Part shown: one piece after another, positions 1-42,231 of the stretch | Layout: the number at the start of each line of letters is the position of its first letter | Numbering within the stretch: the stretch's first letter is position 1 | Virus record (IMG/VR): IMGVR_UViG_3300044695_001173 | Location: 1-42,231 of that record | Reading direction: 5' to 3' (one strand) | Source of the DNA: a virus | DNA length: 42,231 nt | Program-made: the position numbers and the translations under genes | Notes under the pieces: generated by a model | The model's input: the letters and a program-made list of their open reading frames with translations, nothing else | Told to the model about the DNA's origin: nothing | Databases searched by the model: none

Positions 1-1
1 C

Positions 2-298
2 GTCAAGGCTGACTTCACCGAGTTGGTCGAGACATTCGGTGAGCCACTGGAGGGCGACGGGTACAAGACTCAGGCTGAATGGGTATTGCTGTTCTCGCTG
101 CCTGATGGCGACGAGGTGGTGGCTACGATCTACGACTGGAAGAAGGACTGTTCTATCTACGAGATCGAGGAGTGGAACATCGGCGGGCATGACCCACGTG
201 CGCCTGAACTGGTGATCGATTACCTGAACTACGCTCGGGACATGGAGGAGCGGCAGGTGACAGTGTGGAACGAGAACGTACACGGCAAGATTGCCTAA
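2..298 (+). CDS. Hypothetical phage protein, 5' end cut by window edge
   Basis: The frame is open from base 2 and a TTG at 23 is only a possible internal start, so the gene probably begins outside the window. The protein is small and acidic, with a central stretch reading TIYDWKKD and then a WNIGGHDP segment. Similar small proteins with a 'TIYDWK ... W.IGG' pattern are common among tailed phages and have no assigned function. No signal peptide or membrane segment is visible. It is followed by a promoter at 317-345, so it probably belongs to a different transcript from the genes downstream. Function unknown. Confidence 0.7.
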   Translation, partial: VKADFTELVETFGEPLEGDGYKTQAEWVLLFSLPDGDEVVATIYDWKKDCSIYEIEEWNIGGHDPRAPELVIDYLNYARDMEERQVTVWNENVHGKIA

Positions 299-316
299 CG
301 CGGATAGGCCAAGCCA

Positions 317-345
317 TTGATTAAGTTGTTAAGTTGTGTTATACT
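317..345 (+). promoter_or_regulatory. Sigma-70-type promoter with extended -10
   Basis: TTGATT (317-322) and TATACT (340-345) are separated by exactly 17 bases. A TG dinucleotide sits one base upstream of the -10 box (337-338), making an extended -10 element. It lies in the only intergenic gap of the first 5 kb and points into the MoxR/VWA block. This implies transcription by the host RNA polymerase holoenzyme, in keeping with the absence of a phage RNA polymerase gene in the window. Transcription would start at about 351-353. Confidence 0.75.
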
Positions 346-357
346 ATTCTTGTCATG

Positions 358-399
358 TGGTAGTGACAAAGGGCGGGACTGCACACCGCCCATCTACCA
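358..399 (+). promoter_or_regulatory. Leader stem-loop in the 5' untranslated region
   Basis: TGGTAG (358-363) can pair with CTACCA (394-399), and inside it GGGCGG (371-376) pairs with CCGCCC (386-391) around the loop GACTGCACA. No T-run follows, so it is not a simple intrinsic terminator. It would lie very near the 5' end of the transcript from the 317-345 promoter. The GC stem and loop resemble the terminator at 18556-18583. RNA stabilisation, attenuation or an antitermination signal are all possible. Confidence 0.5.
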
Positions 400-419
400 A
401 GCAACCAATACACAAGACG

Positions 420-432
420 CTGACAGCGTCAG
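420..432. promoter_or_regulatory. CTGAC-N3-GTCAG palindrome, site 1
   Basis: Exact palindrome with centre AGC, between the promoter and the first gene of the block. Its last two bases overlap the AGGAGG ribosome binding site (431-436). A 5-bp hairpin (GACGC at 416-420, GCGTC at 426-430) overlaps it, so it could act at DNA or RNA level. It is one of eight exact copies in the window. Confidence 0.6.
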
Positions 433-444
433 GAGGCTAGTCGA

Positions 445-1356
445 ATGAACGAGTCAACGAATCCAATCTTGAAGAAACCCGATCACGTGGTGTCGCTTGC
501 AACGTCAGGCATCCTCGTGAACGTCGAGGTGAGCGTGTGGACGGGTACGAAACAGGATAGAGAAATCTCTGACGAGGTCACACAGGCCAAGAAGGCAGAC
601 CGAGATGCAGGTCGCTTCGTTAAGAAGTTGCTTGCCGGTGTGGCTGAACACAAGGCTGTGCTGAATGACAGACAAACTTGGTACAACTTCGTGGAGCGTG
701 AGACTTATCCATGGTCGGGCCGGTGGCGGTTCCTACCGACACAGCGCATCGTCGGGTTCATGAAGCAGGTCGAGGAGCGGCAAGCCAATACGCAGAATCT
801 CAAGGACAAATTCAGTCAGGTGTACGCGACTGCCGTAGCCAACGAGGCGTTCGTGCAAGGTGACATGTTCAAAGAGAGTGATTACCCACCCGTCGATGAG
901 GTCATGTCTTGCTTCAAGGTGCGTGTGTTCACGGCTGAAGTCCCTATCGGTGACTTCCGTTGCAAGATTGCGAACGACCTAGCCGACGATCTGGCGCGGC
1001 ACTACGAGAACCAAGCCAAGGAGTTGGTGCAGGACATTTACCAGAAGCAGGTTGAGCAGATGGTTGATGTAATGAAGTCGCTCTCGCATTGCTGCGACAC
1101 CGAGACTGTCATGGAGGACGGGCAACTGAAGGTCAAGCGGCGCAAGTTGTACGACACCACACTGCAACGAGCGCAGGAGTTGTGCGAGACATTCAAGGAA
1201 TTCAATGTGACGCAGGACACTCGATTGGAGGAGGCTCGTGCTGAACTTGAACGTGTGGTATCGGGATTGAGTATTGAAACTCTACGCAACAGCGACACCA
1301 CCCGTGTTGTTGTCAAAGAGAGTGTGGATGACATCATGAAGAAGTTTGGTTTCTGA
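445..1356 (+). CDS. Uncharacterised protein encoded with MoxR/VWA pair (DUF3150-like)
   Basis: A 303-residue soluble, mostly helical and charged protein. AGGAGG (431-436) lies eight bases before the ATG, so the start is well supported. The N-terminal region (about 16-35, GILVNVEVSVWTG) resembles the start of DUF3150-type proteins, which are found beside MoxR ATPase and VWA genes in mobile elements; I make this match by eye only. Residues 190-290 look alpha-helical and may form coiled coils. It is the first gene after the promoter and is followed directly by the AAA+ and VWA genes, so it is probably a third component or adaptor of that system. A 13-bp palindrome spans its stop codon. Biochemical role unknown. 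Confidence 0.75.
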   Translation: MNESTNPILKKPDHVVSLATSGILVNVEVSVWTGTKQDREISDEVTQAKKADRDAGRFVKKLLAGVAEHKAVLNDRQTWYNFVERETYPWSGRWRFLPTQRIVGFMKQVEERQANTQNLKDKFSQVYATAVANEAFVQGDMFKESDYPPVDEVMSCFKVRVFTAEVPIGDFRCKIANDLADDLARHYENQAKELVQDIYQKQVEQMVDVMKSLSHCCDTETVMEDGQLKVKRRKLYDTTLQRAQELCETFKEFNVTQDTRLEEARAELERVVSGLSIETLRNSDTTRVVVKESVDDIMKKFGF

Positions 1357-1365
1357 CACTGTCAG
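1353..1365. promoter_or_regulatory. CTGAC-N3-GTCAG palindrome, site 2
   Basis: A perfect 13-bp palindrome (CTGACA-C-TGTCAG) that spans the TGA stop codon of the preceding gene (1354-1356) and runs into the intergenic gap. More than half of it lies outside coding sequence, which argues for selection on DNA rather than on protein. Confidence 0.6.
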
Positions 1366-1405
1366 GGACTACCGTGTAATTTAATCAACGTGGAGGCTGA
1401 GTGTT

Positions 1406-2503
1406 ATGGCTATCAAGCGTGAGACATTGAACTTCAACAACGCGATCAGCGTGATGGAAGCGTTCCGTCTGGTCATGGTCAACGGTGACAGGAAGACTTA
1501 CTACTTCCAAGGCGAACCCGGCATCGGCAAATCGTCTATTCATTACATGCTACGTGATGCACTAGGCGACGATGAGTACGACCACATCTATCTTGACTGG
1601 TCACTGATTGAGTACGGTGAGATCAGTTTGCGCGCACCGAATCGTGACACTGGCGAGTTGGAGTTATACATCTCGTCGTTGCTCAAGCCCAAGTCTAGTA
1701 AAAAGAAACTGATCATGATCGACGAGTTGGACAAGGGCGACAAGTTGCTACAGAAGTTGGGTACGCGATTGTTGCTCGATCATGTTGTCGGTAGTTGGAA
1801 GTTACCGGCTGGCTCGCGTGTCTTTGCAACGGGTAATTTAGTTACGGATGGTGTGGGCAATTCGATCCTCGCTCATACATCTAATCGCATCACGACGATG
1901 AACATCCGCAAGCCCACGGTGGATGAGTGGTTGGCATGGGCAAGCAACGCAGGGCTGTCGTCTGAGTTGAGAACATTCGTAGCGATGACACCGTCAGTCA
2001 TGGCGAGTTACACGGATGGCATCAAGCCCGAAGACAACGAGCATGTGTTCTTCCCTGTCCATCGGACGAAACAGTTTGCATCACCACGTTCGTTGGCAGC
2101 GTGTAATCCTGACATTGTCAATCGTCACAAGTTGGGAACCTCGCTCACCATGGCGGCATTGGCCGGTACGGTAGGTGCTGCGACTGCACATCTCATGTCG
2201 GCTGTACTTTCGCTGAGCGATGAGATTGTGCTGACGGCGGATGTTCTCGCTGATCCTGACGGTGTCAGAGTGCCAGAGAAACAGGCTGCACTGTTACAGA
2301 TGATGTTCAATGCAATCGATACGCTGCAAACGCAGGACGAGTTGAGCAAGTTCATGCGGTTCCTTGATCGCACCAAGTCGTCCGAGTTGCAGTCGGTGTT
2401 CTTCACCATGGCGATGGCAAGCAAGCGGCTGTCACCTATTGCAACCAAGAATCAGAAGGTGGCCGAGTGGCTTGCGGCAGGTAACTACAAGTTGCTGACA
2501 TGA
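1406..2503 (+). CDS. MoxR-type AAA+ ATPase
   Basis: A 365-residue AAA+ ATPase. Walker A is GEPGIGKS (36-43), Walker B is LIMIDE (102-107), and a sensor-1-like ATGN ends at N144. An arginine at 161 could be the finger. MoxR, CbbQ, GvpN and CobS relatives form hexamers that use ATP to remodel a partner protein, usually together with a VWA-domain protein encoded next door, which is exactly the arrangement here. GGAGG (1392-1396) supports the ATG. The C-terminal third (about 230-365) is helical, as expected of the lid and an extension. The substrate is unknown. Two near-matches to the palindrome family lie inside (1985-1997, 2109-2121) and one exact copy at 2256. Confidence 0.88.
   Translation: MAIKRETLNFNNAISVMEAFRLVMVNGDRKTYYFQGEPGIGKSSIHYMLRDALGDDEYDHIYLDWSLIEYGEISLRAPNRDTGELELYISSLLKPKSSKKKLIMIDELDKGDKLLQKLGTRLLLDHVVGSWKLPAGSRVFATGNLVTDGVGNSILAHTSNRITTMNIRKPTVDEWLAWASNAGLSSELRTFVAMTPSVMASYTDGIKPEDNEHVFFPVHRTKQFASPRSLAACNPDIVNRHKLGTSLTMAALAGTVGAATAHLMSAVLSLSDEIVLTADVLADPDGVRVPEKQAALLQMMFNAIDTLQTQDELSKFMRFLDRTKSSELQSVFFTMAMASKRLSPIATKNQKVAEWLAAGNYKLLT
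2256..2268. promoter_or_regulatory. CTGAC-N3-GTCAG palindrome, site 3
   Basis: Exact palindrome with centre GGT inside the AAA+ ATPase gene, where it encodes P-D-G-V-R. Site 4 has the identical 13-mer in an unrelated gene. Confidence 0.55.
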
Positions 2504-2536
2504 TTGGTTAATTAAATCTTATACGGAGGCATAGTC

Positions 2537-3790
2537 ATGAACGCAGTAGCACAGGACATTCCAGTGAGTACGCATGAGCAGACGCTCAAGTTGAAGAAGA
2601 CTCACATCAAACTGATGAAGCATCCCGAGACTTGTTTGTATTCGGGCATCATCCTGATGGGTGAGTCGAGCGTCGATGTCGGGATTCCGACAGCGTATAC
2701 AGATGGGATAAACAAACGTTACGGCAGAGACTTCATCGACAAGTTATCTGAGCCTGAGTTGGCAGGTCTGGTCATGCACGAGAACCTGCACGTGGGACTG
2801 AAGCACATCCCGCGCCATCGTGATCTGATGAAGATCAATGCGAGGCTTGCGAACATTGCGATGGATTTCGTCGTCAACGATGTGATCGTACAGATCAGCA
2901 AGGCCGCTCCCGATCTGATCAAGTTACCGAAGGGTGCGCTGTATGACCCGAAGTATCACAACTGGTCGGTGCGTCAGGTGTGGGATGACTTGGTCAAGCG
3001 GATGGACGAGGAGCCACAAGGCGGTGAAGGTGGTGGCGAGGGAGAATCGGATGATGGTCAACCGTCTGACGGTGTCAGAGGGATGAAGCCGCTCGATGAT
3101 CACGACATGGAACCTGCCGATGAAATGACAGATGAAGAGGCAGAGAAACTTGGCAAGGACATTGAAGACGCACTGAGCCAAGGCCACATCATCGCAAGTC
3201 GGTTCGGTGCAAAGATTCCTCGTGCCATCAAGGACGTACTGACACCGAAGGTGGACTGGCGTGAAGAGTTGCGTGAGTTTGTGAGCCAAGCAACATCTGG
3301 CCGAGACAACTACACGTGGTCGAGCTTGAACAGACGGCGATTAGTCGATGACTTGTTCCTGCCAAGCGTGGAGTCCGAGCAGATCGACGAAGGCATCATG
3401 GCTAACGATACGTCAGGCAGTATCGGTGAGGACTTGTTGAGCATGGTCGGCGCGGAGGTCGCGTCCATCTGTGAGACTTGTAAGCCAAGCAGCATGCGGA
3501 TTCTCTGGTGGGATACGCAGGTGCATGGTGAGCAGATATTCCAAGAGAACTACGACGGCATCGCGCAGTTGCTCAAGCCCGTTGGTGGTGGCGGCACGAG
3601 GCTGTCATGTGTCAGTGACTATGTCATCGCCAACGAGATGAGTCCGATGTTCATGATTGTATTTACCGATGGCTACGTCGAGCATGACATAGCGTGGAAC
3701 ATTGAGTGTCCTGTGTTGTGGTTGTTACCGCCGAATCACAACCGTGAATTTAACCCGCCGAGCGGTCGCAAGATTGTAGTGGAGGCATGA
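2537..3790 (+). CDS. Metallopeptidase-like/VWA-like protein (DUF2201 type), MoxR partner
   Basis: A 417-residue two-domain protein. The N-terminal part has a zincin-type HENLH motif (81-85) followed by a D-x3-N-D segment (110-115), as in the putative metallopeptidase domain found with DUF2201. An acidic Gly/Glu-rich linker (about 157-200) leads to a VWA-like domain whose metal-ion-dependent adhesion motif DTSGS is at 291-295. GGAGG at 2525-2529 supports the start. In CobT, ViaA and NorD pairs the VWA protein works with a MoxR ATPase to remodel or metallate a target; here the ATPase is immediately upstream. It is unproven whether the HExxH site is catalytic. The target could be a host complex or a phage protein. 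Confidence 0.85.
   Translation: MNAVAQDIPVSTHEQTLKLKKTHIKLMKHPETCLYSGIILMGESSVDVGIPTAYTDGINKRYGRDFIDKLSEPELAGLVMHENLHVGLKHIPRHRDLMKINARLANIAMDFVVNDVIVQISKAAPDLIKLPKGALYDPKYHNWSVRQVWDDLVKRMDEEPQGGEGGGEGESDDGQPSDGVRGMKPLDDHDMEPADEMTDEEAEKLGKDIEDALSQGHIIASRFGAKIPRAIKDVLTPKVDWREELREFVSQATSGRDNYTWSSLNRRRLVDDLFLPSVESEQIDEGIMANDTSGSIGEDLLSMVGAEVASICETCKPSSMRILWWDTQVHGEQIFQENYDGIAQLLKPVGGGGTRLSCVSDYVIANEMSPMFMIVFTDGYVEHDIAWNIECPVLWLLPPNHNREFNPPSGRKIVVEA
3066..3078. promoter_or_regulatory. CTGAC-N3-GTCAG palindrome, site 4
   Basis: Exact palindrome with centre GGT, the same 13-mer as site 3. It lies in the acidic linker region of the VWA gene, where protein sequence should be weakly constrained, and encodes S-D-G-V-R. 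Confidence 0.55.
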
Positions 3791-3793
3791 GTC

Positions 3794-4888
3794 ATGGCTA
3801 GAGCAAGAGACAATGTCAGCATCAGCCTCAAGGATTTGTTCCTTGAGAATTACTACACGCCAGAGCGTGAGGCACAGCTAACTAAGTTGTCGGTGTGGCC
3901 GCTAGTTGCCGCAGCCTACAACCGGACGGGCGGCAAGATCCGTGTGGGTGATATAAAAGTTACACAGCCCACGATCACGGATGCGCGAGCCGAAACAGTT
4001 CGGCTTACAACGCCAGAAGGATTCAACGTAGCCATGGCTATGAAGTATCTTGAGAGTGGCGAAGGTGATCCAAAGTTCCTGTACAGGTTCGGCGTGTGCG
4101 CTAAGCACACCTATCGCCCCGATGCAGAGTCGTTCAGCGAGGCGACTACATCAGCCAACATCCGTTACATCACGGCCAAACTGAATCCTAAATCTGATCA
4201 TGAGTTGGGCAAATACTTAGCCGCAACAGCCGAGCATCTGCCACGCAACATCAATCATAGATTCCGTCAGTTGCTTGATCGTAGCGTAGACAAATACAAC
4301 GGCAGCAGCCTGTCAGGTAGGCCGACGATTGATCTGCCAAGAGAGTATGTGACCCATGCCATCAGCGTCATGATGGGCGGTGTGTCTATACATGACATTC
4401 CTTCTTCGGATCGTGATGTGATTGCTCGTCATTACAAGAAGCACATGGATGAGATTGCTAAGTTCTCTGACGCTGTCAGGATTACCAAGGAATTATTTAG
4501 TGGTAACAAGTGGGTGATATTCAATGGCATCAACAACGGTATTGTTGTCGGTAAATTAAATCTTGAAGGATGCGTTAAGGCATTGGAGAACTACGAGAGT
4601 CATCGTGTTGGGCATCTTGCTTTACCTGAGTCACACTCGTTTATTTCATTCAACGAGACGATGAACCCCGTACCGCTCAGGTGGTATCCGAGTTTGGAAG
4701 CCCTGCCCGAAGACATGCGACGAGATGTAGAAATACAACTCGTGATGCTGAAGGCTCACGTGGGACATGACTACTTACTCCCGCCGCCGCACGTGCATCG
4801 TAGTGCGACCGTGATGTGGGAAGCGATAGGTGCTGCCGTGTACTCCGACTGGGGTAATGACTGCCCGATGTACATCCTGAACGGCTAA
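3794..4888 (+). CDS. Hypothetical protein downstream of MoxR/VWA genes
   Basis: A 364-residue soluble protein with no family I recognise. GGAGG (3781-3785) lies eight bases before the ATG, and the gene starts three bases after the VWA stop, so the two are co-transcribed and probably co-translated. The sequence mixes helices and strands without membrane segments. It has several histidines near the C-terminus (HVGHDYLLPPPHVHRS) that could bind metal, though no known motif is complete. Its position suggests it belongs to the MoxR/VWA functional unit or is its phage-specific effector. It contains palindrome site 5 at 4467. Function unknown. Confidence 0.7.
   Translation: MARARDNVSISLKDLFLENYYTPEREAQLTKLSVWPLVAAAYNRTGGKIRVGDIKVTQPTITDARAETVRLTTPEGFNVAMAMKYLESGEGDPKFLYRFGVCAKHTYRPDAESFSEATTSANIRYITAKLNPKSDHELGKYLAATAEHLPRNINHRFRQLLDRSVDKYNGSSLSGRPTIDLPREYVTHAISVMMGGVSIHDIPSSDRDVIARHYKKHMDEIAKFSDAVRITKELFSGNKWVIFNGINNGIVVGKLNLEGCVKALENYESHRVGHLALPESHSFISFNETMNPVPLRWYPSLEALPEDMRRDVEIQLVMLKAHVGHDYLLPPPHVHRSATVMWEAIGAAVYSDWGNDCPMYILNG
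4467..4479. promoter_or_regulatory. CTGAC-N3-GTCAG palindrome, site 5
   Basis: Exact palindrome with centre GCT inside the 364-residue hypothetical gene, encoding S-D-A-V-R. Its 13-mer is the reverse complement of site 1, so sites 1 and 5 are the same sequence in opposite orientation. Confidence 0.55.
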
Positions 4889-4906
4889 TGAGCGAAGGCA
4901 CACAAC

Positions 4907-5305
4907 GTGTTTACCTACACACCTATAAGATTTAATAACGATGACGGCGAAGCCGTGTACCGCACGTACATGTACGTGAATGACGGCGAGTACCACATCT
5001 ATGTCACGAGCAATCTCAAACGTGTCTTCACCGACGAGACGCTACCCGATGCTATCAAGGTCGCAGTGGGCATCATCAATGCCTACAACTGGGATGATCT
5101 AAACAAGTATTCACAGATGTTTATAAAGTCCAACGTGATCTGGTGCTTTGAAGATACATATCCAGAGGTACTAATAGACATTGGGTGGCGTAACGGCCAT
5201 GACTATTGTCTGGTCTTATACGCTAATCAATTACAAGATCTGAGAACGTCTGGTACGCAGCAGTTGAAACATGAACGCCTGACACTGTCAGAGGGAACCG
5301 CATGA
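4907..5305 (+). CDS. Hypothetical protein
   Basis: A 132-residue protein from a GTG start, supported by GAAGG nine bases upstream (4893-4897). An upstream ATG at 4888 is in another frame and gives only a 15-codon peptide, so GTG is preferred. The sequence is rich in aromatic and polar residues (several Tyr, Trp, Asn) with alternating strands and helices and no membrane segment. I recognise no domain. It overlaps the VRR-NUC gene by four bases (ATGA), so it is translationally coupled to it. Palindrome site 6 (5279-5291) lies near its 3' end. Confidence 0.65.
   Translation: MFTYTPIRFNNDDGEAVYRTYMYVNDGEYHIYVTSNLKRVFTDETLPDAIKVAVGIINAYNWDDLNKYSQMFIKSNVIWCFEDTYPEVLIDIGWRNGHDYCLVLYANQLQDLRTSGTQQLKHERLTLSEGTA
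5279..5291. promoter_or_regulatory. CTGAC-N3-GTCAG palindrome, site 6
   Basis: The same perfect 13-bp palindrome as site 2 (CTGACA-C-TGTCAG). Here it is read in a different codon phase from the other internal sites (L-T-L-S). It lies just before the ATGA junction with the VRR-NUC gene and overlaps the region of its ribosome binding site. Confidence 0.6.
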
Positions 5306-5598
5306 CGCCTGAAGGGAAGGTTAAGAAGAGAGTCAAAGAGATTCTTAAAGAGGCGGGTGCTTATTGGACGATGCCGTTGGGAACTGGTTTCTCTTCTTCT
5401 GGCGTACCCGATTTTTTAGTTTGTAAAGACGGGTTGTTTTATGGTATAGAGTGTAAAGCGAACGGTGGAAAGCCCACCGCATTGCAGTTGAAACATCTCG
5501 ATGACATACGTAAAGCCGGTGGCATCGCATTAGTGATAGACGAAACAAACGTAGAAACACTACGCAAGGAGTTGAGTAATGGCAAAGAAGCAAACTAA
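5302..5598 (+). CDS. VRR-NUC domain nuclease
   Basis: A 98-residue stand-alone VRR-NUC protein of the PD-(D/E)xK nuclease superfamily. GVPDFL places the first acidic residue at D37, and IECK gives E50 and K52, completing the D...ExK site. A glutamine at 62 fits the usual QxxxL that follows. Stand-alone phage VRR-NUC proteins are Holliday-junction resolvase-like or structure-specific endonucleases and probably act during replication, recombination or debranching before packaging. The length is normal for the phage form. It overlaps the previous gene by four bases and the next by twenty, so it sits in one operon with them. Confidence 0.88.
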   Translation: MTPEGKVKKRVKEILKEAGAYWTMPLGTGFSSSGVPDFLVCKDGLFYGIECKANGGKPTALQLKHLDDIRKAGGIALVIDETNVETLRKELSNGKEAN

Positions 5599-6037
5599 GA
5601 CGCAGCGCATTAACGCGCTTCTTGCGTCGAGACCTGAACTAACGGCAAAAGAAATAGCCGATAAGTTGGGAGTAAGTACAAACTTAGTCTACCAAGTTAA
5701 ATACCAGACCAAGCGTAACTCTGACTTTGTCAGCAAGGTGTATGCAAAGGTGAAGAAGCCGTCGAGGATTGTGACGGCAGTGCAGGAGATGAAGGCCACG
5801 CTAAATGCGTTGGACAAGATTAAAGATAAGCCCGATCTCGTCAATCACCCTGCACACTACAAAGCCGGTGGTATCGAGACCATCGACTTCATCGAAGCCA
5901 AAGACTTGAACTACCGATTGGGCAACGTCATCAAGTACGTCGCTCGTGCCGGTAAGAAGGACACCGATCCGATTCAGGATTTGGAAAAGGCCGCTTGGTA
6001 TCTGAACCGTGAAATCAATGTTCGCAAGGGAGCATAA
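5579..6037 (+). CDS. HTH-DUF3310 fusion protein
   Basis: A 152-residue protein with two parts. Residues about 8-45 read as a helix-turn-helix (LTAKEIADKLGVSTNLVYQV). Residues about 85-150 match DUF3310 (NHPAHY, GIETIDFIEAK, GNVIKYVARAGKK, DLEKAAWYLNREI). DUF3310 is widespread in phages and often labelled a nucleotide kinase-like protein, but its reaction is not established. AAGGAG seven bases before the ATG supports the start, which lies within the end of the VRR-NUC gene. The HTH suggests DNA binding. Because the gene sits at the edge of the palindrome-rich block and carries site 7, it is one candidate reader of that motif. Confidence 0.85.
   Translation: MAKKQTKTQRINALLASRPELTAKEIADKLGVSTNLVYQVKYQTKRNSDFVSKVYAKVKKPSRIVTAVQEMKATLNALDKIKDKPDLVNHPAHYKAGGIETIDFIEAKDLNYRLGNVIKYVARAGKKDTDPIQDLEKAAWYLNREINVRKGA
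5721..5733. promoter_or_regulatory. CTGAC-N3-GTCAG palindrome, site 7
   Basis: Exact palindrome with centre TTT in the linker between the HTH and DUF3310 parts of the fusion gene, encoding S-D-F-V-S. It is the last copy of the dense run. Confidence 0.55.
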
Positions 6038-6039
6038 TC

Positions 6040-6858
6040 ATGTCTAAGAAAGTTAAGTATACACATCAAATAGAAACCATCGACGCTCGTAAAGCCCGTC
6101 AGTTGTTGGGCAACGTTCACCCCCGTCAATCGGGTCGTGACTTCAAGGCGTTGATCGAGTCATACGCCGACGAGATGAAAGCCGGTACATGGGACACGAG
6201 CGTGGCTCAGACCATTTCGTTTGATACCAACGGTGCGTTGGTGGATGGATGGCATAGGCTTCACGCTATTGAGAAGGCCGGTGTGTCTCTACCGTTCCTC
6301 GTCGTGCGTGGCGTTGATCCTGATTCGTTTGCAAACTATGACGCAGGTAAGGCGCGATCCATGGCGTTCCGTCGTGGTATAGACAAGAATCGTCAGGCCA
6401 TTGTCAGTGCATTGATCCGCACAGCGTTGTATCCACACGGCATGAACCGTCACACCGTTGAGCAAAGCGATCTGGCCGAAAACTTTGCCAAGGAATATCT
6501 GGACTACTTCTTTGAACACGCATCCAGTTCGCAGAAGCCACGTGTCAGTTCAGCGTCGATCCGCGCAGGTGTCGTGCTTTCCATGATGGCGCATCCTGAT
6601 CGCAAAGCGTCAATCGTTTATGCTTACAACGATTTCATACGTGGTGACTTCACGAAAGCTCCGCGTTCGATGAGTACGTTGTATCGCCGTCTAATGGAAG
6701 ACAATCGGCTGACGATGATGATGTCAGTTGGCTTGGCTTGGCACGCGTTCAATCCGCACAAGTTCAACAACATGAAGATCATGGTGCGTGATCTGGGCGA
6801 CGATGTGCGCGACATCCAGAAGAAAGTTCTAGGTGATTTGGTAGGGGCGATCTCGTGA
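6040..6858 (+). CDS. ParB/Srx-like domain protein
   Basis: A 272-residue protein. The N-terminal half contains a ParB/sulfiredoxin-like signature: a strand followed by LVDGWHRLHAIEKAG at about residues 67-81, matching the 'DGxHRxxA' motif. Phage ParB-like proteins of this type have been assigned nuclease, CTPase or DNA-binding roles, but no particular one can be claimed here. The C-terminal half is helical and basic. Its GGGAG ribosome binding site lies close before the ATG, and the gene follows DUF3310 with almost no gap. The next gene begins on a GTGA overlap. Confidence 0.65.
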   Translation: MSKKVKYTHQIETIDARKARQLLGNVHPRQSGRDFKALIESYADEMKAGTWDTSVAQTISFDTNGALVDGWHRLHAIEKAGVSLPFLVVRGVDPDSFANYDAGKARSMAFRRGIDKNRQAIVSALIRTALYPHGMNRHTVEQSDLAENFAKEYLDYFFEHASSSQKPRVSSASIRAGVVLSMMAHPDRKASIVYAYNDFIRGDFTKAPRSMSTLYRRLMEDNRLTMMMSVGLAWHAFNPHKFNNMKIMVRDLGDDVRDIQKKVLGDLVGAIS

Positions 6859-7493
6859 ACCCCATACAGATTGGCCGTCAGAGATTCAGCAACATCTTCT
6901 GGAGCATCGTGGATGAGAAGGTAGATGAGTACCCGTACGAAAAAATCGAGAGGATTGTTGAGATCAACCAAAATTTTCGTAGCAACGCTGAGTACAACAC
7001 CGGATCGGTTCCGTACGATGATGCGGTGGACTTATACAAGTTGGTGAAGTTCTTTCAGCCAAAGGTCATTGCCGAGGTGGGTACGTTCATCGGTGTATCC
7101 ACCGTGACTATGAATTTGGCTATGGAACGTTTAGTAGATATTTATACCTGCGATGTATCGAACGACATCGATCTGGAAGTGCCTAACATCTTCCAATACC
7201 CAAAGCAGTCTTCAACCGAAATGTTCAAGGACATGGCCGAGAAGAAAGTCGGCGTGGACTTCATGTATTTGGACGGCCGATTGCAGCAGGACGACTTGGA
7301 GTTGTTCCATAAGATTGTTCACGACCAGACCGTGTTTGTCTTTGATGATTTTGAAGGCATCGAGAAAGGCGTGGTCAATGCCATGATGGTGGAGTCGCCG
7401 GGGCGTGTCCTGATCTACCCACGTGAAGGCAGGAAGACCGCCGTATCACTTCCGTTCACCTTGTTGCGGTTCGTGCCGCAGGAGATGACATGA
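6855..7493 (+). CDS. Class I SAM-dependent methyltransferase
   Basis: A 212-residue Rossmann-type methyltransferase. The SAM-binding glycine loop is AEVGTFIGVST at about residues 76-86, followed by an acidic strand end (TCDVS) and a later FMYLDGR and VFDDFEG, which resemble the metal-dependent O-methyltransferase/Methyltransf_24 group. It starts with GTG overlapping the previous stop. Together with the neighbouring glycosyltransferases and a second methyltransferase it probably helps build or decorate a polysaccharide or glycan, for example by O-methylating a sugar hydroxyl. The substrate is not visible in the sequence. Confidence 0.78.
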   Translation: MNPIQIGRQRFSNIFWSIVDEKVDEYPYEKIERIVEINQNFRSNAEYNTGSVPYDDAVDLYKLVKFFQPKVIAEVGTFIGVSTVTMNLAMERLVDIYTCDVSNDIDLEVPNIFQYPKQSSTEMFKDMAEKKVGVDFMYLDGRLQQDDLELFHKIVHDQTVFVFDDFEGIEKGVVNAMMVESPGRVLIYPREGRKTAVSLPFTLLRFVPQEMT

Positions 7494-7606
7494 TTAAGTG
7501 GTTACTTGGTTTTTTCAGAAGGGCAGATGAGTTTCGCAGGAAAGAATGGGCACACGTGCCGCCCCCTGCATGGGGAGCAAAGCGTAGTGGGAGGGATTAC
7601 TGGTGA
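7490..7606 (+). CDS. Small ORF, 38 residues, between methyltransferase and glycosyltransferase
   Basis: It starts at an ATG overlapping the methyltransferase stop (ATGA, 7490-7493) and ends in a TGA overlapping the next gene's GTG (GTGA, 7603-7606), so it fills the gap exactly with four-base overlaps on both sides. The peptide begins with a hydrophobic stretch (MIKWLLGFF), continues with a basic Arg/Lys segment and ends in a Pro/Trp-rich tail, as expected of an amphipathic membrane-associated peptide. The exact double coupling is the main evidence that it is translated. Function unknown. Confidence 0.5.
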   Translation: MIKWLLGFFRRADEFRRKEWAHVPPPAWGAKRSGRDYW

Positions 7607-9474
7607 GTGAAAAGAAAGGGCAAACCTTGTTCGATGCAGGTAACTCCATCTTCAACAAAGCGTTGGAGGCGGCGACGAAGGGCAACTACGACGAGGCCAT
7701 CGGGCTGCTTGAGAACGTCAATGCCTTGTCGCCTGTCCTGCTTGCGTCTGCGTTGCAGACTGGGCGTTGCCACTGGGAGATGCACAGGTGGGAACCAGCT
7801 AAGAAGTATTTTGAGTTGGCTTGCCGTCTTGACCCTGACAATGACGATGCAGGGTGGACTCTGGGTTTGCTCTCTCTTCAGATGGGCGATTTCAAAACGG
7901 GTTGGCGTAACTACGAGCGGCGTTGGGGCAGCAAGGTATTTAATTCACCGCGCATCTCAACGATCCATCCGCAGTGGGAGCGTGGCCTTGGCTTGAAGCG
8001 TCCGATTGTGTGGACGGAACAAGGTATTGGCGATCAGATTCTGTATGGCTCACTCATCGAGGCGTTGGCAAAAGAGGTCGAGTCTGTTGTTGTGCTGATC
8101 GATGCGCGTCTGGCTGCGTTGATGCAGCGTGGATGCAATGCGTCGAACGTTACGTTCCTACCGCACAATGCCAAGATCAAGATGACGGATCACGACTCGC
8201 ACATCCCCATTGCCAGTTTGGGTAAGTACTTTATTAACAGTGTGCGTGACATCCTGCCGACCCGCAGCGAGAGTTACATCAAGGCTGATCCGCACCGTGT
8301 GGAGATGCTGAAGAAAGAGTTAGGTATTGAGGGGAAAAGAGTTATTGGTCTGTCATGGGCTAGTACCGCACCTGTCATCGGTGAACACAAGTCTGTTGGA
8401 CTGGAAGGGTTCAGGTCGTTGTTCGATATACCCGACAGCGTGTTCATCAATCTTCAGTATGGCAAGCCGCAGGACGAGGCGAAGGACTTTCACCCGAACC
8501 TGATCACGACGCACATCGACACCTTCTTGGACTTGGAGAACGTCGCTGCGCTCATGGAGTTGTGCAACATAATTGTTTCTCCATCGAATGCGAATGTGCA
8601 TCTGGCTGCTGCGATGGGTAAGCCTGTCATGCTGCTCGATGCCAACAAGTTGTGGTATTGGAATAACCGCAGGGGGTTTCGGAGCCTGTGGTATCCCGAG
8701 GTGAAGATCTTCCAACGTGAAAACATGAATGCACCGTGGGACTTGCAGGTAAAGCAGGTCAAAGAAGAGTTGAAATACATGTACATGTTAAGTGGGCGAC
8801 CAGTTAACCACTTTGCTTTCTTCCATGTGGGCGATGACATCTCGCAGCCGCAGAAGATGGTGAAGTCTTTGCTCCGACACAACCCTGACGCATTCATCAC
8901 GATGTATACGGACAAGGCCACACCAGATGTGATGGGCATCACGCGACGGGTGGAGAGCGAAGTTGACCGAGATAACTTGATGTACTCACGTGTCAAGGCA
9001 TACGCCGAGACCTACGCGACTTCCATCCTGCCAGTGATGTACTTGGATACCGACATGATTGTGCAGGGCGAGATCGTGGTGAAAGACTTGTTGGAGCCAC
9101 ACAAGAATACAGCATTTTGCCGCCGGTCGTTTGATCGTGACGCCGTATTTAATACGGAACAGAGAGGGATCAAGTTCCCTGAGTACGAAGGCAAGACGCT
9201 AGATCAGTTGTACCCGTACGTAGGATGCGCGGTTGTTGCTGACGGGCCGGGATTATGGGAAGACTTACTTGAAATCTACGAAGGCTTGGATGAAAAGTTC
9301 AAGCGATGGTACGGCGACCAAGAAGCGTTGCGTATCTACGCTAAGTGGTATCCCGAGCGGGTGAGCGAGATGCGTGAGTCTGTGTATGGTTGTTTACCTG
9401 AACATAAGACCAACGATGTCAAGATCCTGCACTTCAAGGGTGAGGCACGGAAGAAGTTGTTTGAGGTGGCGTGA
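7603..9474 (+). CDS. TPR-glycosyltransferase (GT-B, GT9-like)-glycosyltransferase (GT-A) fusion
   Basis: A 623-residue three-part protein. Residues about 5-110 form TPR repeats ending in a GWRNYERRW motif. Residues about 120-360 are a GT-B/heptosyltransferase-like domain, with WTEQGIGDQILYGSL near the start and MELCNIIVSPSNANVHLAA in the C-terminal half. Bacterial TPR-glycosyltransferases share both signatures. Residues about 405-623 form a GT-A-like domain whose metal-binding DTD is at 482-484, followed by a late DQEAL and a terminal HFKGE. The protein could therefore add two different sugars. It overlaps both neighbours and belongs to the glycan cassette; its acceptor is unknown. Confidence 0.82.
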   Translation: MSEKKGQTLFDAGNSIFNKALEAATKGNYDEAIGLLENVNALSPVLLASALQTGRCHWEMHRWEPAKKYFELACRLDPDNDDAGWTLGLLSLQMGDFKTGWRNYERRWGSKVFNSPRISTIHPQWERGLGLKRPIVWTEQGIGDQILYGSLIEALAKEVESVVVLIDARLAALMQRGCNASNVTFLPHNAKIKMTDHDSHIPIASLGKYFINSVRDILPTRSESYIKADPHRVEMLKKELGIEGKRVIGLSWASTAPVIGEHKSVGLEGFRSLFDIPDSVFINLQYGKPQDEAKDFHPNLITTHIDTFLDLENVAALMELCNIIVSPSNANVHLAAAMGKPVMLLDANKLWYWNNRRGFRSLWYPEVKIFQRENMNAPWDLQVKQVKEELKYMYMLSGRPVNHFAFFHVGDDISQPQKMVKSLLRHNPDAFITMYTDKATPDVMGITRRVESEVDRDNLMYSRVKAYAETYATSILPVMYLDTDMIVQGEIVVKDLLEPHKNTAFCRRSFDRDAVFNTEQRGIKFPEYEGKTLDQLYPYVGCAVVADGPGLWEDLLEIYEGLDEKFKRWYGDQEALRIYAKWYPERVSEMRESVYGCLPEHKTNDVKILHFKGEARKKLFEVA

Positions 9475-10145
9475 TGAAGATCTTTATCGGTTGGGACAGT
9501 CGTGAAGACATTGCATATCAAGTATGCAGGGAGTCATTACTCCGACACACATCCACACCACTCGACATCACCCCGATCAAGCAGACTGATTTGCGCGAAC
9601 GGAATTTGTACTGGCGAGAGCATGACCCGCTGTCGTCCACCGAGTTTTCATTTACCCGTTTCCTCGTGCCATATCTTGCCGGATACACCGGATGGGTAGT
9701 GTTCATGGACTGTGACTTTCTCTGGCGAGGGGATGTGGCAGGAATCATGGACTACGCCGACCCGCAGTGTGCGGTGATGTGTGTGCAGCACAAGTACAAG
9801 CCGAAGGAAGAAACCAAGATGGACGGGGCGGTGCAGACGCAGTATCCGCGCAAGAATTGGTCGAGCCTGATGCTGATCAACTGCGACCATCCTGATGTGA
9901 AGCAGAACCTGACACCGCAAGCCGTCAACATTGCTACGGGGATGTACCTGCACAGGTTCAAGTGGACTGAAGACGAGCGCATCGGCAGCCTACCCGTTGC
10001 ATATAACTACCTTGAGGGGTGGCACACGAAGAACGATTGCCCAAACCCCGTGGCGGTTCACTTCACGCGAGGTGGGCCTTGGTTCAAGGACTGGGGCAAC
10101 GTTGAGTACGCCGACGAATGGTTAGCAGTAGCGAAGGAGATGTGA
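9474..10145 (+). CDS. GT-A fold glycosyltransferase
   Basis: A 223-residue glycosyltransferase related to the C-terminal domain of the gene upstream. MKIFIGWDSRED opens the first strand, STEFSFTRFLVPYLAGY precedes VVFMDCDF, and the D-C-D metal/nucleotide-sugar motif is at residues 79-81. The end has VAVHFTRGGPWF, similar to the HF-x-G ending of GT8-like enzymes. An in-frame GTG at 9471 is three bases further upstream. I prefer the ATG at 9474 because it shares its A with the preceding TGA. It probably transfers a hexose from a nucleotide sugar to a cell-surface or virion glycan. Confidence 0.82.
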   Translation: MKIFIGWDSREDIAYQVCRESLLRHTSTPLDITPIKQTDLRERNLYWREHDPLSSTEFSFTRFLVPYLAGYTGWVVFMDCDFLWRGDVAGIMDYADPQCAVMCVQHKYKPKEETKMDGAVQTQYPRKNWSSLMLINCDHPDVKQNLTPQAVNIATGMYLHRFKWTEDERIGSLPVAYNYLEGWHTKNDCPNPVAVHFTRGGPWFKDWGNVEYADEWLAVAKEM

Positions 10146-10146
10146 G

Positions 10147-10416
10147 ATGGCAAGAGTAGAAGCAGCGGTAGCACCGCCCAAAGACGCAGAGTATGCAGAA
10201 CTTATTATGGACAAGGCGCACGTGAAGGCGATACCGAACGAAACTATCTGGGCAAAGATCGGTGACGACGGTGGGCTTGAGATCATCCGGTGGGACATCA
10301 TCGAGATGTATGCCAAGCAGTACGACATCGACAAGAACAACCGAACGCAGTCACATGTTATGTGTAAGTTATTAGTATTGGTGCGAGATGACACGAGGAA
10401 AGAAAAAGGAAGGTAA
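10147..10416 (+). CDS. Hypothetical protein
   Basis: An 89-residue soluble protein with a good AAGGAG ribosome binding site just before its ATG. It is acidic in the middle and basic at the C-terminus (DDTRKEKGR). I recognise no domain. It follows the glycosyltransferase with a one-base gap and overlaps the next gene by 29 bases, so it belongs to the same transcript. Confidence 0.6.
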   Translation: MARVEAAVAPPKDAEYAELIMDKAHVKAIPNETIWAKIGDDGGLEIIRWDIIEMYAKQYDIDKNNRTQSHVMCKLLVLVRDDTRKEKGR

Positions 10417-10819
10417 GGTTTACACAAGACTGTCGAGATTCAACGTGGCACTTACATTTGAGCAGTACAAATTTTTATTGGAACGTAAGCGTAAGGCGCA
10501 AGAACTTGACGAGCGTATGACTTACAAGGATTTGGTGGAGTTGTGGAACACGCCACAGCATCACATGGCAACAGCAGTACACCGAGGTATCAGACAATAT
10601 GACGAACGAATCAAAGCCGAAGGTGGGACAATCGAGCGGAGTAACGATAGACGATCAATCACCCCCCGGCGCATGGAAATCAGAATTGAGTGCCGCCCCA
10701 TGGGGGTACGGCCAGTCCCAACAAAAGCGGTTAGAACGGTCATTACAAAATATTCGCAGAGCGGGATTGTCCGACGAGGCTACAGTGATTTTGTTAGAGA
10801 TCAATACTTTGAAGACTGA
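10388..10819 (+). CDS. Hypothetical basic protein; 3' half overlaps another frame
   Basis: A 143-residue reading frame. The first 75 or so residues look like a real protein: a basic start followed by helices (LTFEQYKFLLERKRKAQELDERM, MTYKDLVELWN). From about residue 80 the composition turns Arg/Ser/Val-rich and low in helical character, as expected of a shadow, and this part coincides with another plausible ORF (10599-10850). Either the gene truly overlaps that ORF by 221 bases, or its real end is earlier and a frameshift joins the two. The N-terminal half may bind DNA. Function unknown. Confidence 0.5.
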   Translation: MTRGKKKEGKVYTRLSRFNVALTFEQYKFLLERKRKAQELDERMTYKDLVELWNTPQHHMATAVHRGIRQYDERIKAEGGTIERSNDRRSITPRRMEIRIECRPMGVRPVPTKAVRTVITKYSQSGIVRRGYSDFVRDQYFED

Positions 10820-10850
10820 ACTGGAGGCGCTACGTGGATCCAAACGCTAG
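10599..10850 (+). CDS. Small protein with C-terminal coiled coil
   Basis: An 83-residue frame whose C-terminal part (LEINTLKTELEALRG) is a convincing coiled coil and whose N-terminal part is polar and Pro/Ser/Gly-rich. Similar small proteins with a disordered start and a helical end are frequent in phage genomes. It overlaps the previous ORF by 221 bases and the following methyltransferase by 17. The ribosome binding site (GAGG about 11 bases upstream) is weak, so translation by coupling or frameshifting is possible. Confidence 0.5.
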   Translation: MTNESKPKVGQSSGVTIDDQSPPGAWKSELSAAPWGYGQSQQKRLERSLQNIRRAGLSDEATVILLEINTLKTELEALRGSKR

Positions 10851-11526
10851 GGGTGGGGTGCGACGGTATCTGGACATCGTAAGGCCAGAGGAGTACGTGC
10901 CGAACACAGGTGAAGTTGATCTAACCGAGATGACGTTGACCGGACTCGCTGACTTGTATGGCAGTGACAAGGGTACGATCAAGCATAACTATACGGTGCA
11001 GTACGAAAAGATCGTGCAGGAACTACTGCGTGGTATTCACCGCAAGACTGCGCTCTTCACCATCTGCGAAGCGGGTGTGGCATGTGGTGCATCGCTGCGT
11101 ATGTGGGGTAACTATTTCCCCGTGTCCAAGATCATCGGGTATGACATCCGACCAGAGTGTGCCGAACTTTGCCAAGACATGAAGAACGTAGAGATACGTA
11201 TCGCAGACTTGTGCAAGCGCGGTATGGGCGAATACGTAGATATTTTTATTGATGATGCGTCTCACATTTCCGAAGACATGGTGGCAATGTTCCACAACTG
11301 TTGGTCTTCTGTGCGTTCCGGTGGGTACTACATCATCGAAGACTTGGGCTGTACCTACAATGACTCATACACGGAACAGTTCCGAACACACTTCAGACGC
11401 GAGGTTGCCAACTATCGTAAAACGATTGTGGATTTTATGAATGAACTTATGAAAGCAACTGACAAGAAACAGGGCATTGCCGAGATCCGGTACTACCCAC
11501 AAATGTTAGTGCTGAGGAAGATGTAA
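10834..11526 (+). CDS. Class I SAM-dependent methyltransferase (MycE-like)
   Basis: A 230-residue methyltransferase. LADLYGSDKGTIKHNYTVQY (about residues 33-52) is the N-terminal signature of a family that includes macrolide sugar O-methyltransferases. It is followed by the SAM loop EAGVACGASLRMW, the strand IIGYDIRPE and the putative metal-binding DIFIDDASHISEDM. GGAGG seven bases before the GTG supports the start. The family usually methylates sugar hydroxyls, which fits the glycosyltransferases upstream. I infer that it caps or decorates the glycan made by this cassette. Confidence 0.8.
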   Translation: MDPNARGGVRRYLDIVRPEEYVPNTGEVDLTEMTLTGLADLYGSDKGTIKHNYTVQYEKIVQELLRGIHRKTALFTICEAGVACGASLRMWGNYFPVSKIIGYDIRPECAELCQDMKNVEIRIADLCKRGMGEYVDIFIDDASHISEDMVAMFHNCWSSVRSGGYYIIEDLGCTYNDSYTEQFRTHFRREVANYRKTIVDFMNELMKATDKKQGIAEIRYYPQMLVLRKM

Positions 11527-11747
11527 TGGAGATAGAAGATGATATCCTTGACCTGATTCGTGCATTACCCAACGAGGTAAATGACACATCAACAACTACT
11601 GAGTTTAAGTTTTTGACGGTGGGCAGCGTGTTGTGGCAATGCCACCACGAGATCAAATACTTACGGGCTGAAGTGGAGAGGCTAAAGAATGACGGTCGTC
11701 GTAGTAAAAGAAAGAAGATGTACGGAGTGCAAGCGCAAGTTCGCTAA
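11526..11747 (+). CDS. Hypothetical small protein with coiled coil
   Basis: A 73-residue protein. The ATG shares its A with the TAA of the methyltransferase. Residues 1-20 are acidic and residues about 40-57 (HHEIKYLRAEVERLKND) form a coiled coil. The last 19 residues overlap the start of the next gene in another frame and are strongly basic. No domain is recognised. Confidence 0.6.
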   Translation: MEIEDDILDLIRALPNEVNDTSTTTEFKFLTVGSVLWQCHHEIKYLRAEVERLKNDGRRSKRKKMYGVQAQVR

Positions 11748-11874
11748 TCCGGAATCGTTTAGGTCACACCGATACAAGTTTGGTACGTGCCGTTCGTTGG
11801 AAGCCCTAGCAGCAGCCGGGTTCATCGAGACAGGCAAAGGGTGGCTACGTACAAAAGTGGATAGAACAATATGA
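11689..11874 (+). CDS. Small zinc-finger-like protein
   Basis: A 61-residue protein with CTECKRKF followed by RSHRYKFGTC, giving a C-x2-C...H-x6-C arrangement like a short C2H2/C2HC zinc finger. A good GAGAGG ribosome binding site precedes the ATG within the upstream gene (59-base overlap). Small single-finger proteins in phages often bind nucleic acid or host proteins. It ends in an ATGA overlap with the next gene. Confidence 0.6.
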   Translation: MTVVVVKERRCTECKRKFANPESFRSHRYKFGTCRSLEALAAAGFIETGKGWLRTKVDRTI

Positions 11875-12419
11875 TTTATTCTGGCGCGGGGCCGCTGCCT
11901 CGACACGTGTACTGTTACGTGCAACCACACGCTTTTGGTAACGAAGATTGGTTACGTGTGGCGTGGTTCGGTCTTGTCAGTCACCCCGGCAGAACGTGGG
12001 GGTGTCATGTAATGCTTGAATGTGGAGCGGTGTACCGCAACGTTCCGTTACATCAACTGACACACAAAATCATCACAACATCATTGGATTGGAAGCCGAG
12101 CGACAGTCAAACATGGGACTGTTACGGACATCAGTTCAGTATATTGGAGTACCCGTTTCTTGAAGCCGTGCCGGTGCGCGTTCGCTTGCGGTCTAAAACA
12201 GAATTGACTGGTAAGTATATGTTCACTGCCATACCCATGTTGGACGGGTTTAGTTTGGAACCAGAACAATCCAAAGAGTTCTACTTTATTAAGTTGGACA
12301 ACGGCAGGTTCACAGCACAGCCTACCAACCACGTGCTCGTGCAGGACAAGTCTTTCATCACGACATCTGAGTGGCCGAGGCTTGAGCGGCAAACTGAAAC
12401 ATGGAGCGTAGACCCATGA
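11871..12419 (+). CDS. Hypothetical protein
   Basis: A 182-residue soluble protein rich in aromatic residues, His and Cys, with mostly beta-strand character. It begins on an ATGA overlap with the zinc-finger-like gene and ends on an ATGA overlap with the DNA polymerase gene. The spacing of W, H and C residues (WGCHVMLECGAVYRNVPLHQLTH) hints at a compact fold, but no known motif is complete. Its tight coupling to the polymerase suggests a role at replication or simply shared early expression. Function unknown. Confidence 0.6.
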   Translation: MIYSGAGPLPRHVYCYVQPHAFGNEDWLRVAWFGLVSHPGRTWGCHVMLECGAVYRNVPLHQLTHKIITTSLDWKPSDSQTWDCYGHQFSILEYPFLEAVPVRVRLRSKTELTGKYMFTAIPMLDGFSLEPEQSKEFYFIKLDNGRFTAQPTNHVLVQDKSFITTSEWPRLERQTETWSVDP

Positions 12420-14272
12420 GTTTCGTAACACTTGATTTTGAAACTTACTACGCCAAGGACTTTAGTCTCACACGGCTAACTACTGAGGAATACATACGCC
12501 ATCCGCGCTTTGAAGTGATCGGTGTGGCGATGAAGATTGACGAGGATGAGACGCAATGGTTTAGCGGTACGCACGATGAGATCAAGGCGTGGCTGAACCA
12601 AGTGGATTGGGATACGTCTGCGCTGCTGTGTCACAACACGCAGTTCGACGGTGGCATCCTGTCCTTCATCTTTAACATTACCCCTGCATACTATTTCGAT
12701 ACGCTCTGTATGGCACGTGCCGTACACGGTGTAGACGCAGGTGGTTCACTTGCCAAACTGGCAGAGCGTTACTCATTAGGTAAGAAAGGTACGGAGGTTG
12801 TCGATGCGTTGGGGAAAAGAAGATGTGATTTTCGTCCTGATGATCTTGATCGTTACGGCGGCTATTGCAGGAACGATGTCGAACTTACTTACAGACTCTT
12901 CGGAAAACTTGTCCAAAACTTTCCGCAGTCCGAACTAGATTTGATTGACATGACGTTGCGTATGTACACGCTGCCGGTGCTGCGCGTGGATGATGCGTTG
13001 TTAATTGAACGTCTGGATGAGATCAAGGCTGAGAAGACCGAGTTACTGAACGGCCTGAAGGGCGTGTTGGATGTAGGCAGTGAGGAAGAAGTTCGTGCCA
13101 AGTTAGCAAGCAACCCGCAGTTCGCCACTGTGCTGAAGGACATGGGGGTTGCACCGCCCATGAAGGTGAGCGCGACTACCGGCAAGGAGACTTTTGCTCT
13201 CGCCAAGAACGATGAAGGGTTTATCGCACTACAGGAGCATGAAGATCCTATCGTGCAGCAACTGTGCGCTGTCCGGTTGGGCACTAAGTCCACCATCGAG
13301 GAGTCGCGTATCGAGCGGTTCATCGGTATCGGTGCGAGGAACAAGGGGTTACTTCCAATCCCGTTGAAGTATTACGGGGCGCACACCGGACGGTGGGCAG
13401 GGGCTGACTCAGTCAACTTCCAGAACCTGCCGAGTCGTGATGCCAAGAAGAAGGCTCTGAAGAAGTCGGTCGTAGCACCAGAAGGCCACGTGGTTATTAA
13501 CTGTGACAGTTCACAGATCGAGGCACGTGTGCTGGCGTGGTTGGCAGGAGAGAACGCTCTGGTTGAGCAGTTCCGAGAGGGTGACGACGTATACAGCAGG
13601 TTCGCCAGCAAGATTTACAAGCGACCGATCAGCAAGGCCAACCCCGTCGAACGGTTCGTAGGCAAGACCTGCATTCTTGGACTTGGCTATGGCACAGGCG
13701 CGGCGAAGTTACGGCACACGCTGAAGACTCAACCGCCGGGGGCTGACTTGTTAGAGGACGAGTGCAAGCAGATCGTGAATCTGTATCGCAACATCAACGA
13801 CAAGATCGTGGGCTTGTGGCGTGATTCAGATACGGCTCTGGGTCACATCGCGCGTTGGACTAGCGAGATGAATGAGTATTCGTTGGGACAACACGACGTA
13901 GTCAGAGTAAACAGCACAGGTCTACGACTGCCTAACGGGTTGTACATTCGATACCCGAATCTACGTATTGAAGATGAACGCATGACCTACGACTCGCGCA
14001 AAGGCCCTGTATCCATTTGGGGTGGGGCTGTAGTTGAGAACGTGGTGCAGGCACTCGCCAGAATTATCGTCGGTGAGCAGATGCTTAAACTACGTGAACG
14101 CTACCGGCCTGTGCTGACTGTGCATGATGCTGCCGTAATCATTGCTCCAGAAAGTGAGGTAGATGAAGCACTTGCGTTTATAACACAAGTAATGTCTACT
14201 CCTCCGAGTTGGGCTAAAGGTCTGCCGGTCGCTTGTGAAGCGAAGTACGGGCAGTCTTATGGGGATTGTTAA
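12416..14272 (+). CDS. Family A DNA polymerase with 3'-5' exonuclease
   Basis: A 618-residue PolA-type replicase lacking a 5' nuclease domain. The exonuclease part shows LDFETYY (D7, E9), CHNTQFDGG and YCRNDVELTYRLF, a DEDDy set. Polymerase motif A is DSSQIEARVLAW (from D364). Motif B is RFVGKTCILGLGYG (R413-G426), with leucine 421 where E. coli Pol I has F762. Motif C reads HDA (570-572), where HDE is usual. An ATG at 12401 is also in frame. I prefer the ATG at 12416, which overlaps the upstream stop and has GGAG nine bases before it. It replicates the phage genome with the helicase, primase and nuclease genes nearby. Confidence 0.93.
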   Translation: MSFVTLDFETYYAKDFSLTRLTTEEYIRHPRFEVIGVAMKIDEDETQWFSGTHDEIKAWLNQVDWDTSALLCHNTQFDGGILSFIFNITPAYYFDTLCMARAVHGVDAGGSLAKLAERYSLGKKGTEVVDALGKRRCDFRPDDLDRYGGYCRNDVELTYRLFGKLVQNFPQSELDLIDMTLRMYTLPVLRVDDALLIERLDEIKAEKTELLNGLKGVLDVGSEEEVRAKLASNPQFATVLKDMGVAPPMKVSATTGKETFALAKNDEGFIALQEHEDPIVQQLCAVRLGTKSTIEESRIERFIGIGARNKGLLPIPLKYYGAHTGRWAGADSVNFQNLPSRDAKKKALKKSVVAPEGHVVINCDSSQIEARVLAWLAGENALVEQFREGDDVYSRFASKIYKRPISKANPVERFVGKTCILGLGYGTGAAKLRHTLKTQPPGADLLEDECKQIVNLYRNINDKIVGLWRDSDTALGHIARWTSEMNEYSLGQHDVVRVNSTGLRLPNGLYIRYPNLRIEDERMTYDSRKGPVSIWGGAVVENVVQALARIIVGEQMLKLRERYRPVLTVHDAAVIIAPESEVDEALAFITQVMSTPPSWAKGLPVACEAKYGQSYGDC

Positions 14273-14926
14273 GTGATTCAGTGGTCATACAGTAGTCTCA
14301 AAGACTTCATTAACTGTCCGAAGCAGTACTATGAGGTGAAGATAGCGAAGTCTGTGACTAAGAAAGTCACGGAGCAAATGCTGTACGGGACGGAGGTACA
14401 CAAGGCGGTAGAAGATTACGTCCGTGAGGGCAAGCCGCTTGCGAAACACTACTCCCACTACAAACCTGTACTAGATGAATTATTGAAGATACCGGGCAAG
14501 CGATACCCCGAGTATCAGATGGCGTTGAAATTAGATAAGACCAAGTGTGAGTTCGATGCAGAGGATCGTTGGGTACGAGGTATCGTTGACCTGCTGATCG
14601 TTGACGGTGAAGACGCTTTCATCATTGACTACAAGACCGGCAGCAACAAGTATCCTGACCCGAAGCAGTTAAAGTTGATGGCACTGATGACCTATGCACA
14701 CTTCCCTGATGTAGTGAACATCAAGGCGGGACTGCTGTTCATCACGCGCAACTCGTTCGTGCCAGAAGAATATGCGAGATCTGACATAGACAAGTTGTGG
14801 CTGGAGTTCAAAGGCGACCTGACCCGACTAGAGAACGCATACGAGAACAGCTTTTGGCCTGAAAAGCCGAGCGGCCTGTGCGGTTGGTGTCCGGTTGATA
14901 CATGCAAATTCTACAAGGTGAAATGA
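14273..14926 (+). CDS. PD-(D/E)xK exonuclease, Cas4/RecB-like with Fe-S cysteines
   Basis: A 217-residue nuclease from a GTG start directly after the polymerase stop. The motifs are H43 (GTEVHKAVE), E80, D106 (GIVDLL), D119-Y-K121 (IIDYKTG) and Q132, the complete RecB-type set. Cysteines at 15, 203, 206 and 211 reproduce the split four-cysteine arrangement that binds a 4Fe-4S cluster in Cas4 and AddB. The length is typical of phage Cas4-like exonucleases. It probably resects DNA ends for recombination-dependent replication or processes replication intermediates beside the polymerase. No CRISPR genes are present, so a spacer-acquisition role is not suggested. Confidence 0.88.
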   Translation: MIQWSYSSLKDFINCPKQYYEVKIAKSVTKKVTEQMLYGTEVHKAVEDYVREGKPLAKHYSHYKPVLDELLKIPGKRYPEYQMALKLDKTKCEFDAEDRWVRGIVDLLIVDGEDAFIIDYKTGSNKYPDPKQLKLMALMTYAHFPDVVNIKAGLLFITRNSFVPEEYARSDIDKLWLEFKGDLTRLENAYENSFWPEKPSGLCGWCPVDTCKFYKVK

Positions 14927-14927
14927 C

Positions 14928-15182
14928 ATGCCTTATGTAAACAAGCCTCGTCCATACAAGCACGAGTACAAGAAGCAAGTCGAACGTGGTGAACACGAAG
15001 ATCGTATGGAGCGCCAACGCGCCCGACGATCCTACGACAAGAAAGGTATTAACCGAAAAGGTAAAGACGTTGCCCACGTAAAGGCACTGTCGAAGGGCGG
15101 TAGCAACGGGGACGGTACTAAGTTGCAGTCTCCTAGCAAGAACCGATCCTTCCCTCGTAAGTCTTCTGGTGCGATGAAATAG
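14928..15182 (+). CDS. HNH-like small basic protein
   Basis: An 84-residue, strongly basic protein. Its second half, KDVAHVKALSKGGSNGDGTKLQSPSKNRSF, follows the phage HNH pattern D-H...LSKGGSN...NL...NRSF, but the first D-H is A-H and the NL is KL. The central His and the final Asn-Arg are retained. It may be a small HNH nuclease with altered metal-binding positions, or a degenerate DNA-binding relative. It begins one base after the nuclease stop and is followed by a 173-base non-coding region. Confidence 0.6.
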   Translation: MPYVNKPRPYKHEYKKQVERGEHEDRMERQRARRSYDKKGINRKGKDVAHVKALSKGGSNGDGTKLQSPSKNRSFPRKSSGAMK

Positions 15183-15355
15183 TTCAGCGCAAGGCGTGAG
15201 TGCGTTGAACGGGGAGCCACCCTTCCCTGCGGAGTGACACCGCGAACCGCGTCAGTCGATGGCAAGTCCCACGCGTGCTATATCCATGGCACAGCCTCCA
15301 ACTTGGGCATCGACCGTCTAGCCCACGAGACGGGCTTTAATTAACAGGTACAGTT
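15183..15355 (+). promoter_or_regulatory. Structured intergenic leader before the helicase gene (attenuator or small RNA candidate)
   Basis: This gap holds no ORF. Candidate hairpins are GGGGA/TTCCC near 15210-15230 and GCGG/CCGC near 15228-15243. CAAGT (15263-15267) pairs with ACTTG (15301-15305), enclosing GTGC/GCAC. Near the 3' end three pairings compete: TGGGC (15304-15308) with GCCCA (15321-15325), CCGTCT (15314-15319) with AGACGG (15328-15333), and the terminator stem AGCCC/GGGCT. Mutually exclusive stems ending in a terminator are typical of attenuators and riboswitches, but no known class was recognised. All pairings were found by eye. Confidence 0.4.
15320..15343 (+). terminator. Weak intrinsic terminator at the end of the structured leader
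   Basis: AGCCC (15320-15324) and GGGCT (15332-15336) form a 5-bp stem with a 7-base loop, followed by TTTAATTAA. The stem is short and the T-run is interrupted, so termination would be partial. It lies 13 bases before the helicase ATG. Confidence 0.4.
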
Positions 15356-16948
15356 ATGAATATAGTAGAAAACCAAGCATTACAGTTCACAATTCCTTAC
15401 AACCTTGCAGACGAGATCTACTCTCACATAGACAAGTGCGAGATTAGAGAAGCACACGCTTTCGCTAAAAACGTTTTATTGTTTTGGGATCACAAAGAAG
15501 TGTCTATAGCATCGGCTATCCTCGACACCGCTCAACCCAATCCAAACTTACCGAAGCTGCCGTCACCGATACTGCGCGACTACAACTGGCCCGGTATCCA
15601 CCGCCCGTTCGAACATCAGAAAGATACGGCGTCGTTCCTGTCGGTGCGGCAACGTGCGTTCTGTTTCAACGAAGCCGGTACGGGCAAGACCTCCGCTGCC
15701 ATCTGGGCTGCCGACTATCTCATGGGGTTGGGCATCATCAAGAAAGTTCTTGTGATATGTCCTTTGTCGATTATGTATTCGGCGTGGCAGGCAGACGTAT
15801 TCAAGACCGCCATGCACCGCAGTTGCGCTGTGGCACACGGTAGCAGCGAGAAGCGTAAGAAGATTATTGAGAGCAACTACGATTTCACAATCATCAACTA
15901 TGACGGTACGCACGTAGTCTTCGATGAACTGCTTGCTGCCAAGTTTGATTTGATCATCATCGACGAAGCCAACGCATACAAGACGGCGTCAACAAAACGA
16001 TGGAAGACGTTGGCTAAATTACTTACGCCTGACACGTGGCTCTGGATGATGACAGGCACACCGGCATCGCAGTCACCGCTTGATGCGTTTGGTTTGGCGC
16101 GATTGGTTGCACCGCAGCGCGTACCGAAGTTCACTACTGCTTGGCGTGACAAGGTCATGTACCAAGTGACACGGTTCAAGTGGATGCCGAGGCCGACCCA
16201 CAAGGAAGACGTATTCAAAGCATTACAACCTGCGATCAGATACTCCAAAAAGGAATGTTTGGATCTGCCAGAACTTACTTATCAGACACGCATCGTGCCG
16301 CTCACGGCGCAAGTAGCCAAGTACTACAAAGAGTTGAAGCAACAACTTCTTATCGAAGCATCTGGTGAGCAAGTCTCCGCCATCAACGCAGCGGCATCGC
16401 TAAATAAACTTCTTCAGATCAGTGGCGGTGCGGTCTACACCGACAAGCAAAAGGTCATCGAGTTCGATGTTTCACCGCGACTCAATGCGTTAAAAGAAGT
16501 GCTTGAAGAAACGTCAAACAAGGTTGTAGTATTTGTTCCGTACATCCATACTATTGATGTAGTCACGAAGTTCCTAGCAGACGAAGGCGTTACGTGTGAG
16601 GTCATTCAAGGTTCGGTAGCAGCACAAGAGCGTTCAGAGATCATCAAGCGTTTCCAGACTTTGACTGATCCGCGAGTGCTTGTGATTCAACCGCAATCGG
16701 CAGCACATGGAATTACTTTGACGGCGGCAGACACGATTGTGTTCTGGTCGCCAGTGATGAGCGTCGAGACTTACTTGCAATGTATCGGGCGTATTGAACG
16801 AGTCGGGCAGAAGAACAAGATGACTGTTGTTCACCTGCAAGGCTCGGACGTTGAGAAGAAGATGTACTCCATGCTGCAAGGCAAGGTAGATAGTCATCAA
16901 AAAATAGTTGACCTGTACAGTAATGTACTCAGTGAGGATCTAGTATGA
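15356..16948 (+). CDS. SNF2-type superfamily 2 helicase/translocase
   Basis: A 530-residue SF2 protein with two RecA-like lobes. Seen in order are the Q-motif region (FEHQKD, Q88), Walker A NEAGTGKTS (105-113), motif II DEAN (203-206), motif III MTGTPA (232-237), motif V QSAAHGITLTAAD, and motif VI QCIGRIERVGQ near residues 476-486. The arginine finger pattern and the IERVGQ ending are typical of SNF2-like phage helicases, which translocate on duplex DNA and may act in branch migration or unwinding at forks. It follows a structured leader, which suggests separate control, and is followed within four bases by the next gene. Confidence 0.9.
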   Translation: MNIVENQALQFTIPYNLADEIYSHIDKCEIREAHAFAKNVLLFWDHKEVSIASAILDTAQPNPNLPKLPSPILRDYNWPGIHRPFEHQKDTASFLSVRQRAFCFNEAGTGKTSAAIWAADYLMGLGIIKKVLVICPLSIMYSAWQADVFKTAMHRSCAVAHGSSEKRKKIIESNYDFTIINYDGTHVVFDELLAAKFDLIIIDEANAYKTASTKRWKTLAKLLTPDTWLWMMTGTPASQSPLDAFGLARLVAPQRVPKFTTAWRDKVMYQVTRFKWMPRPTHKEDVFKALQPAIRYSKKECLDLPELTYQTRIVPLTAQVAKYYKELKQQLLIEASGEQVSAINAAASLNKLLQISGGAVYTDKQKVIEFDVSPRLNALKEVLEETSNKVVVFVPYIHTIDVVTKFLADEGVTCEVIQGSVAAQERSEIIKRFQTLTDPRVLVIQPQSAAHGITLTAADTIVFWSPVMSVETYLQCIGRIERVGQKNKMTVVHLQGSDVEKKMYSMLQGKVDSHQKIVDLYSNVLSEDLV

Positions 16949-17346
16949 GTGAAGTAAATACAGAAGAGTTAGTGAAGGCTTTCATCGCTATACGCAATCA
17001 GCGCGACCGACTCCTTCAAGAGTATGAAGCTGCTGACAAGGCCCTGAAGGCTGAGTCGATGCAGATCGAAACGGCATTGCTCAACATCTGCAACAGCGTA
17101 AATGCAGACAGCATCAAGACGAGCCACGGCACGGTGATGCGTAAGTTGAACGAACGTTTCTTCTGCCAAGATTGGGATAACTTCTACAAGTTTGTTCTTG
17201 ATAACGAAGCCGTGCAGTTGCTTGAGCGTCGTATCCATCAAGGCAACTTCAAAGAGTTTATAAAAGATCATGAAGGCGACGGGTTGCCGCCCGGTGTCAA
17301 CGTGATGCGCGAGTATGGCGTTTCAGTACGTAAAGTTAGTAAGTGA
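16945..17346 (+). CDS. Conserved phage protein, Gp157-like
   Basis: A 133-residue protein with a long N-terminal helix or coiled coil (about 5-50), then DSIKTSHGTVMRK, then WDNFYKFVLDNEAVQLLERRI and a C-terminal PPGVNVMREYGVSVRK strand. This 'helix - SIKTxxGT - W..F - PGV - vxVRK' layout recurs in phage replication modules and resembles Gp157-like or Gam-like proteins, but no activity is established. It overlaps the helicase stop (ATGA) with a GAGGAT ribosome binding site. The position between helicase and possible ssDNA-binding protein suggests a role in DNA handling. Confidence 0.65.
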   Translation: MSEVNTEELVKAFIAIRNQRDRLLQEYEAADKALKAESMQIETALLNICNSVNADSIKTSHGTVMRKLNERFFCQDWDNFYKFVLDNEAVQLLERRIHQGNFKEFIKDHEGDGLPPGVNVMREYGVSVRKVSK

Positions 17347-17352
17347 GGATTT

Positions 17353-18210
17353 ATGAGTAACGATATCATTCTTAGTTTGAAGAGTCAGATTGCCACGATT
17401 AAGACGGGGCTTGATGACGACACTCGCGCAGTCGCAGGTGGCGGCGCAGGTGGGATGAAGCGCATCTCCATCAAGGGCGGCGTGTTCCGCAAGATGGCAG
17501 GTGGCAAGGAAGTCGCGTCTATCGAAGACCGTCACATGAACGTGATCTTCGTGAAGATGGCACACACCGCAAGCCGCACCTACTACTCTGGTGCGTACAA
17601 GGAAGGCGAGAAGGTCGCCCCGCTCTGCTGGTCGTCGGACTCCAAGACTCCGGATGCCGAGGTCAAAACTCCGCAAGCCAAGTCCTGTGACTCGTGCCCG
17701 TGGTCTGTTAAAGGCTCTGGTCAGGGTGGCAGCGGTACGGCGTGCCGTCTGTCATGGCGTACTGCGGTTGTTCTACCCAACAACCCCGGTGGCGATGTGA
17801 TGCAGTTGGTTCTCCCTGCTACGTCGTGCTTTGGTAAGGAAGAGAATGGCAAGTGGCCGTTCCGTCCGTACATTCAGATGTTGGCTAACAACGACATCAG
17901 CGCGGGTCGCGTCGTGACCAAGATGCAGTTTGATACCAAGTCGCCTGTACCGAAGGTTCTGTTCTCGCCTGTCTCTGCCGTTGAGGAAGAAGACATTGAG
18001 ACCATCGTGCGGCAGCGCAACTCAACTGCGGCAGAAGCAGCGGTCAAGTTGACTGTGTATCAGGCAGATGAAGGTGTTGAGCCGGGTGCGCCGGTTGTCA
18101 CTGGACCTGCTGCGCTTGACGAGCCGAAGGTACGTGAGGCAGGTAAGAAGGCTGAAGCCGCTCCTACCGGTGACGTCGCTGACGTTGTCAAGAAGTGGGC
18201 GAAGAAGTAA
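17353..18210 (+). CDS. Cysteine-containing replication-module protein, possible ssDNA-binding protein
   Basis: A 285-residue protein. The N-terminal region contains GGAGGMKRISIKGGVFRKMAGG. The middle has CWSSDSKTPD and CDSCPWSVKG with further cysteines (TACRLSW, SCFGKE), suggesting a bound metal. The C-terminal 60 residues are Ala/Glu/Pro-rich and end in a short helix (DVVKKWAKK). Proteins of this layout occur in phage replication modules where an SSB would be expected, and I infer such a role weakly. The basic terminus differs from the acidic tip of bacterial SSB. It sits between the Gp157-like gene and an HTH gene. Confidence 0.6.
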   Translation: MSNDIILSLKSQIATIKTGLDDDTRAVAGGGAGGMKRISIKGGVFRKMAGGKEVASIEDRHMNVIFVKMAHTASRTYYSGAYKEGEKVAPLCWSSDSKTPDAEVKTPQAKSCDSCPWSVKGSGQGGSGTACRLSWRTAVVLPNNPGGDVMQLVLPATSCFGKEENGKWPFRPYIQMLANNDISAGRVVTKMQFDTKSPVPKVLFSPVSAVEEEDIETIVRQRNSTAAEAAVKLTVYQADEGVEPGAPVVTGPAALDEPKVREAGKKAEAAPTGDVADVVKKWAKK

Positions 18211-18219
18211 GGAGTAGAT

Positions 18220-18531
18220 ATGCCTCGCTCATACGGTGACAAGTTTTTGGTTGCACTAAAGGACGGCGATCCTAACCGTCTAGGGGTCAGGCTTGGCAGA
18301 CTATGTGTCGAGGCTAACATCCCTGCGGCATACGTAGCCAAGGCGTTGGAGACTTCACGTACTACGGTCTATGCGTGGTTTCGTGGACAGGGTATAAGAG
18401 AAGAGAAGCGTAACCGCATCGAAGCATTCATCTCATTGATTGAGAGAGATATGACTGACGGCGTGTTACCCGCTCGGAACTCCCTCGATGCCAAGATCTA
18501 CATCGCACAGATGTTAGGAGGAACTTTTTGA
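18220..18531 (+). CDS. HTH (XRE-like) DNA-binding protein
   Basis: A 103-residue protein with a helix-turn-helix at about residues 25-55 (GRLCVEANIPAAYVAKALETSRTTVYAWFRG), followed by RNRIEAFISLIERDM, which resembles the C-terminal helix of XRE-type regulators. AAGGAG before the ATG supports the start. It is the last gene before a strong terminator. It could be a phage repressor or activator of the early region and is a candidate reader of the CTGAC-N3-GTCAG sites, though nothing in the sequence links them directly. Confidence 0.75.
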   Translation: MPRSYGDKFLVALKDGDPNRLGVRLGRLCVEANIPAAYVAKALETSRTTVYAWFRGQGIREEKRNRIEAFISLIERDMTDGVLPARNSLDAKIYIAQMLGGTF

Positions 18532-18555
18532 TTTGAGTTTGTAGTCACCTCAGTT

Positions 18556-18583
18556 GGCGGGGGACTGCCACCCCGCCTTTTTT
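18556..18583 (+). terminator. Strong intrinsic terminator
   Basis: GGCGGGG (18556-18562) pairs with CCCCGCC (18571-18577) around the loop GGACTGCCA-type octamer (18563-18570), followed by six T residues (18578-18583). It ends transcription from the upstream replication genes, yet it lies only 13 bases before the next ATG, leaving no room for a promoter downstream of it. Confidence 0.85.
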
Positions 18584-18596
18584 ATCTGTAACGGTC

Positions 18597-21428
18597 ATGA
18601 TAAAAGAATTTTACGAGAAAGCATTACCGTCGCAGGGTGTCTATTGTGTAGCTGGTATAAAAAACGATAGAACAACGCACCGGTTCGTAGAGACATTCGA
18701 CGACTTAGTTAAGGTTGTAAACGAGTTAAATGATGGAGGCCAGAATGTATTTGTTGCACTAAACAGTTTCAAAGGACATAGCAGGAAGACGGATTACGCC
18801 CAGTACTGCAAGTCCTTCTTCATTGATCTTGATGTCGGTGACAGTGACAAGAAGTACTCCAGTAAAGAGGAGGCTTTGGCTGCACTTGACGACTTCGTAA
18901 AGCAATACGAGTTACCACCTCCGGTCAGGGTTGATTCCGGTGGCGGCGTCCATGCGTACTGGATCTTCGACCGCGATGTTCCTACCGAGGAATGGAAGAT
19001 CTATGCAACCAAGTTCAAGCAGATGTGCTTGGACTATCTCAAGATTGATCCTGCCGTAACGGCAGACGCAGCGCGTATCCTTCGCTGCCCTGAGACGTTC
19101 AATCACAAGAAAGATCCTCCCACGCCTACCAAGTTCTTGGACACGGAGTTCGTTGAGTACGACTTCGACATGTTTAAGAGTTACTTAGGTGAGACTGAAA
19201 CAGCAGGATCAATTCTTGATCTACTGCCGAAAGGTCTGGACGAAGACACTAGGAAGATTGCTCGTCTGGATAACTATGAAACGACGTTCCAAGACATAGC
19301 TGAGAAAAGTCTGAGCGATGAGGGCTGCGCTCAGATCAAACACATTCTGGTCAATGCGACCAGACTGGAAGAACCGTTGTGGTATGCGGGGTTGTCGATT
19401 GCACGGCACTGCACGGACTGGGAATCAGCTATCCATTTGATGTCCGAAGACCACCCCGAGTACAACCATGAAGCAACTATTAGAAAAGCTAATCAATCAT
19501 TTGGTAAACCTTTTTCGTGCGAGAAGTTCAACGAACTCAACCCCGGCGGCTGCGAAGGCTGCCCACTACGAGGCCGAATCACAAACCCGCTTGCAGTCGG
19601 CAGACGTTTTGTCGAAGCCACGGAAGAAAGGGCTGAGGCGGACTCAGTTTGGGTCGAAGAGGATTCCAAAGAGATTCAAGCATTTCCACCTGCGCTCCGT
19701 CCCTATGTACGAGGGCGATCCGGAGGAATTTACTATCTCCCACCCGCCGAAGTTGACGAAGACGGAACCAAGTACCAGCCAGAACCTACGCTGATATCGA
19801 CTAATGATTTCTATCCCATCAAGCGGATGTACAGCAAGTCCGAGGGTGAGATCTATACGATCAGGGTGGTGCTGCCGCATGAGACTCGTGAAGTTGATCT
19901 ATCGAATGAGTCGGTGCAGTCCTTGGACGAATTCAAACGCACACTAGGTAGGGCGGGTGTATCACCGCCCACGCAAGCACAATGGCCGAAGTTGGTGGAC
20001 TATATGACTAAATGGGCACATTACTTACAAGCACAGGACGCTGCCGAACAAGTACGCAGCCAGATGGGATGGACACCTGAGAACGATGTATTCGTGATCG
20101 GCACGACCGAGATCACACGATCAGGCGAGGAGCGGCCTGCTCCAGTGTCGCCGTTGGTGAAGAGCATCGCCAAGATGCTTGAGCCGAAAGGCTCGTTTGA
20201 GAAGTGGAAGGAGTGCGCCAACAAACTCGACATGCCGGGTTTTGAGATGCACGCCTTTGCGGTCGGCATGGCGTTTGGCTCTCCGCTGATGCGTTACTGC
20301 ACCACGAGTGGCATGACGTTCTGCTACACCGGCAACACAGGCGGCGGTAAGACTGGTGCGCTGCTTGCTGCTAGTAGTGTCTTCGCTAACCCGAAAGATG
20401 TCAGCGTATACAAAGCGACCGACAACGGACTTGTGCAGCGTGCTCTTAACCTCAAGAACATTCTTTTAGGATTGGACGAAGTCAAGGACAAGGACCCGAA
20501 GGAACTGTCCAACCTGATCCACTCCATCTCGCAGGGCAAGGGCAAGATTCGCCTGAAGTCCAACGTGAACGCAGAGCGTGAGCAGGAGTTGACTGCGGCA
20601 CAACTGTGCTTGATGACATCGAACGAGTCCATGCGGGACAAGATCTTTGCCTCTAAGCGCAACCCGACTGGTGAGATGGCGCGGTACATGGAGTTCCGCA
20701 TAGCCCGTCCCGCTGCCATGGCTAATAATCCAAGGCTAGGCGAGGAGATCTTCGATCCGTTCAATACCAACTACGGTTGGGCAGGGTATGAGTACATCAA
20801 GTACCTGCTGAAGATGGGTGACAAAGCTGCTACGGAAGTCCTCGACAAGTGGCACGACCGCATACGTTCATCGCGGTTTGGTACAGACGCATCATATCGT
20901 TTCTACGAGAACGGCTTGGCGGCATCGTTTGCAGGGTTAGAGATTGCCGGTCGTGCTGACATTGTCAGTTATGACCTCGACCGCCTGTTCAACTATGTGC
21001 TGTTGCAGTCCATCATGGTCAGAGATAAGACCGTCAAGGATGGCGAAGTTGACTACGATGCGCTGATCACCGAGTTCTTGATGAAGTATCAGAACGGCAT
21101 ACTTGTCTTTAACGAAGGCAGGCAGGTGTCGGATGCGTACGGTGCAATCGTCGCCCGTATCGAGATAGATAACGGCACGCAGTACATCTCCAAGACTGAG
21201 CTAAGAAAGTTCTTGGTGAACGAGTGCAATGTCAGTACGGAAGAGATGGAGACGGTGTTGAAGGCGAAAGGCTCGTTGATCGATGCCAAGAAGATGCGTC
21301 TGTCAAAGGGCTGGAAGGGCGGTGTGACCGCACCGATCTGGGTGTACGCCTTCCATGCTGACCCTGAAGTAACGAAAGAGTTCTTGGAGAAAATGAAGAA
21401 TGACGGAGACAAGGCTTCAGGAGCCTGA
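18597..21428 (+). CDS. AEP primase-DUF927 helicase
   Basis: A 943-residue primase-helicase. The N-terminal archaeo-eukaryotic primase domain has FFIDLDVG (D77, D79), VDSGGGVHAYW (H119) and DAARILRCPETFNHK (158-171), the three catalytic motifs. A PriCT-like helical part (about 240-300) and a cysteine cluster (CEKF...GGCEGCPLRG, about 305-328) follow. The C-terminal DUF927 ATPase has Walker A GNTGGGKT at about 577-585 and Walker B-like ILLGLDEVKD at about 622-631. It makes primers and unwinds DNA ahead of PolA. The gene starts only 13 bases after a terminator, with a poor ribosome binding site, so its expression may need read-through. It contains palindrome site 8. Confidence 0.88.
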   Translation: MIKEFYEKALPSQGVYCVAGIKNDRTTHRFVETFDDLVKVVNELNDGGQNVFVALNSFKGHSRKTDYAQYCKSFFIDLDVGDSDKKYSSKEEALAALDDFVKQYELPPPVRVDSGGGVHAYWIFDRDVPTEEWKIYATKFKQMCLDYLKIDPAVTADAARILRCPETFNHKKDPPTPTKFLDTEFVEYDFDMFKSYLGETETAGSILDLLPKGLDEDTRKIARLDNYETTFQDIAEKSLSDEGCAQIKHILVNATRLEEPLWYAGLSIARHCTDWESAIHLMSEDHPEYNHEATIRKANQSFGKPFSCEKFNELNPGGCEGCPLRGRITNPLAVGRRFVEATEERAEADSVWVEEDSKEIQAFPPALRPYVRGRSGGIYYLPPAEVDEDGTKYQPEPTLISTNDFYPIKRMYSKSEGEIYTIRVVLPHETREVDLSNESVQSLDEFKRTLGRAGVSPPTQAQWPKLVDYMTKWAHYLQAQDAAEQVRSQMGWTPENDVFVIGTTEITRSGEERPAPVSPLVKSIAKMLEPKGSFEKWKECANKLDMPGFEMHAFAVGMAFGSPLMRYCTTSGMTFCYTGNTGGGKTGALLAASSVFANPKDVSVYKATDNGLVQRALNLKNILLGLDEVKDKDPKELSNLIHSISQGKGKIRLKSNVNAEREQELTAAQLCLMTSNESMRDKIFASKRNPTGEMARYMEFRIARPAAMANNPRLGEEIFDPFNTNYGWAGYEYIKYLLKMGDKAATEVLDKWHDRIRSSRFGTDASYRFYENGLAASFAGLEIAGRADIVSYDLDRLFNYVLLQSIMVRDKTVKDGEVDYDALITEFLMKYQNGILVFNEGRQVSDAYGAIVARIEIDNGTQYISKTELRKFLVNECNVSTEEMETVLKAKGSLIDAKKMRLSKGWKGGVTAPIWVYAFHADPEVTKEFLEKMKNDGDKASGA
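20956..20968. promoter_or_regulatory. CTGAC-N3-GTCAG palindrome, site 8 (outlier)
   Basis: Exact palindrome with centre ATT inside the primase-helicase gene, encoding A-D-I-V-S. It is 15 kb from the dense run of sites 1-7, about 650 bases before the convergent end of the early region. Confidence 0.5.
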
Positions 21429-21606
21429 ATGGATCTTCCCGTTTGACGGTATGGATATCGGAGACTCGTTCTTCGTGCCTACCGTCCGACCGGCAGAGAT
21501 GCTCTACAAGATAGATACTTGCGCCAAGCAAGCCAAGGTTAGGGTGAAGGCTTACATCTCGTCCAAGGAAGGACACCTCGGCGTCAGGGTGTGGAGGGTG
21601 GGTTAA
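21400..21606 (+). CDS. Small conserved phage protein
   Basis: A 68-residue protein overlapping the end of the primase-helicase gene by 29 bases. It has the layout FPFDGMDIGDSFFVP ... A..Q..VRVKAYISSKEGHLGVRVWRVG, a pattern seen in many small proteins of replication modules in unrelated phages, with unknown function. Several aromatic residues and a basic C-terminal strand suggest a small beta fold that may bind nucleic acid. Its TAA stop lies in the loop of the convergent hairpin at 21594-21614. Confidence 0.7.
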   Translation: MTETRLQEPEWIFPFDGMDIGDSFFVPTVRPAEMLYKIDTCAKQAKVRVKAYISSKEGHLGVRVWRVG

Positions 21607-21614
21607 CCACCCTC
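21594..21614. terminator. Convergent hairpin carrying both stop codons
   Basis: GAGGGTGG (21594-21601) pairs perfectly with CCACCCTC (21607-21614) around the loop GTTAA (21602-21606). The TTAA in the loop supplies the TAA of the plus-strand gene (21604-21606) and of the minus-strand gene (21603-21605). A moderately T-rich stretch follows on the plus side (TCGTATTTCTTC); none follows on the minus side. It is probably the terminator of the early arm and possibly a barrier for both. Confidence 0.65.
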
Positions 21615-24600
21615 TCGTATTTCTTCTACTCTGGTGCGTACCGGCATCGGTAAGTACATACCGTTTACTGACTGTGCCTGCCGTTCCAACTTGCCTGAAA
21701 TGGATTTCTGTATCGTCTCGGCATCAATAAACAAGCCGGGCTTCTGATTTTTTATGCTGAACTCATACATTTTACCGAGTAGTTCTTGCATTTCTTTTTG
21801 ATCATTCTCTTGCCAAGCAGAGAAATACTGATTAAGCAGTTTATCTCTACGTGCATAAAGCTTGTCACTTATCTTTCTATCTACACCCGCGCTCTCACGA
21901 GCTTCGGCTACCTTGGCAGGAGTAAAGCCGACCAACTGCATCATCAAGTTGTAACGGCTTATGTCTTCAATAACAGGTGTGCCGTCTTTGTTACGCACGC
22001 CTTCCTCGGCCATACGAATTGCTTTGAACCCGTTACGGATAAACGACGGTGTGATTGCCTCGATGGAACGTCGGTACTCACCTTCTTTAAATAGATCATA
22101 CCCACGCTGACCGCTCAAGAACGCGCCGTAGGCAGGACCCATTGCCTGCTCCAAGGTGTACAAGAACGGACCAACTTCAGCCATGCGTTGCGGATCGTCC
22201 TTCCAGATCAAACTGTTGAAGCCGGTACGCGAAGCAACGTCTACCTGAATCATCTTGTTGAGCAGACCCTTCTGCCCCATGTCGCCAAACTTCTTGTTGA
22301 TGTAGGCTTCAAAGTCGTATGGCTCGTCATCGTCACCAAGCAGCAGGTTAGCCAGCATCTCGACCGCGCCGTACATCGGCATGCCTTGAATACCTGCAAT
22401 CAAGAACGACGATCCGAAGATACCAATCAACTGACTACGTGCAATCTCGCGGGTGCGTTGATCAGCATCGCCAAAGGATTGCTTAAACAACTTAGACAGC
22501 AAGTAGATCTGGGCCTGAGCAAAGCGTTTGAAGGTGAACATCACCTTACCAAAACCCTGCTGGAACAGACGCGGACCAGTCTCGGCAAGAGCAGAACCGT
22601 GCGCTGCCTTCACCAACTTCAAGGCTTCATCAATCGCCTTGTCTACATCTTTGGTTTCTTCGTAGGCGAGATCAAACGCGGCGAGCAACGTAATTTCACG
22701 GTTGAAACGTTCCGAGTTCTGGAAGATCCAGCCAAGACCATGCTCGACTCGTGCTCGTATTCCCACGAAGTCTTTAACACCAGACCGCTGTGCTTCAGTG
22801 ATTTCGTAGCCGGTTGAACGGCGAATGATCGACTGGGCTACCGCACGGTTGTACAGTCTCTTGTAACGGGGCGGCAGATTCTGGGCAGCGCCGAACGTAA
22901 AGTCAGACGGGAACGCGCCTCTGCCACCGTTGTTAGTATCCCATCCACCGTTGAAGTAAGTAGCCGAAGCTCTATCCAGCGCGGCAGTAGCCTTCGCAAT
23001 AGAGTATTTACCGCCAAGTAGCGGCGCGACCACCATGGGAATCTGAGTCAAGTTGATCAGTGCAGAAGAAATATTACCCGCAATGAACCACAGATAGCTG
23101 AAGTAGCTGGCACCGTCCACGAGCCAATTCTTCTCGGGGTTACGGATGAAGTTGACCTGCTTCTCCAGATTGTTATACACCGCAGCCAACGTCGGATTGC
23201 GCGGTCTGTCGCCACCAACCTGTCTCTTGATCTCCCTCATCGTTTCTTCGATGGGGATGGCGTACTCCAGATTGGTCAACTGGTTAGCGATGCGCGGCGC
23301 AACGTTCGCGTAGGACTGGAAGATGTCAGGCTCAAAGCCGAATACACCGTAGCGATCCACGCCCGTGGTCAAATCAAATGACGCTTCACGGGGACGACGC
23401 ATTTGACGAATAGACTCAGCAGGTAAGTAGTTTAGATACGCCTCGTACACGGCGTCGATGGCATCAGGCGGCACACCTTTACTGTCAAGTTCCTTGACGA
23501 TCTCGCCCAAGAATCCGGTCGGCGGCGCACCTTCACGCGCATCCCGCAGACGCTTAAAGTCTTGAATATCTCTGCCACCAGCAGCCAACACGGCTTCTTT
23601 CGCTCGTTGCCTCTCTACGTCAGTGGCGTAGGCAGAAGTGATGGTCTCATTGTTCTTGTCGGTGTAAGTTAGCCAGTACTTACCGTCACGCCACAAAGGC
23701 AAATAGACCTGAAGTTTCTTCTTGTCGTACTTGTTTTTGATTCTATCGAGTACGTCTTTACCGAGCCGCTGCTCAAGCAGCTTCTCGAACTCTTTGGCCG
23801 ACTTATCGTAATCTTCACGCATGTCCTTATAGGCTTTGCGAAGATCGACAGGCATGCTGTTGTACTCTTTGACAATGTCATACGAGACCTTGTCAAACGG
23901 CGTCATAGCAGTAACTGGCTTCTTCAATACTGCCTGTACCGAACTATCCAACGGATCAACCTGATAGATCGTAGTCATGTTGGCTACGCGGAAAAATTTA
24001 TCAAGCGTTTCAGGCGAATGCTTGTTGGACAATTCAAACCAGTCAGTCACGTTCTTGCTAACGTACTCGCGCCGGGTCATTTCGGTAGAGCCACGTGCGC
24101 TAAGAATCTTGTCTAGTTTCTCAACAGCAGGAAGTTCTTCAGCCCATACCTCTGCAATCTGATCTATGCCTAGGAAGCCTATTGCGCCTTCGCGCAGCGA
24201 GTCATAAACATTCCCAAGCGCACCACGTACGCCATCGCCAATCTTTTCGTTGTACTTTGGTGCAGTCAGATTGACATTAAATACGCTACTGAGTCGGGCT
24301 TCAGCCTTTTTCCGTTGGAAGGCAATCGTGCCGTCACCAAGTCGAGCTTCACGCTCACGAGTAATAACCGTGCTGTGTGCTTCAATCAGAACCTGACGGA
24401 CATCGTTGTTACTATAAGCAAGTTCGCCGCCTCTAAACCCACCTATCATAGCACGCAGGAACCTGCGGATAAGGGCAGCAACACGATTGAAGGCAGCACG
24501 AATACCGGCGTTCTTGATCTCACCCTGCGACGACGCTTCAGCAAGAACTTCTTCAACAGCCATAGCAGTCTGGCCGTCACGGTCCATGTAGTCGTACGTA

Positions 24601-27122
24601 GTGGCGTTCTGAGCATCGCCCAACCACTTATCCGCTGCCTTACGCATGGCGGGATTAGTACGGTATATATCGAGCATTACCTCGCGGAGACGTCGCCCAA
24701 ACATGCTACGCAAGCCGTAGTGACCAAGCGACTCATGGAATAGAGTGGCACGGACGCCCGCTTCAGTCGTGGCGTTATCACCAATAATCCATACGTCGCC
24801 AGCAATATAGAAGCCACGTGCATCATCCGGAACCTTGTCACGGATTGACTCAGGCACTTCATCGATTGACTGAACGGCGATGATGCGAGGCTTGTTCTTC
24901 CAGTTGGCAGCAGCCTTGTCAGCGATCTGTTGGACGCGACCTGCATCCATACCGATACCGGGGCCACGCTGTAAACGCATGCCAATATCACGACGTTCGC
25001 GGCGTACACGTTGCCGTGTATCTTCTTCCTGCCTGCGCTTATAAAACGCAGCAAGTTCATCATCGGTAGAAACCGGAGCTTCTACTTTCTCCTGCTCTAC
25101 AGGAGCCGCCTGACTTGCTTGGATACGCTGCTGAGACGCACGTAATTTATCGCGTAGCTTTATTAGGTCACGCTGTTTTAACTCACCAAACGGCGCGTTG
25201 GTTATTTCTTCCAGAACAGCACGGTATGTACGCGGGCTTACTTGACCAGCCGCGTATAATTTTTTTGCTTCATCGAAGATAGCTCGCCTACTGAGAAGTT
25301 TGGCAGGGGCAGCCTTTTCTGGTTCTGCTTCACGAGTATCTTCAAGAGGCAAACCCGGCTGTATGCGTTGAGCAGTAATTGCCTCCGCCGCCTTCTTTAC
25401 TTTCCTCTCAGGAAGCGCGGGTTTACCCGCAGTTAGTGCAACGTCTGCTGCTGCCGTTCCTTCAACAACATCTGGAGCAAATTCGCCAACTCGTTCCACT
25501 GCGGTAGTTGCAGGCTCTGTAACAACAGGTCCCTCGGATACTGGTCGTGATGGAGGCAATACATCGCCTCTTCCAACTGCTCCAGTGTCAACTGTTTCAA
25601 TATCTCTGGCGCGTACTGCTGCATCTTCCACCTCCTCTGCCTTGGCAGGCGGAGCCTCTTTGGTCGGTTCCTGCAATATGTAGGTGTTGCCACGCCTTAC
25701 AAGTAATCCTTCATCAATAAATGACTGACGCAGTTGCTTGGCTTCCTGCAACGGAATAGCCAGCCGATCACGCAACGTATCTACGTTAGTTCTACCAGTC
25801 TCGCGGAACACTTCAAGAGCAGCGTCCCGCATCGTGTATTCTGGTTCTACGGTTTCTACTTCGTCTCCCATGAGGCGCTCACCCAGATTCATATCTAGGG
25901 CAGCACGAGCCTCCTCACTCATAGACGGAGTTTCTATCTCATCCCCCATGAGGCGCTCACCCAGATTCATATCTAGGGCAGCACGAGCCTCCTCACTCAT
26001 GGGCCGCATGTACGGAATATCTTCGTCTACCGGAGCAAGTGCTTCAGCCTCCGCTGCTTCGCGCAGAGTTCTCTCGTCGTACTGACGGCGTCTGGTAGCA
26101 GCGAGTTCTTCCTGCTCGCGCTCATAGGCTTGGATAGCCTCGCGTTCAAGACGGGCTTCTTCCTCTGCGCTAATCTCTTCGTCAAGAGCTTGTCTAACAG
26201 TGGATTGCGTATCGACCTGTTTTGCTACATCTTCCGCTGCCGCTGCCTGCGTTCCAGCCGGTGCAGTGGGCGGTGTCTCAGGCTCAGCCAACTTTTCTTG
26301 TGCGGTGGGTGGCTCAGGAGGCGGGGCAGTTTTGGCACGACGACCCAGCGCCATGTCGGTCAGGACTTGGATGAATGCACCGACACCCGCGCCGTATGCA
26401 CCTTCTTCACCAACGCTTTCAATCAACGCCTGATCAGGCTTATACAAACCTCGGGCAATTAAATTCTGAGCGATCTGTGCAGCAGCTTCCTGTGCGCCTT
26501 CTTCACCACCGGCCTGAAATGCACGGCGAACACGATCAGCAATATCTAACTGTGCGCCACGAGGCAAACGTTTGACGAAGTTGAATACCGGTATGGCTTC
26601 GCTGGCACCGACGACGGCACCTGCCGCAGTGGCAAGACCTTTATCTTCTTCGCCGCCTTCAGTCTCAGCACGCTGCCGAGCCTCACCTGCACCTGCTCCA
26701 ACACCAAGTCCAGTGGCGGCAACACGACCGGCTACACCAAGAGGACCTAGAGCAAAGAACGGTACGGTCGAACCAAGGGCTTCACCAAACTTGCGACCGA
26801 CAGAATCTTCATAACCGGGTGCAGCAGCAAACGTTTCACGGGCGGCACCAGCCATCTCTGCGGCCTTGGCTCGTACAGCCATTTCCTGTTCTTCAGGAAG
26901 CAACGCGGCGGCACCGGTAGCTGCCGTTTCAAGAAGTCCAGCCGCACCGGGGATGACGCCTTTAACCGCTTCTTTTAGTTCACCGCCGAGAGTGGTTTCT
27001 TCTTTCTTGTCTGCACCTAGACGACGTTGTACGGCAGCAATGACTTCTGCTTGAGATGCACCAGCAGGGCCGTTGATGGCAAATTTTCTACCATCCGGCA
27101 TCGTCACTACGTAGCGAGGCAT
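21603..27122 (-). CDS. Giant internal virion/polyvalent protein
   Basis: An 1839-residue protein, the last gene of the late arm. It opens with YVVTMPDGRKFAINGPAGASQAEVIAAVQ, a short N-terminal module common in marine phage ejection proteins. Ala/Gly-rich amphipathic and hydrophobic stretches follow (about 50-200), then an acidic Glu/Ala-rich linker with a 26-residue tandem duplication (about 375-426). At 796-801 lies HESLGH (FHESLGHYGLRSMFG), a metallopeptidase-like site as seen in large polyvalent proteins. The last 900 residues are helical with hydrophobic patches. I infer a protein ejected with the DNA that carries an enzymatic cargo. Its stop lies in the convergent hairpin. Confidence 0.72.
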   Translation of the reverse strand: MPRYVVTMPDGRKFAINGPAGASQAEVIAAVQRRLGADKKEETTLGGELKEAVKGVIPGAAGLLETAATGAAALLPEEQEMAVRAKAAEMAGAARETFAAAPGYEDSVGRKFGEALGSTVPFFALGPLGVAGRVAATGLGVGAGAGEARQRAETEGGEEDKGLATAAGAVVGASEAIPVFNFVKRLPRGAQLDIADRVRRAFQAGGEEGAQEAAAQIAQNLIARGLYKPDQALIESVGEEGAYGAGVGAFIQVLTDMALGRRAKTAPPPEPPTAQEKLAEPETPPTAPAGTQAAAAEDVAKQVDTQSTVRQALDEEISAEEEARLEREAIQAYEREQEELAATRRRQYDERTLREAAEAEALAPVDEDIPYMRPMSEEARAALDMNLGERLMGDEIETPSMSEEARAALDMNLGERLMGDEVETVEPEYTMRDAALEVFRETGRTNVDTLRDRLAIPLQEAKQLRQSFIDEGLLVRRGNTYILQEPTKEAPPAKAEEVEDAAVRARDIETVDTGAVGRGDVLPPSRPVSEGPVVTEPATTAVERVGEFAPDVVEGTAAADVALTAGKPALPERKVKKAAEAITAQRIQPGLPLEDTREAEPEKAAPAKLLSRRAIFDEAKKLYAAGQVSPRTYRAVLEEITNAPFGELKQRDLIKLRDKLRASQQRIQASQAAPVEQEKVEAPVSTDDELAAFYKRRQEEDTRQRVRRERRDIGMRLQRGPGIGMDAGRVQQIADKAAANWKNKPRIIAVQSIDEVPESIRDKVPDDARGFYIAGDVWIIGDNATTEAGVRATLFHESLGHYGLRSMFGRRLREVMLDIYRTNPAMRKAADKWLGDAQNATTYDYMDRDGQTAMAVEEVLAEASSQGEIKNAGIRAAFNRVAALIRRFLRAMIGGFRGGELAYSNNDVRQVLIEAHSTVITREREARLGDGTIAFQRKKAEARLSSVFNVNLTAPKYNEKIGDGVRGALGNVYDSLREGAIGFLGIDQIAEVWAEELPAVEKLDKILSARGSTEMTRREYVSKNVTDWFELSNKHSPETLDKFFRVANMTTIYQVDPLDSSVQAVLKKPVTAMTPFDKVSYDIVKEYNSMPVDLRKAYKDMREDYDKSAKEFEKLLEQRLGKDVLDRIKNKYDKKKLQVYLPLWRDGKYWLTYTDKNNETITSAYATDVERQRAKEAVLAAGGRDIQDFKRLRDAREGAPPTGFLGEIVKELDSKGVPPDAIDAVYEAYLNYLPAESIRQMRRPREASFDLTTGVDRYGVFGFEPDIFQSYANVAPRIANQLTNLEYAIPIEETMREIKRQVGGDRPRNPTLAAVYNNLEKQVNFIRNPEKNWLVDGASYFSYLWFIAGNISSALINLTQIPMVVAPLLGGKYSIAKATAALDRASATYFNGGWDTNNGGRGAFPSDFTFGAAQNLPPRYKRLYNRAVAQSIIRRSTGYEITEAQRSGVKDFVGIRARVEHGLGWIFQNSERFNREITLLAAFDLAYEETKDVDKAIDEALKLVKAAHGSALAETGPRLFQQGFGKVMFTFKRFAQAQIYLLSKLFKQSFGDADQRTREIARSQLIGIFGSSFLIAGIQGMPMYGAVEMLANLLLGDDDEPYDFEAYINKKFGDMGQKGLLNKMIQVDVASRTGFNSLIWKDDPQRMAEVGPFLYTLEQAMGPAYGAFLSGQRGYDLFKEGEYRRSIEAITPSFIRNGFKAIRMAEEGVRNKDGTPVIEDISRYNLMMQLVGFTPAKVAEARESAGVDRKISDKLYARRDKLLNQYFSAWQENDQKEMQELLGKMYEFSIKNQKPGLFIDAETIQKSISGKLERQAQSVNGMYLPMPVRTRVEEIREGG
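25867..26000 (-). repeat. Tandem 78-bp duplication in the giant virion gene
   Basis: A 56-bp block at 25867-25922 is repeated identically at 25945-26000, giving a 78-bp (26-codon) period. The flanking part of each unit has diverged. Each unit encodes SEEARAALDMNLGERLMGDE plus a linker. The near-identity suggests recent duplication and possible copy-number variation between relatives. Confidence 0.85.
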
Positions 27123-27126
27123 AGGC

Positions 27127-28686
27127 TTACTCTACTTGTTCCATACCACTATACGCATCATCAGGTGCATAAGCACCCTGCCTAGTGATCATATTAGCCC
27201 TGTCTTGGATTCTTGCCGCCGCAGACTGATAACCAGACTCCGCTTGTTCAATTCGTGCTTTAGCTCTAAACGTATCTTCTGCTCGCGCTAAGTAAGCTGC
27301 TTTCAATTTAGGATCAGTTGTACGTTGTGCCGCAGCAATATCAGCGTAGTACTGATTTTCAAGTTTTTGTAGTTGCGCTTTACCAGCTTGCGATGCGGCG
27401 AAACGACGGTCAGCCGCCGTGATCTGAGCCTGAGTGCCATAGATCTGTGCGCCAAACATATTTTCAGCATTAGTTATAGACGCTTCTTGAGCAGCACTCT
27501 GTAGTCTCAGCGTTTGCAGTTCTCTACGAGCATCATCAAGTTTCTTTCTACCAGCCTGAGTAGCAGTCAGTTTCTTGTTAGAAAGCATCTCATCAAGTTG
27601 GAACTGCCTGTCAGCGATTCTTTCAAGCGTTTCCTTCTCTTTCTCTTTCATGCCTTCATAGACTTTCATGCCCTCGACACCACCCATGGACAAGGTTTCC
27701 CAAAGGTTACGGGCACCCTTAGCAGACGCAGCAAAACCAGCCTGAGCAAACGCCAACCAGAACTTTTTCTCGGGTGACGTAGTGGCTTTTTCTTTCTGCT
27801 CAGCAAGTTGTTTGCGACGGGCTTCAATACCTTCAAACGCTCCAGCCTCCTTGAGCATTTTCATCTCGGCATCAATAGCTTCTTGCTCACTCTTGGGTAC
27901 ACGCGCCTCGGCTTCAGCAATAGCAGTTTTAATTTCAGATGTGTCCGGTCGTTTAAATCTTGGCGCAGCAGGTAACGCAGTTGCCTGAGAGCCTGCACCG
28001 GCAGCGGGGCGTTCTGCGTCTGCGGCAGCAAGAAGTTTAATGGCCTCATCAGACAAACCTTCCGGAGCCATCTCTACTGTGGCACCCGCCGTAGGCTCTT
28101 TCTTGTCGTCCTCACCAAACAAAGCACTAAGTCCAGCCAAGCCAAGACCCGCGTAGCCAGCGCGACGAAGAATCGGGTTCTGCATGATTGACCGGAATAT
28201 GCCGCGTTTCTTTTGCGGCGGTTCGGCAGGAGCCTCGTAAGGAATGATGTCCCTACCTTCACCGGTATCTACGTTGCCTTCAGGATCGACGGTGTAAGTT
28301 CTACCGCCTTTACCAAACGCAACCGGACCGCCGCCAGCCATCTGCTGCACAGGCTGACCAGTAATACCACCGCGCATCGGGGCATTAGCAATCGCAGGAG
28401 CAGACATCGCAGCAATGCCACGTTGCTGTTGCTTTAGCTGAGCGTATTGATTAGAAATATCTTGATCGACGTTGGTAGTCGAGGGCGCAGCTTGCTGTTG
28501 ATTTTTAGCAGCCTCTTGCACCTTCCGATATTTAAATACCAGACTAGCCAACTTGGGGTCGGCACCCATCGACAGCAGAAAGTCTTCTACCTGATCAGGC
28601 GGAATCTGCTTGTCTTGAATGAACTTGTCGGTAGCAGCAACCCGAGGGTCGAGTGCCGATATGCCATACATCATGTTACTTGCCAT
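27127..28686 (-). CDS. Putative internal virion protein, helical
   Basis: A 519-residue protein ending four bases before the giant protein starts. Residues about 25-60 (IPPDQVEDFLLSMGADPKLASLVFKYRKVQEA) are helical. A Gly-rich stretch (PMRGGITGQPVQQMAGGGPVAFGKGG) follows, then a short hydrophobic segment (RRAGYAGLGLAGLSALFG, about 172-189) that may insert in a membrane. The C-terminal half is a long Ala/Glu/Gln/Lys-rich coiled-coil region. The composition and position match other internal virion proteins of podovirus-like phages. No enzymatic motif was seen. Confidence 0.6.
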   Translation of the reverse strand: MASNMMYGISALDPRVAATDKFIQDKQIPPDQVEDFLLSMGADPKLASLVFKYRKVQEAAKNQQQAAPSTTNVDQDISNQYAQLKQQQRGIAAMSAPAIANAPMRGGITGQPVQQMAGGGPVAFGKGGRTYTVDPEGNVDTGEGRDIIPYEAPAEPPQKKRGIFRSIMQNPILRRAGYAGLGLAGLSALFGEDDKKEPTAGATVEMAPEGLSDEAIKLLAAADAERPAAGAGSQATALPAAPRFKRPDTSEIKTAIAEAEARVPKSEQEAIDAEMKMLKEAGAFEGIEARRKQLAEQKEKATTSPEKKFWLAFAQAGFAASAKGARNLWETLSMGGVEGMKVYEGMKEKEKETLERIADRQFQLDEMLSNKKLTATQAGRKKLDDARRELQTLRLQSAAQEASITNAENMFGAQIYGTQAQITAADRRFAASQAGKAQLQKLENQYYADIAAAQRTTDPKLKAAYLARAEDTFRAKARIEQAESGYQSAAARIQDRANMITRQGAYAPDDAYSGMEQVE

Positions 28687-28700
28687 GACCTATACCCTCA

Positions 28701-30065
28701 TTACCGAGACTGACCAGCCATATAGAGGCCGCCAAGTCCTGCTAACGCGCCAAGGGGGCTAGACTGCGATCCGTAGATAGTCTGAATGCCGCCAGCCGTG
28801 GGCGTACCGCGAATCAAGTCTGACATAAAGCCAAGCTGCTGGTACGGATAACGCTGACGGTTGAGGAAGTCTTCGTATGCTGCCTGCAACCGAGCCTGCT
28901 CAAGCTGCTGCATCTGAGCGCCAGCCGCCATCTGAGCTTGGTTGATACCCTGCTGCTGAGCGAACTGCTGTTGACCCAGACTGCCGAGCATGCCTGCCGC
29001 AGCCAACTGCTGTTGTACGCCTTGTAAACCAAGGTTGGCACCGAACTGACGAGACTGCTCGCCAAACTGAGCGCCGAACTGACGCTGAGCCAGAGCCTGC
29101 TGCTGAGCCTGAAGTTGAGCCTGTTGGTTAGCCAACTGAGCCTGCATGGACTGTTGAGCGCCAAGACCTTGAGTCTGGAGTCGCGCCTGAAGATTGGCCT
29201 GACCGCTAGTGAGTCCTGCGGCCTGATTAGCCAACTGAGCCTGCATAGCCTGTTGAGCCATGAGTTGCTGACGAGCCTGAGCCGCAGCCAAGTTCTGTTG
29301 ACCGACCGTGAGTCCAGCCGCTTGGTTAGCCAGAGCAGCCTGCATGCGCTGCGCTTGGTCCATGTTGTACTGCTGCATCCCCTGTTGGAACGCTTGCTGA
29401 GTACCTGACGCTTGGATACCACGCAGTCCTTCTTGGAGATTGCGGCGAGCCTCGGACTGAAGCAACGCTTCACGGGTGCCGCCACGCGCACCGGATCGGA
29501 CGCCTGCTGCCTGCAAGCCCGGTATCTGTCTGGCGTAATCCCTGATGGCCTGTTCTTTCTGAAACTCAACAACGTCCTGCATGTACGGCGACATGTAGGG
29601 CTGCATGCTGGCAAGACCGAATCTCTCTGCCTGCACCTGTTGGGCAGGGCCTGCTTGCAGACGTTCAAGATCTCCCGGTGCAGCAACCTGCTGCGGATTC
29701 TCCATCACGATGTCGCGCAGTTCAGGAGCTTGGGCAGTGACGTTGGTAACGTCCATCCCAGTAAACGTAGCGGGACCGTAGCCGCCCAACTGTTGAGCCT
29801 GCAAACCAGCAAGACCAGCAAACCCGGTAGCCTGTTGAGTCTGCGGCGTAGTCTGTTGCTGTTGGATCTGGCCCATAGCCTGCATCTGAAGCGGGTTAAG
29901 TCCCGCGATGCGTTGCCCACCAAAAGTTTGGTAGGGCTGGTTATAAGCAAGCTGTTCTGCCGTACCAAGAGCTTTCTTGGCATAGGGCATTAACTCAGGT
30001 GGGATAGTTACCTGAGTGACTGTTTGTTGACTCGGTTGAGATGAACCGCCGCCGCCGCTACTCAT
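28701..30065 (-). CDS. Gln/Ala-rich virion protein
   Basis: A 454-residue protein extremely rich in Gln and Ala. The N-terminal region has VTIPPELMPYAKKALGTAEQLAYNQPYQTFGGQRIAGLNP-type sequence, a recurrent start in phage structural clusters. Residues about 230-330 hold internal repeats built on LANQAAGLTxGQ and AQLANQQAQLQAQQ, predicted to be long helices. The C-terminus is Gly-rich and hydrophobic (GALAGLGGLYMAG). It is coupled to the upstream gene by a four-base overlap. It is probably an internal virion or ejection component; long minus-strand ORFs in the other frame are shadows of the repetitive sequence. Confidence 0.65.
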   Translation of the reverse strand: MSSGGGGSSQPSQQTVTQVTIPPELMPYAKKALGTAEQLAYNQPYQTFGGQRIAGLNPLQMQAMGQIQQQQTTPQTQQATGFAGLAGLQAQQLGGYGPATFTGMDVTNVTAQAPELRDIVMENPQQVAAPGDLERLQAGPAQQVQAERFGLASMQPYMSPYMQDVVEFQKEQAIRDYARQIPGLQAAGVRSGARGGTREALLQSEARRNLQEGLRGIQASGTQQAFQQGMQQYNMDQAQRMQAALANQAAGLTVGQQNLAAAQARQQLMAQQAMQAQLANQAAGLTSGQANLQARLQTQGLGAQQSMQAQLANQQAQLQAQQQALAQRQFGAQFGEQSRQFGANLGLQGVQQQLAAAGMLGSLGQQQFAQQQGINQAQMAAGAQMQQLEQARLQAAYEDFLNRQRYPYQQLGFMSDLIRGTPTAGGIQTIYGSQSSPLGALAGLGGLYMAGQSR

Positions 30066-30505
30066 GGCTGTACCTCATCAAAATGTTTTTCATACACCAC
30101 AGTTTTTCTGGTGTATCCACGTTTTTTTACATGCGGTTCCCAACCGGGACGACCGAAAAATTCAATCCCTTTACAGCCTGCATCTACAGCAAACTTGTCA
30201 AGGATTGAGAAAATAACGTCTTCACCGTACTGCATATAGTTGCTTTCACCAGCACAATATTGAACTACTAACATCGTCTTCTGCGGGTACGGTTTAATTT
30301 CCGTTATAACAAATCCATAAATCTGATCATCTTGCGGATTAAACACAGCCCATAACTGCATCTGTCCGTTCATTACAAATCTAACTATGTCATCGACGGT
30401 TGCCCGCCCTCCGCTCCAAAATTCAGACTTCTGTAAATACTTAATCAGAGCAGGTATCACATAACTGACCTGACCGTACTTGACTAATGTGAAATCAAGA
30501 TTCAT
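30062..30505 (-). CDS. GNAT-fold-like phage protein
   Basis: A 147-residue protein with the strand-helix pattern of GNAT N-acetyltransferases: QLWAVFNPQDDQIYGFVITEIKPYPQKTMLVVQYCAGE, then a helix, then GIEFFGRPGWEPHVKKRGYTRKTVVYEKHF. The EFFGRPGWEPHLKKRGY-type ending is common in phage structural gene clusters, usually beside internal virion proteins. The acetyl-CoA loop (R/Q-x-x-G-x-G/A) is not clear, so catalytic activity is uncertain. It overlaps both neighbours by four bases, which points to strictly co-ordinated late expression. Confidence 0.6.
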   Translation of the reverse strand: MNLDFTLVKYGQVSYVIPALIKYLQKSEFWSGGRATVDDIVRFVMNGQMQLWAVFNPQDDQIYGFVITEIKPYPQKTMLVVQYCAGESNYMQYGEDVIFSILDKFAVDAGCKGIEFFGRPGWEPHVKKRGYTRKTVVYEKHFDEVQP

Positions 30506-33258
30506 GCTGGCAAATACTTCTCAGCCTTTACTTCAGGTGCCTGCTCTTTACGCCCAGTTCGATCCTTACGGATCTTGTCCATCATGGCGTAAAGCTTGCG
30601 TGAACCAGCCTCAGACGAGCCATTGCCGAGATGCGACACTACGTCGGCAGGAACAACGAACTCACCATCGGCCAGACGGGCTTCTTGTTTACCGTCGATG
30701 TTGGCACGGATGTCATCAGACATGCCATCACCGGGGCCACGAAGCAGTTTGCCTGCCGCAGCGTACTCAGTGCTTCCACCGCCAGAGAAGCCAAAGATGT
30801 TGGCATCTTGGCCTAAGCCAAACATATCACTGCCGTAATCAATTTCAGGTTCAGTGATATACGGAGAAGTTACGGCAGTAGCGTAGTCACCCGTGCTCAT
30901 TGAGTTTTGATACGGGTTGTTATACGGAATCGTTGGCGTCGTGGTGGGTATACCAAAAGTTGGCTGCGTATAAGTATTAGCAGCAATTTGAGTCTGCATG
31001 TTGTACGGCGCAGCGTTTACATCCAGTTGGGTACCCGGCTGCATGAACGATCCAGTTGACGGATTCCAAACCATGCCCGAAGTATCGCTACCACCTGTAC
31101 CTAAGTAGTTACCTAGGTCGCCAAAGTTAAAGCCGGAAAACATTCCGGAATTAACTAAGTTTTGAAGCTCAGCGAGGTTGTTGTAAGTGTCACCCATGCT
31201 GCCCGGAGTATTCACGAAGCGGCCTTGAGCCGGGTTCCACTGCATCCCGCCGAGTCCACCGGGCAACCCTGTGCCCGATCCAGTACCAGTCGTGCCAGTA
31301 CCACCACCCGTGACCGTAGTGTTAGGCGGAGGAGCAACAGCAGTTTGCGGCACCGTAAGCGGTGCAACCGGTGAAGTTACAAACTTGTTGAGGCTCTGCA
31401 TGTAATCCGCAAACGACGAACTTGGCGTCTGTTGCTGCGGAGCAGTCATCAACGTTTTGTAGTAATCCTCAAGACTCGGGAACTGATCCGGAGTCGGCGG
31501 TTGCGGCGCAGTGAAGTACGACGAAGGCGTTTGATAGTAAGACGACGCGGCAGGAGCATATGGCATGTACGAAGTCGGAGCCGTGGTGGTCGTACTCACA
31601 TTCTGCACAAACGGAGTCCTTGGCAACGTAGAGGCGATACCTGTCGGTGCAGGCGTCGTAGTTGGTGCAGCAGGAGTCGGGGTCGGTGCAGCGGGAGCGG
31701 CGACCTGAGGCTGATTGGCTTCACGTTCTCGATACGCGGCTAAACGAGCCTCTATATCTTCAGGACTCGGTTCATCAACCGGCTGCGGATAAACAACCTG
31801 CCCACCGGGAAGAACTTGAACACCAGAATTCAAGAAGCCTACACCGGGGCGATTCTCGTTTTTGCCGTAGTTCGAATAATGCGTTGCCGCTTCCCACGGC
31901 GTGTCAATACCTGCCGCTGCTAAGTCCGGATTCGCGGCAATGTATTCCTGCCACTTAAACTGATTGGCGTAGATATTTGGGTCGTACGGAAGGTCCGCAC
32001 CCCAGTTGAAGTTGGCACTCGTGTCACGACGGGCTTGATAACCGGCGTGCTCTGGCTGGGCAGCGCCTTTGTAGCCAGTGAACTCAGCCGCCTTTGCAAA
32101 TGACATGCCGGGGTTCATCGTCAGGATAGAAAGCGTGTCCGTAAACTCCTTCTGCTGCTTTTCCGCCAAACGGCCGCCTTCTTCCAACGTTGCTTGATTC
32201 AAATTAGATTGTGCTTGACCGCCTTCAGCAAAACGCTCTGCACCCGTGAACGGGTCAATCTTGGTGTCGTAGCCGTCAAGAATCTCCTGCGGCTTGGTAT
32301 ACTCAAGACTTGGCGCGTAATTTGATTTAGTGATACCTGCCTGCGGGTAGTCGTAGTTCGTGCGCGGCATGACCGCGCCACCCATCGCATAGCCGGGGAA
32401 GCCGGGATATCCCTTGCGCCACTGCCCACCGAGGAACCGACCCTGCTCAGGGCTGTACCCCATAGATTCGTAGTACGAATCGTCGATGTTATATGCGCCT
32501 TCTGGCACCTCCATTTCAGGAGTCAGGGCGTTGGCGGCGCTAGTAACTAAACCAGCCTTACCAATCATGCCCCCCGGCAACGCATTAAACGCCGCACCGG
32601 CAGTGTTCATACCGCCGATACCGCCAAGACCCGCACCGCCAGTCTTAAAGATCTCCTGTGCGCCAGTGCTGATGTTCTTCAGGCTGGCAACGCCCTCTGG
32701 GAGCCGACCGAAGAGACTCTTAGTTGCCGTCTGTTCAGCAATCTTCTTGGCCGCAAGTTCCTTCATAGCCGTCTGTTTAGCAGCTTCTTGAGCAGCCTGA
32801 TTTGCACCTTCTTTAAGAGCGGCAGAAGCAGCTTCTGTGCCTGCCGTTTTAATCGCTTCGCCAGCACCTGAAGCAACAGCCGAACCAGCACCCGCCAAAG
32901 CACTGCTAAGCCCCGCACCGCCAAACGCACCAAGGCCAGCCATGAGACCTTTACCAAGGTCGCCCGTACGGAGTCCTTCCACGCCGCCGACCAGAAGACC
33001 CGCCGTGAACGGGTTAATAAGGCCACCGGAAAGCGGAGTCAGGATTGCACCGATAATGGTCGGCAGGAGCTTCTTGAGGAAGTTAGCTTCAACCAAGCCC
33101 GTATCTGGGTTAATCGTCAGGCTGCCACCGTGAGCCAAGGCAAGACTTTGCAAGCCATGCACTTCTTCGGGAGCCATGTGGACAAGTACGGAGTCGCCGT
33201 TCCGACCCCGTGATTGCACGAGGGAGGCGAGACCTGCCATAGAAGGATTACGGTTCAT
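30502..33258 (-). CDS. Large virion structural protein
   Basis: A 918-residue protein. The N-terminal part (about 20-110) reads GDSVLVHMAPEEVHGLQSLALAHGG-type sequence followed by FLKKLLPTIIGAILTPLSGGLINPFTAGLLVGG, a hydrophobic Gly/Ala-rich segment typical of ejection proteins that cross membranes. The middle is Pro/Thr/Tyr/Gln-rich and probably disordered (about 480-700). The C-terminus has GPGDGMSDDIRANIDGKQEARLADGEFVVPADVVSHLGNGS, a module widespread at the ends of phage structural proteins. A 39-base gap separates it from the upstream gene. Function in the virion is inferred from these modules and context. Confidence 0.68.
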   Translation of the reverse strand: MNRNPSMAGLASLVQSRGRNGDSVLVHMAPEEVHGLQSLALAHGGSLTINPDTGLVEANFLKKLLPTIIGAILTPLSGGLINPFTAGLLVGGVEGLRTGDLGKGLMAGLGAFGGAGLSSALAGAGSAVASGAGEAIKTAGTEAASAALKEGANQAAQEAAKQTAMKELAAKKIAEQTATKSLFGRLPEGVASLKNISTGAQEIFKTGGAGLGGIGGMNTAGAAFNALPGGMIGKAGLVTSAANALTPEMEVPEGAYNIDDSYYESMGYSPEQGRFLGGQWRKGYPGFPGYAMGGAVMPRTNYDYPQAGITKSNYAPSLEYTKPQEILDGYDTKIDPFTGAERFAEGGQAQSNLNQATLEEGGRLAEKQQKEFTDTLSILTMNPGMSFAKAAEFTGYKGAAQPEHAGYQARRDTSANFNWGADLPYDPNIYANQFKWQEYIAANPDLAAAGIDTPWEAATHYSNYGKNENRPGVGFLNSGVQVLPGGQVVYPQPVDEPSPEDIEARLAAYREREANQPQVAAPAAPTPTPAAPTTTPAPTGIASTLPRTPFVQNVSTTTTAPTSYMPYAPAASSYYQTPSSYFTAPQPPTPDQFPSLEDYYKTLMTAPQQQTPSSSFADYMQSLNKFVTSPVAPLTVPQTAVAPPPNTTVTGGGTGTTGTGSGTGLPGGLGGMQWNPAQGRFVNTPGSMGDTYNNLAELQNLVNSGMFSGFNFGDLGNYLGTGGSDTSGMVWNPSTGSFMQPGTQLDVNAAPYNMQTQIAANTYTQPTFGIPTTTPTIPYNNPYQNSMSTGDYATAVTSPYITEPEIDYGSDMFGLGQDANIFGFSGGGSTEYAAAGKLLRGPGDGMSDDIRANIDGKQEARLADGEFVVPADVVSHLGNGSSEAGSRKLYAMMDKIRKDRTGRKEQAPEVKAEKYLPA

Positions 33259-33297
33259 ACAGCCCCCAAGGGGTCAAGTTTCGTGGATATTAACACT

Positions 33298-33900
33298 TCA
33301 TACCGACACATTGGACACCCACGTAATGGTCAAGATAACGGATGGAATTTCTGGAACATTGCCCAGAGCAGGTTCCTCCGCCAGAAACACGTTGGTGTCT
33401 GATGACTGCCAAGCAAGTTCAATGTAGTCGTTTTCTGCCAAAGGCAGCACAAAGTTCCATGCCGCCACAATCTCGGAGTTGGGTCCGTCAATAACTATTT
33501 TAGTCGCACTGTTTGAAACATTCTGCCCGTTAAGCCTAAGCCAGATATACACAGCGGACGCGCTACCACCAGACTTATCTAACTGAGCGGAGAACTGAAT
33601 GTTGTAGATAGCTTCTTCAGCTACATACACACGAGAATTAACTGCACCGATGTTGACGTTGAAAAAATCTACGGTCTTGTTAAACGTCATCAAGTTGACG
33701 GCATCTGCAACCGGGTTGGTTTGATCCTGATCGCTATAAAAAGATCCATACGGTCTGGGTGAATTATTAGCGTTACTAACTTGGTTCAGAAACAAACGTA
33801 TAACGTTGCTGTACTGATCCATGAAACGCTGCTCATAACTAACCGGTGCTACCGGCAAGCTAGGGTTGGCAATGTTTCGTGTTTTACTAGTAACCGACAT
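33298..33900 (-). CDS. Jelly-roll (TNF-like) virion protein
   Basis: A 200-residue protein whose second half alternates beta strands in the order seen in C1q/TNF-like phage domains: EAIYNIQFSAQLDKSGGS, AVYIWLRLNGQNVSNSATKI, EIVAAWNFVLPLAENDYIELAWQSSD, and EIPSVILTITWV. Such domains form trimers on phage tails and head decorations. The N-terminal 80 residues may provide the attachment part. It shares one base with the tail-nozzle-like gene upstream. Confidence 0.65.
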   Translation of the reverse strand: MSVTSKTRNIANPSLPVAPVSYEQRFMDQYSNVIRLFLNQVSNANNSPRPYGSFYSDQDQTNPVADAVNLMTFNKTVDFFNVNIGAVNSRVYVAEEAIYNIQFSAQLDKSGGSASAVYIWLRLNGQNVSNSATKIVIDGPNSEIVAAWNFVLPLAENDYIELAWQSSDTNVFLAEEPALGNVPEIPSVILTITWVSNVSV

Positions 33901-36197
33901 TAACGACGGCCATCCGGTTTAACGTCAATACGCATAGCACCCATCTGCCACGCTACGCCAAGCTCGGTTGAATCCAAACGGAACGCCATCTGACGACCAC
34001 GGACACGGGTATAAACCTGACCGGTGTATTGTTGAATTGGTATCGTGGCCGTGCGTGTAACGGTAGGACTATCTGCCGCCGTGTAGTTAGAGCCAGAGTT
34101 CTGTCTTGGTCGCACCGTCAAAGTAATAGACGGGCTGCCAGCGTTAGATCCAGCGAAGGTCAAGTCAGGCAACATGCGCCATACATAGCCAAAGTTTTCA
34201 CCGTCAGAAATATCAAAGTCCGAAGATTCAATGTACGCTTCGATTGGCTGCGACGGGGTTTGAGATACATCGTCGTTACCGTACTCATGCAGCATTACTT
34301 GGTTAGGAACTTTGTAACTGACCGAAGTGTATTGAATATGGCTACTAGCAGTAGTGCTATTAGCCCCGCGAACACAGCCAGTAAGAGTATTACCGGTTCT
34401 CCCAGTGTACGTAATGTCTTCTGAGTCGATCGTAACGGTGCCTTGGTTCGGGTATGACGAAGCATCGACAAGAGATATCGTGGTGACAGAAGAATTGATA
34501 GCCGTATCCAAGTACGACGACTGGATACTAAAGACACCGAGCGGGTACGTACGCAAACCCGGCGAATCAAGCCATGCGGTGCGGTCAATCGTACCGTAGT
34601 ACCAAATACGTTCCAGATGGTTGTAGATCACGTATCGGTTATTGATCAGGCTGTCGGCTGACGGATAGAACCACCAGACCTCGTTGTACCCTTCGTTTGT
34701 ACCGCACACGATCTGACCATACTGACTCGTGTTGATGTCGGTGTAGACATACTGACGGAGGGTGCAAGGCAGCGTCTCTACACGACCGGAGTACATGTAG
34801 AACTTGTCCACACCCATCCAGTACGTGACGTTGTTGACCGTGATGGCAGCGTTGGGCGAGATGATGGAGATGTTGTCCATCAACAGATTGATGCCCCACA
34901 CGTACGGAGGGCCAAGGTACTGCATGGAGAAAAGCGCAGCGTCAGTCCAGATCAAGATTTCCTGCCGCGTATCTACCGCGCACTGGATAAATGAGCCGTT
35001 TGATAGTAACTGTTCGCCAGACTGGTTGAGCGGTGTAGGCACCCAGTCATAAGCATTGTCGGCATCAGACCAGCGAACCAACATCGGATCAAAGTCTGCC
35101 GTAAAGCTTGCGGCGTTGTACGGGTTAGACCCAAACGCAATCGTGAAGTTACTGACGCTAGAGGTCAGGATCTGACCTGTCTGCTCGGGTATATGCCGAC
35201 CAGCGTAGCTGATCGTGATGGTTGAAATCGTAAACGAGCCGGTCGTCGTAGCCGACAGCGGCACCGAGTATCCACCATCGTAATCGGTCGTGACGTACGT
35301 CCCGGTGGCAATACCACTTCCAGTGATGACAGCACCAGATTCAATCCCGGTCGGATCAGCCACAGTAATCGTTGTGACCGAAGCCGACACCGTAGCAGTT
35401 GTGGTCGCTCGGATAGTCTCGTTGGCGATATCAGACAAGAGTCTGGCACGGGAGTATGCCGCCAAGTCCAACGCCCAGTAATAGATTGGGCCGCGACGGT
35501 AGTTAAAGATCAAGTCGTCGTTAAAGTTATCCTGCGTCCACAAACGCAAGTCCGTGCCTGCGGCCACGGCAGAACCCCAACCGCCAGATCCCCAAGGCGG
35601 TTTACCCCAACCCACACCACCTGAATAAGTAGATAGCCCCGCCGGGATTTGCATCTGAGAAACGACAAGCGAACCACCGCCAGACCCAGTAGAGGTAGCT
35701 ACGTTTGGGGCTACGATCTGATATGTGTTGGACGTAGGTACGGCAATAATCTCAAACTCACGGTTGAAGTTAATACCGTTGACAACGCCACTGCTAGAAA
35801 CACCAGAGAATGTTACGTACGAGCCGATGGTCGAGCCGTGCCCAGACTGGGTGACGGTAACAAGCAAACTACCATCCGTCGTCGCAAACGGGTTACTCGT
35901 GATTACACCGGATGAAAGGATTGGCGTTACGTCGTAGTAAGTACCACCGTTTTCGATGTAGTACTTTGAGTTGGTACCAAGACCCAGCAGGTTGCTACCG
36001 CCAAAGGTGATCCAGTTCCACAGCGAGTGGCAGATACCTTTGAAGGTATTAGCAGACTGATTGACCCAGCCACCCAGCTTCTCAGCGTAGCCCGAACGGA
36101 ACCGCACCTTGTCGCAGGAGTAGTAACCGCCTTCGTTAGCGTAGCTAGTTGATTCTTTATTTATTCCGGGGCGGAATTGGAGTTTGGTCAAAGCCAT
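33900..36197 (-). CDS. Tail nozzle-like/tail tubular virion protein
   Basis: A 765-residue beta-rich protein. The start (LQFRPGINKESTSYANEGGYYSCDKVRFRSGYAEKLGGW) follows the pattern of phage proteins that bind the portal side of short tails, similar in layout to T7 gp12-like nozzle proteins. The middle contains beta-rich inserted domains (about 255-325 and 560-630), the second with GNTLTGCVRGANSTTASSHI, common in phage appendage proteins. The C-terminus has SSDFDISDGENFGYVWRMLPDLTF. No enzymatic site was seen. I call it nozzle-like by motif and size, not by proven homology. Confidence 0.65.
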   Translation of the reverse strand: MALTKLQFRPGINKESTSYANEGGYYSCDKVRFRSGYAEKLGGWVNQSANTFKGICHSLWNWITFGGSNLLGLGTNSKYYIENGGTYYDVTPILSSGVITSNPFATTDGSLLVTVTQSGHGSTIGSYVTFSGVSSSGVVNGINFNREFEIIAVPTSNTYQIVAPNVATSTGSGGGSLVVSQMQIPAGLSTYSGGVGWGKPPWGSGGWGSAVAAGTDLRLWTQDNFNDDLIFNYRRGPIYYWALDLAAYSRARLLSDIANETIRATTTATVSASVTTITVADPTGIESGAVITGSGIATGTYVTTDYDGGYSVPLSATTTGSFTISTITISYAGRHIPEQTGQILTSSVSNFTIAFGSNPYNAASFTADFDPMLVRWSDADNAYDWVPTPLNQSGEQLLSNGSFIQCAVDTRQEILIWTDAALFSMQYLGPPYVWGINLLMDNISIISPNAAITVNNVTYWMGVDKFYMYSGRVETLPCTLRQYVYTDINTSQYGQIVCGTNEGYNEVWWFYPSADSLINNRYVIYNHLERIWYYGTIDRTAWLDSPGLRTYPLGVFSIQSSYLDTAINSSVTTISLVDASSYPNQGTVTIDSEDITYTGRTGNTLTGCVRGANSTTASSHIQYTSVSYKVPNQVMLHEYGNDDVSQTPSQPIEAYIESSDFDISDGENFGYVWRMLPDLTFAGSNAGSPSITLTVRPRQNSGSNYTAADSPTVTRTATIPIQQYTGQVYTRVRGRQMAFRLDSTELGVAWQMGAMRIDVKPDGRR

Positions 36198-36685
36198 CAG
36201 AGTACTCCCGAGAGGTACAACGCCCGTTCGTCGTTGCGACGTTTTACGAGTCCCGGCAGAACTCTACCACCTGCCTTCGTCCATTTCAGGAACTCGTCGG
36301 CTGCCTCGTCCAGTTCACCCCGATTAGTCTTCATCCGAAGGGAAGAGCGTTGGAGATTGCCGAGACCCACGTTGAAGGCAAAAGATACGAGAGCATCAAA
36401 GACTCCCTGACGGCCAACAGCAGCAGGGCAAAGTCGAACCACACCACGCTCAAACCGGCCAAGGTCTTGAGCAAGTATCCAGTCCACCTCGTCCATCGTG
36501 AGAACCCGGTCCCAGCCTGCGGGTATCGGTAGATTCTTGCGCTCCTCATACTTCACCGTCGCATGGGCAGGGTCAATCACGTGGCCGACACCGACCGTCC
36601 ACAAGAGGGCAGGGCAGCGGTAAGGCTTCGTCCTCACCCCCTCGTGGTGCTTGATCATGTCGATGGCGGCCTTGGAGACTTTCAC
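36197..36685 (-). CDS. Endolysin, GH24 lysozyme
   Basis: A 162-residue T4-lysozyme-type (GH24) endolysin. HHEGVRTKPYRCPALLWTVGVGH gives the catalytic series E15-x8-C24-x5-T30, the form with Cys in place of Asp seen in some lambdoid and P1-type endolysins. The rest (FDALVSFAFNVG, LPGLVKRRNDERALYLSG) is typical of the family. No signal peptide or SAR segment is visible, so it should depend on the holin. It overlaps the holin gene by four bases (ATGA) and shares one base with the next gene. It cleaves peptidoglycan glycan strands at the end of infection. Confidence 0.92.
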   Translation of the reverse strand: MKVSKAAIDMIKHHEGVRTKPYRCPALLWTVGVGHVIDPAHATVKYEERKNLPIPAGWDRVLTMDEVDWILAQDLGRFERGVVRLCPAAVGRQGVFDALVSFAFNVGLGNLQRSSLRMKTNRGELDEAADEFLKWTKAGGRVLPGLVKRRNDERALYLSGVL

Positions 36686-37167
36686 TTCTTGCCGAATGCC
36701 TGCGTACCAAACCAGAAGGCGATAATCGAGGACAGGATCAACATCTCGTCATCCGAGAACACTTCGGCCATCGCAGCGGCAAACGGCACACCCGTGTTGT
36801 AGGCGTACCAGACTCCAGCAATGTTGATGGCGACTAGCTCCAGCACGAAGATGTAGGTCACAACCGGTCGCACCGAAGCACGGAGGTTGATCATCCACTG
36901 CGAAGCACCCTTGCCAATCTCGATGTCGTGGTTGTAGAGAGCCTGACGTTCTTCGGCGGCAGTCTGAGTCTGGATCTGCTCCAGCTTGATCTCCTCGACC
37001 CGTGCCTGAGCAATGAAGCCACGTTCGGCAAGGGCAAGTTCACGCTCCTTCTGAGCAGCGACCAAGGCTAGTTCATGCTTCTTGTCCTGCCGGTCTTGGA
37101 AGATTTGCAGGATCTTGGGTAGCCCACCCGCGAGGAAGGACAGGAACGTTGAGACCATTGTCATCAT
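36682..37167 (-). CDS. Holin, 3TMP-type
   Basis: A 161-residue membrane protein with an N-terminal hydrophobic segment (MVSTFLSFLAGGLPKILQIF), a charged coiled-coil middle (about 25-75), and two C-terminal membrane segments (PVVTYIFVLELVAINIAGVWY and MLILSSIIAFWFGTQAF). This matches the holin 3TMP family in layout and length. It immediately precedes the endolysin in transcription order with a four-base overlap, which supports the assignment. It forms lesions in the inner membrane at a set time and releases the endolysin. Confidence 0.85.
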   Translation of the reverse strand: MMTMVSTFLSFLAGGLPKILQIFQDRQDKKHELALVAAQKERELALAERGFIAQARVEEIKLEQIQTQTAAEERQALYNHDIEIGKGASQWMINLRASVRPVVTYIFVLELVAINIAGVWYAYNTGVPFAAAMAEVFSDDEMLILSSIIAFWFGTQAFGKK

Positions 37168-37760
37168 GGGTTGTACTCCTTACCTAGCTGGTCTTTTGCC
37201 AGCGCGTAGTCAGCGGCGTATTCCTGCCGAACAAAGTCAATGACTTTCTGAGTCACGACGCTTTTACCGAAGTCCGTAGTCTTGTTCATAACACCGAGTG
37301 GGCTGTCGTAGTCACCGGAGATACGACGGATCTCAGCTTCGTAATTGTCGAAGTCCAACACCTCAGTACCCGGCAGTGTCATCCAGCGTGACTGCGCTTC
37401 CAACATGATCGGGAACTTGGCCTTGAACTGATTGATATGGTCTACGAACTGATCGTAGCTAAGCGTCTCTACCGTTGCGGCAATACCATTCTCGTCAATC
37501 ACCTGTTGAACTCTTGCAGCACAGGACGGGTATTGCTTCAAAAAAAGCACGGTGCTTACAAACCGGTCTAACGGATTACGCAAAAAGCAGTGAGCTTTGT
37601 ACTCAGAAAGGTTGGGGTACTTTGCCAAGTAGTCGTCCGGATAGCCATGATCCGGACCCAAGTAAGCCCAACCAGCAGCACGAAGAAAGTCTTGTGCTGT
37701 CCGAGTTCCAGTCTTGGTCGGCTCAAACAAACATTGTTTTGTTTCTTTGCGAAACAGCAT
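37164..37760 (-). CDS. Sulfotransferase-family protein
   Basis: A 198-residue protein. LFEPTKTGTRTAQDFL (about 11-26) is a 5'-phosphosulfate-binding loop of the PAPS-dependent sulfotransferases, and HCFLRNPLDRFVSTVL (58-73) supplies the 3'-phosphate-binding R61 and S69. The size is small but complete for the Sulfotransfer_2-like group. The frame is open further to a TTG at 37781. I prefer the ATG at 37760, which shares a base with the upstream TAA. It could sulfate a surface glycan, a fibre or a host molecule. It lies between fibre-associated genes and the holin, to which it is coupled by four bases. Confidence 0.72.
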   Translation of the reverse strand: MLFRKETKQCLFEPTKTGTRTAQDFLRAAGWAYLGPDHGYPDDYLAKYPNLSEYKAHCFLRNPLDRFVSTVLFLKQYPSCAARVQQVIDENGIAATVETLSYDQFVDHINQFKAKFPIMLEAQSRWMTLPGTEVLDFDNYEAEIRRISGDYDSPLGVMNKTTDFGKSVVTQKVIDFVRQEYAADYALAKDQLGKEYNP

Positions 37761-38122
37761 TACGGCGTTACCACATCCCAAGTATTAGTTGCGGAGTTCC
37801 ACGTATATGACTGACCATCAATCGGTGGGCAGTTCCACTGACAGGTTGCAGGATCGAGGACGCACTGCGGGTCAGGCTGCGGTGGGATAAACGCATCAAG
37901 CACCGGGTCATACGTAAACCCAATACCTGCATAGTTCTTCCGAAACTTAGCGTTGTAGCTAGTTTGTTTCCAACTATCTTCTGTGCCGCCAAGCAAGCGA
38001 ACGCAGAAAGCCTGCCCGATCCACTCCTGCTCATTACCATCCGCATCTGCCGTATCTTTATTGGCTACGACAATTACGCGAGTAACAACGTTGTTTGAAT
38101 CAAGTTCTGCAAAATGCGCCAT
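37760..38122 (-). CDS. Conserved small phage protein near tail-fibre genes
   Basis: A 120-residue protein beginning MAHFAELDSNNVVTRVIVVANKD and containing KQTSYNAKFRKNYAGIGFTYDPVLDAFIPPQPDP, then CQWNCPP and a C-terminal YTWNSATNTW. This set of motifs is very common in cyanophages and other marine phages, where the gene sits near tail-fibre and oxygenase genes. Its role is unknown; a virion or fibre-associated role is likely. It begins one base after the oxygenase stop. Confidence 0.75.
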   Translation of the reverse strand: MAHFAELDSNNVVTRVIVVANKDTADADGNEQEWIGQAFCVRLLGGTEDSWKQTSYNAKFRKNYAGIGFTYDPVLDAFIPPQPDPQCVLDPATCQWNCPPIDGQSYTWNSATNTWDVVTP

Positions 38123-38123
38123 G

Positions 38124-38729
38124 TTAGTTCCCCAAATGCAATGCGGTCAGGTTTTCTTCCTGACCCATGTAGCCAACAGGAAAAGTATTAAAAGCTAGGC
38201 TGATACGGGTGTCATCTGCCTCTACTGGAGCAACCGAATGAGTTAGCGATGACGGAAAAATCATGAGTTTTCCAGTTTCTACCGGAAGCCACCAAGAACG
38301 ACTGTTATAAACGTTGTATTCAGAAGGCACCGCTTCTAATTGACTGTAACCGTTTCTATAAAAATAAATTTTATCGCTATTTTTAGTAGCCTTCATATAC
38401 AACACGCCCGATATAAACGAGTTTGGGTGAGCATGTTGATGGTGCCACTCGCCGTGTTTGCTGTAATTGAACCACGACTGAGTTACGCGCAGTGAGACCT
38501 TGTTCTTGGGAGCGTAGATTGCGTTGAAGTATTCGGAGACGCAAGACTGAACAAACTCGTAAAGCCCAGTCATCGTGCGATGAGTTAGTACATAGTAATC
38601 GTCACTAACGGTGTTCCCTTGGTTTTTGTGTGTTGGTTGCTGATCAACAAAGTCTGATTCCTCAGTCGTAAACGTACGACCAAGATTAAATTCACCAACC
38701 GGAGTAGGAAACAGGTTGTGTACGTTCAC
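38124..38729 (-). CDS. 2OG-Fe(II) oxygenase family protein
   Basis: A 201-residue protein of the phage 2-oxoglutarate/Fe(II)-dependent oxygenase family. It shows MNVHNLFPTPVGEF at the start, EWHHQHAHPNSFISGVLYM with the metal-binding His cluster (H99, H101), FPSSLTHSVAPVEADDTRIS with the distal H164 and the 2-oxoglutarate-binding R175, and LAFNTFPVG at the end. These enzymes hydroxylate a protein or small molecule; phage members occur next to fibre genes, and their target is unknown. It overlaps the upstream 85-residue gene by four bases. Confidence 0.8.
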   Translation of the reverse strand: MNVHNLFPTPVGEFNLGRTFTTEESDFVDQQPTHKNQGNTVSDDYYVLTHRTMTGLYEFVQSCVSEYFNAIYAPKNKVSLRVTQSWFNYSKHGEWHHQHAHPNSFISGVLYMKATKNSDKIYFYRNGYSQLEAVPSEYNVYNSRSWWLPVETGKLMIFPSSLTHSVAPVEADDTRISLAFNTFPVGYMGQEENLTALHLGN

Positions 38730-38983
38730 GAATTTTGAGCCTCTTCGATTTCATTCAAATAGGCTTTCATTTTTTCTTCTTGTTCAGGAAGAAGTATGGT
38801 GTTGATGGAATCCTCAAAGGCTTGAAGCTTTTCAACTGTCTCCATCACTTCTTGCCATGTCGGGCACGGGCGAGGGTCATCCCAACGAGAAAAATGCCCG
38901 TTAGTGATTTCCCACTTAGCACCCGGACGAAGTAAGTGCATGGCTACGTCAATACCCACGAGTTGATAAGTTTTTAATTTCAT
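38726..38983 (-). CDS. Conserved small phage protein (WDDPRPCPTW motif)
   Basis: An 85-residue acidic protein with GAKWEITNGHFSRWDDPRPCPTWQEVMETVEKLQAFEDSINTI. The pattern 'W.iTN..f.rWDDPRPcPTWeEV' recurs in cyanophage and other marine phage tail regions, directly beside fibre genes. It may be a fibre chaperone or assembly factor, but no function is known. The C-terminal half is helical. Confidence 0.72.
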   Translation of the reverse strand: MKLKTYQLVGIDVAMHLLRPGAKWEITNGHFSRWDDPRPCPTWQEVMETVEKLQAFEDSINTILLPEQEEKMKAYLNEIEEAQNS

Positions 38984-38984
38984 A

Positions 38985-40610
38985 CTAGTTAAATTTAATA
39001 ATTACGATACCTGAACCGCCAGCGGCACCGTTGTCTCCCGGACTTTGAGCGTTACCACCGCCAGCACCGCCGCCACCACCAGTATTAGCGGTTCCAGCCG
39101 TTGCACTGATAGAAGCACTTCTACCATTTCCGCCGCCACCAGACCCACCGGTACCACCAGTACCGTTAGCATTACCGCCACCGCCACCGCCAGAGTAAGT
39201 AACCGATGCACCGGATATGGTAGATGCCGTACCTGCACCGCCATTACCGCCGAGACGAGTGGGAGTAGTCTGTCCATTTGCGCCTACAGCAGACGCACCG
39301 CCACCACCGGCTCCGCCACCGCCAGAATCAGACACACCTGCACCGCCGTTATTACCTTGGCTGGGTGAGGTTGATGGAGTATTGCCGGGACCGGCAGCGC
39401 CTGCTGTCGTAGCGGGAGAGGTAATTCTTCCGCCACCACCGCCTGAACCTCCGGGGCCGCCATTTCCAGTGGCAGAAGTGCCGATAGTGCCACCGCCAAA
39501 TCCACCACCGGTTGAGGTAATGGTAGAAAACACGGAGTCATTACCTTTGTTTCCACCACCGGTTGAGCCGCTACCTCCGCCACCAGCGCCGACAGTAATT
39601 GTGTAGGAGTTTCCAGCAGTTAAAGAAAATCCAGTACCGGTTCTAAATCCACCGGCACCGCCACCACCGTAACTACCTCCACCTCCTCCACCCGCAACTA
39701 CGAGGTAGTCACATGATGAAACTCCGGTAGGGGCAATAAAAGATCCAGATGATCTAAAAACTAATGGTATGGACGTATCGGTAGTGTATTTAAGTATGAT
39801 GATACCGGAACCGCCGGAAGTGCTGGCATTAAGACCACCACCGCCTCCACCGCCTGTGTTAGCTGTACCGGGCGAACCAGCAGCGCCACCGCCTCCAGTA
39901 CCGGCTACGCCATCAGGATAATTGTATACTGCGCCAGCGCCGCCACCGGCATAAGTTACAGAAGTTCCAGTAATACTATTTGCCGTACCATCCCCGCCGT
40001 GAGCGGTTCCATCTGTATTACCAGCTTCGCCTGCACCGCCACCTCCGCCACCGGCAATAGATTCTGCACCAAGATCTGCAACACCACTGCCGCCAGTGTT
40101 ACCTTGGCTTGGTGTTGTTGAAGGTGTATTACCCGGACCACCGGCTGAAGTACCCACTGAACCCGGATCAAAATATGGAGCACCAGTTGGGAATATAAGA
40201 GTGGCGGCCCCACCACCACCACTTCCGCCGCTAGCACCGTCCTGACCAAAACCGCCACCTCCACCGCCGATTGAGTTTAGTGAAGAAAAAGTAGAGTCGT
40301 TGCCCTTACCTCCTACTGGCACAGCACTAGCCCCGCCAGCGCCTACGGTGACAGTGTAAGAAGTTCCTGCGGTTACAGAAAATCCAGTGCCTGTTCGATA
40401 ACCACCTGCACCGCCACCGCCGCCTCTAGTTGCGCCGAGTGCTCCGAGGCTTGATGATCCACTTGCACCTCCACCTGCAACGATAAGATATTCAACAGAA
40501 GTCGTACCAGTAGGAGCAGTCCAGCTTCCGGTAGCAGTAAAAGAAACAATCGCTGTGTATGCTCTACCGCCTACAACGCTGGCGAGAAGTAGTTGGATAA
40601 TTCCGCTCAT
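38985..40610 (-). CDS. Glycine-rich tail fibre/adhesin
   Basis: A 541-residue protein with two homologous glycine-rich domains (about 20-275 and 285-541). Each has the order SWTAPTG..S.EYLIVAGGG, GGYRTGTGFSVTAGTSYTVTVGAGG, long GGGGGG tracts, NTPSTTPSQGNTGGSGV and GGSGIIILKY. This is the glycine-rich phage receptor-binding domain, which probably folds as a polyglycine-type sandwich. It probably contacts the host surface. The two copies are clearly diverged, so the duplication is old. The gene overlaps the upstream fibre gene by four bases. Confidence 0.82.
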   Translation of the reverse strand: MSGIIQLLLASVVGGRAYTAIVSFTATGSWTAPTGTTSVEYLIVAGGGASGSSSLGALGATRGGGGGAGGYRTGTGFSVTAGTSYTVTVGAGGASAVPVGGKGNDSTFSSLNSIGGGGGGFGQDGASGGSGGGGAATLIFPTGAPYFDPGSVGTSAGGPGNTPSTTPSQGNTGGSGVADLGAESIAGGGGGGAGEAGNTDGTAHGGDGTANSITGTSVTYAGGGAGAVYNYPDGVAGTGGGGAAGSPGTANTGGGGGGGLNASTSGGSGIIILKYTTDTSIPLVFRSSGSFIAPTGVSSCDYLVVAGGGGGGSYGGGGAGGFRTGTGFSLTAGNSYTITVGAGGGGSGSTGGGNKGNDSVFSTITSTGGGFGGGTIGTSATGNGGPGGSGGGGGRITSPATTAGAAGPGNTPSTSPSQGNNGGAGVSDSGGGGAGGGGASAVGANGQTTPTRLGGNGGAGTASTISGASVTYSGGGGGGNANGTGGTGGSGGGGNGRSASISATAGTANTGGGGGAGGGNAQSPGDNGAAGGSGIVIIKFN

Positions 40611-42175
40611 GACAAGCTACCCGTCAATACACAAAGTGATGGATTCACAAACAACACCGTAGCCACGCCGCGAGTAGCCAACGTAACCGAAGCTTTGTCA
40701 CTGTCCGTACCCGAGAGATACGCAGTCGTGATGGTCAAACTAATCGTGACGTTGCCAGAAGTGTTGTTGAAGATAGATACGGCATCGCCAGCCGAGAACA
40801 CATCGTTCGGCACATCAATCGCACCGCTCGTGCCAACCGTTACAAACTCACCGACATCTGAAACAGACAAGGTATAAACCGCAGTCTTGGCCGAGCCTGC
40901 CGATGGAATCTTGCGGACATTGCCTGCACCATCCAGAAGGTTAGTGATGGTCGCGCTTGTTCCTGTCAGCGTGGTGATGTTGGCTGAGGTAGAGCCGAGG
41001 TTAGTCAGCGTAGCTGAAGTGTAAGTAGCCGTCGTACCCGAGAGGGTCGTGATGTTGGCTGAAGTGTAGGTAGCCGTCGTACCCGAGAGGGTCGTGATAT
41101 TGGCCGAGGTAGAAGCAAGGGTCGTAACCGTACCGCTAGAAATAGTTGGGCCATCAGCCAGAACAACCGCGCCCGATCCGGTGCTAGACGAGATTGAAAT
41201 GTTGGGGGCATTACCACCCGACGAAGCAAGCGGAGAAGACGCCGTAACCGCAGTAACCGTACCACTAGCCGTGTTGGTCGCCGTGAGCGTGATGCTACCC
41301 GCAGCGTTTGTAATGACTACGCCGGTACCCGCCGTCAGGGTAGAGAGAGCAAAGCCTGAACCATTACCGATCAACAACTGACCATTTGTCGGGGTAGTAG
41401 AAAGTCCAGTACCGCCCTGAGCAACCCTCAAGGCGTTAGTCAAAGTGAAGCTGGTAGCCGAGAAATTTGTACCCGTCAGGGTCGCAATGTTGGCTGAGGT
41501 AGAGCCGAGGTTCGTGAGAGTGGCAGACCCGTATGTGGCCGTCGTGCCCGAGAGCGTCGTGATCGTGGCCGAGGTAATGGTCGCGTTGGACAGCGATAGG
41601 CTGGAAACCGTCAGGCTCGTGGTAGCAAGATTCGTGATCGTGCCGCTGGCGAACGTAGCAGTCGTACCGGAGAGCGTGGTAATACCCGCTGAAGTCGAAG
41701 TCAGCGTCGTAATGCTGGCCGAGGTAGCCGTCAGGTTCGTGACCGTGAAGCTGTTCGTACCGAAGTCAGCGATGTAGTTCAGGCCGTTGACGATATCCGT
41801 GCCGTTCGACACGAGCACCATTTTCTTGCCAGCCGGGACCGAAACACCGGTCTGCCCAGCCACTTTGACCGTGACCGCACCCGAAGCGTTGTTGAAGATG
41901 AAGTAGAGCTTTTTGTTGGTCGGTACAATCAGGTTGGTATTGGTGCCGCCCGTACCGGTCAATTCAATGTACATATTACGAGCCACACCCGTAGATCCGT
42001 TCGGGATGGTGATACTCGTATCTGTACCGGTTGCTACCGCCTGCGTGACATAGCCGGAAATGGCCTGCTCGATGAGCGTACCAAGATTGGTATTTGTAGT
42101 ATTACCCCACGCGCCAGCTTGATCGCCTGTTCCGATAAGCTCGATGGCAAGGTTAGTTGAATATGTACTAGCCAT
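40607..42175 (-). CDS. Tail fibre protein with repeat shaft
   Basis: A 522-residue protein beginning with the common fibre module [37 protein letters not shown]. Residues about 145-440 carry many 15-residue repeats ([15 protein letters not shown] and variants), expected to make a beta-helical or triple-stranded shaft. The final 90 residues form a compact beta domain ([38 protein letters not shown]) and may be the tip. The repeats are very similar in DNA, so the shaft may vary in length by recombination. It probably forms the trunk on which the glycine-rich adhesin sits. Confidence 0.8.
40979..41745 (-). repeat. Short tandem repeats in the fibre shaft
   Basis: Units with a 45-bp (15-codon) period. 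The best pair is 41013-41057 and 41058-41102, differing at two positions. More diverged copies recur near 41490-41570 and 41640-41745. They are protein-coding shaft repeats. Confidence 0.75.
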
Positions 42176-42183
42176 TTAAAACC

Positions 42184-42231
42184 TCACGCCGCAATCTGCG
42201 TCCAGTTTGGATTCTGCGAGTCGTTTATCTG
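42184..42231 (-). CDS. C-terminal end of a phage structural protein (partial)
   Basis: A minus-strand frame is open from the window edge to a stop at 42184-42186, giving 15 residues that end in NDSQNPNWTQIAA. The DSQNPNW ending is common in virion proteins of marine phages, and the next gene starts nine bases downstream of this stop. The rest of the gene lies beyond the right edge. Confidence 0.6.
   Translation of the reverse strand, partial: QINDSQNPNWTQIAA

Follow-up and report, generated by a model that had tools for sequence, protein, structure and literature searches.

Comparative evidence for a pseudoknotted RNA family of uncultured phages

A structured RNA fills the gap between a gene for an 84-aa protein and a helicase gene in the replication part of the 42-kb virus record IMGVR_UViG_3300044695_001173, which was analysed over its whole length of 42,231 nucleotides (hereafter the window). 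Comparison with relatives supports the structure firmly, and the RNA represents a real pseudoknotted RNA family of uncultured phages that is so far uncatalogued. It is probably (roughly 60%) a stand-alone phage RNA gene acting in trans, and not the leader of the helicase gene that the first-pass annotation had read from the letters. The covariation is strong, yet there is no Rfam entry, and the relatives and the model make the RNA testable now. Structured RNAs of phages known from metagenomes only have been little explored.

Conserved fold and strand of the RNA

The features of the locus are listed in Table 1. As the comparative counts below show, the RNA has one fixed predicted fold consisting of P1, the pseudoknot, P2/P3, P4, and P5. 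The pseudoknot has 6 bp and joins the P1 loop to a segment 50 nt downstream. Within the P1 loop, the pseudoknot strand reads GGCRYG or a variant thereof and is flanked by 1 nt on its 5′ side and 2 nt on its 3′ side, and an A-rich run precedes the 3′ strand. The layout of P1 and the pseudoknot helix resembles that of a classical H-type pseudoknot, in whose long loop P2 and P3 would be inserted. P3 has a mean pair probability of only 0.22 and was not seen in some lineages. The mean pair probability of P4 is 0.98 for the lower arms and 0.90 for the upper arms. In P5, the four inner pairs hold in 100% of the cells in 95 sequences, three of these pairs being invariant, and CCC/GGG is present in all 95. 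By reading, the P5 loop is CGUAA or of the GNNA type, while more distant copies have GCUCC-CGUAA-GGAGC or ACUAC-CGUAA-GUAGU as P5.

Table 1. Positions of the predicted RNA, its parts, and neighbouring genes (window coordinates unless a locus is named)
Feature	Position	Strand	Basis or remark
PHROG 4590 gene, 84 aa, conserved, function not given by PHROG	14928..15182	+	Directly upstream of the RNA
Whole structured RNA	15183..15342	+	Model match 15184-15342, 111.9 bits
Hairpin P1, arms 15183-15191 / 15201-15209, loop AGGCGUGAG	15183..15209	+	Fold and compensatory changes in relatives
Pseudoknot 5′ strand GGCGUG, inside the P1 loop	15193..15198	+	98.8% of cells paired; 27 double changes
Hairpin P2, variable, arms 15211-15216 / 15222-15227	15211..15227	+	Single-sequence fold; outside the covariation count
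Hairpin P3, variable, GCGG 15229-15232 / CCGC 15240-15243	15229..15243	+	Sequence and alignment reading; outside the covariation count
Pseudoknot 3′ strand CGCGUC, AAC just before it	15248..15253	+	Comparative counts, folding
Hairpin P4, lower arms 15255-15261 / 15308-15314, upper arms 15263-15267 / 15301-15305 (CAAGT/ACTTG)	15255..15314	+	Folding, tree
P4 tip, CU-rich, AGCCTCCA at 15293-15300	15268..15300	+	Complementary to GGAGGC-type ribosome binding sites of the same phage (weak)
Hairpin P5 (terminator stem of the first-pass annotation), arms 15320-15324 / 15332-15336, then TTTAATTAA	15320..15336	+	Conservation
SNF2-type DNA helicase gene	15356..16948	+	Directly downstream of the RNA
tRNA cluster of locus L134	L134:8790-9348		Downstream of the RNA

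A helicase protein search of IMG/VR gave at least 80 loci. A first alignment (A1) was made with MAFFT from 30 rows out of the 45 listed. In A1, pairing holds in 94.9% of the 848 cells, and both sides have changed in 20 of the 29 pairs. The covariation score of A1 was not attained in any of 500 shuffles, and in slid controls 31–43% of cells pair; since the structure was read from A1, this comparison favours it over its slid versions. For a wider set, the covariance model R1 and DNA patterns were searched independently of the helicase, which gave at least 248 loci where the match extends over 100 nt or more. When copies trimmed differently were merged, these comprised at least 174 distinct sequences. 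In this count, several loci of one contig were taken as one only where the RNA was identical, and matches down to 12.5 bits (L259, E 0.17), fetched by a pattern of the P1 loop and the pseudoknot strand, are included.

A second alignment (A5) holds 96 loci (95 distinct rows) chosen for full-length, better-scoring matches, and leaves out the weakest or most divergent copies (L121, L134, L142, L143, L152, L167, L171, L231, and others). Across the 95 distinct rows, pairing holds in 94.4% of 2671 cells, as against 30–41% in slid controls, and 23 of the 29 pairs changed on both sides. The covariation score was 0.650, compared with 0.243 for shuffles and 0.06–0.09 for slid controls. These counts lean towards P1, P4, and P5, because A5 was fitted to those helices. 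The pseudoknot was outside the model that made the alignment, yet 98.8% of its A5 cells pair. On a tree of the helicase protein covering 90 of the 96 loci, parsimony gave 237 double changes in total (36 in P1, 27 in the pseudoknot, 160 in P4, and 14 in P5). The changes are thus repeated events, not a single inherited difference. G-U pairs are abundant in the aligned helices, with 49 G-U cells at one pseudoknot pair. Since these would read A-C on the opposite strand, the RNA strand is the plus strand. When the pseudoknot was compared with shuffles in five divergent lineages, all 200 were beaten only in L142; this test has little power, since it fails for accepted members too (L064, 16/200; L001, 75/200). 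The most divergent copies were assigned by model scores and layout.

Competing stems in the window

The first-pass annotation had described three mutually exclusive 3′ stems, and an upstream stem competing with the first of them, as an attenuator-like or riboswitch-like leader of no known class. All four stems are indeed present as letters (TGGGC at 15304 with GCCCA at 15321, CCGTCT at 15314 with AGACGG at 15328, AGCCC at 15320 with GGGCT at 15332, and CAAGT at 15263 with ACTTG at 15301). The exclusive arrangement did not survive comparison: TGGGC/GCCCA is complete in 1 of 30 aligned relatives and CCGTCT/AGACGG in 6 of 30. AGCCC/GGGCT and CAAGT/ACTTG are conserved (complete in 24/30 and 18/30 rows), not as competitors but as compatible parts of P5 and P4. 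Free-energy folding agrees for the latter two, with mean pair probabilities of 0.84 and 0.90, and not for TGGGC/GCCCA (0.0001) and CCGTCT/AGACGG (0.12). Forcing TGGGC/GCCCA costs 6.7 kcal/mol and forcing CCGTCT/AGACGG costs 1.6 kcal/mol. From the low pair probability, the forcing cost, and the lack of conservation of these two stems, the competition is chance lettering in the window phage. In a terminator scan, CCGTCT/AGACGG together with its T-rich tail was indeed picked, although at chance level (1 site, compared with 0.7 in shuffles).

The idea of a structured RNA outside the known classes was borne out by the Rfam searches described below and by covariation, which is present and strong in the relatives; it lies in their conserved fold, whose main features had gone unnoticed: P1, the pseudoknot, and the lower arms of P4. 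The control of the helicase by an attenuator or riboswitch was not upheld, since the exclusive stems are not conserved and the RNA also occurs in places where it is unable to lead a helicase gene.

Gene neighbourhoods and distribution

Is the RNA a cis-acting leader all the same? It might regulate the next gene, usually the helicase gene, by termination at P5 or by a P4 tip that covers the ribosome binding site of the helicase. I regard this as unlikely, although the usual position speaks for it. Among the matches listed, the RNA is within 450 nt upstream of the helicase in 71 of 80 loci and absent from the gap in 9 of 80 (L051, L059, L063, L065, L071–L074, and L078). Also among the matches listed, the helicase start lies at most 70 nt from the RNA in 139 of the 174 distinct sequences; another 12 lie at 71–420 nt and 4 further away, while 9 have no helicase on the available downstream DNA (L240 only owing to an early contig stop) and 10 are at contig ends. 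Like an attenuator or riboswitch leader, the RNA is 5′ to a gene in most copies and ends in a potentially terminating hairpin. Unlike such a leader, it has one fixed fold with no conserved alternative and occurs without a downstream gene.

The exceptions are of several kinds. In the 12 cases at 71–420 nt, a small ORF stands between the RNA and the helicase, the longest being 56–89 aa (that of L227 may be chance). In G008, the distance from the RNA (58.2 bits) to the downstream helicase is 4.7 kb, and the gap directly before that helicase is 4 nt. The RNA stands there behind a homologue of the 98-aa gene found at 5302 in the window. In L142, 15 nt separate the RNA (42.2 bits) from a downstream DNA polymerase gene (PHROG 17, E 1.7e-85), and the L143 RNA (40.9 bits) has a similar layout, judged by ORF likeness alone. 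Downstream of the L134 RNA (34.4 bits) are six tRNA genes according to ARAGORN (five according to Rfam), which are followed by a large terminase gene. In L152 (45.6 bits), all ORFs of at least 70 aa in the 1.8 kb downstream face the opposite way. The nearest convergent ORF, 86 nt on, matches transglycosylase/lytic tail families (best PHROG E 4.2e-12), and the second downstream ORF has no family match. Several exceptions to the helicase position still closely precede another gene. Thus, the RNA is not tied to one neighbouring gene, and it does not always lead its gene as an attenuator would (the convergent gene in L152, the tRNAs in L134, and the distant helicase in G008). The collected loci show that the predicted RNA occurs in many phages and in gene neighbourhoods of several kinds.

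A membrane-protein-like ORF of 56 aa, by reading, lies between the RNA and the helicase in L010 (about 2818–2989), L076, and L291. A link of the RNA to the 84-aa gene was considered and rejected, because the RNAs of L106, L109, and L111 have no such gene alongside. The Pfam search of the 84-aa protein gave no match; its relatives in Planktothrix and Synechococcus phages carry an HNHc or Cas9-family annotation. A replication origin was also rejected, as the GC-skew turn is at about 21–22 kb, away from the RNA. No tRNA or tmRNA was found in a search of the window.

The RNA model was also run on 13 whole records, which include the nine picked for an empty gap and some fragments of 8–14 kb. Eight of the 13 had no match; thus, the RNA seems dispensable in some phages. 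Among named phages, blastn with the window RNA gave no match, and the L143 and L134 queries gave only fragments of 19–29 nt; the model had no match in the helicase/84-aa neighbourhoods of five named phages. Among prokaryote genomes, with each of 84,980 species represented once, the P5 pattern was found in six stretches: one has a full RNA (L267, 59.8 bits), four have P5 only, and one (L264, 24.5 bits) was judged by reading to be chance. L267 is the phage-like contig CAISKC010000272.1, binned in an uncultured Legionella MAG. It has ORFs resembling the polymerase, exonuclease, 84-aa protein, and helicase of the window, along with the RNA. The binning is either a weak hint at a Legionella host or an error.

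Promoters and 3′ ends

Sigma-70 promoters were scored in 127 distinct upstream regions, a set without the rows unmatched by the loop pattern (L077 among them). Fifteen regions score at least 10 bits, a level reached by 1.5% of background windows; the median is 3.4 in both sets. This suggests a strong sigma-70 promoter just upstream of the RNA in a subset of lineages. Strong promoters were found in L125, L236, L232/L233, L011/L014, and others, and 6 of the 15 come from the L230–L256 lineage. By reading, the −10 box of L236 extends into the start of P1, which leaves the exact 5′ end uncertain there. In the window, no promoter-like site was found upstream of the RNA, which would thus derive from a longer transcript.

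P5 is a GC hairpin that could act as a terminator, as a cis-acting leader might require, and a run of 4–6 T follows within 7 nt in 28 of 96 rows. However, the longest such run is only 1–3 in the other 68 of 96. Thus, a long U-run is not conserved, and P5 may end transcription in some phages. In L230, L231, and L235, a second conserved hairpin, GACTGAATGTG...CACATTCGGTC, was seen by reading within about 10 nt of the end of P5 and may be the real terminator.

The P4 tip and Shine-Dalgarno sequences

The P4 tip has a pyrimidine content of 68% and could be parsed in 146 of 198 sequences. At least 6 nt of the 16S rRNA 3′ tail occur in 26 of 56 non-redundant tips, compared with 7.4 in shuffles (sd 2.6, maximum 15 in 200). 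None of 300 shuffled 16S tails do as well, and the reversed tail scores 14/56. When tips were taken by alignment columns, 23 of 48 match the 16S tail against 5.6, while the P2/P3 zone taken in the same way has a smaller excess (10/42 vs 4.9) and the sense control gives 0/48.

Does the tip match the start regions of its own phage? Of 38 own start regions, with start sites taken from simple ORF calling, 9 are matched by the window tip (AGCCTCCA) over at least 6 nt; 43 other tips average 3.5, and one of them does equally well. The duplex energies of the window tip were not significant (17/200 and 55/200). When own and swapped start regions were compared over 44 loci, 109, 1443, and 322 of 5000 permutations did as well at 5, 6, and 7 nt, which is a weak signal. 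The corresponding numbers for a 13-locus subset are 620, 167, and 66 of 5000. The window start sites at 445, 1406, 2537, 3794, and 10834 have common GGAGGC ribosome binding sites, complementary to AGCCTCCA.

A second point in favour of a cis-acting leader comes from the helicase start. At 5 nt or more, 21 of 37 tips match their own helicase start, against 14.1 when swapped (45/5000 permutations, uncorrected for kinship). A looser filter gave 35/61 vs 22.1 (1/5000), and a stricter one 7/10 vs 3.9 (134/5000). No such signal was shown by the six other genes tested. If real, it would speak for a role of the tip in cis. However, at 6 nt the same 37 tips give 1093/5000, and the match by duplex energy was rejected at 257/5000.

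Returning to the stand-alone RNA, the following mechanism can be proposed. A small structured RNA of about 110–180 nt would work as a molecule of its own. It would be made from the replication region, by its own promoter in some lineages and, in others including that of the window, probably by read-through plus processing. It may then act in trans: the open, CU-rich P4 tip, resembling the 3′ tail of 16S rRNA, could pair with the Shine-Dalgarno regions of messages from the phage or its host, thereby tuning their translation. P1 with the pseudoknot, and P5, may protect the RNA or dock a protein. I take such antisense pairing of the tip in trans to be the likeliest mechanism, but as a step it is tentative and no more than possible. 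The fuller version is more doubtful still: it would be a new class of pseudoknotted phage RNA, present in several lineages, that captures Shine-Dalgarno sequences by imitating the 16S tail and so reprograms translation. In this version, P5 would be a docking block in its own right, which other phages also use alone. If the RNA does act on Shine-Dalgarno sites, phages would thereby have a general means of steering ribosomes.

The P5 block and comparison with known RNA classes

In Rfam 15, the window had no match at the gathering score, and at E up to 10 just two chance matches on the minus strand, outside the RNA. Among the RNAs of relatives, none of 5 matched at E up to 10 and none of 12 at the gathering score. 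A literature search found no description of the RNA. Fremin and colleagues reportedly published a large set of phage structured RNAs in 2023, in which it may be listed without a name.

The arrangement of P1 and the pseudoknot recalls pistol. According to PMC4604425, the loop of the P1 hairpin of pistol pairs with a segment beside the next stem, and P2 encloses the pseudoknot strand and P3. The phage RNA likewise has a P1-loop pseudoknot beside a stem, and it occupies an intergenic site between genes on the same strand, where a self-cleaving ribozyme or RNA-processing signal of this layout could cut the polycistronic message. Yet an enclosing P2 of this kind was not visible on inspection of A5, Rfam gives no pistol or other ribozyme match, and the additional P4 and P5 are conserved and covarying, beyond a small catalytic core. 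A ribozyme is therefore very unlikely.

P5 has also been found apart from the rest of the RNA. A block of linker and P5, CGACTRRCCCCCGTAAGGGG, exists without the remaining RNA in L122/L158, L130, L133, L138, L163, L192, L217, L218, L224, and L225. It directly follows another small hairpin in L130, L133, L163, and L192, and in L224 it lies, by reading, just past a promoter-like sequence. P5 may have a role of its own, and its recurrence alone in other phages points to a partner. Could P5 be a decoy or anti-CRISPR RNA that titrates a host protein by imitating the hairpin of a CRISPR repeat, or some other protein site? The solitary block would fit, and the P5 core CCCCGTAAGGGG of many relatives is also present in a type III repeat of Thermus thermophilus. 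As CCCC-GNRA-GGGG is an ordinary stable hairpin, however, the shared 12-mer may be convergence. The letters of P5 vary (GCUCC and ACUAC stems in relatives, CCCACGAGACGGG in the window), and the CRISPR repeat families of Rfam have no match to the plus strand of the window RNA. The RNA anti-CRISPRs (Racr; PMC10651486) are likewise phage RNAs in which a short GC hairpin resembles some CRISPR repeats, while the RNA described here is about 160 nt in length, pseudoknotted, variable in P5, and without a matching repeat family. This explanation has, in my view, only a slight chance of being right, a little below that of a ribozyme.

A coding or decayed gene remnant, which the first-pass annotation had considered, or a chance structure can practically be dismissed: the window region folds alone no better than shuffles (z −0.95; 34 of 200 equally good), so that one sequence is unable to settle the question, but the covariation rejects a remnant, no plus-strand ORF of at least 60 aa is found in the gap between the 84-aa gene and the helicase gene, and the gap before the helicase is variable in length (139–188 nt in many relatives).

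The stand-alone, trans-acting RNA favoured here has some precedents. PreS of lambda and VpdS of VP882 are phage-encoded trans-acting sRNAs of about 88 and 50 nt (PMC12197685). They resemble the present RNA as small RNAs of a phage genome linked to replication, and message pairing is proposed here as well. The present RNA differs in its conserved pseudoknot, its covarying helices, and its occurrence in many uncultured phages, and it is known from sequence alone. In PMC2864571, manA and wcaG are reported to occur in cyanophages, and STAXI is described as a tandem pseudoknot near DNA-handling genes. All three are structured RNAs from comparative genomics, like the present one. STAXI differs in its tandem arrangement, and neither the window RNA nor those of its relatives matched any Rfam family. 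Finally, the 330 nt that follow the RNA in L227 (from about 5248) and precede the helicase contain, by reading, a unit in two copies whose arms resemble ACAAGTATGAGGATTGCAA and AGTCCTCATTCTTGTTGGTG, and this repeated unit is perhaps another structured RNA.
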